From NCBI GenBank assembly GCA_021731365.1, contig JAKFXL010000029.1, positions 1 through 64,000 of the forward strand: a stretch of DNA of 64,000 nt, in the 5' to 3' direction. The stretch comes from Gammaproteobacteria bacterium (GTDB lineage Bacteria; Pseudomonadota; Gammaproteobacteria; Tenderiales; Tenderiaceae). Of the stretch, positions 1 to 64,000 are shown piece after piece. Every line of letters begins with the position of its first letter. Position 1 is the first letter of the stretch. The position numbers and the translations under genes were made by a program. Below the pieces are notes generated by a model, which saw only the letters and a list, made by a program, of their open reading frames with translations, did no database searches and had not been told where the DNA came from.

Positions 1-144
1 CGCTGCAGAAGCAACGGTGATAATCAATCCAAATACAAATCCGGGGCAGCGCCGTCCAGCTGTGAGTATAGTCGAATGTACAGCTTAAACTAAGGCAGGT
101 TTTGTCTTGACTCTGGGGTCCACTTTACTCCTCACACGGGGTAG
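1..144. other. Unassigned left edge
   Basis: No recognisable gene. On the minus strand, just downstream of the cupredoxin gene, a good ribosome-binding sequence (GAGGAG, 4 bases before a GTG) opens only a 12-codon frame that ends in TAA. It may be a broken downstream gene of the same operon or chance. No terminator hairpin is visible here. Confidence 0.4.
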
Positions 145-486
145 TTATTCAGCAATGACACGGCCTTTGGCTGTTGCTTCGTGAAATTCACCCATAAAGT
201 TGTAACTGCCGGCCTTGAGTGGACCGATGGAGAGGGTGACTTTTTTGCCGCCGAGAATTACCTTTTCACGTTTCAGGTCGTCGCTATGAAACTCTTCCGG
301 TGTTGAGTCTTGATTATGAATTGTCAGTTTTACCTTTTGACCGGCAGGTATCTTGATCTCGGCGGGTTCAAAGGTGTGGTCTTTGATCACCAGCAGATAT
401 TCGTCTGCGGCCACCACCTGCATGGAGAAGGCGAGGGTGAGTATGGTGAGAAGTGCTGCACTGCCTTTTTTTATAATCTGTTGCAT
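145..486 (-). CDS. Exported cupredoxin-like protein, probably iron-regulated
   Basis: A 113-residue protein with a signal peptide (basic MQQIIKK start, hydrophobic core, probable cleavage after VVAA) and one small beta-sandwich domain of the EfeO/Cupredoxin_1 type (motifs EEFHSDDL, IGPLKAGSYNFMGEFHEATAKG). The mature chain has no cysteine, so it cannot form a classical type-1 blue copper site; His, Met and acidic residues near the C-terminal loop could still bind metal. Relatives often sit beside FTR1/P19 iron-uptake genes (family knowledge). An in-frame ATG 15 bases upstream is possible, but the chosen ATG has GGAG 9 bases before it and gives a normal signal peptide. A strong Fur-box match lies about 40 bases upstream, suggesting a role in iron acquisition; the exact function is unknown. 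Confidence 0.75.
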   Translation of the reverse strand: MQQIIKKGSAALLTILTLAFSMQVVAADEYLLVIKDHTFEPAEIKIPAGQKVKLTIHNQDSTPEEFHSDDLKREKVILGGKKVTLSIGPLKAGSYNFMGEFHEATAKGRVIAE

Positions 487-526
487 ATTGATGCGCTCCA
501 TAAAGGGATTGAATGGTGATGTTAGT

Positions 527-545
527 GATAATGATAGTGATTCTC
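527..545 (-). promoter_or_regulatory. Fur box
   Basis: The 19 bases GATAATGATAGTGATTCTC match the Fur consensus GATAATGATAATCATTATC at 16 of 19 positions. The site lies directly upstream of the divergent-reading cupredoxin gene, where a Fur repressor would block its promoter. The match is seen directly; iron control is inferred. Confidence 0.75.
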
Positions 546-604
546 AATACGATTGTCTAGTGTGGTGTGAAATAAACTTTGCAACGGCTTTGAAAGGGGT
601 GAAT

Positions 605-641
605 AAAAAAACCCGGGCTGTCTTTATCAGGCAGTCCGGGT
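605..641 (-). terminator. Intrinsic terminator of the purB operon
   Basis: A 12-bp stem (ACCCGGGCTGTC with GGCAGTCCGGGT, two G-U pairs) encloses a 7-base loop, and an A-tract at 605-611 becomes the U-tract on minus-strand RNA. It lies about 165 bases downstream of purB and would end the rluE-nudJ-mnmA-hflD-purB transcript. Confidence 0.8.
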
Positions 642-806
642 CTGGCGCAGGGCGCTGTGTAACGGGAGCGTCGGGGTGGATGCGGGGGGTGTTACGCAGC
701 GCCTACGATTGAATTATGGTGGTTGCGGGCAAAAGAAACTGTGTTCCTTATCACAGAATTGGATTAAGCCACGGCATGGGGCAATAAATTTTACCCCATG
801 CCTGAT

Positions 807-2201
<1,395 letters not shown>

Positions 2202-2831
2202 TTAATTGGCTTCATTCAATAATTCTTTGGTCTGGCTGAGCAGCTTTTTGCGGCTGAAGATTAGCCCGAGGCGGCGGCCACCACATTGACGCCAGAGTAC
2301 CGCAGAGCGGATGCCCGCCAGCAGCAGGGTTCTGACCTTGGCGGCGTTATTGCTGTTACTAAGGTGTCCCTGTTCGCCCTGGACGATGACCTTGGGTTTT
2401 AGCGTGCTAATGGTGGTGGAGTAGAGTTCGCCGATGCTGGCAAAGACGTTTTCATGGGTGCTGGAACCAAAATGCTCGGCCTGACTTTTGGCCTGCCGCA
2501 GCCCACGACTGATCTTCTCCAGCATGGCAGGTTGCTGCATCAGCTTGCGTTCCAGGTGCATCAAGGTGATGACATATTTGGTCAGTTCCATGTCACGCTG
2601 ATTGGTGGCGTCACCAAACTGATCGAGAATGGTATTCAGGCCGGTGGTCAGCCCTTTGGCATTGCCATAGATGTCCTCAAAACTGTTGGGCTCCATCTCA
2701 AACAGGCTGTTGATACAGATCTCCATGTCGGCAGTGTCAGCCCGGCCATGGCGTGCCACCTGCTGTACCAGCTTGACGGATTGCCAGATGCCGGCAAAAG
2801 CGGTGACCTGTTCGCGATAACTGTGTTGCAT
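2202..2831 (-). CDS. hflD: HflD-family protein (lysogenization regulator homologue)
   Basis: A 209-residue, largely helical protein with the family features: N-terminal QVTAFAGIWQSVKLVQQVAR, a central LTTGLNTILDQFG and a basic C-terminus. In E. coli HflD is a peripheral membrane protein that affects lambda CII stability; its housekeeping role is poorly defined. It lies between mnmA (22-base gap) and purB (27-base gap), as in E. coli, which supports the call strongly. Confidence 0.92.
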   Translation of the reverse strand: MQHSYREQVTAFAGIWQSVKLVQQVARHGRADTADMEICINSLFEMEPNSFEDIYGNAKGLTTGLNTILDQFGDATNQRDMELTKYVITLMHLERKLMQQPAMLEKISRGLRQAKSQAEHFGSSTHENVFASIGELYSTTISTLKPKVIVQGEQGHLSNSNNAAKVRTLLLAGIRSAVLWRQCGGRRLGLIFSRKKLLSQTKELLNEAN

Positions 2832-2852
2832 GCTGTGTTGTATTCCTTGTGG

Positions 2853-4013
<1,161 letters not shown>

Positions 4014-4037
4014 TTAATATAAAACGCCAGGTTGCGC

Positions 4038-4493
4038 TTATACCCCGATATCGGCCAGCAGTGCCAACGGATAGCGCCGTCCGGCCAGGTAGTCATCTAT
4101 GCAGTGTCGCACCAGGGGGCTGCGTAACCGTGGCCCCAGTTGATGAATCTCGTTCAGCGTCAGCCAGTGGGCGGCGATAATGCCATTGTCGAGGGGCGCG
4201 GTCAGGTCGTGAGCAGTGATCTCGCCAGTAAAACAGATGCGCAGGAAGGTGGTGGCCGATTTGGGTTCAATCCAGCGGTAGATTCCAACAATGGCGGTGG
4301 GGATAAGACTGTGGGCAGTCTCTTCCATGGTTTCGCGGATAGTGGCGTTGATGATGCTTTCGCCTTCATCAAGATGGCCAGCAGGCTGATTGAAGACAGT
4401 GCGTTTGACTCCCGGTGCCTTTTCTTCAACCATCAGGAACCGCCCCTCTTGTTCAACGACGGCGGCGACGGTGACGTTGGGTTTCCAGACCAT
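4038..4493 (-). CDS. nudJ: Nudix hydrolase, NudJ-like
   Basis: A 151-residue Nudix enzyme. The box reads GHLDEGESIINATIRETMEETA: the Gly, the first Glu, the REx2EE core and spacing are present, but the Gly of the final EExG is Ala. In E. coli the protein at this position is NudJ, a phosphatase of thiamine and nucleoside pyrophosphates; substrate use here is inferred from position and similarity. The start ATG lies inside the 3' end of rluE (41-base overlap), suggesting translational coupling. Confidence 0.88.
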   Translation of the reverse strand: MVWKPNVTVAAVVEQEGRFLMVEEKAPGVKRTVFNQPAGHLDEGESIINATIRETMEETAHSLIPTAIVGIYRWIEPKSATTFLRICFTGEITAHDLTAPLDNGIIAAHWLTLNEIHQLGPRLRSPLVRHCIDDYLAGRRYPLALLADIGV

Positions 4494-5088
4494 GGTGTTT
4501 GGCTCTCATCGGTTGGGGTTGAACGGGGTGGCGGGCCAGCAGCTCTGCGGGACACTCCTGGAGGGTCCATTCGCCAGGGGCAAGGTCATTCAGTGACCAC
4601 GGGCCAATACGCTGGCGGATCAGTCGTAGGGTAGGGTGTCCGATAGCGGCTGTCATTCGTCGTACCTGGCGATTACGCCCCTCTTGGATAGTGAGCTCTA
4701 TCCAGCTATCGGGGATCTCGGCGCGGTAGCGGATGGGCGGGGTACGGGGCCAGAGTGAGTCAGGTGTGATCAGTCGTGCCTCAGCCGGCTTAGTCATGCC
4801 ATCTTTGAGCTCAATGCCGCGGCGTAGATGCTCTAGCGCCGCCTCATCAGGAAGACCTTCGACCTGTGCCCAGTAGGTCTTGGCCATTTTGTGGCGCGGC
4901 TCGGCGATCAGGCTCTGGGTATTGCCATCATTGGTCAGAATCAGCAATCCTTCGCTGTCACGATCAAGACGGCCCGCCGGGTAGAAGCCCTTTAAATCAA
5001 TATAGTCAGCCAGAGTGGCACGCCCATCACTGTCAGTGAACTGAGAAAGCACGTCGTATGGCTTGTTGAAAATAATGATCTGGCTCAT
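4453..5088 (-). CDS. rluE: 23S rRNA pseudouridine synthase, RluE-like
   Basis: Converts a uridine to pseudouridine in 23S rRNA (U2457 in E. coli RluE). The frame shows IIIFNKPYDVLSQFTD, the catalytic-aspartate motif GRLDRDSEGLL and the C-terminal EGRNRQVRRMTAAIGHPTLRL of the RsuA/RluB-E-F family. The chosen ATG, rather than one 45 bases upstream, starts at the usual MSQIIIFNKP and gives 211 residues. The Arg-rich tail runs over the first 41 bases of nudJ. Assignment as RluE rather than a sister enzyme rests on synteny next to icd. Confidence 0.9.
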   Translation of the reverse strand: MSQIIIFNKPYDVLSQFTDSDGRATLADYIDLKGFYPAGRLDRDSEGLLILTNDGNTQSLIAEPRHKMAKTYWAQVEGLPDEAALEHLRRGIELKDGMTKPAEARLITPDSLWPRTPPIRYRAEIPDSWIELTIQEGRNRQVRRMTAAIGHPTLRLIRQRIGPWSLNDLAPGEWTLQECPAELLARHPVQPQPMRAKHHGLETQRHRRRRR

Positions 5089-5161
5089 AAACAGCTGCTT
5101 AGCGCTTAAATGGCGGTAGTGGTAGAATAGCATCCTACCTTTTTAAACACAGGAATACTCC

Positions 5162-6418
5162 ATGGCGTACGTTAAGATTGTTGTCCCAACTGAGGGTAAA
5201 AAGATTTCAGTTGCCGCAAATGGTGTACTGACTGTGCCTAACAATCCGATCATACCGTTCATTGAAGGTGACGGTATTGGAGTGGATATTACACCGGTGA
5301 TGAAAAAGGTGATCGATGCAGCTGTGACCAAGGCGTATGGCAGCAGTCGCAAAATCTCCTGGATGGAGGTCTACGCAGGTGAGAAGGCAACCCAAGTGTA
5401 TGACAAAGATACCTGGTTGCCAGACGAAACCCTGGATGCCATTAAAGAGTATGTCGTTTCCATTAAAGGACCGTTGACCACACCTGTTGGGGGTGGCATG
5501 CGCTCACTGAATGTCACGCTGCGCCAGCAGCTCGACCTCTACGTCTGTCTGCGCCCAGTGCGCTATTTTGATGGCACCCCTAGCCCCGTTAAAACCCCTG
5601 AGCATACCAATATGGTGATCTTCCGCGAGAACTCAGAAGATATCTACGCTGGCATTGAGTGGGCTGCTGGCACGCCAGAAGCGAAAAGGCTGATCGATTT
5701 CCTGCAGAAAGAGATGGGTGTCAAGAAGATCCGTTTCCCAGACACATCGGGCATTGGCATTAAACCTGTGTCGAGCGAAGGGACCGAGCGTCTGGTACGT
5801 AAAGCGATCGAGTACACAATTGATAATGATCGTGACTCGTTGACATTGGTGCACAAGGGCAACATTATGAAGTTCACCGAAGGTGCCTTTAAAAACTGGG
5901 GTTACGCGCTGGCCAAAAAAGAGTTTGGCGCTGTTGAGATCGACGGTGGCCCTTGGTGTTCTTTTAAAAATCCAAAAACAGGCAAGACAATTATTGTGAA
6001 GGATGTGATTGCTGACGCCTTCCTGCAGCAGATTCTGCTGCGTCCGGAGGAGTACAGCGTGATCGCCACTCTGAACCTGAATGGCGACTACATTTCTGAT
6101 GCGCTGGCCGCACAGGTGGGTGGCATAGGGATCGCGCCGGGGGCCAACCTCTCAGACACCATCGCCATGTTTGAAGCGACCCATGGCACAGCGCCCAAAT
6201 ATGCAGGGCAGAACAAAGTTAATCCCGGTTCAATCATTCTGTCAGGTGAAATGATGTTGCGTCATCTGGGGTGGCTGGAAGCGGCTGACCTGATTATCAA
6301 AGGGCTGAGCGGTGCCATCTCTTCCGGTAAAGTCACTTACGATTTAGCCCGGTTAATGGATGGTGCAACAGAGTTGAGTTGTTCAGAGTTCGGTGATGCC
6401 ATGGTCACCGAGATGTAA
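5162..6418 (+). CDS. icd: NADP-dependent isocitrate dehydrogenase
   Basis: TCA-cycle enzyme converting isocitrate to 2-oxoglutarate and CO2. The 418 residues align end to end with E. coli Icd. [13 protein letters not shown] carries the serine that AceK phosphorylates in E. coli, [11 protein letters not shown] follows, and [16 protein letters not shown] has the Lys-Tyr pair that favours NADP. An AGGAA ribosome site lies about 7 bases before the ATG. It is divergent from rluE across a 73-base gap, as in E. coli. Confidence 0.97.
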
Positions 6419-6443
6419 AAGGCTATTGCAATAGTCTGAAACG

Positions 6444-6496
6444 AAAAAAGCCCCCGGCCACTGTTATAGGTTTTATGTGCGCCGGGGGCTTCTGTT
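6444..6496. terminator. Bidirectional terminator between icd and cspD
   Basis: A perfect 10-bp stem AGCCCCCGGC / GCCGGGGGCT with a 22-base loop is flanked by an A-tract on the left and a short T-rich run on the right. It lies between the convergent icd and cspD genes and could end both transcripts. Confidence 0.85.
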
Positions 6497-6499
6497 TAT

Positions 6500-6763
6500 T
6501 TACATGCTGGAGTCTGAGTCAGAGCCTCCTGATGCGCTACCATCAGCGGTTGTATCGCTGCCATCCAGATTGATGGAGGCTGCAAGCAGCCCTTTTGGAC
6601 CCTGAGATACCTCGTAAAGGACCTTTTGGCCCTGTCGAAGAGATTTGTAGCCATCCATGTCGATTGCCGAGAAGTGTGCAAATATATCGTCACCCCCCTC
6701 TTCAGGCGCTATGAATCCATACCCTTTTGCATTACTGAACCACTTAACGATGCCTTTTGCCAT
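6500..6763 (-). CDS. cspD: Cold-shock-domain protein, CspD-like
   Basis: An 87-residue single-strand nucleic-acid-binding protein with the RNP1-like KGYGFI and RNP2-like DIFAHFS motifs. The region DMDGYKSLRQGQKVLYEVSQGPKG resembles CspD, a stationary-phase replication inhibitor in E. coli, more than CspA. The frame is open for 37 more codons upstream, but the chosen ATG begins at MAKGIVKWF and has GGGGAAAG before it. The tail is rich in Ser, Gly and Asp. It is divergent from clpS as in E. coli. Confidence 0.9.
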   Translation of the reverse strand: MAKGIVKWFSNAKGYGFIAPEEGGDDIFAHFSAIDMDGYKSLRQGQKVLYEVSQGPKGLLAASINLDGSDTTADGSASGGSDSDSSM

Positions 6764-6862
6764 GCTTACTTTCCCCGCGGCTAAAACAAAAATCATGCCG
6801 GAAACTCCGGCCCGCTGTAGAGGATTGACCACAACTGCATTTACCCCCCCCACTCGATGATT

Positions 6863-6891
6863 AATGTTGATCAAAAATGACCATATGTCAA
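6863..6891 (-). promoter_or_regulatory. Possible cspD promoter
   Basis: On the minus strand a perfect -35 TTGACA (6886-6891) stands 17 bases from a weak -10 AACATT (6863-6868). Transcription from here would give a leader of about 95 bases, reasonable for a cold-shock-type gene. The -10 is poor, so the call is tentative. Confidence 0.4.
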
Positions 6892-7114
6892 TAGATTGAA
6901 AACATTAAGGATTGTCTATTGCTGTCGGTGGGCCATGTCTGTACGGTTAAGAGTTTATTAGTAAAGTCTAACCTTGGCGTTGCGTCTTGTAAGAGAGCTG
7001 GTGGTTAATTGACGCCTGTTTTTACCAGAGGCCTTTAAGAAAAGTGATGGTTTTTTAACAGCTTAGATAACACAGTTGATCGAAAGTGTTTGTTATTTTT
7101 ATTGGGTAAAGGCG

Positions 7115-7143
7115 CTGTCATGTAGAGCCTATTTGGTTATAAT
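7115..7143 (+). promoter_or_regulatory. clpS promoter
   Basis: A perfect -10 TATAAT (7138-7143) lies 17 bases after CTGTCA (7115-7120, four of six consensus bases). The expected start point, about 7150, is only a few bases before the clpS ATG, so the mRNA would be almost leaderless. No Shine-Dalgarno sequence precedes that ATG. Confidence 0.6.
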
Positions 7144-7153
7144 CGTCCCTGCT

Positions 7154-7474
7154 ATGACAAAAAAAATAGATCATGACGTGAACGATGACCTGGCGATTCA
7201 GGAGGCGCGGCCTCAGCTGAAACGCCCCCCTTTATATAAAGTTTTGCTGCTAAACGACGATTATACCCCTATGGAGTTTGTGATTCATGTGCTGGAGAAG
7301 TTTTTCGGCATGGGGCGCGAGAAGGCTACACAAGTCATGCTTCAAGTCCATACTGAAGGTGTAGGTGTGTGTGGAGTCTTTTCGCAAGATGTGGCAGAAA
7401 CAAAGGTGGCGCAGGTGAATGATTTTGCATACGAAAATCAGCATCCGCTGAAAAGCACGATGGAAGAGGCCTGA
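7154..7474 (+). CDS. clpS: ClpS, adaptor of the ClpAP protease
   Basis: A 106-residue N-end-rule adaptor that binds the ClpA N-domain and presents substrates with destabilising N-termini. The core is typical: [20 protein letters not shown], then [20 protein letters not shown] and [14 protein letters not shown]. The frame is open 26 codons farther up, but MTKKIDHD gives the usual short flexible N-terminus. It is followed 45 bases later by clpA, its partner. Confidence 0.95.
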
Positions 7475-7519
7475 CATTGTAGGCTTGTGCTGTACCAGGC
7501 AACGTAGGAGGTGCTTGTC

Positions 7520-9793
7520 ATGTTGAACAAGGAATTGGAATTTACGCTGAACACGGCGTTTCGTGAGGCGAGTGATAAACATCACGAGTTCATGACGGTT
7601 GAGCATCTTTTGTTGGCGCTGCTGGATAATTTGGCTGCCGCTAGTGTGTTGCGAGCCTGCGGTGCAGATCTTTCCCACTTAAAACGTGAGCTGCTCGCGT
7701 TTCTTGATGAGACCACCCCTGTCATTTCGAACGAAGATGGTCGTGAGACTCAGCCTACGCTTGGCTTTCAGCGGGTCTTGCAGCGTGCTGTGTTTCATGT
7801 TCAGAGTTCTGGACGTGAGGAGGTGACCGGTGCCAACGTGTTGGTGGCTATTTTTGGTGAGCCTGATTCGCAGGCAGTTTATCTCTTGAATGGACAAAAC
7901 ATTACCCGTCTTGATGTGGTGAATTATCTTTCCCATGGCATCTCCAAAGTGGCCGGGGATGAAGAGAGTGAAGACTTTGGTCGCTCCGAGGATGAGGAGG
8001 GCGGTTCTGACTCCGCGGCCAAATCGCCGCTCGAAAGTTTTGCGGTTAATCTTAATCAGCGCGCCAAGCAGGGCAAAATTGATCCGCTGATCGGGCGGCA
8101 CGAGGAGGTTGAACGTACCGTTCAAATACTGTGCCGTCGTCGTAAAAATAACCCCCTGTTTGTGGGTGAAGCGGGGGTCGGCAAGACTGCCCTGGCTGAA
8201 GGGCTGGCCAAACGTATTGTGGATGGTGAGGTGCCCGAAGTGTTGGCACAGAGCACCGTCTATTCACTGGATATGGGCGCGTTGTTGGCGGGCACTAAAT
8301 ACCGTGGCGATTTTGAAAAGCGGTTGAAAGCAGTATTGGCGCAAATGCTCAAACATCCCGGCAATGTCCTTTTTATCGATGAGATACACACTATTATTGG
8401 CGCGGGGGCTGCGTCTGGAGGCGTGATGGATGCCTCCAATCTTCTGAAGCCAGCGCTGGCGTCAGGTGAATTGAAATGTATCGGTTCAACAACCTACCAG
8501 GAGTATCGCGGCATTTTTGAAAAAGACCGCGCCTTGGCGCGCCGTTTCCAGAAAATAGATGTGCCAGAACCAACTGTTAACGAAACCATTCAGATCCTGC
8601 ACGGTTTGAAATCCCGCTTTGAAGAGCATCACCAGGTGAAATATACCCGCCAAGCTATTAAGGCAGCGGCTGAGTTGTCGGCGCGTTATATTACGGATCG
8701 CCATCTGCCGGATAAGGCGATTGATGTTATCGATGAGGCTGGGGCACAACAACGTATGGCACCCCCGTCAAAGCGTAAAAAAACTATTGGGGTTCGTGAT
8801 GTCGAGGGCATTGTTGCCAAGATAGCGCGCATCCCCCCTAAACATATTGGCAGCACGGATCGCGAAAGACTTAAAACGTTGGAACGGGATCTGAAGATGG
8901 TCGTCTTTGGTCAGGATCCAGCGATTAACTCATTGGCAGCAGCAATCAAACTGGCCCGTTCAGGGCTTGGTCATGATGAAAAACCCATTGGCTCTTTTCT
9001 GTTCGCGGGGCCAACGGGGGTGGGTAAAACCGAGGTGACGCGTCAGCTGGCCAAAGTAATGGGGATCGATTTGATCCGTTTTGATATGTCTGAATACATG
9101 GAAAGACACGCTGCGTCACGGCTTATAGGTGCGCCACCTGGATACGTAGGGTTTGACCAGGGCGGTTTGCTCACTGATGCGGTGAATAAGACACCTCATG
9201 CGGTGTTGTTGCTGGATGAGATTGAGAAGGCCCATCCTGACGTGTTCAACCTGTTGTTACAGGTGATGGACCACGGTACATTGACTGATAACAATGGTAG
9301 GGAGGCCGACTTCCGCAATGTGATTATAGTAATGACAACAAATGCGGGCGCTGAGCAGATCAGTCGAACCTCGATCGGTTTTACCCAGCAGGATAACGCC
9401 CGTGATGGCATGGAAGCGATTAAACGGACCTTTACCCCAGAGTTTCGTAACAGGCTGGATGCGGTCATTGAGTTTAAAGCGCTGGATCGTAAGACTATGG
9501 GGCACGTGGTTGACAAGTTCATTATTGAGCTGGAGGCTCAGTTGCATGATAAACATGTCACCTTGGAGATCACCATGGCGGCACGTGAGTGGCTGGGTGA
9601 GCGAGGTTACGACCCTGTTATGGGGGCCAGGCCGATGGCGCGATTGATTAAAGATAGCATCAAAAAACCGCTTGCTGAGGAGTTGCTGTTTGGCCGCCTG
9701 GCCTCAGGCGGGTTTGTCCGTATCGGTGTAAACGGCGGCGAACTAAGCTTCGATATAGAGGAAGAGGCGCGTCAGGCGGAGTCAGTTGATTAA
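7520..9793 (+). CDS. clpA: ClpA, ATPase subunit of the ClpAP protease
   Basis: Hexameric AAA+ unfoldase that feeds proteins to ClpP. The 757 residues comprise an N-domain that binds ClpS, a first AAA module with Walker A GEAGVGKT (about 216-223) and a second with GPTGVGKT (about 500). The TSIGF segment corresponds to the ClpP-docking loop. AGGAGG lies 8 bases before the chosen ATG; a GTG nine bases upstream overlaps that site and is unlikely. The stop codon abuts the stop of the opposing infA gene. Confidence 0.97.
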
Positions 9794-10012
9794 TTAACGG
9801 GCACGGTAGGTAATGCGGCCTTTGCTTAGATCGTAGGGGGTTAACTGTACTGTGACTTTGTCGCCAGTCAGGATGCGGATGTAGTTTTTACGCATTTTCC
9901 CTGAGATATGGGCGGTGACAACGTGGCCATTTTCTAGTTCTACGCGGAACATAGTGTTAGGCAGCGTGTCAATAACGGTGCCCTCCATCTCAATAGCGTC
10001 TTCTTTTGCCAT
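9794..10012 (-). CDS. infA: Translation initiation factor IF-1
   Basis: A 72-residue S1-like OB-fold protein that occupies the A site during initiation. It begins [20 protein letters not shown] and ends GRITYRAR, both typical. An upstream open extension lacks homology and is excluded; GGAGAAG lies about 10 bases before the ATG. It converges on clpA with no bases between the two stop codons, the same neighbour order as E. coli. Confidence 0.97.
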
Positions 10013-10169
10013 AACGGGGATGCTTCTCCAGTGAGGTTTGTAAGGGTTTAAACCCGTGCCTGTATCAGGGGCCGTATTCTGCCCTAAATTCAATCGCCGC
10101 GCAAAGGGCGCTGCTGTTTAGTGGTATGTTGGGTTAAAGTGGGGGCCAATTTATTCTAGGTGTTCAGAT

Positions 10170-11141
10170 ATGCTCCCCTCTTTGAGCCGTGACGACGTGC
10201 TGTCCAAGCCACCCGCTATTTTTCTGATGGGACCGACGGCTGCAGGCAAAACTGATCTGGCGTTGCGACTCTTTGATACCCTGCCATGTGAACTCATTAG
10301 TGTGGATTCGGCACTGGTATATAAGGGTATGGACATAGGTACCGCCAAGCCATCACAAGAGCTGTTGGCGCACGCCCCGCACCGTTTAATCGATATTATC
10401 AATCCCACTGAGTCCTATTCAGCTGCCAGCTTTTGTGACGATGCGTTGCTGGCGATGGCTGAAATCACAGCGGCGGGTCGTATCCCACTATTGGTGGGGG
10501 GGACTATGCTCTACTATCGAGCGCTTGAGTATGGTCTGTCCGAGCTGCCCGCTGCAGATCCGGTGGTGCGGGCTCGACTGGACGCTGAGTTTGAAGGGAT
10601 CGGCCTATCGGCGTTGCATCGACGCTTAATGGGGGTTGATCCCTTGGCGGCGGCCAGAATCAACCCCAATGATCGTCAGCGAATCCAACGAGCGCTTGAA
10701 GTGTACGAGTTGGCAGGGGTGAGCATGAGCCAGCTCTGTGAAGGGGGGCGGCGACAGAAGCTGCCCTATGCGCTGGCTAAGCTTATTGTAGCACCCACTG
10801 AGCGTGCAACATTGCACCGACGGATAGAGCTCCGTTTTGATGCCATGCTGAAGCAAGGGTTTGTTGAAGAGGTCACCCGTTTGCGGGGGATGGAAGGGCT
10901 TGATTTATCTATGCCGTCTATGCGTGCGGTCGGCTATCGGCAGGCGTGGGAGTATCTGGACGGGAACTATGGCTACGATGATATGGTCAGTAAAGGGGTT
11001 GCGGCAACCCGCCAGTTTGCCAAGCGGCAGTTAACTTGGCTGCGTTCAGAAGTGGGGGCCGTCTGGCTGGATGGTGAGTCCCCCACGCTTTTTGATGACA
11101 CATTGAAATATCTGCGGTCTGAGCTGGAGTTGAGTGTATAA
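10170..11141 (+). CDS. miaA: tRNA dimethylallyltransferase
   Basis: Transfers a dimethylallyl group to A37 of tRNAs reading U-starting codons. The 323 residues contain the P-loop [11 protein letters not shown] (21-31), the [19 protein letters not shown] substrate segment, [13 protein letters not shown], and the tRNA-binding [12 protein letters not shown] near the end. An AGGTG site precedes the ATG. First gene of the conserved miaA-hfq-hflX-hflK-hflC string. Confidence 0.97.
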
Positions 11142-11248
11142 GCCATTGTTGTGCTAGACTTCAGCGGTTGTAGTGCAGGCGTGTTTGGATAGTGCGGCTA
11201 TGGTTCTTACTGGTGTGGACAAGAATATAACAAAAGGAGAGTTATATA

Positions 11249-11494
11249 ATGAGCAAAGGGCAAAGTTTACAAGACCCTTTTTTGAACGCTCTGCGTAAGG
11301 AGAAGGTCCCTGTGGCGATTTACTTGGTGAATGGTATTAAGCTGCAAGGGCAGGTTGAGTCGTTTGATCAATTTGTAGTGCTGCTTAAAAACAGCGTTAG
11401 TCAGATGGTATACAAACATGCGATATCGACTATTGTGCCAGCACGTAATGTAAAGCTGAACATGGGCACTGATGATGACGATAGTGTTGAATAG
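11249..11494 (+). CDS. hfq: RNA chaperone Hfq
   Basis: An 81-residue Sm-like hexamer that pairs small RNAs with mRNAs. Gln8 ([12 protein letters not shown]) and YKHAIST with Lys56 and His57, which bind uridine-rich RNA on the proximal face, are present. The C-terminal tail is short and ends in an acidic cluster (DDDDSVE), unlike the long tail of E. coli Hfq. A strong AAAGGAGAG ribosome site precedes the ATG. It lies between miaA and hflX as usual. Confidence 0.97.
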
Positions 11495-11521
11495 AATAGT
11501 TAGCAGCTGGTATTGATTTAA

Positions 11522-12874
11522 GTGGAATTTTTTGAACGCCCGCAAGTGGGTGAGCGTACGGTGCTGGTTCATGTTAACTTTCATGATCAAGGTGCTCGGG
11601 AAGATCTTGATGAGTTAAAAGAGTTGGCGGTTTCAGCGGGGGCGGACCCCGTGGTGGTGGTTCAAGGGAGTCGCCGGGGGCCAGATTCCAAATACTTTGT
11701 GGGTATGGGGAAGGCGGAAGAGATTCGCCAGGCGGTCGTGGATACTGAATCTGAACTGGTGATTTTTAACCATGCACTCTCACCCTCACAGGAGCGAAAC
11801 CTTGAAAGATTGCTCTGTTGTCGAGTGCTGGACCGTACGGGGCTGATTCTCGATATTTTTGCCCAGAGAGCACACACTTTTGAGGGTAAGCTACAAGTTG
11901 AGTTGGCGCAATTGCGCCACCTGTCGACCCGTTTGGTACGAGGCTGGACCCATTTGGAACGACAGGGCGGCGGGATTGGGTTGCGTGGTCCGGGTGAAAC
12001 CCAGCTTGAGACTGACCGCCGCTTAATTGCCCAGCGTATTAAACAGCTAAATAAGCGGTTGGAAAAGGTGTCACAGCAACGTGAGGAGCGTCGGCGTTCT
12101 CGTCGCAAGTCACAGGTGCAGACTGTCTCATTGGTGGGATACACAAACGCCGGGAAGTCAACACTGTTTAATATTATGACAGCGGCAGAGGCTTATGTGG
12201 CGGATCAGCTGTTTGCAACCCTTGATCCAACGTTGCGTAAATTCAATTTGAAAACTGAGCACGACACAGTATTGATTGACACGGTTGGGTTCATTCGCCA
12301 TCTGCCACACAATCTGGTTGCAGCGTTTCGTTCAACATTGGAAGAGACGCAAGATGCTAACCTCCTCTTACATGTGATAGACGCACATACGGAAGGGCGG
12401 CAGGATCGTATTGTTGAGGTTAATTCGGTTTTGAAAGAGGTTGGTGCTGAGTCTGTGCCGCAGATTGAGGTGTACAATAAGATTGATCTCATGGAGTCGG
12501 CAGAGGCACATATTGACCGTGGCGATGATGGGCGTCCGTTGCGTGTTTGGGTTTCGGCCGTGACTGGTGCTGGTTTGGAACAGTTGCGTCAGGTGGTGAC
12601 TGAATATCTGCAGTGGCAGGATGCAAAGCATCGGCATGATGATGTGGCCTGGAAGGAAGTGGCAACTAAACAGCGATATCAGTTATTGTTAGCTCCTATG
12701 GCGGGGCGGTTACGGACGGAGCTGTTTACAGCAGGTCTGATCGAGGGCGAGACCCATACCGAACAAGGTGAGTGGTTGCTTGATGTTTCTCTTTGGCCAA
12801 GACAGAAAGAGGCATACTGTCGCCAAGAGGGGTGTCGCTGTTTGAATGAATACACGATTGGTGTTATTACATAA
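11522..12874 (+). CDS. hflX: Ribosome-associated GTPase HflX
   Basis: Binds 50S subunits and helps split or rescue stalled ribosomes. The 450 residues have the N-terminal HflX domain with GxGK-type SKYFVGMGKAEEI, the LRGPGETQLETDRR linker motif, and a GTPase domain with G1 GYTNAGKST (206-214), G3 DTVGF and G4 NKID. The start is GTG, 27 bases after hfq; no ATG fits the expected N-terminus and the ribosome site is weak, which suggests translational coupling to hfq. Confidence 0.95.
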   Translation: MEFFERPQVGERTVLVHVNFHDQGAREDLDELKELAVSAGADPVVVVQGSRRGPDSKYFVGMGKAEEIRQAVVDTESELVIFNHALSPSQERNLERLLCCRVLDRTGLILDIFAQRAHTFEGKLQVELAQLRHLSTRLVRGWTHLERQGGGIGLRGPGETQLETDRRLIAQRIKQLNKRLEKVSQQREERRRSRRKSQVQTVSLVGYTNAGKSTLFNIMTAAEAYVADQLFATLDPTLRKFNLKTEHDTVLIDTVGFIRHLPHNLVAAFRSTLEETQDANLLLHVIDAHTEGRQDRIVEVNSVLKEVGAESVPQIEVYNKIDLMESAEAHIDRGDDGRPLRVWVSAVTGAGLEQLRQVVTEYLQWQDAKHRHDDVAWKEVATKQRYQLLLAPMAGRLRTELFTAGLIEGETHTEQGEWLLDVSLWPRQKEAYCRQEGCRCLNEYTIGVIT

Positions 12875-12881
12875 TACTTAG

Positions 12882-12912
12882 CACGGCATGTTTTATGCCG
12901 TGAGTGTTTTTT
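12882..12912 (+). terminator. Terminator-like hairpin between hflX and hflK
   Basis: A perfect 8-bp stem CACGGCAT / ATGCCGTG with a GTTTT loop is followed, four bases later, by six T. A second hairpin (TTCTGGT / ACCAGAA, 12924-12944) follows without a clear T-tract. Together they could reduce read-through from hfq-hflX into hflK-hflC. Confidence 0.6.
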
Positions 12913-12978
12913 GGAATTCCCGGTTCTGGTGTGTAAGACCAGAATTATTGACTTAATACTAATGATTTGGAGATGAGT

Positions 12979-14226
12979 ATGGCCTGGAATGAGCCGGGAG
13001 GATCGAAAGATAAAGATCCTTGGGGTAATCGTGGGAAAGATCAAGGCCCTCCTGATCTGGACGAGATTGTCAATAAAATAAAGCAAATGCTTAACGGTGT
13101 ATTTGGTGGCAAGGGTACCAAAGGCACGGGTGGTGACGGTGCCACGCCCATTCGTGGGGGAGGCAGCGGTGCAGGTGGTATGGGCATTGCCGTAGCACTT
13201 ATTGTTGGTGTTTGGCTTGTTTATGACATGATTCATATTATTCAGCCTGCAGAGCGAGGTGTTGTTATTCGTTTTGGCAAGTATGTAGATACCATGCAGC
13301 CAGGATTGAATTTTCGTTTGCCACGTCCATTGGAGAAGGTTGTCAGCGTTAATGTGGCCCAGAACCGGGATGTTCTGATTGGCTATCGTACTAGTGCTGG
13401 TGACCGTTCGGCTAAGAGCAGTCCTGTTCTGGTTGAGTCGATGATGTTGACACGTGATGAAAACATAGTCGATGTGAGGTTTGCTATTCAGTACAACATC
13501 AAGTCAGCATCGGACTATGTCTTTAAGGTAAAGGATCCGGATTTGACGCTGCGGGAGGCTACCGAAAGTGCCATTCGTGAGATTGTTGGTAAGAGCGATA
13601 TGGATTTTGTCCTCAAAGAGGGGCGCAGTGATATTGTTGACAGGGTTAAAATTCTAGTTCAGAAAACCCTGGATAGTTATGGTTCCGGCTTGATGATACT
13701 GAGTGTCAATATGCAGGATGCCCAGCCTCCAACAGAAGTACAGCATGCTTTTGATGATGCAGTTAAGGCGCGTGAAGATCAGCAGCGGGTTATTAATGAG
13801 GCCGAAGCTTACTCCAATGATGTTCTGCCTAGAGCACGAGGCGGTGCTGCTCGTCAGGTGGAAGAGGCGAGTGCCTATAAAGAACAGGTGGTTGCCCAGG
13901 CAGAAGGTGAAGCTAAGCGTTTTGAAAGTATTCTGGTTGAGTATAAAAAAGCACCTGAAGTAACGCGCCAGCGTCTCTATATTGAGGCGATGGAGCAGGT
14001 ATTAAGTAGCACCTCTAAAGTGGTGGTGGATGTTAAAGGTGGTAATAATATGATTTATCTGCCGTTGGATAGGATGATGGGTAGTGGCAACCCCGTTGCA
14101 AATGCCCCGGCGGGTGCGGCACAGAAATTCCAATCGCCAGAGAGTCAGTCCAGTTCGGCTATAAAGTCTGCTGAGCAGTTTATGCAGCAGGGGCAAGAGT
14201 CTTTGCGTGGCAGGGAGGTGCGCTAA
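12979..14226 (+). CDS. hflK: HflK, FtsH modulator
   Basis: A membrane-anchored SPFH/band-7 protein that, with HflC, forms a cage around the FtsH protease. The 415 residues begin with a Gly-rich cytoplasmic segment (MAWNEPGGSKDKDPWG, then GGKGTKGTGG), one transmembrane helix (GIAVALIVGVWLVYDMI), then the band-7 domain (QPAERGVVIRFGKY onward) and a helical region. The chosen ATG has GGAG six bases upstream; TTG and ATG codons a few bases earlier are less likely. The stop overlaps the hflC start by one base. Confidence 0.95.
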   Translation: MAWNEPGGSKDKDPWGNRGKDQGPPDLDEIVNKIKQMLNGVFGGKGTKGTGGDGATPIRGGGSGAGGMGIAVALIVGVWLVYDMIHIIQPAERGVVIRFGKYVDTMQPGLNFRLPRPLEKVVSVNVAQNRDVLIGYRTSAGDRSAKSSPVLVESMMLTRDENIVDVRFAIQYNIKSASDYVFKVKDPDLTLREATESAIREIVGKSDMDFVLKEGRSDIVDRVKILVQKTLDSYGSGLMILSVNMQDAQPPTEVQHAFDDAVKAREDQQRVINEAEAYSNDVLPRARGGAARQVEEASAYKEQVVAQAEGEAKRFESILVEYKKAPEVTRQRLYIEAMEQVLSSTSKVVVDVKGGNNMIYLPLDRMMGSGNPVANAPAGAAQKFQSPESQSSSAIKSAEQFMQQGQESLRGREVR

Positions 14227-15101
14227 TGAATCAGAATAAGAGTTTGGGCATAGTTATTCTGTTGGGTGCGGTGCTGGTGATTGGATTGTTATCGATATTC
14301 ACTGTGGATGAACGCGAAAAAGCGATTCTGTTGCGATTGGGTAAAATTGAAAGTACCGATTTTGCGCCTGGATTGCACTTTAAAATCCCTTTTATCAATA
14401 ATGTACGTAAATTTGATGGGCGTATCTTGACCATGGATGCTGAACCTGAGACTTTTCTCACGGTTGAGAAAAAGAACGTGGTGGTAGACTCTTTTGTTAA
14501 ATGGCGTATTGATAATGTCTCTACTTATTTCACCGCGTTGGGTGGAGATGAGCGGATGGCCAATGTGCGTTTGTCTCAGATCATTAAAGATGCGTTGCGT
14601 GAGGAGTTTGCTCGTCGCACCATTCAGGATGTTATTTCTGGTGAGCGTGCTGAGATTATGAATATTGCCACGGTTACGGCGGATAAAAAATCCAAAGAGT
14701 TTGGTGTTGAAGTGATTGATGTTCGTATTATGCGCATCGATCTTAAGGGTGAAGTCAGTGACGCTGTTTATCGTCGAATGGAGGCAGAGCGTACCCGTGT
14801 GGCAAAGGATTTTCGCTCCAAGGGGGCTGAACAGGCAGAGCGTATCCGTGCCGATGCGGATAAACAGCGTACAGTGATCATTGCTGAAGCGTACCGTGAG
14901 GCTGAATTGCTGCGTGGGCAGGGAGATGCCAAGGCGTCGGAAATATACGCCCAAGCCTACAATAAGGATCGTGAATTTTACTCCTTTTATCGTAGCTTAA
15001 TGGCCTATCGTAGCTCCTTTAACAGCAAGGAAGATATTATGGTGATCAAGCCAGATGCTGATTTCTTCCGTTATTTTAATAACCAGAAAGGTGCAAATTA
15101 G
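14226..15101 (+). CDS. hflC: HflC, FtsH modulator
   Basis: A 291-residue partner of HflK with an N-terminal signal anchor (SLGIVILLGAVLVIGLLSIF) and a band-7 domain beginning VDEREKAILLRLGKI. The long helical portion with MEAERTRVAKDFRSKGAEQAERIRADADKQ and the ending YRSSFNSKEDIMVIKPDADFF are typical. It is joined to hflK by TAATG and is followed by a clear terminator hairpin. Confidence 0.96.
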   Translation: MNQNKSLGIVILLGAVLVIGLLSIFTVDEREKAILLRLGKIESTDFAPGLHFKIPFINNVRKFDGRILTMDAEPETFLTVEKKNVVVDSFVKWRIDNVSTYFTALGGDERMANVRLSQIIKDALREEFARRTIQDVISGERAEIMNIATVTADKKSKEFGVEVIDVRIMRIDLKGEVSDAVYRRMEAERTRVAKDFRSKGAEQAERIRADADKQRTVIIAEAYREAELLRGQGDAKASEIYAQAYNKDREFYSFYRSLMAYRSSFNSKEDIMVIKPDADFFRYFNNQKGAN

Positions 15102-15161
15102 TAGGGTGGATTTGCGATTGAGTCACCATTTGGGTGAATAAACAGGTAAAATAACAGCACT

Positions 15162-15198
15162 AGCGGGCATAACACACAGTGTCATGCCCGCTTTTTTT
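15162..15198 (+). terminator. Intrinsic terminator or attenuator after hflC
   Basis: A perfect 9-bp stem AGCGGGCAT / ATGCCCGCT with a 13-base loop runs straight into seven T. It lies only 10 bases before the next gene, so the DUF2065-hisZ-purA genes would depend on read-through or on a promoter I do not see. Confidence 0.85.
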
Positions 15199-15208
15199 GA
15201 TGGCAATT

Positions 15209-15397
15209 ATGACTTGGCAAGATTTATGGGTCGCTTTGGCCTTGGTGATGGTACTTGAAGGCGTGTTGCCTTTTTTGACCCCAAAGGGGTTGCGACAGGT
15301 GTATGGCCAGATGAGTCAGATGAGTGATCGATCACTTAGGCTTTATGGTCTGCTCAGCATGATCGTCGGGGTAGTATTTCTATCCTTGGTGAGTTGA
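15209..15397 (+). CDS. DUF2065 (YjeT-like) small membrane protein
   Basis: A 62-residue protein with two hydrophobic segments, MTWQDLWVALALVMVLEGVLPFLTP at the start and LRLYGLLSMIVGVVFLSLVS at the end. This matches DUF2065/YjeT, which lies between hflC and purA in many gammaproteobacteria; its function is unknown. Upstream in-frame starts overlap the terminator hairpin, so the ATG of MTWQD is chosen; its ribosome site is weak. Confidence 0.85.
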   Translation: MTWQDLWVALALVMVLEGVLPFLTPKGLRQVYGQMSQMSDRSLRLYGLLSMIVGVVFLSLVS

Positions 15398-15416
15398 TCT
15401 ACTACAAACAATACAA

Positions 15417-16613
15417 ATGGTTATTCGAGTGGCACAAACAAAAGATCGTTGGTTATTGCCGGAAGGCATTGTAGAGCTGTTGCCGCAACAGGCACAGCAT
15501 CTGGAGCAGTTGCGGCGCGAGCTGCTGGACCTGTTTAACGGCTGGGGCTATGACCTTGTCATGCCACCACTAATTGAATATCTTGAGTCGTTGCTGGTAG
15601 GGACAGGCAATGATTTGGATTTGCAAACCTTTAAATTGATCGACCAAATGACTGGGCGTTTAATGGGGTTGCGGGCTGATATGACACCACAGGTGGCCCG
15701 TATCGATGCACACCTGCTTAAGCGTGATGTGCCTAATAGACTCTGTTATATTGGCCCGGTATTACATACATTACCTAATGGGTTTGGTCGCTCACGCTCG
15801 CCGCTTCAGGTGGGCGCGGAGCTGTATGGCCATGCGGGTATAGAGAGTGATGTAGAGATTTTACGGTTGATGGTTGAAATGCTAAAAACCAGTGGTGTTA
15901 ATGATCTTCATGTTGATTTGGGGCACGTGGGAATTTATCGTGGACTGGTTCAGGATGCCAAACTTAGTAGTGATCAGGAAGAGCGGCTGTTTGATGCAAT
16001 GCAGCGTAAGGCGTTGCCAGAGATAGAGGCCTATCTTAATGAATGGGACGTTGTAACCCGTACAAAAGAACATTTGCTGGCATTGATTGAGCTTAATGGG
16101 GATCATTCTGTCTTGACTGAAGCTAAAAGAGTGTTGAGTTCTGCTAGTGCGCCAGTTCAATCCGCACTGGAGAATCTGTGTCAAATTGCAGCTCGTGCGG
16201 AGTATTTTATCGGTGAGTTGCCACTCTATTTTGATTTGGCAGAGTTACGTGGTTATCGTTATCAAACCGGAGTGGTATTTGCGGCCTTTGTCCCGGGACA
16301 GGGGCAGGAGATTGCACGTGGCGGTCGTTATGATGCGATTGGTGAGTCATTTGGCCGTGCTCGCCCAGCCACCGGTTTTAGTTCTGATCTTAAGGTTTTG
16401 GCAGAACTTACCCCGCGCCAGCAGGTATCAACGGGGATATTTGCTGTGGTAGATGATGATCCTGTACTGGAGTCCCAGATTGCCACTTTGCGTGCCTCCG
16501 GTGAGCGGGTAGTGCATGCATTGCCAGGGCAACAGGGTAGTGCACGGGAGATGGGGTGTGACCGCATCTTACAGTCCACTGATAACGGCTGGTCTGTTGT
16601 TGCGGTAGATTAA
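15417..16613 (+). CDS. hisZ: ATP phosphoribosyltransferase regulatory subunit HisZ
   Basis: A histidyl-tRNA-synthetase-like paralogue without aminoacylation activity that partners short HisG proteins in the first step of histidine synthesis. The 398 residues show the class II-like core: RWLLPEGIVELLPQQAQ, LRADMTPQVARIDAHLL, and ARGGRYDAIGESFGRARPATGFS. No anticodon-binding domain follows. It implies a short-form hisG elsewhere. It lies between DUF2065 and purA, a common non-enteric arrangement. Confidence 0.94.
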   Translation: MVIRVAQTKDRWLLPEGIVELLPQQAQHLEQLRRELLDLFNGWGYDLVMPPLIEYLESLLVGTGNDLDLQTFKLIDQMTGRLMGLRADMTPQVARIDAHLLKRDVPNRLCYIGPVLHTLPNGFGRSRSPLQVGAELYGHAGIESDVEILRLMVEMLKTSGVNDLHVDLGHVGIYRGLVQDAKLSSDQEERLFDAMQRKALPEIEAYLNEWDVVTRTKEHLLALIELNGDHSVLTEAKRVLSSASAPVQSALENLCQIAARAEYFIGELPLYFDLAELRGYRYQTGVVFAAFVPGQGQEIARGGRYDAIGESFGRARPATGFSSDLKVLAELTPRQQVSTGIFAVVDDDPVLESQIATLRASGERVVHALPGQQGSAREMGCDRILQSTDNGWSVVAVD

Positions 16614-16635
16614 ATATATCGAACTGTTTTCTTAG

Positions 16636-17964
<1,329 letters not shown>

Positions 17965-17979
17965 AACACCTTCCAACCC

Positions 17980-18011
17980 AAACCCCCGGCCTTACATCAG
18001 GCCGGGGGTTT
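17980..18011 (+). terminator. Intrinsic terminator after purA
   Basis: A perfect 13-bp stem AAACCCCCGGCCT / AGGCCGGGGGTTT with a 6-base loop. The A and T ends make it potentially active on both strands, though the T-run after the stem is short. Confidence 0.85.
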
Positions 18012-18410
18012 CTGAGTATTTTAGTTTCTTGTCACTCTTTGTTATTCTGAGGTGGCTGACTGTTGCCTGAAAAGTGTTGCGTATGTTTGTCACGCGGGTG
18101 AATAGGACAATAAATATCACATCGGGGGCATGGTTGTATTGGCAGACGTTTAAGGTGCTACCACGCTGGAGATATTTACCATTTCACTGCTGATGACACT
18201 CTTCCCTGCCTTTAAAAGCTACGTCATCTATTTGTTGATGTATGCTACTTAGAGGCTGTGCTCGTTAATCTCATCGTTATAGATGTTTACGCGTGGTGGA
18301 ATGTTGTGGCTCTTTTATTGATTGTTCGTCAGACATAGGGGCTGTCTGTTTTATTGGGCGACTATTCCACTATACAATATTTTGTACTATCCACAGGATT
18401 GGAGACAAAC
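18012..18410. other. Leader region of the sucrose cluster
   Basis: About 400 bases with no convincing gene. The last 60 bases are AT-rich and contain TACAA-TATT-TTGTA (18373-18386), an inverted repeat overlapping a possible -10 TACAAT, which could be an operator; I do not see a good -35. A GGAG ribosome site lies 6 bases before the next ATG. Confidence 0.5.
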
Positions 18411-20567
18411 ATGGTGCGACGACCTGGAGAGTTGTATATAGCATTGATCAGTGTGCATGGACTGATACGTGGTGATGACCTAGAGTTGGGGCGTGATGCA
18501 GATACCGGTGGCCAGACACTATATGTGGTGGAGTTGGCGCGGGCACTGGCCAAGCAGCCGGGGGTAGCACGTGTTGATCTGCTGACCCGTCTGATCGATG
18601 CTGAAGATCTCAGTGATGAGTATGCCCAGCCGGTAGAGGCGCTGAGTGATACGGCGAACATCATCCGTATCGAGGCTGGTCCTAAGGGATATTTGCCCAA
18701 GGAGCAGCTTTGGGACCATATTGATACCTTTGCAGATAATTCGCTGCGCTATTTCCGTGATAATAATCTACAGCCGGACATTCTTCATGGCCATTACGCG
18801 GATGCGGGTTATGTGGGCACACGTCTGGCCCATCTGTTGGGTGTACCGCTGTTTTTCACTGGCCATTCGCTGGGTCGGGTTAAACGTCGTCGTCTGGTCG
18901 CCAGCGGCCTCTCTGCAGCTGAGGTTGAGCAGCGTTATAACATGGTGCGCCGTGTGGATGCAGAGGAGCAGGTATTGGCTGCCGCAGAGCGTGTGATTAC
19001 CAGCACGTTTCAAGAGATTGAAGAGCAGTATGAGCTTTACGATCATTACCAGCCTGAGCAGATGCGTGTGGTGCCGCCTGGTACTGACCTGACCCATTTT
19101 TTTCCGGCACTGGGTGATGAGTTGCAGTCACCGTTATTTGAAGAGTTGGCGCGGTTTTTAAAAATACCTGATAAGCCGATGATTCTGGCACTGTCCCGCC
19201 CTGATCGACGTAAAAACATTACCGCACTGATTGAAGCCTATGGCCAGTCACCAGAGCTTCAGGAGCTTGCTAATCTGATTATTGTTGCGGGGAACCGTGA
19301 TGATATTGATGATCTGGATGATGGCGCACAAGAGGTTTTCAAAGAGTTGTTGATTGCTATCGATCGTTACGATCTGTATGGCAAAGTGGCGCTGCCCAAG
19401 CACCACAAACGTGAACAGGTGCCACTTTTCTATCGGATGGCGGCCGCCTCTAATGGTGTGTTTGTGAATCCTGCGTTGACAGAACCATTTGGTTTGACGC
19501 TGATCGAGGCGGCGGCGTGTGGTTTGCCAATTATTGCCACGGATGATGGTGGGCCGTGCGATATCATTGGCAATTGCCAGAATGGCACCCTGATTGACCC
19601 ACTGGACAGCAGCACCATTAGCGCCGCGTTGTTGGAGTTGTTGCAAGATCGGCCGTTGTGGCAGGCGCGTTCTGAGGCAGGTATTAAAGGTGTGCGTGAA
19701 CATTATGCCTGGGATGCACATGCCAGCCGTTATCTTGATATTGTCAAACCTATTGTGGCGCGTACTGGAATGTTGGAACGTAAACCGTTGAGTCGACGTT
19801 CGGGCACGTATGGCGATCGAGCGATTTTTACTGACCTGGATCAAAATCTGCTCGGTGACCCAGACTCACTGCGTGAATTGATGACGGAGTTGCGGCGTTA
19901 TCGCAAATGTGTCCAGTTTGGTATTGCTACGGGACGTCGTCTCGACTCGGCATTAAAGGTGATGAAGCAGTATGGTATGCCTGAGCCGGATATTCTGATT
20001 ACCAGTAGTGGTACGGAAATTTACTATGCCCCCAAATTGAGTGTTGATAGCTTCTGGCAGAAACATATCGATTACCACTGGACACCACATCTGGTACGAC
20101 GGGTTTTGAATGATCTGCCCGGGCTCAAATTACAGCCGCGTATTGAGCAGAGCCGTTATAAAATCAGTTACTTTATAGACAGGGATATTGCACCGTCACT
20201 GGATGAGATCAATAGCCTGCTACACCGTGAAGAGCAGTCGGTCAATGTGACACTCGCCTTTGGCCAGTTTCTCGATATTGTGCCAATTCGAGCCTCTAAG
20301 GGGATGGCGCTGCGGTACGTCTCTGATCGCTGGCAGATCCCGCTGGAGCGTATCTTTGTTGCCGGTGGCTCCGGTGCAGATGAAGATATGATGCGGGGCA
20401 ATACATTGGCAGCCGTTGTTGCCAACCGTCATCACGAAGAGCTTTCCAGGCTGGTTGAGGAGGAGCGTATCTATTTTGCACAGCAGCCCTTTGCCTCAGG
20501 CATTCTTGAGGCGTTGAAACATTATGATTTTTTTAATGGTTGCAACAAAACAGACCCATCGGCATGA
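18411..20567 (+). CDS. sps: Sucrose-phosphate synthase with degenerate phosphatase-like tail
   Basis: Joins a nucleotide-activated glucose and fructose 6-phosphate to give sucrose 6-phosphate. The 718 residues comprise a two-lobed GT4 glycosyltransferase (LYIALISVHGLIRG, DTGGQTLYVVELARAL, DILHGHYADAG, and the EX7E motif in EPFGLTLIEAAACGLP) and a C-terminal HAD-like domain from about residue 460. In that domain the motifs read FTDLDQNLLG and GGSGADEDMM, where active phosphatases have DxDxT and GDSGND, so it is probably not a working phosphatase. GGAG lies 6 bases before the chosen ATG; a TTG 57 bases upstream is unlikely. It overlaps the next gene by ATGA. Confidence 0.92.
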   Translation: MVRRPGELYIALISVHGLIRGDDLELGRDADTGGQTLYVVELARALAKQPGVARVDLLTRLIDAEDLSDEYAQPVEALSDTANIIRIEAGPKGYLPKEQLWDHIDTFADNSLRYFRDNNLQPDILHGHYADAGYVGTRLAHLLGVPLFFTGHSLGRVKRRRLVASGLSAAEVEQRYNMVRRVDAEEQVLAAAERVITSTFQEIEEQYELYDHYQPEQMRVVPPGTDLTHFFPALGDELQSPLFEELARFLKIPDKPMILALSRPDRRKNITALIEAYGQSPELQELANLIIVAGNRDDIDDLDDGAQEVFKELLIAIDRYDLYGKVALPKHHKREQVPLFYRMAAASNGVFVNPALTEPFGLTLIEAAACGLPIIATDDGGPCDIIGNCQNGTLIDPLDSSTISAALLELLQDRPLWQARSEAGIKGVREHYAWDAHASRYLDIVKPIVARTGMLERKPLSRRSGTYGDRAIFTDLDQNLLGDPDSLRELMTELRRYRKCVQFGIATGRRLDSALKVMKQYGMPEPDILITSSGTEIYYAPKLSVDSFWQKHIDYHWTPHLVRRVLNDLPGLKLQPRIEQSRYKISYFIDRDIAPSLDEINSLLHREEQSVNVTLAFGQFLDIVPIRASKGMALRYVSDRWQIPLERIFVAGGSGADEDMMRGNTLAAVVANRHHEELSRLVEEERIYFAQQPFASGILEALKHYDFFNGCNKTDPSA

Positions 20568-21439
20568 GCCAGCAATCACGGTTACTGTTGTGTAGTGATC
20601 TCGACCGTACACTATTGCCCAATGGTGCGGAGCCGGAATCACCCGCTGCGCGCCGCTGTTTTACCGGGTTTTCCCGGTTACCCGGCATCATGTTGGCATA
20701 TGTTTCGGGAAGGGATCTTGCCTTGGTAGAGGAGGCGATTGTCCAGTACAGCCTGCCGATGCCTGCGTATGCAATTACTGATGTGGGTAGCAAAATATAT
20801 CAGCGAAAAGGTGGGTGTTGGGTAGAGGTGGTTGAGTGGAGCGAATATATAGACAGTGACTGGTCTGGTTATACACACCAACAGCTATTAGAGTTGCTCA
20901 GTGATGTTTCACAGTTGCAACTGCAGGAATCTGCAAAACAGAACCAACACAAACTCAGTTTTTACGTACCGCTTGATGTTGACCATTCAATGCTGTTGGC
21001 GGTGGTTGAAAAGCGTCTGCTGAGTGTTGGGGTGCAGGCCAGTTTGATATGGAGTATCGATGAGCCGGAAAACATCGGCCTGCTGGATCTGTTGCCACAG
21101 AGTGCCAATAAGTTGCACGCCGTGCGTTTTTTGCAACAGAAGCTTGGCTACGGTGATGATGAGCTGATTTTTTCGGGTGATAGTGGTAATGATCTGGAGG
21201 TGATGGCGAGCTCAGTGAACTCGGTACTGGTTGCCAATTCCAGCAGTGCTGTAAAAGCCCAGGCCAAGTCTCAAGTCAGCGCTGCGGGCCATGAGCAGAC
21301 ACTCTACATTGCCACGGGTACGTTAACAGGCATGAATGGTTACTACAGCGCCGGTGTTCTTGAAGGTGTCTGCCACTATGCCCCCATGTATCGGGCGGCG
21401 ATTATGCAACTGGTGAATCAGGAGCAGCAAAAACAATGA
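20564..21439 (+). CDS. spp: Sucrose-6-phosphate phosphatase
   Basis: Hydrolyses sucrose 6-phosphate to sucrose. A 291-residue HAD enzyme with intact catalytic motifs: SDLDRTLLPNG near the N-terminus (nucleophile and acid aspartates) and SGDSGNDLEVM for Mg2+ binding in the C-terminal third. It supplies the activity that the tail of the preceding synthase seems to lack. Its ATG overlaps the synthase stop, and its stop overlaps the fructokinase ATG, so the three genes look translationally coupled. Confidence 0.9.
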   Translation: MSQQSRLLLCSDLDRTLLPNGAEPESPAARRCFTGFSRLPGIMLAYVSGRDLALVEEAIVQYSLPMPAYAITDVGSKIYQRKGGCWVEVVEWSEYIDSDWSGYTHQQLLELLSDVSQLQLQESAKQNQHKLSFYVPLDVDHSMLLAVVEKRLLSVGVQASLIWSIDEPENIGLLDLLPQSANKLHAVRFLQQKLGYGDDELIFSGDSGNDLEVMASSVNSVLVANSSSAVKAQAKSQVSAAGHEQTLYIATGTLTGMNGYYSAGVLEGVCHYAPMYRAAIMQLVNQEQQKQ

Positions 21440-22317
21440 ATAGTGTGAGGCTGGTAATTTTTGGCGAAGTATTGTTTGATCAGTTTCCCGACGGTACCAA
21501 ACACCTGGGGGGAGCCCCTTTTAATGTTGCCTGGCACTTGCAGGCGTTTGGTGATCAACCATTACTGCTATCCAGTATTGGCAATGATGAGAATGGTCAG
21601 GAGATTGTGCGTGCCATGCAGCAGTGGGGCATGGAGGTGGCAGGGCTACAGTGCAATGCGCAGTGTGCAACCGGTCAGGTCAATGTCAGTTTTGGCGGGG
21701 ATGGTGAGCCTGCTTATGACATTGCCACGGATAGCGCGTATGACAACATAGGTGTTGAGGCGCTGCCTGATCTCACTCAAGCAACACTGCTTTACCACGG
21801 CACTCTGGCGTTACGCAGCCAGGTGAGTCGCCACACACTGGATACGCTGTTATCCCACCAGACATTGCCGCTCTTTCTGGATGTTAACCTACGTGCCCCC
21901 TGGTATCAGGTTGCAGATGTGCGTGGCTGGTTGCAGCGTGCCCGTTGGGTCAAATTGAATCAACATGAGTTGACGGAACTGGCCCCTGCGGGTAATGACT
22001 TGCAGCAGCGGCTTGAGGCCTTGCAGCTACAGAGTGATATTGAACTGCTGGTGGTGACGCTGGGTGAGCGTGGTGCAATCGCCCGCCGTCGTGATGGTCA
22101 GCAGTGGCAGGTAGCCCCTGCGACATCAACCACTGTGGTCGATACAGTCGGCGCAGGTGATGCGTTTACTGCCCGACTGATTCACGGCGTAGTGCATCAT
22201 GAGGATATTGGTGAAGCACTGGTTGCGGCGCAGGCATTTGCCAGCCGGATTGTTGCGCTGCGTGGTGCGGTGCCATTATCAAAAGATTTTTACAGCGTCG
22301 CTGATGAGTCAGCGTAA
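21436..22317 (+). CDS. PfkB-family fructokinase
   Basis: A 293-residue ribokinase-family sugar kinase. It begins VRLVIFGEVLFDQFPDG, has GGAPFNVAWHLQAFG, and carries the anion-hole/catalytic signature DTVGAGDAFTARL near the end. From context it would phosphorylate fructose released by amylosucrase, feeding glycolysis or renewed sucrose synthesis. It overlaps spp by ATGA and stands 8 bases before the amylosucrase gene. Fructose as substrate is inferred from the cluster. Confidence 0.88.
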   Translation: MNSVRLVIFGEVLFDQFPDGTKHLGGAPFNVAWHLQAFGDQPLLLSSIGNDENGQEIVRAMQQWGMEVAGLQCNAQCATGQVNVSFGGDGEPAYDIATDSAYDNIGVEALPDLTQATLLYHGTLALRSQVSRHTLDTLLSHQTLPLFLDVNLRAPWYQVADVRGWLQRARWVKLNQHELTELAPAGNDLQQRLEALQLQSDIELLVVTLGERGAIARRRDGQQWQVAPATSTTVVDTVGAGDAFTARLIHGVVHHEDIGEALVAAQAFASRIVALRGAVPLSKDFYSVADESA

Positions 22318-22325
22318 CTCAAGGT

Positions 22326-24281
22326 TTGAAGATGCATAGTAACGAGTGGTATGAACAGCAGAGCAGAGTGACCCTGAAACGGATTCTGTCGCGCATCGAA
22401 AAAACACTGCCACGTGAAGTGGATAAAGGTGAGTGGGCTGGGTATATCGAACGGCTGACCACCCATTTTCCTCAGCTCTTCAGACCATTGCATCAGCTTT
22501 ATAGTGAAAATTACGATTTTTTCTACCATGTGCAGACGATTATTGAAACGGCTACCCAAGTGTGGCTGGAGCGTAGTGATGATCTTAAGGCGCTGGATGC
22601 AATTCGTGAGGCGGATCCATATTGGTATCAGTCACACCGGATGATTGGTGCAATGTGTTATGTGGATCTCTTTTGCGTCAATCTTGATGGGCTGCGTAAA
22701 CATATTCCCTATCTTAAAGAGCAGGGGATCAGTTACCTGCATCTTATGCCAATGTTTAAAACCCCCGAGGGTGATAATGATGGCGGCTATGCGGTAAGCA
22801 GTTATCGCGAGCTGAACCCCGCGATCGGCACCATGGAGGAGTTGGCCCAGCTCGGGGTGGAGCTGCGTAATCACGGCATTAGTCTCTCGCTGGATTTTAT
22901 TTTTAATCACACTGCTGATGGCCATTTATGGGCGCGGCGGGCGTTGGCTGGGGATGAAGAGTACCAGGGTTACTACCGTATGTTTCCCGACCGTAAATGG
23001 CCAGATGCCTATGAAAAGACTGCTATTCCAGTCTTTCCGGATGAACACCCCGGCTGTTTCACCTACAGCAGCAAGATCCGCAAATGGATCTGGACAACGT
23101 TTTACAACTATCAATGGGATCTTAATTACGAAAATCCTGCGGTGTTTAACGCCATGGCCGGTGAGCTGCTGTTTCTTGCCAACCAGGGGGTTGAAATCCT
23201 GCGTCTTGATGCTGTTGCCTTTTTATGGAAACGGCTGGGGACCAGTTCGCAAAATGAGCCTGAGGCCCATACATTGATTCAGGCCTTTAATGCGCTGGTG
23301 AAGATTGCCACCCCGGCGATGGCCTTTAAGTCAGAGGCTATTGTCCACCCTGATGAGGTGATTAAATATATAGGAGAGGAGGAGTGTCAGCTCTCTTATA
23401 ACCCACAGCTGATGGCGCTTTTATGGAGCACACTGGCCACCCGCGATACGGCGTTGTTGCGTCATTCGTTGCATAAACGGTTTGAGATTCCTTCGGGGTG
23501 TGCATGGATCAACTATGTACGTTGTCATGATGATATCGGCTGGGTATTTTCCGATGACGATGCGCGGGAGCTGGGGATCGACCCGCAGGGACATCGCCGC
23601 TTTCTTACCCAGTTTTATACCGGCAAGTTTGAAGGTAGTTTCTCTCGGGGCCAACCGTTTCAGGAGAGTCCAACCACAGGTGATGCTCGGGTCTCTGGTA
23701 CCACCGCTTCATTGGCAGGGCTTGAAACAGCGCTTGAAAGTTGTGATGAGTACGCTATTAAACAGGCGGTTCGCCGCATTCTGTTGCTCTACGGCGTCTG
23801 TTTTACCATCGGTGGTATTCCGCTGATCTACATGGGTGATGAGTTGGGCATGCTCAACGACTATCGTTATGAAGATGATCCTGGCAAGGCCGGGGATAGC
23901 CGTTGGTTGCACCGTATCAGTTTTGATTGGGGTGCTGCCGAACAGCGTTTTAAACGTGAAAGTTTGATGAGCGAGATCTATTCCGGGATTCTCAAACTGG
24001 TGCAGATACGACAGCAGAACTTTGCCTTCACCCGGGCTGAGACCGAACTGATTGATGCGGATAATAGACATATATTGGGTTATTTCCGTCATCATGATGA
24101 GCAGAGTGTGCTGGTATTGGCCAACTTTAGTGAATTGGAGCAGGAGATCCCCGCCAAGCGGTTACGCCTGCTTGGGTTGCGTCGCACCATTACCGACATT
24201 GTTGCTGGCCGTACGGTGATCGCAACACAAACCTTAAAGCTGGAGCCTTATCAGATGATGGTTCTGGTGGGTGTACGCTAG
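22326..24281 (+). CDS. ams: Amylosucrase (GH13)
   Basis: Transfers glucose from sucrose to an alpha-1,4-glucan, releasing fructose, without needing a nucleotide sugar. The 651 residues match the amylosucrase size and layout: helical N-domain, then a GH13 barrel with HLMPMFKTPEGDNDGGYAV, DFIFNHTADGH, the nucleophile in EILRLDAVAFLWK, the acid/base in MAFKSEAIVHPDE and the third acid in VRCHDDIGW, then a C-terminal beta domain. These agree with the Neisseria-type enzyme rather than sucrose hydrolase motifs, though a hydrolase cannot be excluded from motifs alone. Last gene of the sucrose cluster. Confidence 0.9.
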   Translation: MKMHSNEWYEQQSRVTLKRILSRIEKTLPREVDKGEWAGYIERLTTHFPQLFRPLHQLYSENYDFFYHVQTIIETATQVWLERSDDLKALDAIREADPYWYQSHRMIGAMCYVDLFCVNLDGLRKHIPYLKEQGISYLHLMPMFKTPEGDNDGGYAVSSYRELNPAIGTMEELAQLGVELRNHGISLSLDFIFNHTADGHLWARRALAGDEEYQGYYRMFPDRKWPDAYEKTAIPVFPDEHPGCFTYSSKIRKWIWTTFYNYQWDLNYENPAVFNAMAGELLFLANQGVEILRLDAVAFLWKRLGTSSQNEPEAHTLIQAFNALVKIATPAMAFKSEAIVHPDEVIKYIGEEECQLSYNPQLMALLWSTLATRDTALLRHSLHKRFEIPSGCAWINYVRCHDDIGWVFSDDDARELGIDPQGHRRFLTQFYTGKFEGSFSRGQPFQESPTTGDARVSGTTASLAGLETALESCDEYAIKQAVRRILLLYGVCFTIGGIPLIYMGDELGMLNDYRYEDDPGKAGDSRWLHRISFDWGAAEQRFKRESLMSEIYSGILKLVQIRQQNFAFTRAETELIDADNRHILGYFRHHDEQSVLVLANFSELEQEIPAKRLRLLGLRRTITDIVAGRTVIATQTLKLEPYQMMVLVGVR

Positions 24282-24330
24282 CTGCAGTGAGACTGTAACT
24301 GTTGCTCTATATTTGAATGGAGGTCCTGTG

Positions 24331-24798
24331 ATGAAGTGGTTACTTCTGTTGATTGGTATTGTTGCGATATCGATGCTCATCTGGTTTCTGTTTTTGGCCC
24401 ATCAATCCAAAAACGTACCTAAGCTTGGTCTGGTCAATGGCCAGCTTGCTGCCTGCAAGCTGAGTAGTAACTGTGTGAACAGTGCTGATGCAGCATCAGG
24501 CATTACTGCTATCTCTTTTAAAGGCACCGCTGCTGAGGGGTGGGCTGATATGCATCAGACCCTGATGGTGGTAGATGGAGCGGTGCAGCAACATACGGAT
24601 AACTATCTCTGGGCCACCTTTACTACACCGCTGTTTGGGTATGTGGATGATGTGGAGCTGTTGATGGAGCCAGATCAGCAGAGGTTCCAGATTCGTTCGG
24701 CATCGCGGGTAGGGCGCTCGGACTTTGGTGCCAATCGTGACAGAGTGGCAGCGATCAGGGGGCGCTTTTCAGAAACAGCGTCTGGCAGCGGCCGTTAG
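24331..24798 (+). CDS. DUF1499 family protein with N-terminal membrane anchor
   Basis: A 155-residue protein with one N-terminal hydrophobic helix (WLLLLIGIVAISMLIWFLFLA) and a DUF1499-like domain: a Cys pair near KLSSNCVNSADA, a central MVVDGAVQQHTDNYLWATFTT, and the closing RSASRVGRSDFGANRDRV typical of the family. The function is unknown. GGAGG lies 7 bases before the chosen ATG; the frame is open farther upstream into the amylosucrase end. It overlaps the converging receiver gene by 4 bases. Confidence 0.78.
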   Translation: MKWLLLLIGIVAISMLIWFLFLAHQSKNVPKLGLVNGQLAACKLSSNCVNSADAASGITAISFKGTAAEGWADMHQTLMVVDGAVQQHTDNYLWATFTTPLFGYVDDVELLMEPDQQRFQIRSASRVGRSDFGANRDRVAAIRGRFSETASGSGR

Positions 24799-25604
24799 GG
24801 TTGGGCGGCGCTGAGGATATTGATGATTAACTGTTTTACCTGAGCCGGTTCAAAGGGTTTGTCGCAGATGGCGGAAACACCCGCTTGTGTCACCCCGGCC
24901 AGATGGCTGTGGTTGGCTTCACTGGTGACCATAAGAATAGGAATGGAGCGTTGAGAACTCTGTTCGCGCACGTGTTTGGTGAGCGCTTTGCCATCCATCT
25001 CTGGCATATTGTAGTCGGTGATAATTAGATCAAAAAACTGCGCATCGAGAATGTCAACCGCCTCACGCCCGTTGGTGGCGAACGTTAACGCTTCAATGCC
25101 CAGATTGTTGAGAACACGACTGATATGTTTTCGAGCAGTACTGCTGTCATCAACTACAAGCACCTTAAGGTCCTCCATATTGATGTTTTCCAGCCCCCCC
25201 GTGCCTGGTTTGATTAGATCCAGCGTGGCGTAGAGTGCCCGTTTTAAGTCGGCACAATTGAAGGGTTTGGGCAAGATGGCAACCACCCCCGCTTGCCGAA
25301 TGGGCTCCAGATAGTAGTCGGACTCTTCGCTGGAGATTATCATGAAGGGGATAGCTTCAAGCAGGCTGTCTTCGCGCATGGCGCGGACCAGATCGGTGCC
25401 TGTCATGTCGGGCAGGTGCATGGCGCTGATGACAAGGTCAGGCTGAAACTGACGCATATCATTCAGTGCCTCCTGGGCGCTTTTGAAACAATCCGTATGT
25501 GTAACACCCATCTCCTCAAACTGTTTTTGGATAAAGCGCCACTGTGTCGATGAGGGTTCGACCACGGTGATGGCAAGATCAGTGATGGAGAATAGCTTGG
25601 TCAT
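24795..25604 (-). CDS. Double receiver-domain protein (one degenerate receiver)
   Basis: A 269-residue protein of two CheY-like receivers and no output domain. The second (about 145-265) is intact: KVLVVDDSS, phospho-acceptor Asp in DLIITDYNMPEMDG and a switch Lys in ICDKPF. The first (about 10-125) reads VVEPSS in place of the acidic pair and LVISAMHLPDM, with Ala at the acceptor position, so it is probably not phosphorylated. Such proteins may relay or modulate phosphorylation in chemotaxis-like or c-di-GMP systems. No kinase lies nearby. It ends within the converging DUF1499 gene. Confidence 0.85.
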   Translation of the reverse strand: MTKLFSITDLAITVVEPSSTQWRFIQKQFEEMGVTHTDCFKSAQEALNDMRQFQPDLVISAMHLPDMTGTDLVRAMREDSLLEAIPFMIISSEESDYYLEPIRQAGVVAILPKPFNCADLKRALYATLDLIKPGTGGLENINMEDLKVLVVDDSSTARKHISRVLNNLGIEALTFATNGREAVDILDAQFFDLIITDYNMPEMDGKALTKHVREQSSQRSIPILMVTSEANHSHLAGVTQAGVSAICDKPFEPAQVKQLIINILSAAQP

Positions 25605-25678
25605 AAAACCAGCGCCTTTATGGTAGTTGCTAGTTCCCTATCGGTTGTTTAACCCACAATGTTTAATCTATCCCCTTG

Positions 25679-26260
25679 TTAAATAACATTGATCCCCTCA
25701 TTTTTTAACATCTCAATCAGTTTGATGAGTGGCAGTCCGACCAGAGCATTGGGATCGTCACCTTCCAGCCGTTCAAAAAGCGCAATCCCCAGTGCCTCTG
25801 ACTTGAAGGAGCCAGCACACTGATAAGGCTGCTCCTTTTGCAGGTAGTTTTCGATCTCATCGCTGTTGAGTTGGCGGAAATGGACCGTAAAGGGAACTAC
25901 CTCCAGCTGTATATGGCCGCTACGACTGTTAAAGAGTGCCAGTGAGGTGAGAAACAGCACTGCTTGGCCGGATGCCGCGGTCAGCTGTTCGACGGCATGG
26001 GCGTGGTCACCCGGTTTGCCCACTATCTGGCCGTTAATTACCGCTACCTGGTCGGAGGCGATGACCAGTGCGGCATCATGATCATGGGCAGCGGCAAGGG
26101 CCTTCTCCTTGGCCAGTCGTATGACCAGTGATTCAGGCGATTCGCCGATGATGAGGGTCTCGTCGATATTGGGGGAGATGCAGCTGAAAACCAGCCCCAG
26201 TTTGGTTAATAGTTCGCGCCGGTAAATGGAGGACGAGGCAAGAATAAGTGGCTGATTCAT
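25679..26260 (-). CDS. maf: Maf/YceF-type nucleotide pyrophosphatase
   Basis: A 193-residue Maf-superfamily enzyme that hydrolyses non-canonical nucleoside triphosphates (7-methyl-GTP for the YceF branch). It begins LILASSSIYRRELLTKLG, contains the catalytic-aspartate region VIASDQVAVINGQIVGKPG, and YQCAGSFKSEALGIALFERLEGDDPNALVGLPL, which is of YceF type. The ATG directly follows the stop of the carboxylase gene upstream with no gap, implying an operon. In E. coli yceF lies directly beside yceD; here two carboxylase genes lie between them. Confidence 0.92.
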   Translation of the reverse strand: MNQPLILASSSIYRRELLTKLGLVFSCISPNIDETLIIGESPESLVIRLAKEKALAAAHDHDAALVIASDQVAVINGQIVGKPGDHAHAVEQLTAASGQAVLFLTSLALFNSRSGHIQLEVVPFTVHFRQLNSDEIENYLQKEQPYQCAGSFKSEALGIALFERLEGDDPNALVGLPLIKLIEMLKNEGINVI

Positions 26261-28090
26261 CTATTCGATTTCGATTAATGTTTCGTCGGGGTTAACAGTA
26301 TCCCCCTTCTTGATGTGAACGGCTTTGATGGTGCCGGAGATAGGTGCCTGTATCTCGGTCTCCATCTTCATCGCCTCCGTCACCAGCAGCGAGGCCCCCT
26401 CCTTGACGATATCGCCCTCCTTGACCAACACGTCAACAATGGTACCGGGCATAGAGGTTGTGACATCCCCCGGCCCTTTGGCCAAGGGGCGTTTGCTACC
26501 CTTGGTTTTGGAGGGGAGTCTGTCGCCCCCACCCCCACTATCACCAATGCCAATCTCCTCAAGTGTCTCCACCAGGATCTCCTCAGGTACACCGTCCACC
26601 GAGACAAAAAACGGGCGGCTGTTATCCCCCTTATGGCCGGTACCAATGACCTTGATGTGGTAGCTCTCGCCATGCATGGTGACGTTAAATTCGACAGGGG
26701 TAGCAACGGGGCATTCGTTGTTGGCAGTGATGTTTTCCAGTGATTCAGGCACCAGGGTGCCAGCGGCGCGCTCTTCAAGAAAGGTGCGGCCGACGTCAGG
26801 GAACATGGCGTAGGTGAGCACATCCTCTTCACTCTGGGCGAGTGTGCCAATTTCGTCACGCAGCCGTCCCATCTCGGCATTGAGCAGGTCGGCAGGGCGA
26901 CAGCTGATCACATCCTCATTGCCAATCGCCTGCTGGCGTACAGTTTCGTTCACCGCGCCAGGGGCCTGGCCATAACGCCCCTGCAGGTAGAGCTTTACCT
27001 CATTGCTGATATTTTTGTATCGGCTGCCGGTCATCACGTTCAGCACCGCCTGGGTACCGACGATCTGTGAGGTAGGGGTCACCAGAGGGGGGAACCCCAG
27101 ATCCTCACGGACCCGGGGTATTTCCGCCATCACCTCGGTCATGCGGTTCAGTGCACCTTGCTCTTTGAGCTGGTTGGCAAGGTTGGAGATCATGCCGCCA
27201 GGGATCTGGTTGACCTGGACGCGGGTATCAATGCCGGTGAACTCGCTTTCGAAACGGGCATACTTCTTACGCACACCATAAAAGTAGAGTCCAATCTCCT
27301 GTAGCAGAGATAGATCAAGCCCGGTGTCATAGGCCGTATCCTTAAATGCTGCCACCATGCTCTCGGTGGCGGGGTGGCTGGTACCCCCGGCAAAGGTGGA
27401 GATGGCGGTATCAATATGCAGACACCCCTGTTCAACCGCCTTGAGCTGGCACATCGAGGCGAGTCCTGCTGTGGCGTGGCAGTGCAGGTGGATAGGGATG
27501 GTGATTGATTGCTGCAGCGCGGCCACCAGCTCAGCGGTGACCATGGGGGTCAGTAGCCCCGCCATATCCTTGATGGCAATGCTGTCGCAGCCCAGCGCCT
27601 GCATCTCTTTGGCCATGGTCACAAATTGGGCAATGTTATGTACCGGGCTGGTGGTGTAACAGAGGGTCCCCTGGGCGTGTTTCTTGGCTGTCTTGACCGC
27701 CTCAATAGCCACCTTCAGGTTGCGGACATCATTCAGGGCATCAAAGATGCGGAAGACATCAATACCGTTGTGGGCGGCCTGCTGCACAAAGGCGCGGACC
27801 ACATCATCAGAGTAGTGGCGGTACCCCAGCAGGTTCTGTCCCCGCAGCAGCATCTGCAGGCGGGTATTGGGTAGTGCCTGGCGTAGCTGACGCAGCCGCT
27901 CCCAGGGATCCTCCTTAAGAAAACGGATACAGGCGTCAAAGGTGGCACCCCCCCAGACCTCCAGCGACCAGTAACCCACTTTGTCCAGCTTGCTGCAGAT
28001 GGGCAGCATATCTTCAGTGCGCATACGTGTGGCGATCAACGACTGATGTGCGTCGCGCAGGATGGTATCGGTTATCTCTACTTTAGCCAT
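26261..28090 (-). CDS. pycB: Biotin-dependent carboxyltransferase, probable pyruvate carboxylase subunit B
   Basis: A 609-residue protein: a carboxyltransferase TIM barrel (TDTILRDAHQSLIATRMR, the AIKDMAG lysine, metal-binding HLHCHATAG), a conserved PYC/OADA middle domain, a Gly/Pro/Lys-rich linker and a biotinyl domain with EAMKMET, whose Lys lies 35 residues from the C-terminus. It transfers CO2 from biotin to pyruvate, or the reverse in sodium-pumping oxaloacetate decarboxylase. No OadB or OadG genes are adjacent, and a biotin carboxylase gene lies upstream, which favours anaplerotic pyruvate carboxylase. The chosen ATG starts at MAKVEITDTILRDAHQS; TTG and ATG codons farther up are possible. 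Confidence 0.88.
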   Translation of the reverse strand: MAKVEITDTILRDAHQSLIATRMRTEDMLPICSKLDKVGYWSLEVWGGATFDACIRFLKEDPWERLRQLRQALPNTRLQMLLRGQNLLGYRHYSDDVVRAFVQQAAHNGIDVFRIFDALNDVRNLKVAIEAVKTAKKHAQGTLCYTTSPVHNIAQFVTMAKEMQALGCDSIAIKDMAGLLTPMVTAELVAALQQSITIPIHLHCHATAGLASMCQLKAVEQGCLHIDTAISTFAGGTSHPATESMVAAFKDTAYDTGLDLSLLQEIGLYFYGVRKKYARFESEFTGIDTRVQVNQIPGGMISNLANQLKEQGALNRMTEVMAEIPRVREDLGFPPLVTPTSQIVGTQAVLNVMTGSRYKNISNEVKLYLQGRYGQAPGAVNETVRQQAIGNEDVISCRPADLLNAEMGRLRDEIGTLAQSEEDVLTYAMFPDVGRTFLEERAAGTLVPESLENITANNECPVATPVEFNVTMHGESYHIKVIGTGHKGDNSRPFFVSVDGVPEEILVETLEEIGIGDSGGGGDRLPSKTKGSKRPLAKGPGDVTTSMPGTIVDVLVKEGDIVKEGASLLVTEAMKMETEIQAPISGTIKAVHIKKGDTVNPDETLIEIE

Positions 28091-28125
28091 ATCAACTCTA
28101 TTCATTAATGGTGATGGTGTTTCTA

Positions 28126-29544
28126 TCAACGTCCCAGGTGGGCGGCAATGGCCACGCCAATGGCGGCGGCCAGCTCACGTGGCGGACGTCTTACCGAATA
28201 ATTGACCAGTTCTGGATGTTTTTCCACAAAACTGGTGTCAAAACTGCCGCTCTGAAACTCTGGAGATTTCAAAATCTCCAGATAATAAGGGATAGTGGTC
28301 TTGATGCCATAGACCCCCATATCATTCAGGGCGCGTGTAGAACGGTCCAGCACCTCGTCCCAGGTCAGTGCCCATACAGTCAGCTTGGCGCAGAGTGAGT
28401 CGTAGTGGGGCGGGATCACATAACCGGTATAGATGGCAGCATCGGTACGCACGCCAGGGCCACCGGGGGCCAGATAGCGGGTGATGCGGCCAAAGCTCGG
28501 CAAGAAGCCATTTTTTGGGTCTTCGGCGTTGATGCGGAACTCCATGGCGTAACCGCGGCGCTGCACATCCTCCTGCTGGTAACGCAGCTTTAACCCCGCC
28601 GCGATGCGGATCTGCTCCTGGACGATGTCGATCCCGGTAATGGTTTCAGAGATGGGGTGCTCCACCTGCAAACGGGTATTCATCTCCATAAAGAAGAAGT
28701 TGTTCTCCTGATCGAGTAGGAACTCCACCGTCCCCGCGTTTTCATAGCCCACCGCCCGGGCCGCAGTCACCGCCAGATCGCCGATATATTTACGCTGTTC
28801 ATCGTTGAGCTGCGGCGAGGGGGCAATCTCAATCAGCTTCTGGTGGCGGCGCTGGATCGAGCAGTCGCGCTCAAAGAGGTGGATCACATTACCGTGGCTG
28901 TCGGCGAGGATCTGGACCTCAATATGGCGCGGATTGACCACGCACTTTTCGATGAATAGGTCAGACTTGCCAAAGGCCTTGGTCGCCTCAGAGATGACAC
29001 GGTCATAATTATGACGCAGATCCTCTTCACTTTCGCAGCGGCGGATACCGCGCCCACCACCACCTGCAGTGGCCTTGAGCATCACGGGGTAACCAATTCG
29101 GCTGGCGATATCGACACCCTCCTCAAGGGATTCCACATTGCCATTACTACCGGGGGTGACCGGAATGCCGGCCTTGATCATTGCGTGGCGGGCCTCAATT
29201 TTATCCCCCATGCTGTGGATAACTTCAGCACTGGGGCCGATAAAACGGACGCCGCGACGACGACAGATATCGGCCAGTTGAGGGTTTTCGGAGAGAAACC
29301 CGTATCCCGGATGCAGGGCATCACATCCCGCAGCAACAGCCAGATTGACAATGCGGTGGGCGTTTAGATAGCCCGCAACGGAGTCTGGTCCAAGGTTATA
29401 GGCCTCGTCAGCTTTTTTAACGTGCAGAGAGTGGCGGTCGGCATCCGTATATATTGCCACCGATTTTATGCCCATCTCGGCGCAGGCGCGCGCAATACGG
29501 ACAGCAATTTCACCTCGATTAGCAATCAGAATTTTTTTTATCAT
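28126..29544 (-). CDS. pycA: Biotin carboxylase subunit, probable pyruvate carboxylase subunit A
   Basis: ATP- and bicarbonate-dependent carboxylation of biotin. The 472 residues begin MIKKILIANRGEIAVRIARA, with the ATP-grasp glycine loop KATAGGGGRGIR, HIEVQILADSHGNVIHL, ERDCSIQRRHQK and the metal/ATP motif EMNTRLQVEHP, and end in a biotin-carboxylase C-terminal domain. It resembles AccC, but AccC is normally paired with accB; here its partner is the adjacent carboxyltransferase. The gap to the next gene is about 35 bases, so the two should be co-transcribed with maf. Confidence 0.88.
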   Translation of the reverse strand: MIKKILIANRGEIAVRIARACAEMGIKSVAIYTDADRHSLHVKKADEAYNLGPDSVAGYLNAHRIVNLAVAAGCDALHPGYGFLSENPQLADICRRRGVRFIGPSAEVIHSMGDKIEARHAMIKAGIPVTPGSNGNVESLEEGVDIASRIGYPVMLKATAGGGGRGIRRCESEEDLRHNYDRVISEATKAFGKSDLFIEKCVVNPRHIEVQILADSHGNVIHLFERDCSIQRRHQKLIEIAPSPQLNDEQRKYIGDLAVTAARAVGYENAGTVEFLLDQENNFFFMEMNTRLQVEHPISETITGIDIVQEQIRIAAGLKLRYQQEDVQRRGYAMEFRINAEDPKNGFLPSFGRITRYLAPGGPGVRTDAAIYTGYVIPPHYDSLCAKLTVWALTWDEVLDRSTRALNDMGVYGIKTTIPYYLEILKSPEFQSGSFDTSFVEKHPELVNYSVRRPPRELAAAIGVAIAAHLGR

Positions 29545-29770
29545 ATTGATTCTATTAATAGAGTTATCAGGTTGCCAAGTCCACCATTATATAGCTCGGC
29601 AGAGCTACGCACCGTTTCAAGGCGACTACCCACCAGACCATATAAAAGCAATGTAATATCAGGGTTCTACGAGAATCACCCCGTGAAGTCAAGTTTCTGC
29701 ACGGATAACAGGGTGAAAAATAACAAATTTCTTTGACAGACAGAGTGCGTGGCTTTATCATTCCGCGCCT
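29545..29770. other. Divergent control region pycA-yceD
   Basis: A 226-base gap between divergent operons. The right end carries the yceD promoter. TAGCTC-GGCA-GAGCTA (29592-29607) can form a small hairpin in the pycA leader, of unknown meaning. I see no gene. Confidence 0.5.
29733..29761 (+). promoter_or_regulatory. Strong sigma-70 promoter of the yceD-rpmF-plsX-fab operon
   Basis: A perfect -35 TTGACA, 17-base spacer and -10 TATCAT (five of six). The predicted start, about 29768, is only three bases before the yceD ATG, which has no Shine-Dalgarno sequence, so the message would be nearly leaderless. Confidence 0.8.
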
Positions 29771-30301
29771 ATGTCACCCCAGCGATTACCCGAGCAGATT
29801 GTACCTTTCAAGTTGGCACGGCAGCGTAGATTGCTGCAAGGCGTGCTGAAGCTTGATACTATGGCCCGCTTGTCGGGCTTGCTGGCTGACAAAAATGGTG
29901 ATGTAGATGTCAACTTGCAGTTTGATATTGATGCACAGGGTATCAGCTACATGTCTGGTCACCTTAAAACCCAGGTCAGCCTGGTCTGCCAGCGCTGCAT
30001 GGAGCCGGTGGTTGTGTCACTGGAGAGTGAAGTTGCAGTGGGTTTTGTGACCAGTGAAGAACGTGTGCTTGCCATGCCTGATGTATATGAGCCCTATCTC
30101 TTGATGGACGAATCGGTCGTTCTCAGTGAGTTAATTGAGGATGAGCTGATTATGGCCATTCCGATCGTGGCGGCCCATCCACAGCAGTCCTGTCAGCCCT
30201 GGTTCGAGAAACAACAAGAGGCACTCTCTGACGTCGAAGAGAAGATGCCAGCAAAGAAAAACCCATTTGCAGTTTTGGCGTCCCTGAAACGGGACAGTTA
30301 G
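29771..30301 (+). CDS. yceD: YceD/DUF177 family protein
   Basis: A 176-residue protein with VSLVCQRCMEPVVVSLES in the middle, MPDVYEPYLLMDESVVLSELIEDELIMAIPIVAAH, and the family-typical C-terminus KKNPFAVLASLKRDS. YceD homologues are linked to 23S rRNA or ribosome metabolism and always lie next to rpmF. The CxxC-like pair is reduced to CQRC here. The start follows the promoter closely. Confidence 0.93.
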   Translation: MSPQRLPEQIVPFKLARQRRLLQGVLKLDTMARLSGLLADKNGDVDVNLQFDIDAQGISYMSGHLKTQVSLVCQRCMEPVVVSLESEVAVGFVTSEERVLAMPDVYEPYLLMDESVVLSELIEDELIMAIPIVAAHPQQSCQPWFEKQQEALSDVEEKMPAKKNPFAVLASLKRDS

Positions 30302-30346
30302 CAACAACGAATTGAAGTTTGCGTTAAATATTAGGAGTTTATTGCC

Positions 30347-30523
30347 ATGGCCGTACAACAGAACAAAAAGAGCACTTCCAGACGTGGTATGCGTCGTTCA
30401 CATGACGCTTTGACCGCTGGAGCGCTCTCCGTTGACTCAACCACAGGTGAAACCCACCTTCGTCATCACATCACTCCAGACGGTTTTTATCGTGGCCGTA
30501 AGGTGATTGCTGACAAGGAATAG
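30347..30523 (+). CDS. rpmF: Ribosomal protein L32
   Basis: A 58-residue basic protein beginning [20 protein letters not shown] and ending [14 protein letters not shown], as typical bacterial L32 of the cysteine-free type, lacking the zinc-binding CxxC pairs. AGGAG stands about 9 bases before the ATG. It lies between yceD and plsX in the standard order. Confidence 0.97.
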
Positions 30524-30528
30524 TCAAC

Positions 30529-31548
30529 TTGAGCCAAACTATCGCTCTGGACGCGATGGGTGGTGATCATGGCCCGTCAGTGGTTGTGCCCGCCGCCCTG
30601 AGCGTTATTAAAGAGCGCCCCACGCTCAAATTGATTTTAGTGGGTGACTACGACGTCCTGGTGGCTGAGCTGCGTAAGCACGGCGCCGATGTTGGCCCCA
30701 ATATCCTTATTCATCATGCCTCGCAGCGGGTGGAGATGGATGAGCTTCCCTCTGTGGCCCTGCGTACCAAAAAAGATTCATCCATGCGGGTGGCGATCAA
30801 TTTGGTGCAGGATGGCACAGCAGACGCCTGTGTCAGTGCCGGTAATACCGGTGCCTTGATGGCAACGGCCCGTTTTGTACTGAAAACGTTGCCGGGTATC
30901 GACCGTCCGGCCATTATTTCCACCTTACCCACCATGAAAGGGCACACCCGTGTGCTCGATCTGGGTGCCAATGTCGATTCCAGCGCCGATGTGCTGCTGC
31001 AGTTTGCAGTGATGGGGTCAGTATTGACCCAGGCGGTTGATAATATAGCCATGCCTACGGTGGGCTTGCTGAACATTGGCGAAGAGGAGATGAAGGGCAA
31101 CGAGCGGGTTAAAGAGGCGTCCCGCCTGTTGGCTGCCAGCCCCATTAATTATGTGGGTTATGTCGAGGGTGATGATATCTTCAAAGGCACTGTAGACGTG
31201 GTGGTGTGTGATGGTTTTGTGGGAAATGTCGCCTTAAAAACGACCGAAGGTGTGGCAAAAATGATTGCCCACTTTATGCGCGAAGCCTTTTCAAAAAACA
31301 TATTCACCAAGTGTGTCGCGTTGATTGCATCGCCAATATTAACAGTGATCAAAAACAGGATTGACCCACGCCGTTACAATGGTGCCAGTTTTGTCGGTCT
31401 TAATGGCATTGTGATCAAAAGCCATGGTAGTGCTGATATTTTTGCCTTTGCCAACGCCATTAACGAGGCGGTACACGAGGTTAACAAAGCGGTGCCGGAT
31501 AAAATCAGTCAGCAGCTGGAGCGGCTGCTGATCAAACAGGCAGGATAA
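30529..31548 (+). CDS. plsX: Phosphate acyltransferase PlsX
   Basis: Converts acyl-ACP to acyl-phosphate for phospholipid synthesis. The 339 residues begin [23 protein letters not shown] and contain [44 protein letters not shown] and [18 protein letters not shown]. The start is TTG, five bases after rpmF, with AAGGAA about 10 bases upstream. Confidence 0.96.
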
Positions 31549-31551
31549 GCA

Positions 31552-32511
31552 GTGATCTATTCAAGAATAGCTGGCACCGGGAGTTATTTGCCCGACAACG
31601 TGCTGACAAACGCTGATCTGGAAAAGATGGTGGAGACCTCTGACCAGTGGATCAGGGAGCGTACCGGCATCCATAAACGCCATGTTGCTGTTGCCGGCCA
31701 AACCACCTGTGATCTTGCCGAGCAGGCGGCCATTAATGCAATAGCGGCGGCGGGTATCACGGCTGCCGATATCGACCTGATTATTGTGGCCACAACCACC
31801 GCAGATAAAATCTTCCCCAGCACTGCCTGTCTGTTGCAAAAGCGCCTCGGTATACATGGTCCTGCAGCCTTTGATATCCAGGCGGTCTGTTCTGGTTTTG
31901 TCTATGCCCTCAGTGTTGCCGATAAGTTTATCCGTGCTGGCAGCGCCAAACGTGCGTTGGTGGTGGGGGCCGAGACCTTGTCGCGCATTATCAACTGGAA
32001 AGACAGGGGTACCTGTGTCCTGTTTGGTGATGGTGCCGGTGCCGTGGTGCTGGAGGCCAGCGCAGAGCCGGGCATCTTGAGCACCCATCTGCATGCAGAT
32101 GGTGAATATGATGAGATGTTGCATGTGCCCGGGGGTATCTCCCGTGGTGATGAGGGTGGGCGTCTCTTTATGGAGATGCAAGGCAACGAAGTCTTTAAGT
32201 TCGCTGTTCGTACCTTGGGCCGCATTGTGGACGAGACCCTTGAAGCCAATAATATGCAGAAGAGCGATATCGACTGGTTGGTGCCCCACCAGGCCAATAT
32301 CCGCATCATCACTGCCACCGCCAAAAAACTCGATATGCCCATGGAAAAAGTGGTGGTGACAGTGCATGAACACGGCAATACTTCTGCCGCTTCAATCCCG
32401 TTGGCGCTTGATGTGGCGGTGCGTGATGGACGGATTCAGCGTGGCCAGACGGTCCTGCTGGAGGCCTTTGGTGGTGGTTTTACCTGGGGCTCAGCGCTGC
32501 TTAAGTTTTAG
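31552..32511 (+). CDS. fabH: Beta-ketoacyl-ACP synthase III
   Basis: Condenses acetyl-CoA with malonyl-ACP to start fatty acid synthesis. The 319 residues have catalytic Cys113 in [13 protein letters not shown], His in VPHQANIRI and Asn in [14 protein letters not shown]. The start is GTG, three bases after plsX stops, so the two are closely coupled. Confidence 0.97.
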
Positions 32512-32550
32512 GCTTAACGAATCCAGATATATAGTTAAGAAGGGTTGTTT

Positions 32551-33489
32551 ATGTCATTTGCGATGGTTTTTCCTGGCCAGGGTTCACAAGCTGTGGGCAT
32601 GTTGGCAGCGTTGGCAGTCGAGTGGAGCCAAGTGGGGGAGACCTTTGCTGAGGCCAGTGATGTACTCGGTTACGATTTGTGGCGACTGGTACAGGCAGGC
32701 AGTGAGGCGGATCTTAACCAGACTGACAAAACCCAGCCCGCGATGTTGGCGGCGGGCCTCGCCTGCTGGCGTGTCTGGCAGGCGGCAGGCGGCCCAGTGC
32801 CCAGCCTCATGGCGGGCCATAGTCTTGGTGAATATACAGCGCTGGTGGCGGCAGAGGCTCTCGATTTTGCCACGGCTGTCAAACTGGTAGAGAGACGTGG
32901 CCAGCTGATGCAGGCCGCAGTACCCGAGGGGCAGGGGGCCATGGCGGCAATCCTTGGGCTGAGTGATGACGAGGTGGTGGCGGTGTGTGCCGCCGCGGCT
33001 GAAGGGGCGGTGGTGCAGGCGGTTAACTTCAATGCCCCGGGGCAGGTGGTGGTGGCTGGCTCTGCGGCAGCTGTGGCACGGGCGCTGGTGCTGGCCAAAG
33101 AGGCGGGGGCTAAACGCGCCATACCGTTGCCGGTGAGTGTCCCTTCGCACTGTAGCTTGATGCGCCCCGCGGCGGACGAGCTGGCCAAAATATTGGCCGC
33201 TATCGAGGTCAAGCCGCCACGGATAGAGGTATTGCATAACGTTGATGTCTCATCCCATCAGGATGGCGCAGCGATTCGCCTATTATTGGCGCAGCAGCTG
33301 CATCAACCGGTGCGCTGGGTAGAGACCGTACAAACGCTGGGTAAAACCGGTGTCACTACTATAGTAGAATGTGGTCCGGGCAAGGTTCTGGCGGGGCTGA
33401 ATAAACGTATCGACCGTGACATAAATACATTGCCGGTATTTGATGCGGCTACGTTACAGGCTGCATTGGACCTGGTTAACGGTGCGTAG
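32551..33489 (+). CDS. fabD: Malonyl-CoA:ACP transacylase
   Basis: Loads malonyl groups onto ACP. The 312 residues begin MSFAMVFPGQGSQAVGML, with nucleophile Ser91 in AGHSLGEYTALVA and a histidine in VPSHCSLM. The ATG is chosen over a TTG six bases upstream because it fits the family N-terminus. AAGGG lies upstream. Confidence 0.97.
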   Translation: MSFAMVFPGQGSQAVGMLAALAVEWSQVGETFAEASDVLGYDLWRLVQAGSEADLNQTDKTQPAMLAAGLACWRVWQAAGGPVPSLMAGHSLGEYTALVAAEALDFATAVKLVERRGQLMQAAVPEGQGAMAAILGLSDDEVVAVCAAAAEGAVVQAVNFNAPGQVVVAGSAAAVARALVLAKEAGAKRAIPLPVSVPSHCSLMRPAADELAKILAAIEVKPPRIEVLHNVDVSSHQDGAAIRLLLAQQLHQPVRWVETVQTLGKTGVTTIVECGPGKVLAGLNKRIDRDINTLPVFDAATLQAALDLVNGA

Positions 33490-33510
33490 AGATAAAAGGG
33501 TATTGTCATT

Positions 33511-34254
33511 ATGAAACTGGAAAATGAGATTGCGCTGATTAGCGGTGCCAGTCGTGGCATTGGTAAGGCAACTGCGCTTGAGCTGGGCAAGGATGGTGCT
33601 GTGGTGATTGGTACGGCCACCTCTGCGAGCGGTGCCGCGGCCATCAGCAAGTACTTGGATGAGCATGGTATCAAGGGCAAAGGGGTGGTTTTGAATGTAA
33701 CCTCTCAAGAGTCTATTGATAGCGTGATTGAACAGATTACGACAGAGTTTGGCACGGTCTCGATTTTGGTGAATAACGCCGGTATTACGCGGGATAATCT
33801 CTTGATGCGGATGAAGGATGAGGAGTGGAACGATATTATTGATACCAACCTCGGTTCGGTTTTTCGCATGAGCAAGGCCTGTTTGCGTGGCATGATGAAG
33901 GCACGTAAAGGGCGGATCATCAGTGTTGCCTCTGTTGTGGGTGAGACGGGTAATGCCGGCCAAACCAATTATGCCGCTGCCAAGGCCGGTATTTTTGGTT
34001 TTACCAAATCCATGGCACGTGAAGTTGCCTCTCGTAATATCACGGTTAACGCCGTTGCACCGGGTTTTATCGACACTGATATGACCCGCGTACTGCCTGA
34101 TGAGCAGAAAGAGGCGTTGCTGAACCAAATTCCACTTAATCGTTTGGGTAAAGCCGAAGAGATTGCCGCTGCCATCGCCTTTTTGGCGTCACCAGCGGCA
34201 GGCTATATCACTGGTTTTACACTGGATGTGAATGGTGGCATGTACATGGGATAG
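33511..34254 (+). CDS. fabG: 3-oxoacyl-ACP reductase
   Basis: NADPH-dependent reduction in the elongation cycle. A 247-residue short-chain dehydrogenase with the cofactor loop SGASRGIGKATA, NNAGITRDNL and catalytic Tyr154 and Lys158 in NYAAAKAG; the end YITGFTLDVNGGMYMG is typical of FabG. It lies 21 bases after fabD. Confidence 0.97.
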   Translation: MKLENEIALISGASRGIGKATALELGKDGAVVIGTATSASGAAAISKYLDEHGIKGKGVVLNVTSQESIDSVIEQITTEFGTVSILVNNAGITRDNLLMRMKDEEWNDIIDTNLGSVFRMSKACLRGMMKARKGRIISVASVVGETGNAGQTNYAAAKAGIFGFTKSMAREVASRNITVNAVAPGFIDTDMTRVLPDEQKEALLNQIPLNRLGKAEEIAAAIAFLASPAAGYITGFTLDVNGGMYMG

Positions 34255-34341
34255 GTTGAAATCCCACGGTTACTATTTTAGTGTTGTATGAATTACCTTG
34301 TAGTTTTATCGAAAATCTCAGGTTATTTGTCGCGATCTTGC

Positions 34342-34369
34342 TTGCAACATCTGGATTTCAGGATAAAAT
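34342..34369 (+). promoter_or_regulatory. Probable acpP promoter
   Basis: TTGCAA (34342-34347), a 16-base spacer and TAAAAT (34364-34369). It would start transcription near 34376, about 40 bases before acpP, giving the highly expressed carrier-protein gene its own promoter. Confidence 0.5.
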
Positions 34370-34417
34370 ACCGACCGCAGCGTGATCTGCATAAAATTTT
34401 TGGAGGAACCATTTGTC

Positions 34418-34654
34418 ATGAGCACTATCGAAGAACGCGTCAAGAAGATTGTGATTGAACAGTTAGGTGTCAAGGAAGAGGAAGTCACCACCGAAGCTTC
34501 TTTTGTTGACGATCTCGGCGCAGATTCGCTCGATACAGTGGAATTGGTGATGGCCCTGGAAGAAGAGTTCGAATGCGAAATTCCAGACGAAGAGGCCGAG
34601 AAGATCACTACTGTTCAGCAGGCTATCGATTACATTAACTCTACTTTGGGTTAA
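34418..34654 (+). CDS. acpP: Acyl carrier protein
   Basis: A 78-residue acidic four-helix carrier. The phosphopantetheine site is Ser37 in [18 protein letters not shown]. The ATG begins [12 protein letters not shown], the standard N-terminus; GGAGG lies 11 bases upstream. The flanking promoter and terminator-like hairpin fit its separate, high expression. Confidence 0.98.
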
Positions 34655-34674
34655 CTGTTACGAATCCAGTAGAG

Positions 34675-34708
34675 GCCGCAGTGCCGCGTGTGCAGCCTGC
34701 GGCTTTTT
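34675..34708 (+). terminator. Terminator-like hairpin between acpP and fabF
   Basis: A 7-bp GC-rich stem GCCGCAG / CTGCGGC with a 15-base loop is followed by five T. It probably terminates part of the acpP transcripts, lowering fabF expression relative to acpP. Confidence 0.7.
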
Positions 34709-34766
34709 GCTTTGTGCGGTGCGCCAAATGGGGTGCCAGCACTCACTTTCAGAGGTTATTCAAAAC

Positions 34767-36008
34767 GTGAGCATGCAGCGTCGAGTTGTTGTCACTGGTC
34801 TGGGCATGGTTGGCCCAGTGGGACTTTCTGTTAAAGAGTCATGGGCCAATATTTTAGCGGGCAAGAGTGGTATTGGTCCGATCACCCATTTTGATACCAC
34901 TGATTTTAGTGTGCGGTTTGGTGGGTCGGTCTGGAATTTTGATGCTACTCATTACATGTCGGCCAAAGATGCCCGGCGTATGGACCCCTTTATTCATTAC
35001 GGGATTGCCGCTGCCAAGGAGGCGTTTGAGGACTCTGGCCTGACCGTGACCGAGGAGAATGCCGAGCGCATCGGTGTAATGATCGGTTCTGGCATTGGTG
35101 GTCTGCCCGGTATTGAGAGTGGTCACGAGACCTTTCGTACGGCCGGTCCGCGCAAACTTTCACCATTTTTCGTTCCGAGCAATATCATTAATATGATTTC
35201 CGGCAACTTTTCCATCATGTATGGCATGAAGGGGCCGAATCTGGCGATTGTCACCGCCTGTGCCACCGGCACCCACAATATTGGTGAAGCGGCGCGTATT
35301 ATTGCCCGTGGTGATGCCGATGCGATGGTGGCGGGCGGCGCTGAAATGGCGACGTCACCCACCGGTCTGGGTGGTTTTGCTGCCGCACGGGCGCTCTCTA
35401 CCCGTAATGATGACCCTGCCACCGCCAGCCGCCCTTGGGACAAGGACCGTGACGGCTTTGTCTTGAGTGATGGCGCCGGTGTTGTAGTGCTGGAGGAGTA
35501 CGAATCTGCCAAAAAACGCGGTGCCAATATCTATGCTGAGGTTTCTGGTTCTGGCATGAATGGTGATGCGTACCATATGACCACGCCGAGTGAAGGCGGA
35601 GAGGGGGCGCGCCGCTGTATGGCCCTGGCCCTGAAACATGCCGGTATTAACCCTGAACAGGTCGATTACATTAATGCCCACGGTACTTCTACCCCGGCAG
35701 GCGATCGTGCTGAAACCATGGCGACCAAGTCGATGTTTGGTGATCACGCTTACAAGCTGGCAATGAGTTCCACCAAGTCGATGACGGGGCATCTATTAGG
35801 CGCGGCAGGTGGCATTGAGGCGATTTTTACTGCCTTGGCTATTCGCGACCAGGTGGCACCACCGACTATTAATTACACCACGCCAGATCCTGAGTGCGAT
35901 CTTGATTATGTGCCCAACGAGGCTCGCCCGATGAAGATCGATGTGGCCATCTCCAACTCCTTTGGTTTTGGTGGTACCAACGGCACGCTGGTATTCAATA
36001 AAGTATAA
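34767..36008 (+). CDS. fabF: Beta-ketoacyl-ACP synthase II
   Basis: Elongating condensing enzyme. The chain has [19 protein letters not shown], catalytic Cys in [14 protein letters not shown], and two histidines in [12 protein letters not shown] and [16 protein letters not shown] chose a GTG start ([13 protein letters not shown]) because it lies 11 bases after AGAGG and gives 413 residues, the usual length; the ATG six bases later is the alternative. Confidence 0.95.
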
Positions 36009-36063
36009 GGGGTAATATGCGGTGGCCTCACCAAGGGGCAGCCGCATGTAGCGTGGTACGTTG

Positions 36064-37431
36064 ATGGTATCTACTCAGATTACTCCCGCCGTTCTTGTAT
36101 CAACTCCGCCGCGCCAGCAGCGGTTGCAAGAGAGCTTCGATCTGTTGCGGTTGCATGCATTAAACCCGCAGCGTTACCCCTATCTGTTGGAGAGTGTCGT
36201 TCACGGCACGGCCCAGTCACGTTACGACATTCTGTTTGCTTTCCCGGGTGCGAGCATGGATGCGACGGGACAGGATTTTTTATCAGCACTTGATCAGCAG
36301 TGGCAGAGTGACCGTAAGCAGGATGAAACTACCGTTGATCTGCCGTTTAGCGGCGGTTGGTTCCTCTATCTTGGTTACGAGCTGGTGGCGCAGATCGAGC
36401 CCAGATTGTGTGCTCTGAGGGCCGATGCGGTGTTGCCCGCAGCGTTTGCCACCCGTATTCCTGCGGCGGCCATCCGTGACCATCAGTCGGGGTGCTGCCA
36501 TCTGGTCTGTGAACCAGGGGCCGAGCCGCTGTTGGCTAAGATGGCCGGTGACATTGCCCGTCTCCCCAGTATAGATAAACGGTCTTCTTGCCCCCCGGTA
36601 GTGATCTCCATCAGCGAAGATGAGCCGCGCCGTTTCCTCGCTGGGGTTGAACGTATCCGTGATTACATTCGTGAGGGAGACGTCTTTCAGGTCAACCTGT
36701 CGCGTGCCTGGCGGCTCACCCTTGCCGAGGGGGACGCGGTACAGCTCTATCGTCGTTTGCGTGACCATAATCCGGCACCGTTTGCGGCGCTGGTCAGTTA
36801 TGGTGGCAAGAGTGTGATCAGTTCATCGCCCGAGCGGTTGGTGAGTGTGAAGGGGGATCGTGTCAGTGTCCGCCCGATTGCGGGTACCCGGCCACGCAGC
36901 GCCGATGCAGCGGCAGATGCTGCCTATGCCAAAACGTTGCTGGACCACCCTAAAGAGCGTGCCGAACATGTGATGCTGATTGATCTGGAGCGTAATGATC
37001 TTGGCCGGCTCTGCGTACCGGGTAGTGTAGTGGTGGATGAGATGATGGTGCTGGAGTCGTATGCCCATGTACATCACATCGTCTCTAATGTTTCAGGGAC
37101 GTTGCGTCCTGGTACCACACCGGCAGCGGTGATTCGGGCAGTTTTTCCCGGCGGCACCATTACCGGTTGCCCCAAGGTACGTTGCATGGAGATCATCCAT
37201 GAAATGGAGCAGGAGGGACGGGGGCCTTATACCGGTTCAGTAGGCTATCTCAGCCATTCAGGAGAGATGGATCTCAATATTCTTATTCGTACCATGGTGC
37301 TGGATGGCCAGCAGCTCCATTTCCGTACAGGCGCGGGCATTGTCAACGACTCACTCCCCGACGCTGAGCTGGCAGAGACCCGTGCCAAGGCGTTGGGACT
37401 GTTACGTGCGTTAGGGGTGGAGACGACGTGA
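36064..37431 (+). CDS. pabB: Aminodeoxychorismate synthase component I
   Basis: Chorismate-using enzyme of folate synthesis that adds ammonia to form aminodeoxychorismate. The 455 residues match the TrpE/PabB family: EGDVFQVNLSRAW, SSSPERLVSV, PIAGTRPRS, VMLIDLERNDLGR, GTITGCPKVRCMEII and GPYTGSVGYL. The PIAGT motif has Ala where classical PabB (E. coli) has a reactive Lys (PIKGT), a TrpE-like trait. Assignment to folate rests on the directly coupled pabC. Its stop overlaps the pabC start. No glutaminase (pabA) gene is in the window. Confidence 0.85.
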   Translation: MVSTQITPAVLVSTPPRQQRLQESFDLLRLHALNPQRYPYLLESVVHGTAQSRYDILFAFPGASMDATGQDFLSALDQQWQSDRKQDETTVDLPFSGGWFLYLGYELVAQIEPRLCALRADAVLPAAFATRIPAAAIRDHQSGCCHLVCEPGAEPLLAKMAGDIARLPSIDKRSSCPPVVISISEDEPRRFLAGVERIRDYIREGDVFQVNLSRAWRLTLAEGDAVQLYRRLRDHNPAPFAALVSYGGKSVISSSPERLVSVKGDRVSVRPIAGTRPRSADAAADAAYAKTLLDHPKERAEHVMLIDLERNDLGRLCVPGSVVVDEMMVLESYAHVHHIVSNVSGTLRPGTTPAAVIRAVFPGGTITGCPKVRCMEIIHEMEQEGRGPYTGSVGYLSHSGEMDLNILIRTMVLDGQQLHFRTGAGIVNDSLPDAELAETRAKALGLLRALGVETT

Positions 37432-38273
37432 TGGAGTATCTGGTCAATGGTGTGCTGACCAGCCATCTGCCGTGTGGCGATCGGGCGATCCAGTATGGGG
37501 ATGGGCTGTTTGAGACAATTGCCGTCTGCAACGGCAGGATTGAGTTCTGGCAGCGCCATATGCAGCGGCTGGCCGCCGGGTGTGAGCGGCTGGCCATTCC
37601 AGCGCCTGATGCGACTCAGCTGTTAGCGGAGGCACGTACGCTGCTCAAAGGTGATAATGGGGTGCTGAAGATCATCATCAGCCGTGGCCAGGGCGGGCGG
37701 GGTTATCGGCCAGCCACTCTTGCTGAGACTCAGCCGACACGGATGCTAGCCTGTTATCCTTGGCCAGACCACCCTGCCGCCAATTTAACGCAGGGTGTTG
37801 TGCTCAGGTATTGCACCACCCATACCACCCTGAACCCGGCGCTGGCGGGTATTAAACATCTGAACCGTCTGGAACAGGTACTGGCACGGGGGGAGTGGCA
37901 TGACAGTGCGATCGCCGAAGGGGTGATGTCTGACATGAATGGCAACATCATCGAAGGAACCATGAGCAACCTCTTCTTTGTGCGGGCAGGACAGCTCCAT
38001 ACCCCCGATTTGTCAAACAGCGGTGTGGCTGGCATTATCCGTGCGGTGATTATGGAACTGGCGGGCCGGTTGAGTCTCCCGCTCCAGTGTCAGTGTTACT
38101 CTCGCGATGACCTCGAATCTGCCGATGAGATTTTTGTGACCAACTCGGTGATTGGCATTTGGCCGGTGTGCCAGATTGAAAAACGTTCGTATCCGCTGGG
38201 TGAGATCACTCATCAGCTGCTGGATGGGCTCAATAACAGACGACTACAAAAAGGTGAGCATGAGAGCGTTTAA
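37431..38273 (+). CDS. pabC: Aminodeoxychorismate lyase
   Basis: PLP-dependent fold-type IV enzyme that releases pyruvate to give 4-aminobenzoate. The 280 residues include the RAIQYGDGLFETIAV opening motif, the PLP lysine in LAGIKHLNRLEQVLAR and the EGTMSNLFFV segment. The ATG overlaps the pabB stop (TGATG) with GGAG 8 bases upstream; the 3' end overlaps mltG by 14 bases. Confidence 0.95.
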   Translation: MEYLVNGVLTSHLPCGDRAIQYGDGLFETIAVCNGRIEFWQRHMQRLAAGCERLAIPAPDATQLLAEARTLLKGDNGVLKIIISRGQGGRGYRPATLAETQPTRMLACYPWPDHPAANLTQGVVLRYCTTHTTLNPALAGIKHLNRLEQVLARGEWHDSAIAEGVMSDMNGNIIEGTMSNLFFVRAGQLHTPDLSNSGVAGIIRAVIMELAGRLSLPLQCQCYSRDDLESADEIFVTNSVIGIWPVCQIEKRSYPLGEITHQLLDGLNNRRLQKGEHESV

Positions 38274-39264
38274 GGGATTGTTAGTGGCGGCACTGCTGAT
38301 GGCGTTGTTGGGAGGCAGTGTCATTGGCTGGCAGTTTTACAGCTTTAAAACTCAACCCCTGACAGTGACAGTGCCGCAGGTATTTGAAGTAAAGCCGGGG
38401 GCGAGCCTTGCGCAGGTGGCCAAAGGACTTAAAGAGCGCGGTTTGATTGACTACCCACGGTATATGACGCTCTGGGGACGGATTCAGGGAACGGCCGGGC
38501 AGCTGCGGATGGGTGAGTACCGCATTGAACCGGGCATGACAGCGCTGACCCTGCTGGAGCAGATGGTGAAAGGGCAGGTGATTCAATATTCGCTGACTAT
38601 CGTTGAGGGCTGGACCTACAAACAGATGATGCAGGCGGTTCATGGCAATGAAAAGCTGGTCCATACCCTTAAGGATCTGCCCGCCAGTGAGGTAATGACA
38701 AAGCTGGGTGCGGCGGGTGAACACCCTGAGGGACGGTTTTTTCCGGACACCTACCACTTTACTGCCGGCATGAGCGATTTTGATTTTATTAAACGTGCCT
38801 ATGATGGCATGACGGCAAGGCTGGAACAGGAGTGGTCACAGCGGGCTGAAGGGTTGCCATATAAAACACCCTATGAGGCGTTGATTATGGCCTCTATTGT
38901 TGAACGTGAAACCGGGGTCGCACACGAGCGTGGAGAGATTGCCGGGGTGTTTGTTCGGCGTCTGCAGATCGGAATGAAGTTGCAAACGGACCCGACCGTC
39001 ATCTATGGCATAGGTGATAGTTATGATGGCGATATCCGTCGCCGTGATCTGATTACTGATACACCTTATAACACCTACACCCGTTATGGCTTGCCGCCCA
39101 CGCCCATTGCCATGCCCAGTGGCGAGGCGATTCATGCGGCACTGCACCCGCTGGAAGGTACATCGCTCTACTTTGTTGCCAAGGGTGGCGGTGGCCACTA
39201 TTTTTCTGCCACGCTGCCGGAACACGAGGCAGCAGTGAGACGTTATCTGTTGAATAAACAGTGA
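38260..39264 (+). CDS. mltG: Endolytic murein transglycosylase MltG
   Basis: Inner-membrane lytic transglycosylase that limits glycan-strand length. The 334 residues have one N-terminal transmembrane helix (about 6-26), a LysM-like subdomain, and the YceG catalytic domain with [12 protein letters not shown], the glutamate-containing [13 protein letters not shown] (about 207-219), and [11 protein letters not shown]. The chosen ATG is preceded by AAGGTG and lies inside the end of pabC. Confidence 0.95.
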
Positions 39265-39284
39265 TCACAGGGGGGATGGTCAAC

Positions 39285-39917
39285 ATGAAGCGTGGTCTGT
39301 TTATTACGATGGAAGGGATTGAAGGGGTTGGCAAAACAACCAATCTTGAGTCGGTCTACCACTATATTAATAGTCACGATATTGATGTGGTGATCACACG
39401 GGAGCCGGGGGGGACCGAGCTGGGCGAAAAAATTCGCGGCTTACTGCTTGATCACCGCAACCAGAATATTGCCAACGATACAGAGCTGTTGCTGATGTTT
39501 GCCGCCCGTTCCCAACATATCGCTGAGGTGATTGAGCCGGCCTTGGCACAGGGGAAGTGGGTGCTGTGTGACCGCTTTACCGATGCCACCTACGCCTATC
39601 AAGGGGGCGGGCGTGGCATTGATAGCCAGCGCATCGCCCAGCTTGAGCAGTGGGTGCAGGGGGCGCTACGCCCTGATATCACCTTATTGCTTGATGCGCC
39701 GGTTGCAGTGGGGCTGGCCCGTGCCGCCAAACGCAAGGGGGAGGCGGACCGTTTTGAGCGGGAGAAACAGACATTTTTTGAACGGATCCGTAGCGCCTAT
39801 CTGGCGCTGGCGGCGCAGCACCCTAACCGTTACCGGGTGATTGATGCGGCACAAACCCTGGATCAGGTTAAGATGGCGCTTGAAACCATCATGGCAGCGG
39901 TGATCAAATCAGCATGA
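39285..39917 (+). CDS. tmk: Thymidylate kinase
   Basis: Phosphorylates dTMP to dTDP. The 210 residues have the P-loop [11 protein letters not shown] (about 9-19), the [13 protein letters not shown] segment and [17 protein letters not shown]. In-frame GTG and ATG codons occur 24 and 9 bases upstream, but the chosen ATG has a G-rich ribosome site at normal distance and fits the family N-terminus. It overlaps holB by ATGA. Confidence 0.95.
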
Positions 39918-40906
39918 TGCCCTACCCTTGGCAGCAGTCGCAGTGGCAAAACCTGCAAACGTCACGGCAGCAGGGACGGTTGCCACACGCGCTGCTGTTG
40001 ACGGGGCCGCAGGGGTTGGGCAAAACCGAGTTTGCCCGCTACCTCACTCAGTCGCTGTTGTGTGAAGAGAATGGCGCGGCGGGTGAGCCGTGTGGTCGCT
40101 GTCGTGGTTGTCTGCTCTATCAGGCGGGCAACCATCCTGATGTGGCACTCATCTCGCCGCTGGAAGGAAAGAAAAATATCGGCGTGGACCAGGTGCGGGA
40201 GATTGGCCAATACCTGACACTGAAGGCGCAGTACTCTGGTTATCGGGTGGTGGTGCTGGCCCCGGCAGAGACGATGAATGTCAACTCTGCCAATAGCCTG
40301 CTCAAAACACTGGAGGAGCCATCACAGGGGACAGTATTGATCCTGGTGACTGCCCGCCCGGCGCAGCTGCCAGCGACAATACGTTCGCGTTGCCAGGAGA
40401 TCCGTTTTGGTGCGGTAACGCTGGAGATGGGGGGCGAGTGGTTACAAACCCAGGGGATTACCACTGATAGTAGGCTGCTGATGGCGTTAGCCAATGGCGC
40501 ACCATTAAAGGCGGCCGGGTTTGCGGACGACAACATGATTCAGTCCCGACTGGAGTGGTTTCAGGCATTGGAAGCGCTGGCAAAACAGGGGGTTGATCCC
40601 ATTGAGATTGCCGCCAGACAGGTTAAAACCGGCCCCGCTGCCAGCCTTCACTGGCTGTATGCCTGGAGTGTCGATATGGTCCGTTTAAAAGTGAGCCAGC
40701 AACCGCCACATCTGGCCAATCGTGATATCGAATCACGTTTGCTTAATCTGGCGGATCGGGTATCTTTGAAAAACCTAATGTTATGGCTGGATCGGGTACA
40801 GACCGCACTACGTGAGATTGATGCTAACTTCAATTCCACATTAATAGTGGAAGGTCTGTTGATCCAGTGGCAAAAGCTGTTTACCACAGCGGCTTTGAGG
40901 AGTTGA
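39914..40906 (+). CDS. holB: DNA polymerase III delta-prime subunit
   Basis: Clamp-loader subunit. The 330 residues have the P-loop-like [14 protein letters not shown], a zinc-binding cluster around [18 protein letters not shown], the SRC motif in [11 protein letters not shown], and the C-terminal collar domain. It overlaps the tmk stop. The tmk-holB-pilZ-tatD order is the non-enteric arrangement, with pilZ added to the E. coli one. Confidence 0.95.
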
Positions 40907-40913
40907 CACGTTA

Positions 40914-41288
40914 ATGTCCGAAGAACATAGCAATCCCACAACATCGGTGAGAAGCCAGGGGATTTTGTCGCTCACAATTAAGGACAAAGGGGCGCTCTAT
41001 GCCGCTTACATGCCTTTTGTGAAAAATGGCGGCCTGTTTATCCCCACCAATAAAGAGTACAAGCTTGGGGATGAGGTCTTCCTGCTGCTCAAACTGATGG
41101 AAGAGACTGAAAAGCTACCGGTGGTAGGTAAGGTCATCTGGGTAACCCCTAAAGGGGCGCAAGGTAACCGCGTTGCCGGTATTGGTGTGCAGTTTGCTGC
41201 GGATCAGGATGGTGGCATTGCGCGTAAAAAAATTGAAACCTATCTGGGGGGTGCGATGAAGTCGGACCGCCCGACACATACTATGTGA
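40914..41288 (+). CDS. pilZ: PilZ domain protein (type IV pilus assembly type)
   Basis: A 124-residue single PilZ domain. The stretch LYAAYMPFVKNGGLFIPTNKEYKLGDEVFLLL resembles the pilus-assembly PilZ of Pseudomonas. It lacks the RxxxR and D/NxSxxG pair that binds c-di-GMP, as the pilus-type PilZ does, so it likely acts through protein contacts. It lies between holB and tatD, the conserved position for this type. Confidence 0.93.
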   Translation: MSEEHSNPTTSVRSQGILSLTIKDKGALYAAYMPFVKNGGLFIPTNKEYKLGDEVFLLLKLMEETEKLPVVGKVIWVTPKGAQGNRVAGIGVQFAADQDGGIARKKIETYLGGAMKSDRPTHTM

Positions 41289-41330
41289 CGTCCTCTTATT
41301 TTCTGCCACTAAGTAACAAACAGAGCCAAT

Positions 41331-42116
41331 ATGATTCAACTTGTTGATTCCCACTGTCATCTTGACCGGTTAGACCATGAAAAACTGGGGCTTGATATTG
41401 ATCAGGTCTATGCCCAGGCACGGCAGCTGGGGGTAAATCATATGCTTTGTGTATCCATCAATATGGAGCAGTGGCCCAATATGATGGCGCTGGTGGAAAA
41501 ATCGGAACACGTATACGCCTCAGTGGGTGTACATCCGACTGAGCAGGAGGGGCATGACCCCAGTGTTGATGAGTTGATTCAATTGGCGGCACACCCCAAG
41601 GTTGTGGCTATTGGCGAGACAGGTCTGGATTACTTTCACTGTAAAGATGATCTTGAGTGGCAGCGCGATCGCCTGCGCCGTCATATTGCCGCTGCCAAGG
41701 CTACCGGCAAGCCGTTGATTGTGCACAGTCGTGACGCCCAGCCGGACACCTTGAATATTTTGGAAGAGGAGGGGGCCGCCACCGTGGGTGGGGTGATGCA
41801 CTGCTTTGTTGATGATTGGGAGAGCGCCCAGCGTGCCATTGCCCTCAATTTTTATATCTCTTTTTCCGGGATCGTCACCTTTAAGAGTGCGACTGAGTTA
41901 AAAGAGGTGGCGCAAAAGGTACCGCTGGAGTGGATGTTGGTAGAGACCGACTCGCCCTATTTAACTCCCATGCCCCATCGCGGCAAAAGCAACCAGCCCG
42001 GGTATACCCGCCATGTGGCGGAGTACATCGCTGAGCTGCGGGGTGAACCGCTGGAACGGGTGGCGCAGGTGACCACTGAGAATTTTTTCCGGCTGTTTAA
42101 ACACACCGTAAAATAG
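41331..42116 (+). CDS. tatD: TatD-family metal-dependent hydrolase
   Basis: A 261-residue TIM-barrel DNase/hydrolase of the YcfH branch. Metal-binding motifs are VDSHCHLD at the N-terminus, AIGETGLDYF, LIVHSRDA and LVETDSPYLTPMPHRGK. It ends the fatty-acid to DNA-metabolism string as ycfH does in E. coli. Its substrate in vivo is uncertain. Confidence 0.95.
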   Translation: MIQLVDSHCHLDRLDHEKLGLDIDQVYAQARQLGVNHMLCVSINMEQWPNMMALVEKSEHVYASVGVHPTEQEGHDPSVDELIQLAAHPKVVAIGETGLDYFHCKDDLEWQRDRLRRHIAAAKATGKPLIVHSRDAQPDTLNILEEEGAATVGGVMHCFVDDWESAQRAIALNFYISFSGIVTFKSATELKEVAQKVPLEWMLVETDSPYLTPMPHRGKSNQPGYTRHVAEYIAELRGEPLERVAQVTTENFFRLFKHTVK

Positions 42117-42199
42117 CGCTAATTTGACCCCGGTTTTACCAGGCATGGTTGTAGGATATCCTTCCCGTAATAAGGATAGTGAATCAGCGGAGCACGGCA

Positions 42200-42685
42200 A
42201 TGAAGATGAAACGTCATATTAACCTCAAATCTCTTGTCGACAACGGAGTCAAAGCAGCCCTCCCGTGGGTGGCGTTACTGCTGGTGGCTGTGAGTGGGGT
42301 AGCGGGGGCAGAGATCTACAAATGGACAGACAAACAGGGTGTGCAGCACTACTCTGAACTGCCGCCCCCCGGTGACAAATACGAAAAAATAAAACCAAGC
42401 TATGCGCCAGGGTCTCCGCCGGCTGTGGCAGAACCCCAAAATACTCCGTCAGCCGGGAAGGCGATAGATCCGGACCGGGCGCGGCAAGAACGGGCGCATA
42501 AAGAAGAGGCTGCCAAAATCAGCCGACAGAACTGCGCAACCGTGCAGCAGCGTTTGACCGATCTTGAATCGGCCAGGCGCATCAACTTTCAGGATGCTGA
42601 GGGTAATGTGAAGTTACTCACCGAGGATGAGCGGCTGGCTAAAGTTGCGGAGACAAAGAAGTTAATTGAAGAGTACTGCCAGTGA
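42200..42685 (+). CDS. Exported DUF4124 protein
   Basis: A 161-residue protein with a signal peptide (VKAALPWVALLLVAVSGVAGA) followed at once by the DUF4124 core EIYKWTDKQGVQHYSELPPPG. The rest is Ala/Pro-rich and then a charged helical segment with two cysteines. The function is unknown. GGAG lies 7 bases before the chosen ATG; a GTG seven codons upstream is less likely. It converges on the OmpA-like gene. Confidence 0.85.
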   Translation: MKMKRHINLKSLVDNGVKAALPWVALLLVAVSGVAGAEIYKWTDKQGVQHYSELPPPGDKYEKIKPSYAPGSPPAVAEPQNTPSAGKAIDPDRARQERAHKEEAAKISRQNCATVQQRLTDLESARRINFQDAEGNVKLLTEDERLAKVAETKKLIEEYCQ

Positions 42686-42723
42686 TAAAGGATTTGGTGT
42701 GGCGGCTGGCTTAGAGTTAGGCC

Positions 42724-43245
42724 TTAACGCTGCCAGCGGATGGCATAAATAACGACGTGGCGGTTGCGCTGGCGGCCATCACGAGTCCAGTTTTGATCGA
42801 CGGGGGCGTTCTCGCCACTGCCTGACAGCTGTATGAGTGTTGCGTTTACCCCTTTAAGTGTCAGGTAGTTACGCACCATCTCGGAGCGCCGATCGGATAA
42901 TTTATCGTTGTAACTGGCGCTGCCTATGTAGTCGGTACTGCCGGCTATCAAAATGCGCTGAATGTTGTCATGTTTCATCAGATAGCTGGCAGCCGCATCA
43001 AGCGCCTTCTGTCCTTCCGTTCCGATGGTGGCTTTGCCAGGGTTAAACATCACAGGATGGAGGGGGACGTACTCAAAACTCTCCTCTATCATGCCCGTTG
43101 GCTGTTTTGGTACATGCAGAGATGTGGGTGTTACCACCTTAGGTCCCCACATGTTTGGGTATTTGTCGGCATGGGCGTAGCCGCTGATCAGAAGTCCGGC
43201 GATAAACATCAGGCAAAATCGGCAGTGCTGTTTAAAATTGACCAT
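42724..43245 (-). CDS. Small OmpA-family protein
   Basis: A 173-residue exported protein: signal peptide (CLMFIAGLLISGYAHA), a 50-residue linker, then an OmpA C-terminal peptidoglycan-binding domain with ILIAGSTDYIGSASYNDKLSDRRSEMVRNYLTLKGV and a closing RNRHVVIYAI. There is no barrel or lipobox cysteine at the cleavage site, so it is probably periplasmic or loosely envelope-bound. The usual RxxRR of this domain is read as SDRRSEMV plus GRQRNRHV. Confidence 0.85.
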   Translation of the reverse strand: MVNFKQHCRFCLMFIAGLLISGYAHADKYPNMWGPKVVTPTSLHVPKQPTGMIEESFEYVPLHPVMFNPGKATIGTEGQKALDAAASYLMKHDNIQRILIAGSTDYIGSASYNDKLSDRRSEMVRNYLTLKGVNATLIQLSGSGENAPVDQNWTRDGRQRNRHVVIYAIRWQR

Positions 43246-43397
43246 CTTATTGGGATCCGTTGATAATCAGGATGTATGGTTTATTGGGTATCGGCCAGAG
43301 TTGCCGGCTTTTAAAGCGCATTTATCCAAGGCCAAGCAGTGTTTGGGGTTGATAAGATAAGCCGGTATGATTCCCCTTTTTGCAGGAGCAGTTTGAA

Positions 43398-44444
43398 ATG
43401 CCATATAACCATCATGACAAAATTCGGGCGATTGAGTGGTCGGATGCGGGATTGAACCTGCTCGATCAGCGTCTGCTGCCCAATGTTACGCAGTGGGTGC
43501 TGCTGAAGGATGCACTGGGTGTGGCGCAGGCGATTCGCGATATGGTGGTGCGTGGCGCTCCAGCCATCGGCGTCACGGCTGCTTATGGGATGGTGCTGGC
43601 GGCGCGTGATCGATATGCCTGCTCTCCTGGTGAGTGGAAAAGTGCTATTGCTGAGGATATACAGACCTTGGCGGATTCCCGCCCGACTGCGGTGAATCTA
43701 TTTTGGGCGCTGGAGCGCATGCGGCAATTTATGGAGGGGTTGAGTGGTGACCCCGTGCCCGCGATGCTGGCTGAGGCCCGACGCATCCATGAGGAAGATA
43801 TTGCCTCCAATCGGCAGATGGGTGAATTGGGTGCGGCCCTGATCGACGGGCCTTGTGCCGTCTTGACCCACTGCAATACCGGGTCACTGGCAACAGGTGG
43901 TTTTGGCACGGCCCTGGGTGTTATCCGTGCCGCGTACGGCGCTGGCCGTATTAATAGCGTGTTTGCCGATGAGACCCGTCCCTGGTTGCAGGGGGCGCGT
44001 CTGACCGCCTGGGAGCTGGTTGAGGATAATATCCCCGTAACCCTGATTACCGAGGGTGCGGCGGCAACCTTGATGAAGCAGGGCAAGGTGAAGTGGGTGA
44101 TTGTCGGCTCAGACCGTATTGCCGCCAATGGCGATGTTGCCAATAAAATCGGCACCTACTCACTGGCCGTTACGGCGCGTTACCACGGCGTTAAGTTTAT
44201 GGTGGTGGCCCCGACTTCGACGGTGGACATGAATATTGCCTGTGGCGATGACATCCCGATTGAAGAGCGGGCGGAGTCCGAGGTGTTGACACTGGCCGGG
44301 CAAAGAATAGCGCCCGAGTCGGCACGTGCCTGGAATCCATCCTTTGATGTGACCCCGGCGGAATTGGTCGACGCAATTGTCACAGAGAAGGGGGTGGTGG
44401 AGCGCCCTTCGCTGGAAAAAATGGTAGCCATGATGCGGAGTTAG
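43398..44444 (+). CDS. mtnA: S-methyl-5-thioribose-1-phosphate isomerase
   Basis: Isomerises methylthioribose 1-phosphate to the ribulose form in methionine salvage. The 348 residues have [36 protein letters not shown] with the active-site Cys, and [19 protein letters not shown] with the catalytic Asp. The chosen ATG has AGGAG 9 bases upstream; a TTG 18 bases earlier overlaps that site. It stands directly upstream of gyrA, as in Pseudomonas. Confidence 0.94.
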
Positions 44445-44582
44445 CACCATTTGATGGCGGGACAAAAAGGTGCGGCGGGGGATAGGGTTGTGGTACCATT
44501 CTTTCTTTTTTTGCGGCTCGCGGGGCAGGGTTGGCGAGGCGTGAAATCGGGCAGTTCACAGAATAAAGGCGCTTGTTAATCA

Positions 44583-47183
44583 ATGGCTGATTTTGCACAT
44601 GAAGTCCTCCCGATATCTGTCGAAGAGGAGATGAAACAGTCGTACATGGCTTATGCCATGGCGGTCATCGTTGGCCGTGCCCTCCCAGATGTACGCGACG
44701 GCTTGAAGCCAGTCCACCGACGGGTACTTTATGCCATGAACGTGCTGGGCAACGACTGGAATAAACCCTACAAAAAGTCGGCACGTATTGTCGGTGACGT
44801 CATCGGTAAATATCACCCCCATGGTGATACGGCGGTGTATGACACGATTGTCCGCATGGCCCAGACCTTCTCTCTGCGTTACATGCTGGTGGATGGCCAG
44901 GGGAACTTCGGTTCTGTTGATGGTGACTCTGCCGCTGCCATGCGGTATACCGAAATACGCATGTCCAAGATTGCCCACGAACTTCAGGCCGATCTGGAAA
45001 AAGAGACGGTTGATTTCATCCCCAACTATGATGAAACCGAGAGCGAACCGGCGGTGTTCCCTACTCGTGTCCCCAATCTGCTGATCAACGGTTCATCCGG
45101 CATCGCGGTAGGGTTGGCAACCAATATTCCACCCCATAATCTGACAGAGGTGGTGAATGGTTGTATCGCCCTGGTGGATAATCCTGATCTCGATATTGCC
45201 GGTCTGATGGAGTACATCCCGGGTCCTGACTTTCCTACGGCGGCCTTTATTAATGGTGCCAGCGGCATCCATGAGGCATACCACACCGGTCGTGGTCGTA
45301 TCTACCTGCGTGCCCGCAGTGAGATCGAGTTTGATGAGGCTAAAGACAAACAGACCATCATCATCACCGAGCTTCCATATCAGGTGAACAAGGCCAATCT
45401 GCTGGAAAAGATTGCCGAGCTGGTGAAGGAGAAAAAGGTCGAGGGCATTACCGAGCTGCGTGACGAGTCCGACAAGGACGGTATGCGGATGGTCATCGAG
45501 TTGCGCCGTGGTGAGATGGGGACCGTTGTACTGAATAATCTCTATCGCCATACCCAGCTTGAAAATGTGTTTGGTATTAATATGGTTGCCCTGATCGATG
45601 GTCAGCCCAAGCTGCTCAACTTGAAACAGATCCTGGAGGCGTTTATCCGCCACCGCCGTGAGGTGGTGATCCGGCGCACTATCTTTGATCTGCGTAAGGC
45701 GCGTGAGCGTGGCCATATCCTTGAGGGGTTGGCGGTTGCGTTGGCCAATATTGATGAGGTGATCGCCCTGATTAAGGCGGCCCCCACCTCCGCTGATGCC
45801 AAAGAGGCGATGATGGCGCGGACATGGCATGGTGACATCGTTGTTGAGATGCTGGCCCGTTCCGACGCTTCCCTCTCCCGTCCTGACGGCTTGGCGCTGG
45901 AGTTTGGTATGGTGGACGGTGGTTACCGCCTCTCTGCTGCCCAGGCCCAGGCGATTCTCGATCTGCGACTGCATCGGCTTACCGGCCTGGAGCAGGACAA
46001 AATTAAAGCGGAGTACAAGGATATATTGGATCGCATAGTGGATCTGATGGATATCCTTGCCAACTCCGGGCGTTTGATGCAGGTGATCCGTGACGAACTG
46101 ATATTGATTCGTGATGAGTATGGGGATAAGCGTCGTTCTGAAATTATCGCTAGTCGCATCAATCTGACGCTGGAAGATCTGATTTCGGAAGAGGATGTGG
46201 TGGTGACACTCTCTCATACCGGTTACGTCAAGATGCAGCCGATCTCCATGTACAGCGCGCAGAAACGCGGTGGTCGTGGCAAGGCGGCCACCAGTGTTAA
46301 GGAAGAGGATTTTGTTGACAAACTATTTGTCGCCAACACCCATGACACCATTCTCTGCTTCTCCAGTCGTGGCAAAGTCTATTGGATGAAAGTCTACGAA
46401 CTGCCGCAGGCAGGCCGTACCGCGCGTGGCAAACCGATCATTAATCTGTTGCCGCTGGAAGAGGGGGAGCGGATCAATGCCATTCTGCCAATCCGTGAAT
46501 TTGAGGCGGACAAGTTTATCTTTATGGCCACGGCCAGTGGTACGGTGAAAAAGACCCCGTTGATTGATTTCTCACGCCCACGCAGCAACGGCATCATTGC
46601 CCTTGAGCTGTTTGGTGATGACTGTCTGGTGGGTGTAGATATCACCAATGGCAGCAATGATGTGATGTTGCTCACCGATGCAGGCAAGGTGGTCCGGTTT
46701 AATGAGGAGCATGTCCGTCCCATGGGACGGACCGCACGGGGTGTCCGCGGCATCAGGTTGGGTGAAGGCCAGCGTGTTATCTCCCTGATTAATGTCAATG
46801 AAGGTGATGTGTTGACCGTCACTGAAAAAGGGTACGGCAAGCGGACAGCCATCAGTGATTACCCTGTTCATGGTCGTGGTGGCCAGGGGGTTATCTCGAT
46901 TCAGACCAATGAGCGCAACGGGCGTGTGGTGGGTGCAGCGCTTGTTATGAGTGAAGATGAGATCATGCTGATCAGTGATAACGGGACCCTGGTGCGTACC
47001 CGCGTCGAGGAGATTTCGGTGATGAGCCGAAATACTCAAGGTGTGCGCCTGATTCGTCTGGCGGATGGCGAGAGCCTGATTGGCGTTGAGCGTATCGTTG
47101 ATCCCGATGACGACGATGGTGAAACCGTCGACGAGCTGAATGAATCGAACGAACCGAACGAACCGAGTAATGCGGAAGAGTAA
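44583..47183 (+). CDS. gyrA: DNA gyrase subunit A
   Basis: Type II topoisomerase subunit that breaks and rejoins DNA. The 866 residues have catalytic Tyr122 (AMRYTEIRM), the quinolone-determining region [17 protein letters not shown] with Thr83 and Asp87, and the GyrA box AQKRGGRGK starting the C-terminal beta-pinwheel. Thr83 is also the wild-type residue in Pseudomonas aeruginosa. The C-terminal tail is acidic and ends in a short NEP repeat encoded by 9-base units. serC follows within 6 bases. Confidence 0.98.
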
Positions 47184-47188
47184 CTAGC

Positions 47189-48277
47189 ATGACAAGAGCC
47201 TTTAACTTCAGTGCCGGTCCCGCAATATTGCCTGCAGAGGTTCTGCAGCAGGCGCAGCAGGAGATGGTTGATTGGCGTGGCACCGGCATGTCGGTGATGG
47301 AGATGAGCCACCGCAGCAAAGAGTATATGTCGATTGCCGCTCAGGCAGAGGCTGATCTGCGTGAGCTCATGGCTATCCCCGCTAACTATAAGGTGCTTTT
47401 CCTGCAGGGCGGTGCCAGCAGCCAGTTTGCGATGGTGCCGATGAACCTGCTACGCGGCAAACAGGGTGCGGACTACATTAATACCGGTATCTGGTCGCAG
47501 AAGGCGATTGATGAAGCGAGTCGTTACTGCACGGTTAATGTGGCGGCCAGCGCTGAGTCCAATGGGTTTAGTCGTGTGCCGGGCCAGGAGGCGCTGCAAC
47601 TGAAGGGTGATGCCGCTTATCTGCACTACATACCCAATGAGACTATTGGCGGGCTGGAGTTCTCCTACATCCCCCAGCCACTGAGCAGCGATACTCCGCT
47701 GGTGGCGGACCTCTCTTCAACGATCCTCTCACGCCCGCTGGATGTCTCACAGTTTGGTTTGATCTATGCCGGGGCGCAAAAAAACATTGGCCCTGCCGGC
47801 CTGACGGTTGTCATTGTGCGGGAAGAGCTGTTGGGCAATACCCTTCCTGGCACACCGACAATGTTCGATTACAAGGTCCATGCGGATAACGATTCAATGT
47901 ACAACACCCCCGCCACCTACAGCTGGTATCTGGCTGGGCTGGTATTTGACTGGGTGAAGAAGCAGGGCGGTCTTGTTGCCATGGCGGAGATTAACCAGCG
48001 CAAGGCCGCCAAGCTCTACGCAGCGATCGATGGCAGCGAGTTTTACAGCAACCCCATTCACGTCGATAGCCGCTCCTGGATGAATGTCCCGTTTACACTG
48101 GCAGATTCAAATCTGGATGCGCTGTTTTTGAAAGAGGCAGCGGAGCAGCAGTTGACCACACTCAAAGGTCATCGCCTGCTCGGGGGGATGCGCGCCAGTA
48201 TCTATAACGCCATGCCAGAGGCGGGCGTTGATGCCTTAATCAGCTTCATGGCCGATTTTGAAAAGCGTTACGGTTAA
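47189..48277 (+). CDS. serC: Phosphoserine aminotransferase
   Basis: PLP enzyme of serine and pyridoxal phosphate synthesis. The 362 residues begin TRAFNFSAGPAILPAEVLQQ, contain GGASSQFAMVPMNLL and the PLP lysine in YAGAQKNIGPAGL, and end with GGMRASIYNAMP. First biosynthetic gene of the supraoperon, with GGAAGAG before the ATG. Confidence 0.97.
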   Translation: MTRAFNFSAGPAILPAEVLQQAQQEMVDWRGTGMSVMEMSHRSKEYMSIAAQAEADLRELMAIPANYKVLFLQGGASSQFAMVPMNLLRGKQGADYINTGIWSQKAIDEASRYCTVNVAASAESNGFSRVPGQEALQLKGDAAYLHYIPNETIGGLEFSYIPQPLSSDTPLVADLSSTILSRPLDVSQFGLIYAGAQKNIGPAGLTVVIVREELLGNTLPGTPTMFDYKVHADNDSMYNTPATYSWYLAGLVFDWVKKQGGLVAMAEINQRKAAKLYAAIDGSEFYSNPIHVDSRSWMNVPFTLADSNLDALFLKEAAEQQLTTLKGHRLLGGMRASIYNAMPEAGVDALISFMADFEKRYG

Positions 48278-48283
48278 GCGGTT

Positions 48284-49375
48284 ATGAGTGATGTTAACCT
48301 GACGTTGGTGGAGATTCGTGGTCGTATCGACCAGCTTGATGAGCAGATTCAGGATCTGATCAATGAGCGTGCCAAGTGCGCCCAGTTGGTTGCTGAAGTG
48401 AAGGTGCGCGCCGGTGATACGGATGCCAACTTCTACCGTCCGGAGCGTGAGGCGCAGGTGCTGCGTAAAGTGATGGAGCGCAATCTGGGGCCACTGCCGG
48501 ATGAGGAGATGGCGCGGCTGTTTCGTGAGGTGATGTCGGCGTGCCTGGCACTGGAACAGCCGATGCGTATAGGCTTTCTTGGACCGGAAGGGACATATAC
48601 CCATGATGCCGCGCTGAAACACTTTGGCCACTCTGTGGCGACGGTACCGCACGCCAGCATCGATGCTGTGTTTCGTGATGTTGAGGCTGGCTTGGCACAC
48701 TATGGAGTGGTACCGATTGAAAACTCAACGGAGGGGGTGGTTAACTATACGCTTGATCTGTTTGTCAATTCTCCCCTGCAGATCTGCGGTGAAGTGGAAT
48801 TGCGTATTCACCACTGTTTTTTAAGTAACGAAACCTCACTCTCCCGCGTGACCCATATCTATGCCCATCAGCAGACACTGGCGCAGTGCCGCGAATGGCT
48901 CGATGAGCACTGCAAAGACATCCCACGCTCTGCGGTGAGTAGCAATGCCCGCGCAGCACAGATGGCGGCGGGCGAGTCGGGGGCAGCGGCCATTGCCTCC
49001 ATGACGGCGGCAGGACTCTATGGATTGGCTATACTGGCAAGCAATATTGAAGATGAACCGGACAATACCACCCGTTTTCTGGTAATTGGCGACCTCTCTC
49101 CAGCCGCTAGTGGCAAGGATAAAACCTCAATGCTGCTCTCAACCTCTAACCGTCCCGGCGGGTTGGTGAAACTGTTGAAACCCCTCTCCGACGCGGGTAT
49201 ATCCATGACCCGGATTGAGTCGCGTCCATCGCGACGGGGGATGTGGGAATATGTTTTTTTTGTTGATATTGAGGGGCACCAAAGCACACCAATAGTGGCT
49301 GCCGCGCTGCGCTCATTGGCTAACGAGGCGGCCATGTTGAAGATACTCGGCTCCTACCCGGTGGCAGTACTCTAA
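48284..49375 (+). CDS. pheA: Bifunctional chorismate mutase / prephenate dehydratase
   Basis: Two steps to phenylalanine. The 363 residues comprise an AroQ chorismate mutase (about 1-90, VEIRGRIDQLDEQIQDLINERAK), a prephenate dehydratase domain starting RIGFLGPEGTYTHDAALKHFG, and a C-terminal ACT domain with the phenylalanine-binding ESRPS motif in TRIESRPSRRGMWEYVFFVD, indicating feedback inhibition. It follows serC by 6 bases. Confidence 0.97.
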   Translation: MSDVNLTLVEIRGRIDQLDEQIQDLINERAKCAQLVAEVKVRAGDTDANFYRPEREAQVLRKVMERNLGPLPDEEMARLFREVMSACLALEQPMRIGFLGPEGTYTHDAALKHFGHSVATVPHASIDAVFRDVEAGLAHYGVVPIENSTEGVVNYTLDLFVNSPLQICGEVELRIHHCFLSNETSLSRVTHIYAHQQTLAQCREWLDEHCKDIPRSAVSSNARAAQMAAGESGAAAIASMTAAGLYGLAILASNIEDEPDNTTRFLVIGDLSPAASGKDKTSMLLSTSNRPGGLVKLLKPLSDAGISMTRIESRPSRRGMWEYVFFVDIEGHQSTPIVAAALRSLANEAAMLKILGSYPVAVL

Positions 49376-49412
49376 ATTTTATAAAGTTTGATAATAGGGC
49401 AAGTGTGAAAAG

Positions 49413-50429
49413 ATGATTATTATTTTGCGAGCAGATGTATCGGATCAAAATGTTCAGGTAGTGGAACAGAAAATTGCATCGATGGGCATGAAATCACACG
49501 TGTCACGTGGTATTCAGCGTACCGTTGTGGGGATTATTGGTGACGAGAGCAAGGTCGACAAAGAGGCGTTTGAAGTCTTTCCCTTTGTTGAAAGTGTCAT
49601 TCGTGTGATGAAACCCTACAAGATTGTCTCCCGTGACTCCCATCACGAAGATACGGTGATCGACGTTGCGGGCATCCCAATTGGCGGCAAAACCATTCAG
49701 ATCATTGGTGGTCCCTGCTCGGTTGAGACCCCTGACCAGATGGCTAAGGCTGCGGCAGGTGTTGCGGCGGCTGGTTGCCGGTTGATGCGTGGGGGTGCCT
49801 TCAAGCCGCGCACCAGCCCCTATGCCTTCCAGGGAGTGGGGGTTGAGGGGCTGGAGATGTTTCAGGTCGCCGCCAGAAAACATAACCTGCCCGTTGTTAC
49901 CGAGCTGATGGATGTGCGTATGCTCGATACCTTTCTTGAGCACAAGGTGGATGTGATTCAGATTGGTACCCGCAACATGCAGAATTTTGACCTGCTGAAA
50001 GAGGTGGGCAAGGTGCAGACGCCGGTTATTCTCAAGCGTGGTATGTCCGCCACCATCTCCGAATGGTTGATGTCGGCTGAGTACATCGCTGCCAATGGTA
50101 ACCACAACATCATCTTCTGTGAACGCGGTGTCCGTAGTTTTGAGACCGCCTACCGCAATATGCTCGACGTTACGGCAATCCCTGTGATCAAACGTGAAAC
50201 CCATCTGCCCGTCATCATCGATCCGAGTCACGCCGGTGGTAAAGCATGGATGGTGCCCGCGCTGTCACGTGCCGCCATTGCCGCAGGTGCGGATGGTTTG
50301 TTGATTGAGATGCACCCATGCCCCTCTGAGGCGTGGTGTGATGCTGATCAGGCTTTAAACCCTGAGCAGTTGAGTGAGTTGATGGTAGAGCTGCGTGGCA
50401 TTGCGCACGTTATTGGCCGTGATTTCTGA
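49413..50429 (+). CDS. DAHP synthase (3-deoxy-7-phosphoheptulonate synthase), type I-beta
   Basis: Condenses phosphoenolpyruvate and erythrose 4-phosphate at the entry to the shikimate pathway. The 338 residues have an N-terminal ferredoxin-like domain (about 1-70) as in the Thermotoga-type enzyme, then the barrel: IIGGPCSVET, MRGGAFKPRTSPYAFQG, ILKRGMSATISEWLMSAEYI, FCERGVRSFE and IIDPSHAGGKAWMVPAL. It is unlike the E. coli AroF/G/H (I-alpha) form. It occupies the place where Pseudomonas has hisC2, between pheA and tyrA. The N-domain suggests feedback control. Confidence 0.92.
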   Translation: MIIILRADVSDQNVQVVEQKIASMGMKSHVSRGIQRTVVGIIGDESKVDKEAFEVFPFVESVIRVMKPYKIVSRDSHHEDTVIDVAGIPIGGKTIQIIGGPCSVETPDQMAKAAAGVAAAGCRLMRGGAFKPRTSPYAFQGVGVEGLEMFQVAARKHNLPVVTELMDVRMLDTFLEHKVDVIQIGTRNMQNFDLLKEVGKVQTPVILKRGMSATISEWLMSAEYIAANGNHNIIFCERGVRSFETAYRNMLDVTAIPVIKRETHLPVIIDPSHAGGKAWMVPALSRAAIAAGADGLLIEMHPCPSEAWCDADQALNPEQLSELMVELRGIAHVIGRDF

Positions 50430-50447
50430 TAACAGACACCGTTGCTG

Positions 50448-51317
50448 ATGATTAAGCGACTGACCATCATTGGTGTTGGGCTGATCGGTGGTTCACTGGC
50501 GCGGATTCTGAAACAGAAGGGCTATTGCCACGAAGTGGTAGGGTGTGGCCGTGATGTTGCGCATCTGAAAAAGGCACAGGAGCTTGGTGTTATTGATCGT
50601 TTCACTCAGAGCGTGGTTGAAGCAGTCAGCGGTGCAGATATGGTAGTGGTGGCCGTCCCCCTGGGGGCGATGGAGTCCTGTTTCAGCGCGATGGTTGGCC
50701 ATCTTGCTGCCGATGCCGTGATCACAGATGTTGGTAGTGCTAAAGGGGCTGTTATCGCTGCGGCCCGTCGCACCTTTGGTCAACTGCCTGCCGGTTTTGT
50801 CCCCGGACACCCCATTGCAGGTACCGAGAAGAGTGGGGTTGACGCCTCATTTGCCGAGTTATACCAGGGGCGGCGTGTCATTCTGACCCCCTTGGCTGAG
50901 TCGGCCCCGGAAGCAGTGGCCAAAACACGGGCCATGTGGGAGCAGGCAGGTGCCCATGTGGACGAGATGGCGGCGGCAGAGCATGATGAGACGTTGGCGG
51001 CCACCAGCCATCTGCCGCAACTGCTGGCTTATAGCCTGGTGAATACACTGATCAACCGGGATGAGAGTGAGGCCATCTTTCACTCAGCCGGCAGCGGCTT
51101 TCGAGATACTACCCGGCTTGCAGCCAGTGACCCGGTGATGTGGCGTGATATCGCCCTGGCCAATAAAACAGCAATTCTTGCTGCAATAGATGATTACAGC
51201 AAAACTGTTGCCCAGCTGCGTGAGACTATCCAAAAAGGTGATGGCACGATGTTGGAGCGCTCTTTTAATCGAGCCAGAGATGCCCGAATTAAATTCATGA
51301 ATGACATTAAAAATTAA
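50448..51317 (+). CDS. tyrA: Prephenate dehydrogenase
   Basis: Oxidative decarboxylation toward tyrosine. The 289 residues are a monofunctional TyrA with the dinucleotide motif LTIIGVGLIGGSLA at the N-terminus, GHPIAGTEKSGVDAS and ATSHLPQLLAYSL. There is no fused chorismate mutase and no fused aroA, unlike the TyrA-AroA fusion in Pseudomonas. The ATG at MIKRLTIIG is chosen; a TTG 6 bases upstream is possible. Arogenate versus prephenate preference cannot be read from sequence. Confidence 0.93.
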   Translation: MIKRLTIIGVGLIGGSLARILKQKGYCHEVVGCGRDVAHLKKAQELGVIDRFTQSVVEAVSGADMVVVAVPLGAMESCFSAMVGHLAADAVITDVGSAKGAVIAAARRTFGQLPAGFVPGHPIAGTEKSGVDASFAELYQGRRVILTPLAESAPEAVAKTRAMWEQAGAHVDEMAAAEHDETLAATSHLPQLLAYSLVNTLINRDESEAIFHSAGSGFRDTTRLAASDPVMWRDIALANKTAILAAIDDYSKTVAQLRETIQKGDGTMLERSFNRARDARIKFMNDIKN

Positions 51318-51339
51318 CTATAACTTGTTGATATAAAAA

Positions 51340-52644
51340 ATGAATTACGAAAAATTTAACATTGCTCCCGGTGGTTGTTTGCAGGGACGAATCCGAGTTC
51401 CCGGAGACAAGTCTATCTCCCACCGCTCCATCATGCTTGGTTCGCTTGCAGAGGGTATTACCCATGTGAGCGGCTTTCTTGAGGGCGATGACAGCTTGGC
51501 CACCTTAAGGGCGTTTCGTGCCATGGGTGTCAATATTGAAGGCCCGGAGGGTGGCAAGGTGGTCATTCACGGTGTAGGTATGCATGGACTTAAATCCCCG
51601 GCGGCGGCGCTGGATCTGGGTAACTCAGGCACCTCCATGCGCCTGATGTCAGGGCTCCTGGCAGGGCAAGGTTTTGAGGTGGAGATGGTGGGTGATGCAT
51701 CACTCTCCAAGCGCCCTATGCGCCGTGTTACCGAGCCGTTAAGCCAGATGGGGGCGGTGATTGAGACAACAGAAAAAGGAACCCCGCCGCTGCGAGTGAT
51801 GGCCGGGGCACAACTTAAGGCGATTGATTACACCTTGCCGATGGCGAGCGCCCAGGTAAAGTCCTCTATTTTGCTGGCGGGACTCTATGCTGACGGTGTC
51901 ACCTCTGTGACTGAACCGGCACCGACCCGCGACCATACCGAACGTATGTTGAACGGCTTTGGTTACCCTGTTGAGCGCAAAGGCTCCACAGCCTCGCTGT
52001 CGGGCGGAGGGCGTTTGGTTGCCACGGATATCGATGTGCCAGCGGATATCTCATCCGCAGCCTTCTTTATGGTAGGGGCCACTATCGCGCCGGGATCTGA
52101 TGTGGTACTTGAACATGTGGGTGTAAACCCAACCCGTACCGGTGTTATTGAGATTTTACGCCTGATGGGTGGCGATCTGGAGCTGCTCAACGAACGGTTG
52201 GTTGGTGGAGAGCCGGTGGCCGATATACGGGTGCGCTCCAGCAAGCTAAAGGGTATACGTATCCCGGAGGCGTTAGTGCCGCTGGCCATTGATGAGTTTC
52301 CGGCATTATTTATTGCCGCCGCCTGTGCCGAAGGTGAAACGATACTGACCGGTGCGGAAGAGCTGCGTGTGAAAGAGAGCGACCGGATTCAGGCGATGGC
52401 CGATGGTTTAACCCTGATGGGTGTGGATGCCAGACCGACAGCAGACGGTATTGTTATCCGTGGCGGCACCATGAACGGCGCGGTCATCGAAAGCCATGAT
52501 GATCATCGTATTGCGATGGCCTTTGCCATGGCCGCGCTCAGGTCATCGTCCCCGGTGTCTGTTAATGAGTGCGCCAACGTTCGCACCTCATTTCCCGGAT
52601 TTGTCGAGCTGGCGGTAAAGGCCGGCCTGATGATCAGCATATAG
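51340..52644 (+). CDS. aroA: EPSP synthase
   Basis: Transfers enolpyruvate to shikimate 3-phosphate. The 434 residues contain the substrate-binding VPGDKSISHRSIMLGSLAEG, LGNSGTSMRLMSGLLAG, PMRRVTEPLSQMGA, KSSILLAGLYADG and HDDHRIAMAFAMAAL. The Ser after GTSMR makes it resemble class II-like enzymes in part, but class cannot be fixed here. It follows tyrA by 22 bases. Confidence 0.96.
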   Translation: MNYEKFNIAPGGCLQGRIRVPGDKSISHRSIMLGSLAEGITHVSGFLEGDDSLATLRAFRAMGVNIEGPEGGKVVIHGVGMHGLKSPAAALDLGNSGTSMRLMSGLLAGQGFEVEMVGDASLSKRPMRRVTEPLSQMGAVIETTEKGTPPLRVMAGAQLKAIDYTLPMASAQVKSSILLAGLYADGVTSVTEPAPTRDHTERMLNGFGYPVERKGSTASLSGGGRLVATDIDVPADISSAAFFMVGATIAPGSDVVLEHVGVNPTRTGVIEILRLMGGDLELLNERLVGGEPVADIRVRSSKLKGIRIPEALVPLAIDEFPALFIAAACAEGETILTGAEELRVKESDRIQAMADGLTLMGVDARPTADGIVIRGGTMNGAVIESHDDHRIAMAFAMAALRSSSPVSVNECANVRTSFPGFVELAVKAGLMISI

Positions 52645-52665
52645 TTTGGTAAGTGTGAGGTAATC

Positions 52666-53355
52666 ATGGCTAATACCCCCATCCCCGTCATTACGATCGA
52701 TGGTCCGAGTGGATCAGGCAAAGGGACGCTCAGTCGTCTGTTGGCCAACGAGCTGGGCTGGCACTTCCTTGATAGTGGTGCGCTGTATCGCCTGGTGGCA
52801 CTGGCAGCGCGGCGTCACGCCATCCCCTTTGATGATGAAGCTGCGCTGCAAACGCTGGCGGCCCATCTGGATGTGCAGTTTGCCTCTGATGCCGAGGGTC
52901 AGGAGACAACAATTCTGCTGGAAGGGGAGGAGGTTACCAACCTCGTTAGAAGCGAAGAGTGTGGTAACGACGCCTCTAAAGTGGCTGTTATACAGAGTGT
53001 TCGTGATGCACTGCTGGGGCGTCAGCGCGCTTTTTGTCAGCCCCCAGGGCTCATCGCTGATGGGCGCGATATGGGCACGGTTATCTTTCCAGACGCCAAA
53101 TTGAAGGTGTTCCTTGACGCCAGCCTTGAAGAACGTACTGCCAGGCGTTACCGGCAGTTGAGGGAAAAGGGGATCGATGCTAGTATTGATAGTCTTTTTG
53201 ACGAGTTGGCGGAGCGTGACCGGCGTGATAGATCACGTGCAGTCTCCCCTTTAAAGCCAGCGCCAGATGCGGTGACGATAGATTCAAGTGCCCTTGGGAT
53301 TCAAGAGGTACTGACTCAAATACGCCAACTTTGGCAACGTGTTAAAGTGCAGTAG
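52666..53355 (+). CDS. cmk: Cytidylate kinase
   Basis: Phosphorylates CMP and dCMP. The 229 residues have the P-loop [19 protein letters not shown], the [13 protein letters not shown] segment, [23 protein letters not shown] and the Arg-rich [16 protein letters not shown] precedes the ATG. It is in the usual place before rpsA. Confidence 0.97.
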
Positions 53356-53505
53356 TTAAAAAGGATGCGGATTAATCCGGCGTCCCCGTAGTGATTTTCG
53401 GTGGTCTGCTTACAGGCCGTATACATACAACTCCGTTATTCTAACGGATTAACAACTCTCCAGAGATACCCAGGATTGGCTTGGGTAGGGAAAAGGTAAC
53501 CACGA
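53356..53505 (+). promoter_or_regulatory. rpsA leader with two hairpins
   Basis: The 150-base region before rpsA can form CCGTTA-TTC-TAACGG (53433-53447) and TACCCA-GGATTGGCT-TGGGTA (53467-53487). The second has a GGA in its loop just upstream of the AAAAGG ribosome site. In E. coli the rpsA leader uses hairpins with GGA in place of a strong Shine-Dalgarno site for autoregulation by S1; a similar role here is inferred. Confidence 0.45.
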
Positions 53506-55179
53506 ATGAGCGAAAGCTTTGCACAAATGTTAGAGGAAAGCCTGTCATCCGAACGGATGCAGCCAGGCGCGATCTTTAAAGCCACCGTTATCAGCGTCGA
53601 CCACAATGTCGTTGTTGTAAACGCCGGCCTGAAATCGGACAGCGCTATTCCTGTCGAACAGTTTTATAACGAACAAGGTCAGGTTGACGTAAAAGTTGGC
53701 GATGAAATTGAAGTTGCACTTGAGTCTGTTGAAGACGGCTTTGGTGAAACCCGTATGTCCCGTGAAAAAGCTGTTCGTGCCCATTCATGGGTAGTGCTTG
53801 AGCAGGCGATGAACGACAAAGAGACCGTGATCGGTATTATTACCGGCAAGGTTAAGGGTGGTTATACTGTTGAATTGAATGGTATTCGTGCCTTCTTGCC
53901 AGGTTCACTGGTTGATGTACGTCCTGTTCGTGATGCCGCTCATCTCGAAGGTAAGACCCTGGAGTTCAAGGTTGTTAAACTCGATCGTCGTCGCAACAAC
54001 GTTGTTGTCTCCCGCCGTGCTGTGGTTGAGAGCGAAACCAGTGCTGAGCGTCAGCAGCTGCTTGAAAACCTCCAAGAGGGGCAGGTAGTTAAAGGTATCG
54101 TCAAAAATCTTACTGACTACGGCGCATTTATTGATTTAGGTGGTATTGATGGCCTGCTGCACATCACTGATATGGCATGGCGTCGTGTACGTCAACCATC
54201 AGAGATCGTAAATGTTGGTGATGAGATCGAAGTGAAGGTTCTGAAATTTGATAAAGAGCGTCACCGTGTATCCCTGGGCCTGAAACAGATGGGTGAAGAT
54301 CCATGGGAAGATATCTCACGCCGTTACCCAGTGAGCAGTCGCTTGAGTGGTAAAGTGACCAACATTGCTGATTACGGCTGTTTTGTTGAGATTGAAAATG
54401 GCGTTGAAGGGCTGGTTCATGTCTCTGAAATGGACTGGACCAATAAAAACATCCACCCTTCCAAGGTTGTTCATGTTGGACAGGAAGTGGATGTTATGGT
54501 CCTTGACATCGACGAAGAGCGTCGTCGTATCTCCTTGGGTATGAAGCAGTGTCAATCCAATCCGTGGGAAGCCTTTGCAGCTACCCATAATAAGGGTGAC
54601 AAAATCACCGGTACAATCAAGTCTATTACTGACTTTGGTGTGTTTGTTGGTCTGGATGGCAGTATTGATGGTCTTCTGCACCTCTCTGACCTCTCTTGGA
54701 ATGAAGCGGGCGAAGAAGCGGTGCGCGAGTACAAGAAGGGTGATGAGGTTGAAGCCGTTATCCTGGCTATTGACCCAGAGCGTGAGCGCATCTCCCTGGG
54801 TGTTAAGCAGCTCGATCAAGATCCGTTCTCTATGTATGTTGGAGAAAACCTTAAGGGCAGCATAGTAAAAGGCACAGTACTTGAAGTAGATGCCAAGATG
54901 GCATTGATCCAGTTGGCCGACAGTGTTGAGGGTCATCTGCGTGCTTCCGAGCTGTCTCGTGAGCAGGTAGAAGATGCCCGTACAGTACTGAAAGTGGGTG
55001 ATGAGGTTGAAGCCAAGTTTATCGGTGTAGATCGTAAAAACCGCACAATCATGCTCTCAATCAAAGCCAAAGATAATGACGACGAAGCTGATGTCGTCAA
55101 TGAGTACAGTGCCAGCAAGTCCAGCACTGCGACTACTCTTGGTGATCTGATCAAAGAGAAGATGGAAACACAGGGTTAA
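53506..55179 (+). CDS. rpsA: Ribosomal protein S1
   Basis: A 557-residue mRNA-binding protein of the 30S subunit with six S1 OB-fold repeats, the length of the E. coli protein. Repeats are visible through recurring signatures such as [62 protein letters not shown] and [23 protein letters not shown]. It lies between cmk and ihfB and is followed by a terminator. Confidence 0.98.
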
Positions 55180-55199
55180 CTCTACCCCTGTTTGACAGG

Positions 55200-55228
55200 C
55201 CGCCCGACTGTTTGGTTGGGCGGTTTTC
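55200..55228 (+). terminator. Terminator after rpsA
   Basis: An 8-bp stem CCGCCCGA / TTGGGCGG (one G-U pair) with an 8-base loop and four T. It would end the supraoperon transcript before ihfB, at least in part. Confidence 0.75.
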
Positions 55229-55318
55229 TGAAAGCCGTTGCCAAAGGACCTGATATAGGTCAATATCTATCTTTAACAGTGAGTTGCAAACTCCTGGAAA
55301 AGTGGAGAATTATAAGAA

Positions 55319-55627
55319 ATGACTAAGTCTGAACTTATAGATTTGTTGGCTCAGCGTCATAAACACCTTACTTATAAAGATGTCGAATTTGCCGTCAAAA
55401 TCATGATTGAGCAGATGGCCCAGAATCTTGCTACCGGAGAACGGATTGAGATTAGAGGCTTTGGCAGCTTTTCCCTGCATTTTCGTCCGCCTCGTACTGG
55501 AAGAAACCCTAAAACTGGAGACTCCGTGCCTCTGGAGGGGAAATTTGTTCCTCACTTTAAACCTGGAAAAGAGCTGCGGGAGCGTGTGAATGAGAGCATT
55601 GGTCGGGTTGAAATTACTGAGGCCTGA
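55319..55627 (+). CDS. ihfB: Integration host factor subunit beta
   Basis: A 102-residue DNA-bending protein of the HU/IHF family. It starts [17 protein letters not shown], has the [28 protein letters not shown]-binding arm and ends REREV-like in [14 protein letters not shown]. It forms a heterodimer with IhfA, which is not in this window. GTGGAG lies upstream of the ATG. Confidence 0.97.
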
Positions 55628-55666
55628 TCCTGAGTCTACGGCTCTTGAAAGGTGGGAGGAGGGGTA

Positions 55667-55960
55667 TTGAATATCGCTGGCGCTGTACTATTAGTTGTGT
55701 TGGTCATTGTAGGATTAACCTTTTCTCTTCTCAACTCTACGCCTGTAGAGTTTAGTTACTATTTTGGCAGTACTGTATTGCCTTTGGCATTTGCGCTGAT
55801 TATCGCCATGGTGGTGGGGGTTTTACTGGGTGCATTAGGTGTGCTGGGTATTGTTATTAAGCTGAAGCGTGAGTCTATGCGCCTTAAAAAAGTTATCAAG
55901 GCATCGGAGCGCGAGTTATCACAATTACGTAGCAGTGCAAACTTACCAAAAATTGGTTGA
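55667..55960 (+). CDS. lapA: LapA-like inner-membrane protein
   Basis: A 97-residue protein with two transmembrane helices (AGAVLLVVLVIVGLTFSLLN and LPLAFALIIAMVVGVLLGALG) and a cytoplasmic coiled tail, matching LapA/YciS (DUF1049). In E. coli it works with LapB in lipopolysaccharide assembly. The best start is TTG (MNIAGAVLL), a few bases after GGAGGAGGGG; an upstream GTG lies within that site. lapB, normally next, is missing here. Confidence 0.85.
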   Translation: MNIAGAVLLVVLVIVGLTFSLLNSTPVEFSYYFGSTVLPLAFALIIAMVVGVLLGALGVLGIVIKLKRESMRLKKVIKASERELSQLRSSANLPKIG

Positions 55961-56077
55961 GCGGATTGGCCTAGTCTGTTGAGTTAAGTTTTTGTGTGTT
56001 TTAAATATCTCATCGTGTGCGTCTTATTCCCGTCGCCAGTTCTGGTGTGGCGGCCTAATTAGGTATCAATACCCATA

Positions 56078-56785
56078 ATGGTAGATCACAAGCGAATTAT
56101 TGTTGCCCTGGATTATGCCAATGCTGCTGATGCGTTGGCGATGGCAGATCAGCTTGATCCGACCCGTTGTCGTTTAAAGGTAGGCAAAGAGCTGTTTACC
56201 CGTGAAGGCCCGTTGATTGTAAAGCAGCTGCAGGATAAGGGTTTTGAGCTTTTTCTGGACCTGAAATTTCATGACATACCCAACACCGTGGCTGCTGCCT
56301 GCCTAGCGGCGGCAGATTTGGGTGTCTGGATGGTGAATGTTCATGCACTGGGAGGGCGGCGGATGATGGAGGCTGCACGCAACGCACTGGATAGTTATAG
56401 CCATCAAACATTGCTGATAGCGGTCACCGTGCTTACCAGTATGGAAGCTAACGACCTGAGTGAAATAGGGTTTTCTGATAATCCTGGAAATCTGGTGTTG
56501 CGGCTTGCAACCTTGGTAAGTGAGTCGGGTCTGGATGGGGTGGTGTGCTCCGCGCAGGAGACGAAGATGTTGAATAAGCAGTTTTCTGAAAAACTACTTT
56601 TTGTAACGCCTGGCGTCAGGCCATTTGGAAGTGATGTTGGAGATCAGCGTCGGGTGATGACACCGGCATTGGCGATCAATTCAGGGGCTAATTATCTGGT
56701 GGTTGGCAGGCCCATCACGCAGGCACCAAAGCCGTTGCTGGCATTTGACGAAATTTGGCAACAAATTGCCCAAGCCACTGCTTGA
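56078..56785 (+). CDS. pyrF: Orotidine-5'-phosphate decarboxylase
   Basis: Last step of UMP synthesis. The 235 residues start [20 protein letters not shown], with the catalytic Lys/Asp array in [17 protein letters not shown] and the phosphate-binding [14 protein letters not shown] near the end. It follows lapA by 117 bases, in the position it takes after lapB in E. coli. Confidence 0.97.
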
Positions 56786-56859
56786 CGTAATAATTTTAAC
56801 TTGGCATTCTCCTTTTGCAGTTTGAGCAATAACAGTGTTATTTCAACAAGGAGAGTGGA

Positions 56860-57141
56860 ATGATTAAACATCTGGTTTTGGCTGTTACATTATTATTCGC
56901 AACGTTTACGTTATACGCCGCCGGGCCGGTTAATGTGAATACGGCAGATGCGGCAACAATCGCTAAAAACGTAACGGGTATTGGCATGGTGAAGGCTGAG
57001 GCCATTGTTAAATATCGCGAAAAAAATGGTCCTTATAAAACCGTTGATGATTTAAGCAAGGTGAGTGGTATCGGTGAGGCTACTATTAAGAAAATTAGAC
57101 CGCAGGTCACCGTATCTTCGCTGGATAAAACTAAGAAGTAA
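56860..57141 (+). CDS. ComEA-like helix-hairpin-helix DNA-binding protein
   Basis: A 93-residue exported protein with a signal peptide (HLVLAVTLLFATFTLYA) and a ComEA-type double helix-hairpin-helix: VNVNTADAATIAKNVTGIGMVKAEAIVKYREKNGPYKTVDDLSKVSGIGEATIKKIRPQ. The periplasmic family binds incoming DNA in natural transformation. The first GIG carries Met-Val-Lys, the second is complete. A strong AAGGAGAG precedes the ATG, and AATAAC-AGT-GTTATT (56828-56842) just upstream is a possible operator. Confidence 0.9.
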   Translation: MIKHLVLAVTLLFATFTLYAAGPVNVNTADAATIAKNVTGIGMVKAEAIVKYREKNGPYKTVDDLSKVSGIGEATIKKIRPQVTVSSLDKTKK

Positions 57142-57162
57142 GAAGTAGCGGGTGATAGTTGT

Positions 57163-57193
57163 AAAACGCCATGCATTGCATGGCGTTTTTTTA
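57163..57193 (+). terminator. Intrinsic terminator after comEA-like gene
   Basis: A stem of about 10-12 bp (AAAACGCCAT with ATGGCGTTTT) and a short loop, running into a T-rich tract. A-T ends make it active in either direction. Confidence 0.85.
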
Positions 57194-57216
57194 TTTTCCA
57201 CCACAAGGTTAAAACC

Positions 57217-57377
57217 ACCGGCTTTAGCCGGTCAACTTTAGTACAGCTGTTATAAGCAAGCTTGGAATAGCTGAATCACTTTCCGGCTTGTTGGTTTTGC
57301 GCGTTTTGATGGGTGTGCGTTTGACGACTTTAGTCGTCTGCACCCATCAGCGCTAACCCACCTACTTTAGTAGGTGG
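57217..57377. repeat. Three palindromes with a common TTTA loop
   Basis: Three perfect hairpins share the loop TTTA closed by C-G: ACCGGC/GCCGGT (57217-57232), GACGAC/GTCGTC (57323-57338, inside an outer GATGGGTG/CACCCATC stem at 57308-57348) and CCACCTAC/GTAGGTGG (57358-57377, followed by TAG). Stems differ in sequence but keep the same loop. Such palindromes are typical of REP/BIME units and of the ends of IS200/IS605-type elements; no transposase gene is present. The 287-base gap holds no gene. It may also mark the boundary of the polysaccharide cluster. Confidence 0.65.
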
Positions 57378-57428
57378 TAGTTCAGTTGTAGTTACTGTTT
57401 TCATATACAAGGCAGGGGTGATACAAAA

Positions 57429-58886
57429 ATGAACATTCAACCGATTATTCTCAGCGGAGGTTCCGGCACCCGATTATGGCCTCTATCTCGAGAGCACTAT
57501 CCAAAGCAGCTAATTGCCTTATACGGTAATCATAGTTTGTTACAGGAGACCCTGCTTAGGCTAAACGGGTTGGAGAAACAATCGGCAGATATTCAGATGC
57601 GTTCCCCCCTTATCGTTTCTAACGAAGAGCACCGTTTTCTCGTGGCGGAACAGCTTCGTCAGATTGGTTGCTCGTTTGAAAAAATTATTCTTGAGCCTGC
57701 TGGCCGCAATACTGCCCCCGCGTTAACACTTGCCGCTTTGGCCTCTATCAGAGACGGACAAGATCCGTTGCTACTGGTAATGCCCGCCGACCATGTCATT
57801 CAAAATGTTGATGCATTTCAGAAAACCCTGTTTGCTGGAGCGCAATTGGCTGAAAGTGATTACCTTGTAACCTTTGGTATAGTGCCTTGTTCCCCAGAGA
57901 TTGGTTACGGTTACATCATGAAAGGGGCTGCATTAAGTGGCGATGCCACTACCATTGGCCGCTTTGTTGAAAAACCATGCACCACTACGGCTGAGCAGTA
58001 CCTACAATCAGGGCAATACCTTTGGAACAGCGGTATGTTTATGATGCGCGCTTCACTCTGGCTCAAAGCGATTAATCTGTATCAACCGGTTATTGCTGCT
58101 GCCAGTAAAGCTGCTTTTGATGCTGGCAGTGAGGACGTTGATTTTTACCGTGTCGACAAACGGCTCTTCAGTGACTGCCCCAGCGACTCTATTGACTACG
58201 CTGTGATGGAGAAGATCGTTACCACTGAGGCTGACAGTGCCAATGGAATTAAGGGAGCAATGATACCGCTGAATGCCGCCTGGTCAGATGTTGGTTCGTG
58301 GACAAGTCTTTGGGAGGTGAGTCCACACGATGAGGTGGGCAATGTAGTCAAGGGGGATGTCTATTCCCTCGCCACCAAAAACAGCCTGTTGATATCCGAA
58401 CACCGCATTCTTGCCACTGCTGGGCTGGAGGATATGATCGTTATAGAGACGGCCGATGCCGTAATGGTTGCCCACAAGGATCAAGCTCAAGAGGTCAAGA
58501 AACTGGTAGAGCTGATCAAGGCCGATGGCCGCACACAGCACCAGAGTCATCGCAAGGTCTACCGTCCTTGGGGCTGTTATGAAGCGATTGACAGCGGCGA
58601 GCGCTTTCAGGTGAAACGTATCACCGTTAATCCAGGCGCTGCATTATCGCTGCAGATGCACCACCATCGCGCTGAGCACTGGGTGGTAGTCAAAGGCACA
58701 GCCAAAGTCACTGCGGGCGAACAACAGCTGCTGCTGACTGAGAACCAGTCCACCTACATCCCTATAGGCGTTAAACACCGCCTTGAAAACCCCGGCGCCA
58801 TTCCACTGGAACTCATTGAAGTGCAGTCCGGCAGTTACCTCGGTGAAGATGATATTGTCAGGTTTGAGGATGTTTATGGCCGCTAA
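57429..58886 (+). CDS. manC: Mannose-1-phosphate guanylyltransferase / mannose-6-phosphate isomerase
   Basis: Makes GDP-mannose and, in the bifunctional form, mannose 6-phosphate. The 485 residues have the nucleotidyltransferase signature ILSGGSGTRLWPLSREHYPKQ, VMPADHVI and RFVEKP, and a C-terminal cupin-type isomerase domain with QMHHHRAEHWVVVKGTAKV and VKHRLENPG. First gene of the surface-sugar cluster. Its GDP-mannose can feed the GDP-fucose genes at the right end. Confidence 0.95.
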   Translation: MNIQPIILSGGSGTRLWPLSREHYPKQLIALYGNHSLLQETLLRLNGLEKQSADIQMRSPLIVSNEEHRFLVAEQLRQIGCSFEKIILEPAGRNTAPALTLAALASIRDGQDPLLLVMPADHVIQNVDAFQKTLFAGAQLAESDYLVTFGIVPCSPEIGYGYIMKGAALSGDATTIGRFVEKPCTTTAEQYLQSGQYLWNSGMFMMRASLWLKAINLYQPVIAAASKAAFDAGSEDVDFYRVDKRLFSDCPSDSIDYAVMEKIVTTEADSANGIKGAMIPLNAAWSDVGSWTSLWEVSPHDEVGNVVKGDVYSLATKNSLLISEHRILATAGLEDMIVIETADAVMVAHKDQAQEVKKLVELIKADGRTQHQSHRKVYRPWGCYEAIDSGERFQVKRITVNPGAALSLQMHHHRAEHWVVVKGTAKVTAGEQQLLLTENQSTYIPIGVKHRLENPGAIPLELIEVQSGSYLGEDDIVRFEDVYGR

Positions 58887-59019
58887 GCCATTGTCCGCCA
58901 TCTCTTTCTGTTTTTTTGGAGTTATAGATTTTGTGGTAACATTAGCCCCCTATAGATTTTATTTAGATAATGGCCAGTAGATCACCAACATATAGGCTGT
59001 GGATAGGGATAGTGGATCG

Positions 59020-60087
59020 ATGTTAACTACAGTGCTTGTCACCGGCGGAGCCGGATTTATTGGTTCTAATTTTGTCCTTGATTGGATTGCGTCATCAGAC
59101 GAGCTGGTTATCAATCTCGACAAGCTCACCTATGCTGGCAACCTACAGAACCTTGAAACGCTGAAGGGTGATAAACGCCACATATTTGTTCAAGGCGATA
59201 TCGGCGATCACAATCTGGTACTGGGCCTGCTGCGTGAACACAATGTACGTGCTGTGATCAACTTTGCTGCCGAGAGCCACGTTGATCGTTCCATCGACGG
59301 CCCAGAAGAGTTTATCCAGACCAATGTAGTCGGCACTTTCCACCTGCTGGAGGCGGTGCGTGACTATTGGGGTGGTCTTGCTGAAAACGATAAGTCCGCA
59401 TTTAGATTTTTGCACGTCTCCACTGACGAGGTCTACGGCTCACTGGAGAAGAGCGATCCCCCATTTGCCGAAACCAACCGCTACGAACCTAACAGCCCAT
59501 ACTCTGCCAGCAAAGCTGCCAGTGACCATCTTGTGCGCGCCTATCATCACACCTACGGCCTGCCAGTACTGACAACCAACTGCTCCAACAACTACGGCCC
59601 TTACCACTTCCCAGAAAAGCTGATTCCGTTGTGCATTCACAATGCACTTACCGGCAAACCATTGCCTATCTATGGTGATGGTCAACAGGTAAGGGACTGG
59701 CTCTATGTAAAAGATCACTGTTCTGCCATTCGCCGTGTGCTTGAAGCAGGCAAAGTAGGGGAGACCTACAACGTTGGTGGTTGGAACGAAAAACCTAACC
59801 TCGAAGTGGTGCAGACTCTCTGCGCCATACTCGATGAGCTAAAACCACGCAGTGATGGCCGCCCTTACGCCGATCAGATCACCTATGTTAAAGACCGTCT
59901 CGGCCATGATCGTCGCTACGCCATCGACGCTCGCAGACTTGAACGTGAACTGGGCTGGCGCCCCGCCGAGACCTTCGAAACTGGCATTAAAAAGACCGTG
60001 CAGTGGTATCTCGATAACCAGGAATGGGTCAACAACATCACCAGCGGTGCCTACCGCGACTGGGTTGAACGACAATACCTCGTATGA
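59020..60087 (+). CDS. rmlB: dTDP-glucose 4,6-dehydratase
   Basis: Second step of dTDP-L-rhamnose synthesis. A 355-residue SDR enzyme with the NAD motif [37 protein letters not shown] with catalytic Asp and Glu, and the YxxxK pair in [11 protein letters not shown]. The ATG starts at [10 protein letters not shown]; an upstream GTG is possible. Its stop overlaps the rmlD ATG. Confidence 0.97.
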
Positions 60088-60989
60088 AGATACTGTTATT
60101 GGGCAAGGATGGCCAAGTCGGTTGGGAGTTGCAGAGGGCACTGGCGCCACTAGGCAATGTGATAGCATGTAACCGCAATGAGGCTGATCTAGAACAGCCA
60201 GAAACCTTGCGCCACCTCGTCCGCAGCATAGCCCCCAGTATTGTTGTTAATGCAGCGGCCTATACAGCCGTTGATCGTGCCGAATTGGAACCCGAACGTG
60301 CCACACGTATAAATGCGGAGTCGGTGAGTGTATTGGCAGAAGAGGTAAAAAAACTAGACGGCTGGTTGGTCCATTACTCAACGGATTATGTCTTTGATGG
60401 CAACAAACATGGCACCTATCTGGAGACCGATGCCACTGCACCGCAAAGTGTTTACGGTAAAAGCAAACGGGCAGGGGAGCTGGCCATTGAAGCAGTTGGT
60501 TGCAAGCATCTTATACTGCGTACCAGCTGGGTCTTTGCCACACGCGGCAGTAATTTTGCCAAAACCATGTTACGGCTAGCCAAGGATCGTGAAGAACTCA
60601 AAGTAGTGTGTGATCAGATCGGCGCCCCTACCAGCGCTGAACTGATCGCTGACGTCACCGCCCTGGTACTACATCGTCTGGCCTATGATCAACCTCTAGC
60701 TGAACGCACCAGCGGTACCTACCACTTGGTTGCAGACGGTGAAACCAGTTGGCATGGTTATGCCCAATTTGTCATCGCAGAGGCGTTGCGTCACGGCGCA
60801 AACCTAAAGAGTGTGCCTGAGCGAATACTTCCCATCACCACTGCTGAATATCCGTTACCCGCACACCGCCCGACCAACTCCAGACTCAACACCCAAAAAC
60901 TACGCGACACCTTTGGCATAACACTGCCCTCATGGCAGATGCATGTGCAGAGAATGGTCGCAGAAATTATTCAACCGGGGATTCTATGA
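60084..60989 (+). CDS. rmlD: dTDP-4-dehydrorhamnose reductase
   Basis: Final reduction to dTDP-L-rhamnose. The 301 residues have the cofactor motif [32 protein letters not shown], the STDYVFDG segment and a YGKSKRAGE catalytic YxxxK. It overlaps rmlB and rmlA by ATGA at both ends, a translationally coupled triplet. Confidence 0.96.
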
Positions 60990-61867
60990 AACGCAAAGGT
61001 ATCATTCTCGCCGGCGGCGCGGGCACACGCCTACATCCCGCCACTTTGTCAGTCTCAAAACAGTTGTTGCCGGTATTTGATAAACCGATGATCTACTACC
61101 CACTCAGCACCCTGATGCTGGGGGGGATCCGTGACATCCTTATCATCTCCACCCCCCAAGACACACCACGTTTCACCCAGCTGCTGGGTGATGGCAGCCA
61201 GTGGGGACTCAATCTGCAATATGCAGTACAACCGAACCCGGATGGATTGGCGCAAGCCTTCATTATTGGCGAAGAGTTTATTGGCAACGATCCAGTAGCC
61301 TTGGTCTTGGGTGACAACATTTTTTACGGCCACGATTTTCACACGCTGCTGGGCAGTGCGATGAAACGTGCTGAAGGTGCAAGTGTATTTGCCTACCACG
61401 TACACGACCCAGAACGTTATGGTGTGGTCGAGTTCGATGCTCAAGGCAAGGCAATCAGCCTGGAAGAGAAACCTAAAACACCAAAGTCTAACTATGCAGT
61501 CACAGGGCTCTATTTTTACGACCAACAGGTTGTTGAGTTGGCAAAAAGCCTCAAGCCCTCGCCCCGTGGCGAACTCGAAATTACTGACATCAATCGCCTC
61601 TACATGGAGCTAGGACAGCTTGATGTTGAAATAATGGGTCGTGGTTACGCTTGGCTTGACACCGGCACCCATGAATCGCTGCTGGATGCGGGGCAATTCA
61701 TTGCCACTATCGAACAGCGACAAGGCCTCAAAGTCGCCTGCCCAGAAGAGATCGCCTATCGCCAGCACTGGATTGATGCAGAACAGCTGGAAAAACTAGC
61801 ACAGCCACTTTCCAAAAATGGCTATGGACAATACCTGCAACGTATACTGAAAGAAACCGTGTATTAA
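60986..61867 (+). CDS. rmlA: Glucose-1-phosphate thymidylyltransferase
   Basis: First step of dTDP-rhamnose synthesis. The 293 residues start [39 protein letters not shown], with [20 protein letters not shown] and [22 protein letters not shown]. It overlaps rmlD by ATGA; the frame is open upstream but only within rmlD. The next expected gene, rmlC, is displaced by about 1 kb of debris. Confidence 0.97.
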
Positions 61868-61874
61868 TAATACG

Positions 61875-62053
61875 ATGCGACTCTCTCAATAAACACAGCA
61901 AGTTATCCGAGATACCGTTCAAGAGATTTTTGGCACCGAGGCCAATGTAAAGCTTTCCGGATCGAGGATAAACGATGACGCAAGGGGGGCTATATCGACT
62001 TGCTGGTTGGATTACCCTTCATCACGGCAGAGGTTGAACGAAAAACGATGTAG
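61875..62053 (+). pseudogene. Broken minimal nucleotidyltransferase
   Basis: Conceptual translation gives MRLSQ, a stop, then QEIFGTEANVKLSGSRIND, and, after a one-base shift in a run of six G, ARGGYIDLLVG and ITAEVERKTM. This matches the N-terminal half of MNT-type nucleotidyltransferases (GSR...RGG.IDLLV), common as toxin-antitoxin or stand-alone genes. The TAA at codon 6, the frameshift and loss of the 3' half show that it is dead. Confidence 0.7.
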
Positions 62054-62070
62054 CTCGTGGCCAGGCCTCC

Positions 62071-62317
62071 ATGTCATGGCGCGACAACTGCTACGAGGGC
62101 CTGCCCCGCGAAGTGCTTTGGGCATAATGCGCCAATGGAAAGCTTCTGGGGCAGCCTGAAAAATGAATTGGTGCATCACCGCCGTTACTCCGCCCGCGCT
62201 GAGGGATAGGCTTCAATCCAGAAGTACATCGAGATTTTTTATAATCGCCAACGACGCCACTCGCGTCTTGGCTATGTCTCACCGGCTGTGTTTGTGGCTA
62301 ATTTCAACAAACAATAG
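62071..62317 (+). mobile_element. IS3-family transposase remnant (3' end of OrfB)
   Basis: The frame reads MSWRDNCY, then, after a foreign stretch, APMESFWGSLKNELVHHRRYSARAE, a stop, and IQKYIEIFYNRQRRHSRLGYVSP, AVFVANFNKQ. This is the C-terminal rve-domain end of IS3-type OrfB, with its catalytic Glu region. A 28-base insertion (62097-62124) and a 6-base insertion with a TAG break the frame. The following GTGTCCGTTATTGACAGG (62335-62354) resembles the right end of such an element. The left part is absent. Confidence 0.8.
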
Positions 62318-62356
62318 GCCAGTGCTTGAAGTGGGTGTGTCCGTTATTGACAGGGC

Positions 62357-62500
62357 ACCTCACCACAAAGAACCATTGAACGCTGGCTCAAGCAACTCAA
62401 AGAAAATGGCCTGATAGAGTTTAGAGGCGCCCCCAAAACAGGCGGTTATTATTTGGACGAAGACGAATCTGCGCCACCTAAGGGAGAAAAACCAAAATGA
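62357..62500 (+). pseudogene. Winged-helix gene tail (first)
   Basis: An open stretch of 47 codons reading SPQRTIERWLKQLKENGLIEFRGAPKTGGYYLDEDESAPP, ending GEKPK and TGA. It is the C-terminal winged helix of AlbA_2/RecG-like (COG2865) ATP-binding proteins. The 5' part is cut off at the end of the IS3 remnant, suggesting that the element landed in this gene or replaced its front. Confidence 0.6.
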
Positions 62501-62603
62501 ATCCCAGCCACTTCCGCCCCGTCATTGCGAGCCCTTCGACCGGATCAAGACGGGCTCCGGCGCCTCAAGGCCCCCTGATTTGTAATGCAGTACGTCACGA
62601 AGT

Positions 62604-62786
62604 TTGGAGAGAATTCTTGGCCTGCTGCGGAAATCGCCAACCATGACTACCAGGGAAATAGCGCAGCATCTAGGCATCAGCCAGCGCGCCATTGAAAAAC
62701 AGATAGACAAACTCAAGCGCGATGGTCGTCTGCGCCGGATCGGTCCTGACAAAGGCGGCTACTGGCAAGTATTGGATGCATCTTGA
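62604..62786 (+). pseudogene. Winged-helix gene tail (second)
   Basis: A 60-codon frame from TTG reading ILGLLRKSPTMTTREIAQHLGISQRAIEKQIDKLKRDGRLRRIGPDKGGYWQVLDAS. It closely resembles the DNA-binding C-terminus of COG2865-type proteins and is a paralogue, not a copy, of the tail at 62357-62500. No ribosome site or upstream domain is seen, so it is most likely a relic, but a small DNA-binding protein is not excluded. Confidence 0.55.
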
Positions 62787-62899
62787 TGATCTCCATGACC
62801 AACATCACCACCGGCATCCAAAACCTCAACAAACGTGATCAGATATACTACAATCCGCACGCCGTTATCCCATGCCAATTGAAGGAAATTGTTGACTAA
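62786..62899 (+). CDS. Possible 37-residue peptide between winged-helix relic and rmlC
   Basis: A short frame MISMTNITTGIQNLNKRDQI continuing to QLKEIVD. Its ATG overlaps the stop of the winged-helix frame and its stop directly abuts the rmlC ATG. The packing suggests translated sequence or its relic; I recognise no family. Confidence 0.2.
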   Translation: MISMTNITTGIQNLNKRDQIYYNPHAVIPCQLKEIVD

Positions 62900-63445
62900 A
62901 TGCAATCCACAAGACTCACTATCCCCGATGTCCTACTCATCGAACCTAAGGTTTTCGGTGATGACCGAGGCTTCTTTTTCGAAAGCTACAACCAGCACCA
63001 GTTCGAAGAAGCCATCGGGAGAAAAATCACCTTCGTTCAGGACAACCACTCTCGTTCGGTAAAAGGGGTGCTGCGCGGTTTGCACTATCAAATCAAACAG
63101 CCACAGGGAAAACTAGTACGCGTAGTACAAGGTGAAGTGTTTGATGTGGTAGTGGATCTGCGTAAAAGCTCCCCCACCTTCGGTCAATGGATTGGTGAAA
63201 TCCTTTCGGCTGAAAATAAAAAACAGCTTTGGGTTCCAGAAGGATTTGCACACGGATTCTTAGTGCTAAGTGAGTCTGCGGAATTTCTTTATAAAACCAC
63301 CGATTACTGGGCGCCTGAGCATGAGCGATGTATTGCATGGAATGACGCAACCCTGGCAATCGACTGGCCCATCAGTGATAAACCATCTCTCTCGGGCAAA
63401 GATGCGCAAGGTGCCGCGTTCAAATCAGCAGAGGTTTTTGTTTGA
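62900..63445 (+). CDS. rmlC: dTDP-4-dehydrorhamnose 3,5-epimerase
   Basis: Third step of dTDP-L-rhamnose synthesis. The 181 residues form a cupin with FGDDRGFFFESYNQHQFEEA, FVQDNHSRSVKGVLRGLHYQ, EVFDVVVDLRKSSPTFGQW and PEGFAHGFLVLSE, including the catalytic His and Tyr regions. It completes the pathway with rmlBDA, from which the scarred stretch separates it. Its stop overlaps the ATG of a truncated permease gene. Confidence 0.96.
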   Translation: MQSTRLTIPDVLLIEPKVFGDDRGFFFESYNQHQFEEAIGRKITFVQDNHSRSVKGVLRGLHYQIKQPQGKLVRVVQGEVFDVVVDLRKSSPTFGQWIGEILSAENKKQLWVPEGFAHGFLVLSESAEFLYKTTDYWAPEHERCIAWNDATLAIDWPISDKPSLSGKDAQGAAFKSAEVFV

Positions 63446-63585
63446 TGCAATACTTATCCATTTCCCCCAAAGAAATGGCCGCCAGCCTGTGGCGCAACCG
63501 TGTCCTGACCAAGGCGCTGGTACAGCGCGAAATCATCGGGCGCGTATTAAACTCCATGCAATGGCATCCACGTTCTTGCGTGTAG
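63445..63585 (+). pseudogene. Truncated ABC-2 type polysaccharide export permease
   Basis: A 46-codon frame beginning MQYLSISPKEMAASLWRNRV and LTKALVQREIIGR resembles the N-terminus of Wzm-type O-antigen/capsule permeases, just before their first membrane helix. After Arg33 the sequence changes to an unrelated NSMQWHPRSCV and stops. It overlaps rmlC by ATGA-type coupling, so a complete gene probably stood here. Confidence 0.6.
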
Positions 63586-63834
63586 ACCGAAATCAGAGGA
63601 GAGTCCGCAGCCATCGAAGTTGGCACGAACGTAAATCTGGGGGAAGGGGAAAGCGGAATTGTGGGGGTAGAATTCGTCATGAGCAGAAGAGGCTGTTTGT
63701 GTTTTATGTTCTGGCCTGATAACATCAAATATATCAATCGGTTACTTTTGTTTATGCCCCTTTTTAAGCAAAATTTAGGCTAAAGCTTGTGGTTTCCAAA
63801 CTTCACGTAAAATTTACACCAATAGGATCGTTAT
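63586..63834. other. Unassigned stretch between permease fragment and fcl
   Basis: Both strands carry open frames: plus reads VGTNVNLGEGESGIVGVEFV, minus (ATG at 63680) reads MTNSTPTIPLSPSPRFTFVP and onward. Neither matches a family I know. The last 100 bases are AT-rich and probably promoter or leader of the following gene. Confidence 0.4.
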
Positions 63835-64000
63835 ATGACTGAGACAAGCAAGATCGCGCCCACTGTCGTCGCATCCTTCGCTGGCAAGAAGGTTTGGATC
63901 ACAGGCCACAGAGGTATGTTGGGCTCCGCCATGGTCCGCCGCTTTGCGAATGAAGGAGCCCAGCTCCTGCTGGCTTCGCGCGCGGAACTTGACCTCACAG
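63835..64000 (+). CDS. fcl: GDP-L-fucose synthase, N-terminal part (runs off the window)
   Basis: The first 55 codons encode KKVWITGHRGMLGSAMVRRFANEGAQLLLASRAELDLT after a 16-residue lead, the NADP-binding Rossmann start of GDP-4-keto-6-deoxymannose epimerase/reductase (GHRGMxG). It would use GDP-mannose-derived sugar supplied through ManC. The dehydratase partner gmd is not in the window. The gene is cut by the window edge. Confidence 0.85.
   Translation, partial: MTETSKIAPTVVASFAGKKVWITGHRGMLGSAMVRRFANEGAQLLLASRAELDLT

Follow-up and report, generated by a model that had tools for sequence, protein, structure and literature searches.

What element, if any, is formed by three perfect palindromes that share the loop TTTA and lie between a comEA-like gene and a manC-type gene? 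An earlier note on this DNA had described three such palindromes with one loop, and their coordinates bear it out: ACCGGC-TTTA-GCCGGT on the left (57217-57232), GACGAC-TTTA-GTCGTC in the middle (57323-57338) and CCACCTAC-TTTA-GTAGGTGG on the right (57358-57377). They are the only palindromes with a TTTA/TAAA loop and a perfect stem of at least 6 pairs in the window (the whole 64-kb stretch of DNA that was analysed), as compared with a chance expectation of 0.07 on average and 1 at most in 100 Markov-simulated sequences, none of which (0/100) contained a three-palindrome cluster. The array region also folded more stably than its shuffles (z = -6.8; 0/200 shuffles as good). As the note had further stated, one hairpin is nested in a longer stem: it is the middle one, enclosed by the pairing of 57299-57316 with 57340-57353. 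A fourth CTTTAG, at 57236-57241, represents a decayed second left-end hairpin. The array stems did not turn out to be compensated copies of one hairpin, as had been claimed; true stem compensation occurs between homologous elements at different loci.

The span originally delimited, 57217-57377, holds a real array but only part of the unit, which the right terminus and the position of the TTTAT target place at 57195-57385. The "GGTAG" said to follow the last hairpin was a loose description: what comes after the terminal hairpin is TAGTTCAG, which contains the right terminus of the transposon, TTCAG, and the right end as a whole reads CCACCTAC-TTTA-GTAGGTGG-TAGTTCAG (57358-57385). The features of the locus are as follows.

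56860-57141, + strand: gene for a comEA-like helix-hairpin-helix protein, the upstream neighbour.
57163-57189, + strand: intrinsic terminator of comEA, with a T-tract to 57192 and the element inserted at its end; conserved in relatives lacking the insert.
57190-57194, + strand: target pentanucleotide TTTAT in the 5' flank, putative left-end cleavage site.
57195-57385, + strand: whole non-autonomous IS200/IS605-type element (PATE), 191 bp, both ends of which align to autonomous elements and to sibling PATEs.
57217-57232, + strand: left-end subterminal hairpin with an AAAAC-type sequence at its 5' foot; 26-28 of 28 surrounding positions are identical to tnpA-bearing elements such as L134, L091, L117 and L001.
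57233-57246, + strand: decayed second left-end hairpin, CAACTTTAGTACAG, where tnpA-bearing relatives have CAGCTTTAGCTG.
57247-57298, + strand: interior in place of tnpA, for which no match was found in tnpA-bearing relatives.
57299-57353, + strand: nested right-end stem, with helices 57299-57302/57350-57353 and 57307-57316/57340-57349 around GACGAC-TTTA-GTCGTC, as indicated by folding and covariation; a model of it (R1) finds the stem in other genomes.
57358-57377, + strand: right-end terminal hairpin, CCACCTAC-TTTA-GTAGGTGG.
57381-57385, + strand: right terminus TTCAG, putative right cleavage site; TTNAG in relatives.
57429-58886, + strand: manC-type gene (mannose-1-phosphate guanylyltransferase/mannose-6-phosphate isomerase), the downstream neighbour.

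Owing to a shared T, the ends of the element can be placed only to within 1 nt. Its junctions, TTTAT|TTTCCACC on the left and GTTCAG|TTGTAG on the right, share no inverted or direct repeat, and neither terminal inverted repeats nor a target duplication were found there. At the 5' feet of the hairpins stand AAAACC (left) and GCTAAC (right). The element is too short for a transposase: no ORF of at least 60 aa and no tnpA occur within 57195-57385, and the Y1 genes of the genome sit on other contigs. A separate observation in Thiorhodococcus drewsii (L124:2904-3600), in which tandem IS200/IS605 copies follow one another and the next left end begins directly at a TTTAG terminus, is useful for fixing the element boundary.

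The left end recurs in front of transposase genes. When the genome itself was searched with 57200-57428, left-end matches appeared at C2:142196, followed by an IS200-type tnpA, and at C49:4203, a truncated copy; the tnpA-bearing C2 element (L001) starts with a sequence that shares 88% identity with 57190-57241. The same query matched 5 of 95 related genomes, including one of another family (G031) with seven matches to the left end, six copies of which are 87-90% identical to 57190-57241. Further matches to the left end were found in G087 (L056; 89% over 36 bases) and in seven plasmids (88-90% over about 52 bases); in plasmids of Methylomagnum, Azotobacter and Pseudomonas it stands directly before an annotated IS200/IS605 tnpA, as seen in the three plasmid records inspected (L169-L171). 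L056 is a complete element consisting of left end, 142-aa TnpA and right end, and its protein matches the NCBIfam IS200/IS605 transposase (1.6e-47) as well as the solved TnpAs of ISDra2 and ISHp608. We then took the best 80 loci from a public-genome scan for relatives of this TnpA, and in most of those inspected a left end of like layout lies 5' of tnpA, made up of GGTTaAAACC, a hairpin whose apex is CTTTAG or CTTTCAG and, as a rule, another hairpin. The right end has counterparts as well, since dozens of tnpA-bearing elements have, 3' of tnpA, a TTNAG terminus preceded by the terminal hairpin AACCCACC-n-CTTTAG-n-GGTGG.

Of 88 distinct left-end insertions, 56 are immediately preceded by TTTAT, 16 by TTAAT, 7 by TTGAT and 5 by TTCAT, such that 84/88 follow TTNAT. 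ISDra2 inserts 3' of TTGAT (PMC2806898), and judged by these flanks the target rule here looks like the ISDra2 rule with a relaxed middle base.

We therefore read 57195-57385 as a transposase-free PATE/MITE derivative of an IS200/IS605-family element, mobilised in trans as a single strand, with a probability of roughly 93%; the single-strand mechanism and the mobilisation by TnpA in trans are inferred by analogy with IS608 and ISDra2. Directly observed were the anatomy, ends in common with other elements, a preferred target, two relatives that lack the insert, a sibling at a second locus and host tnpA genes that are broken. Counting against the reading are the low number of copies (two) in the genome, the damage to both IS200-type tnpA genes found and a right flank that does not align base by base with the relatives. 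PATEs, a name introduced in Haloquadratum walsbyi, are transposase-free IS200/IS605 derivatives with near-terminal palindromes (PMC3119063), and a PATE-like element has been described in Halanaerobium hydrogeniformans (PMC7290912). By the marks of this class, we found end palindromes akin to those of IS200/IS605, short length, no terminal inverted repeats or duplication, a fixed target and presence/absence among relatives. The suggestion in the earlier note of a non-autonomous IS200/IS605 derivative is thus supported by both ends, the target and the related tnpA-bearing elements, and it accounts for hairpins whose unusual arrangement might have passed for a riboswitch or a REP cluster.

In the proposed scheme, the element would have lost tnpA and retained both ends, together with the TTTA-loop hairpins located there. 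Whenever the hairpin strand is single-stranded, for example as the template for lagging-strand synthesis, a Y1 (HUH) TnpA acting in trans could bind the subterminal hairpins, and short guides at the hairpin feet would choose where to cut, at TTTAT on the left and at TTCAG on the right. Excision would then yield a single-stranded circle, which would integrate 3' of a pentanucleotide resembling TTTAT and leave the target unduplicated.

Several known systems resemble this design in part. Like the Haloquadratum and Halanaerobium PATEs, the window element is short, has no transposase or terminal inverted repeats, bears IS605-type near-terminal palindromes and made no target duplication; unlike them, it occurs in another host lineage, has two copies only, carries a nested right-end double stem and uses the target TTTAT/TTGAT. 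ISDra2 shares the subterminal hairpins and the insertion 3' of a pentanucleotide (TTGAT, as against TTTAT/TTAAT/TTGAT here), and its TnpA is akin to that of the present group (phmmer, 5e-24 to 2xm3), but it encodes tnpA and tnpB, whereas the window element has neither. IS608/ISHp608 shares the TnpA superfamily and the hairpin-plus-guide layout (structures 2vju and 2a6m), but has a tetranucleotide target, and its TnpA is no more than a remote relative of the one in the present group (4e-17).

A full IS200/IS605 element might instead have inserted at this locus and lost tnpA in place, leaving a remnant that never moved as a short element. Such losses do occur: two G031 copies (L062 and L064) are internally deleted derivatives with tnpA cut down likewise to fragments, and the genome itself holds the truncated C49 copy. 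The right end of the window element, however, is present twice in the 3.4-Mb genome, with 57298-57387 being 90% identical to C22:46655-46743, and the second copy is a 153-bp sibling (C22:46589-46741) with both ends present and the target TTGAT. Two unrelated loci of one genome with 90% right-end identity and different targets (TTTAT and TTGAT) fit the movement of a short element. The same short layout also recurs in a 192-bp PATE directly 5' of a full IS200/IS605 element (L131) and in a PATE of like design on the Methylomagnum plasmid pRS11DPr5 (L172), and these, with the C22 sibling, share a nested right end that none of the inspected tnpA-bearing elements showed. Decay in place is accordingly very improbable as the origin of the window element. 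At L131:2728-3511, the PATE and the full element stand head to tail with a few bases between them at most.

The right ends of these four elements (window, C22, L131 and L172) all contain a GGACTTTAGTCC-like hairpin nested in an outer stem. RNAalifold returned exactly this nested structure, in which both partners have changed at 7 of the 29 pairs, and the covariation score exceeded those of all 500 shuffles and of every slid control. The paired changes, which appear to keep the nested stem, are moderate evidence, as four sequences are few and the elements are related. A covariance model built from the four right ends found matches in three genomes, none in the training set (G210, G188 and G313; 8.8e-11 to 5.2e-7); inspection by eye showed them to be short elements that have the nested layout and no neighbouring tnpA. 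Tested against the same model, tnpA-bearing elements scored about 22-45 bits, through their terminal and subterminal hairpins; the nested double stem was absent from the inspected right ends of tnpA-bearing relatives, and no direct parent with a nested right end was found. Phage records and E. coli genomes yielded no match, and the specific right-end pattern gave none in viral contigs. As regards a TnpB-associated parent whose right end would supply a guide RNA, no TnpB was found in the element's own genome, and against 27 TnpB loci of the class the model gave no match better than E 0.48. Several genomes of the class and a Methylomagnum plasmid carry transposase-free IS200/IS605 derivatives with one common right-end design.

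The presence of a nested right-end stem in PATEs of several genomes is only a mildly new point, and its conservation raises the concrete question of what TnpA recognises. The nested double stem could conceivably be a distinct functional module of the PATE lineage across several families of the class, acting either as a small structured RNA or as a special structure, for TnpA docking or replication capture, that helps short elements outspread their parents, a proposal that we consider unlikely.

Three further observations concern related elements. In sister PATEs of G210 and G188 (L182, L201 and L183), the apexes have drifted to CTATGGAATTTATTCCATAG and GACGATTTTAATCGTC while the nested layout is kept. 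In G313 (L202:1081-1600), a PATE of like design adjoins regularly spaced repeats (ATTCTCCCAGCTAATTAAGTTGGGAGTGGATTGAAAC) that are CRISPR-like in look. Looser patterns retrieved IS200/IS605 elements from viral contigs, together with one PATE-like element without tnpA, of about 400 bp, on the reverse strand of an IMG/VR viral contig (L176).

At the insertion site, two genomes of the same family (G006 and G005) have comEA, its terminator and manC adjacent, without the hairpins. The spacing between terminator and manC is 17 nt and 41 nt in these genomes, respectively, and 236 nt in the window, or 45 nt once the 191-bp element is subtracted. Since the insert is missing and the comEA-manC spacer is short in both relatives, the lineage of the window most likely acquired the element where the comEA terminator ends, the right flank being too diverged for a base-exact junction. 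Terminator-like hairpins, some of them weak, precede the target in only 5/88 insertions as compared with 1% of control sites, which is too little to assert that terminators are preferred as targets.

These comparisons also bear on a cis-regulatory or small RNA in the manC leader or the comEA tail, for which the strong folding of the region and the compensatory changes in the nested stem among homologous elements might speak. DNA hairpins to which TnpA binds would be expected to show such changes just as much, however, and the array is missing between comEA and manC in related genomes, while its homologues adjoin unrelated genes. A scan of 56800-57800 found no Rfam family at gathering score, and no promoter-like site was found in 56800-57500, including none for manC from the right terminus. 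The structured RNA that had been proposed gained no positive support, and we regard an RNA origin of the array as even less probable than decay in place; the nested right-end stem, being conserved by covariation, may nonetheless act as a DNA or an RNA structure.

A search for a tnpA or RAYT gene, which the earlier note had advised, revealed four Y1 genes in the genome. The one at C22:44399 is a RAYT above the NCBIfam curated cut-off, 1.6 kb from the sibling element, and the protein encoded on C43 resembles RAYT more closely than it does IS200 TnpA. The other two, on C2 and C7, are IS200-type tnpA genes and both are broken. The C2 gene has a stop as its codon 124, immediately ahead of the tyrosine aligned with Y132, the catalytic residue, of ISDra2 TnpA; in the C7 gene a frameshift precedes this position. 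Searches of the draft assembly (83 contigs, 98.8% complete) recovered no intact IS200-type TnpA, although such a gene may lie in the unassembled part. Because both of the IS200-type genes found are broken, the PATE is probably stranded in this genome at present, short of the horizontal acquisition of a compatible TnpA; the enzyme for any movement now would have to come from outside or be encoded in the 1% that the assembly lacks. In this genome the element has outlasted the working forms of the transposases found alongside it. The C2 copy (C2:142196-142780) is otherwise a full-length IS200/IS605 element.

The genome's RAYT (TnpA-REP) brings up the remaining explanation, a REP/BIME array mobilised by that enzyme. 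The array does consist of intergenic palindromes, which like REPs are single-strand hairpins tied to a Y1 enzyme, and the RAYT gene lies near the sibling element. In REPs that belong to RAYTs, the hairpin is preceded on its 5' side by a GTAG-type tag (PMC3733652, PMC6006769). Such tags are carried by other repeats of this genome, namely GTAGCCCGGATG at 12 sites (0 in the reversed control), and the C22 RAYT lies near its own GTAG-tagged CCCGGATG repeats, which are unrelated to the array. The window element, in contrast, has no GTAG 5' of its hairpins, is a two-ended unit with asymmetric left and right IS ends and a TTTAT target common to tnpA-bearing elements, and occurs in only two copies rather than at high copy number. 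On tag, copy number and IS-type ends and layout we rejected the REP/BIME unit of the earlier note, the least credible of the origins considered. On C22, the RAYT gene (44399-44959; L004), the PATE sibling and a GTAGCCCGGATG-type REP (46589-46855; L010) all lie within 2.5 kb.
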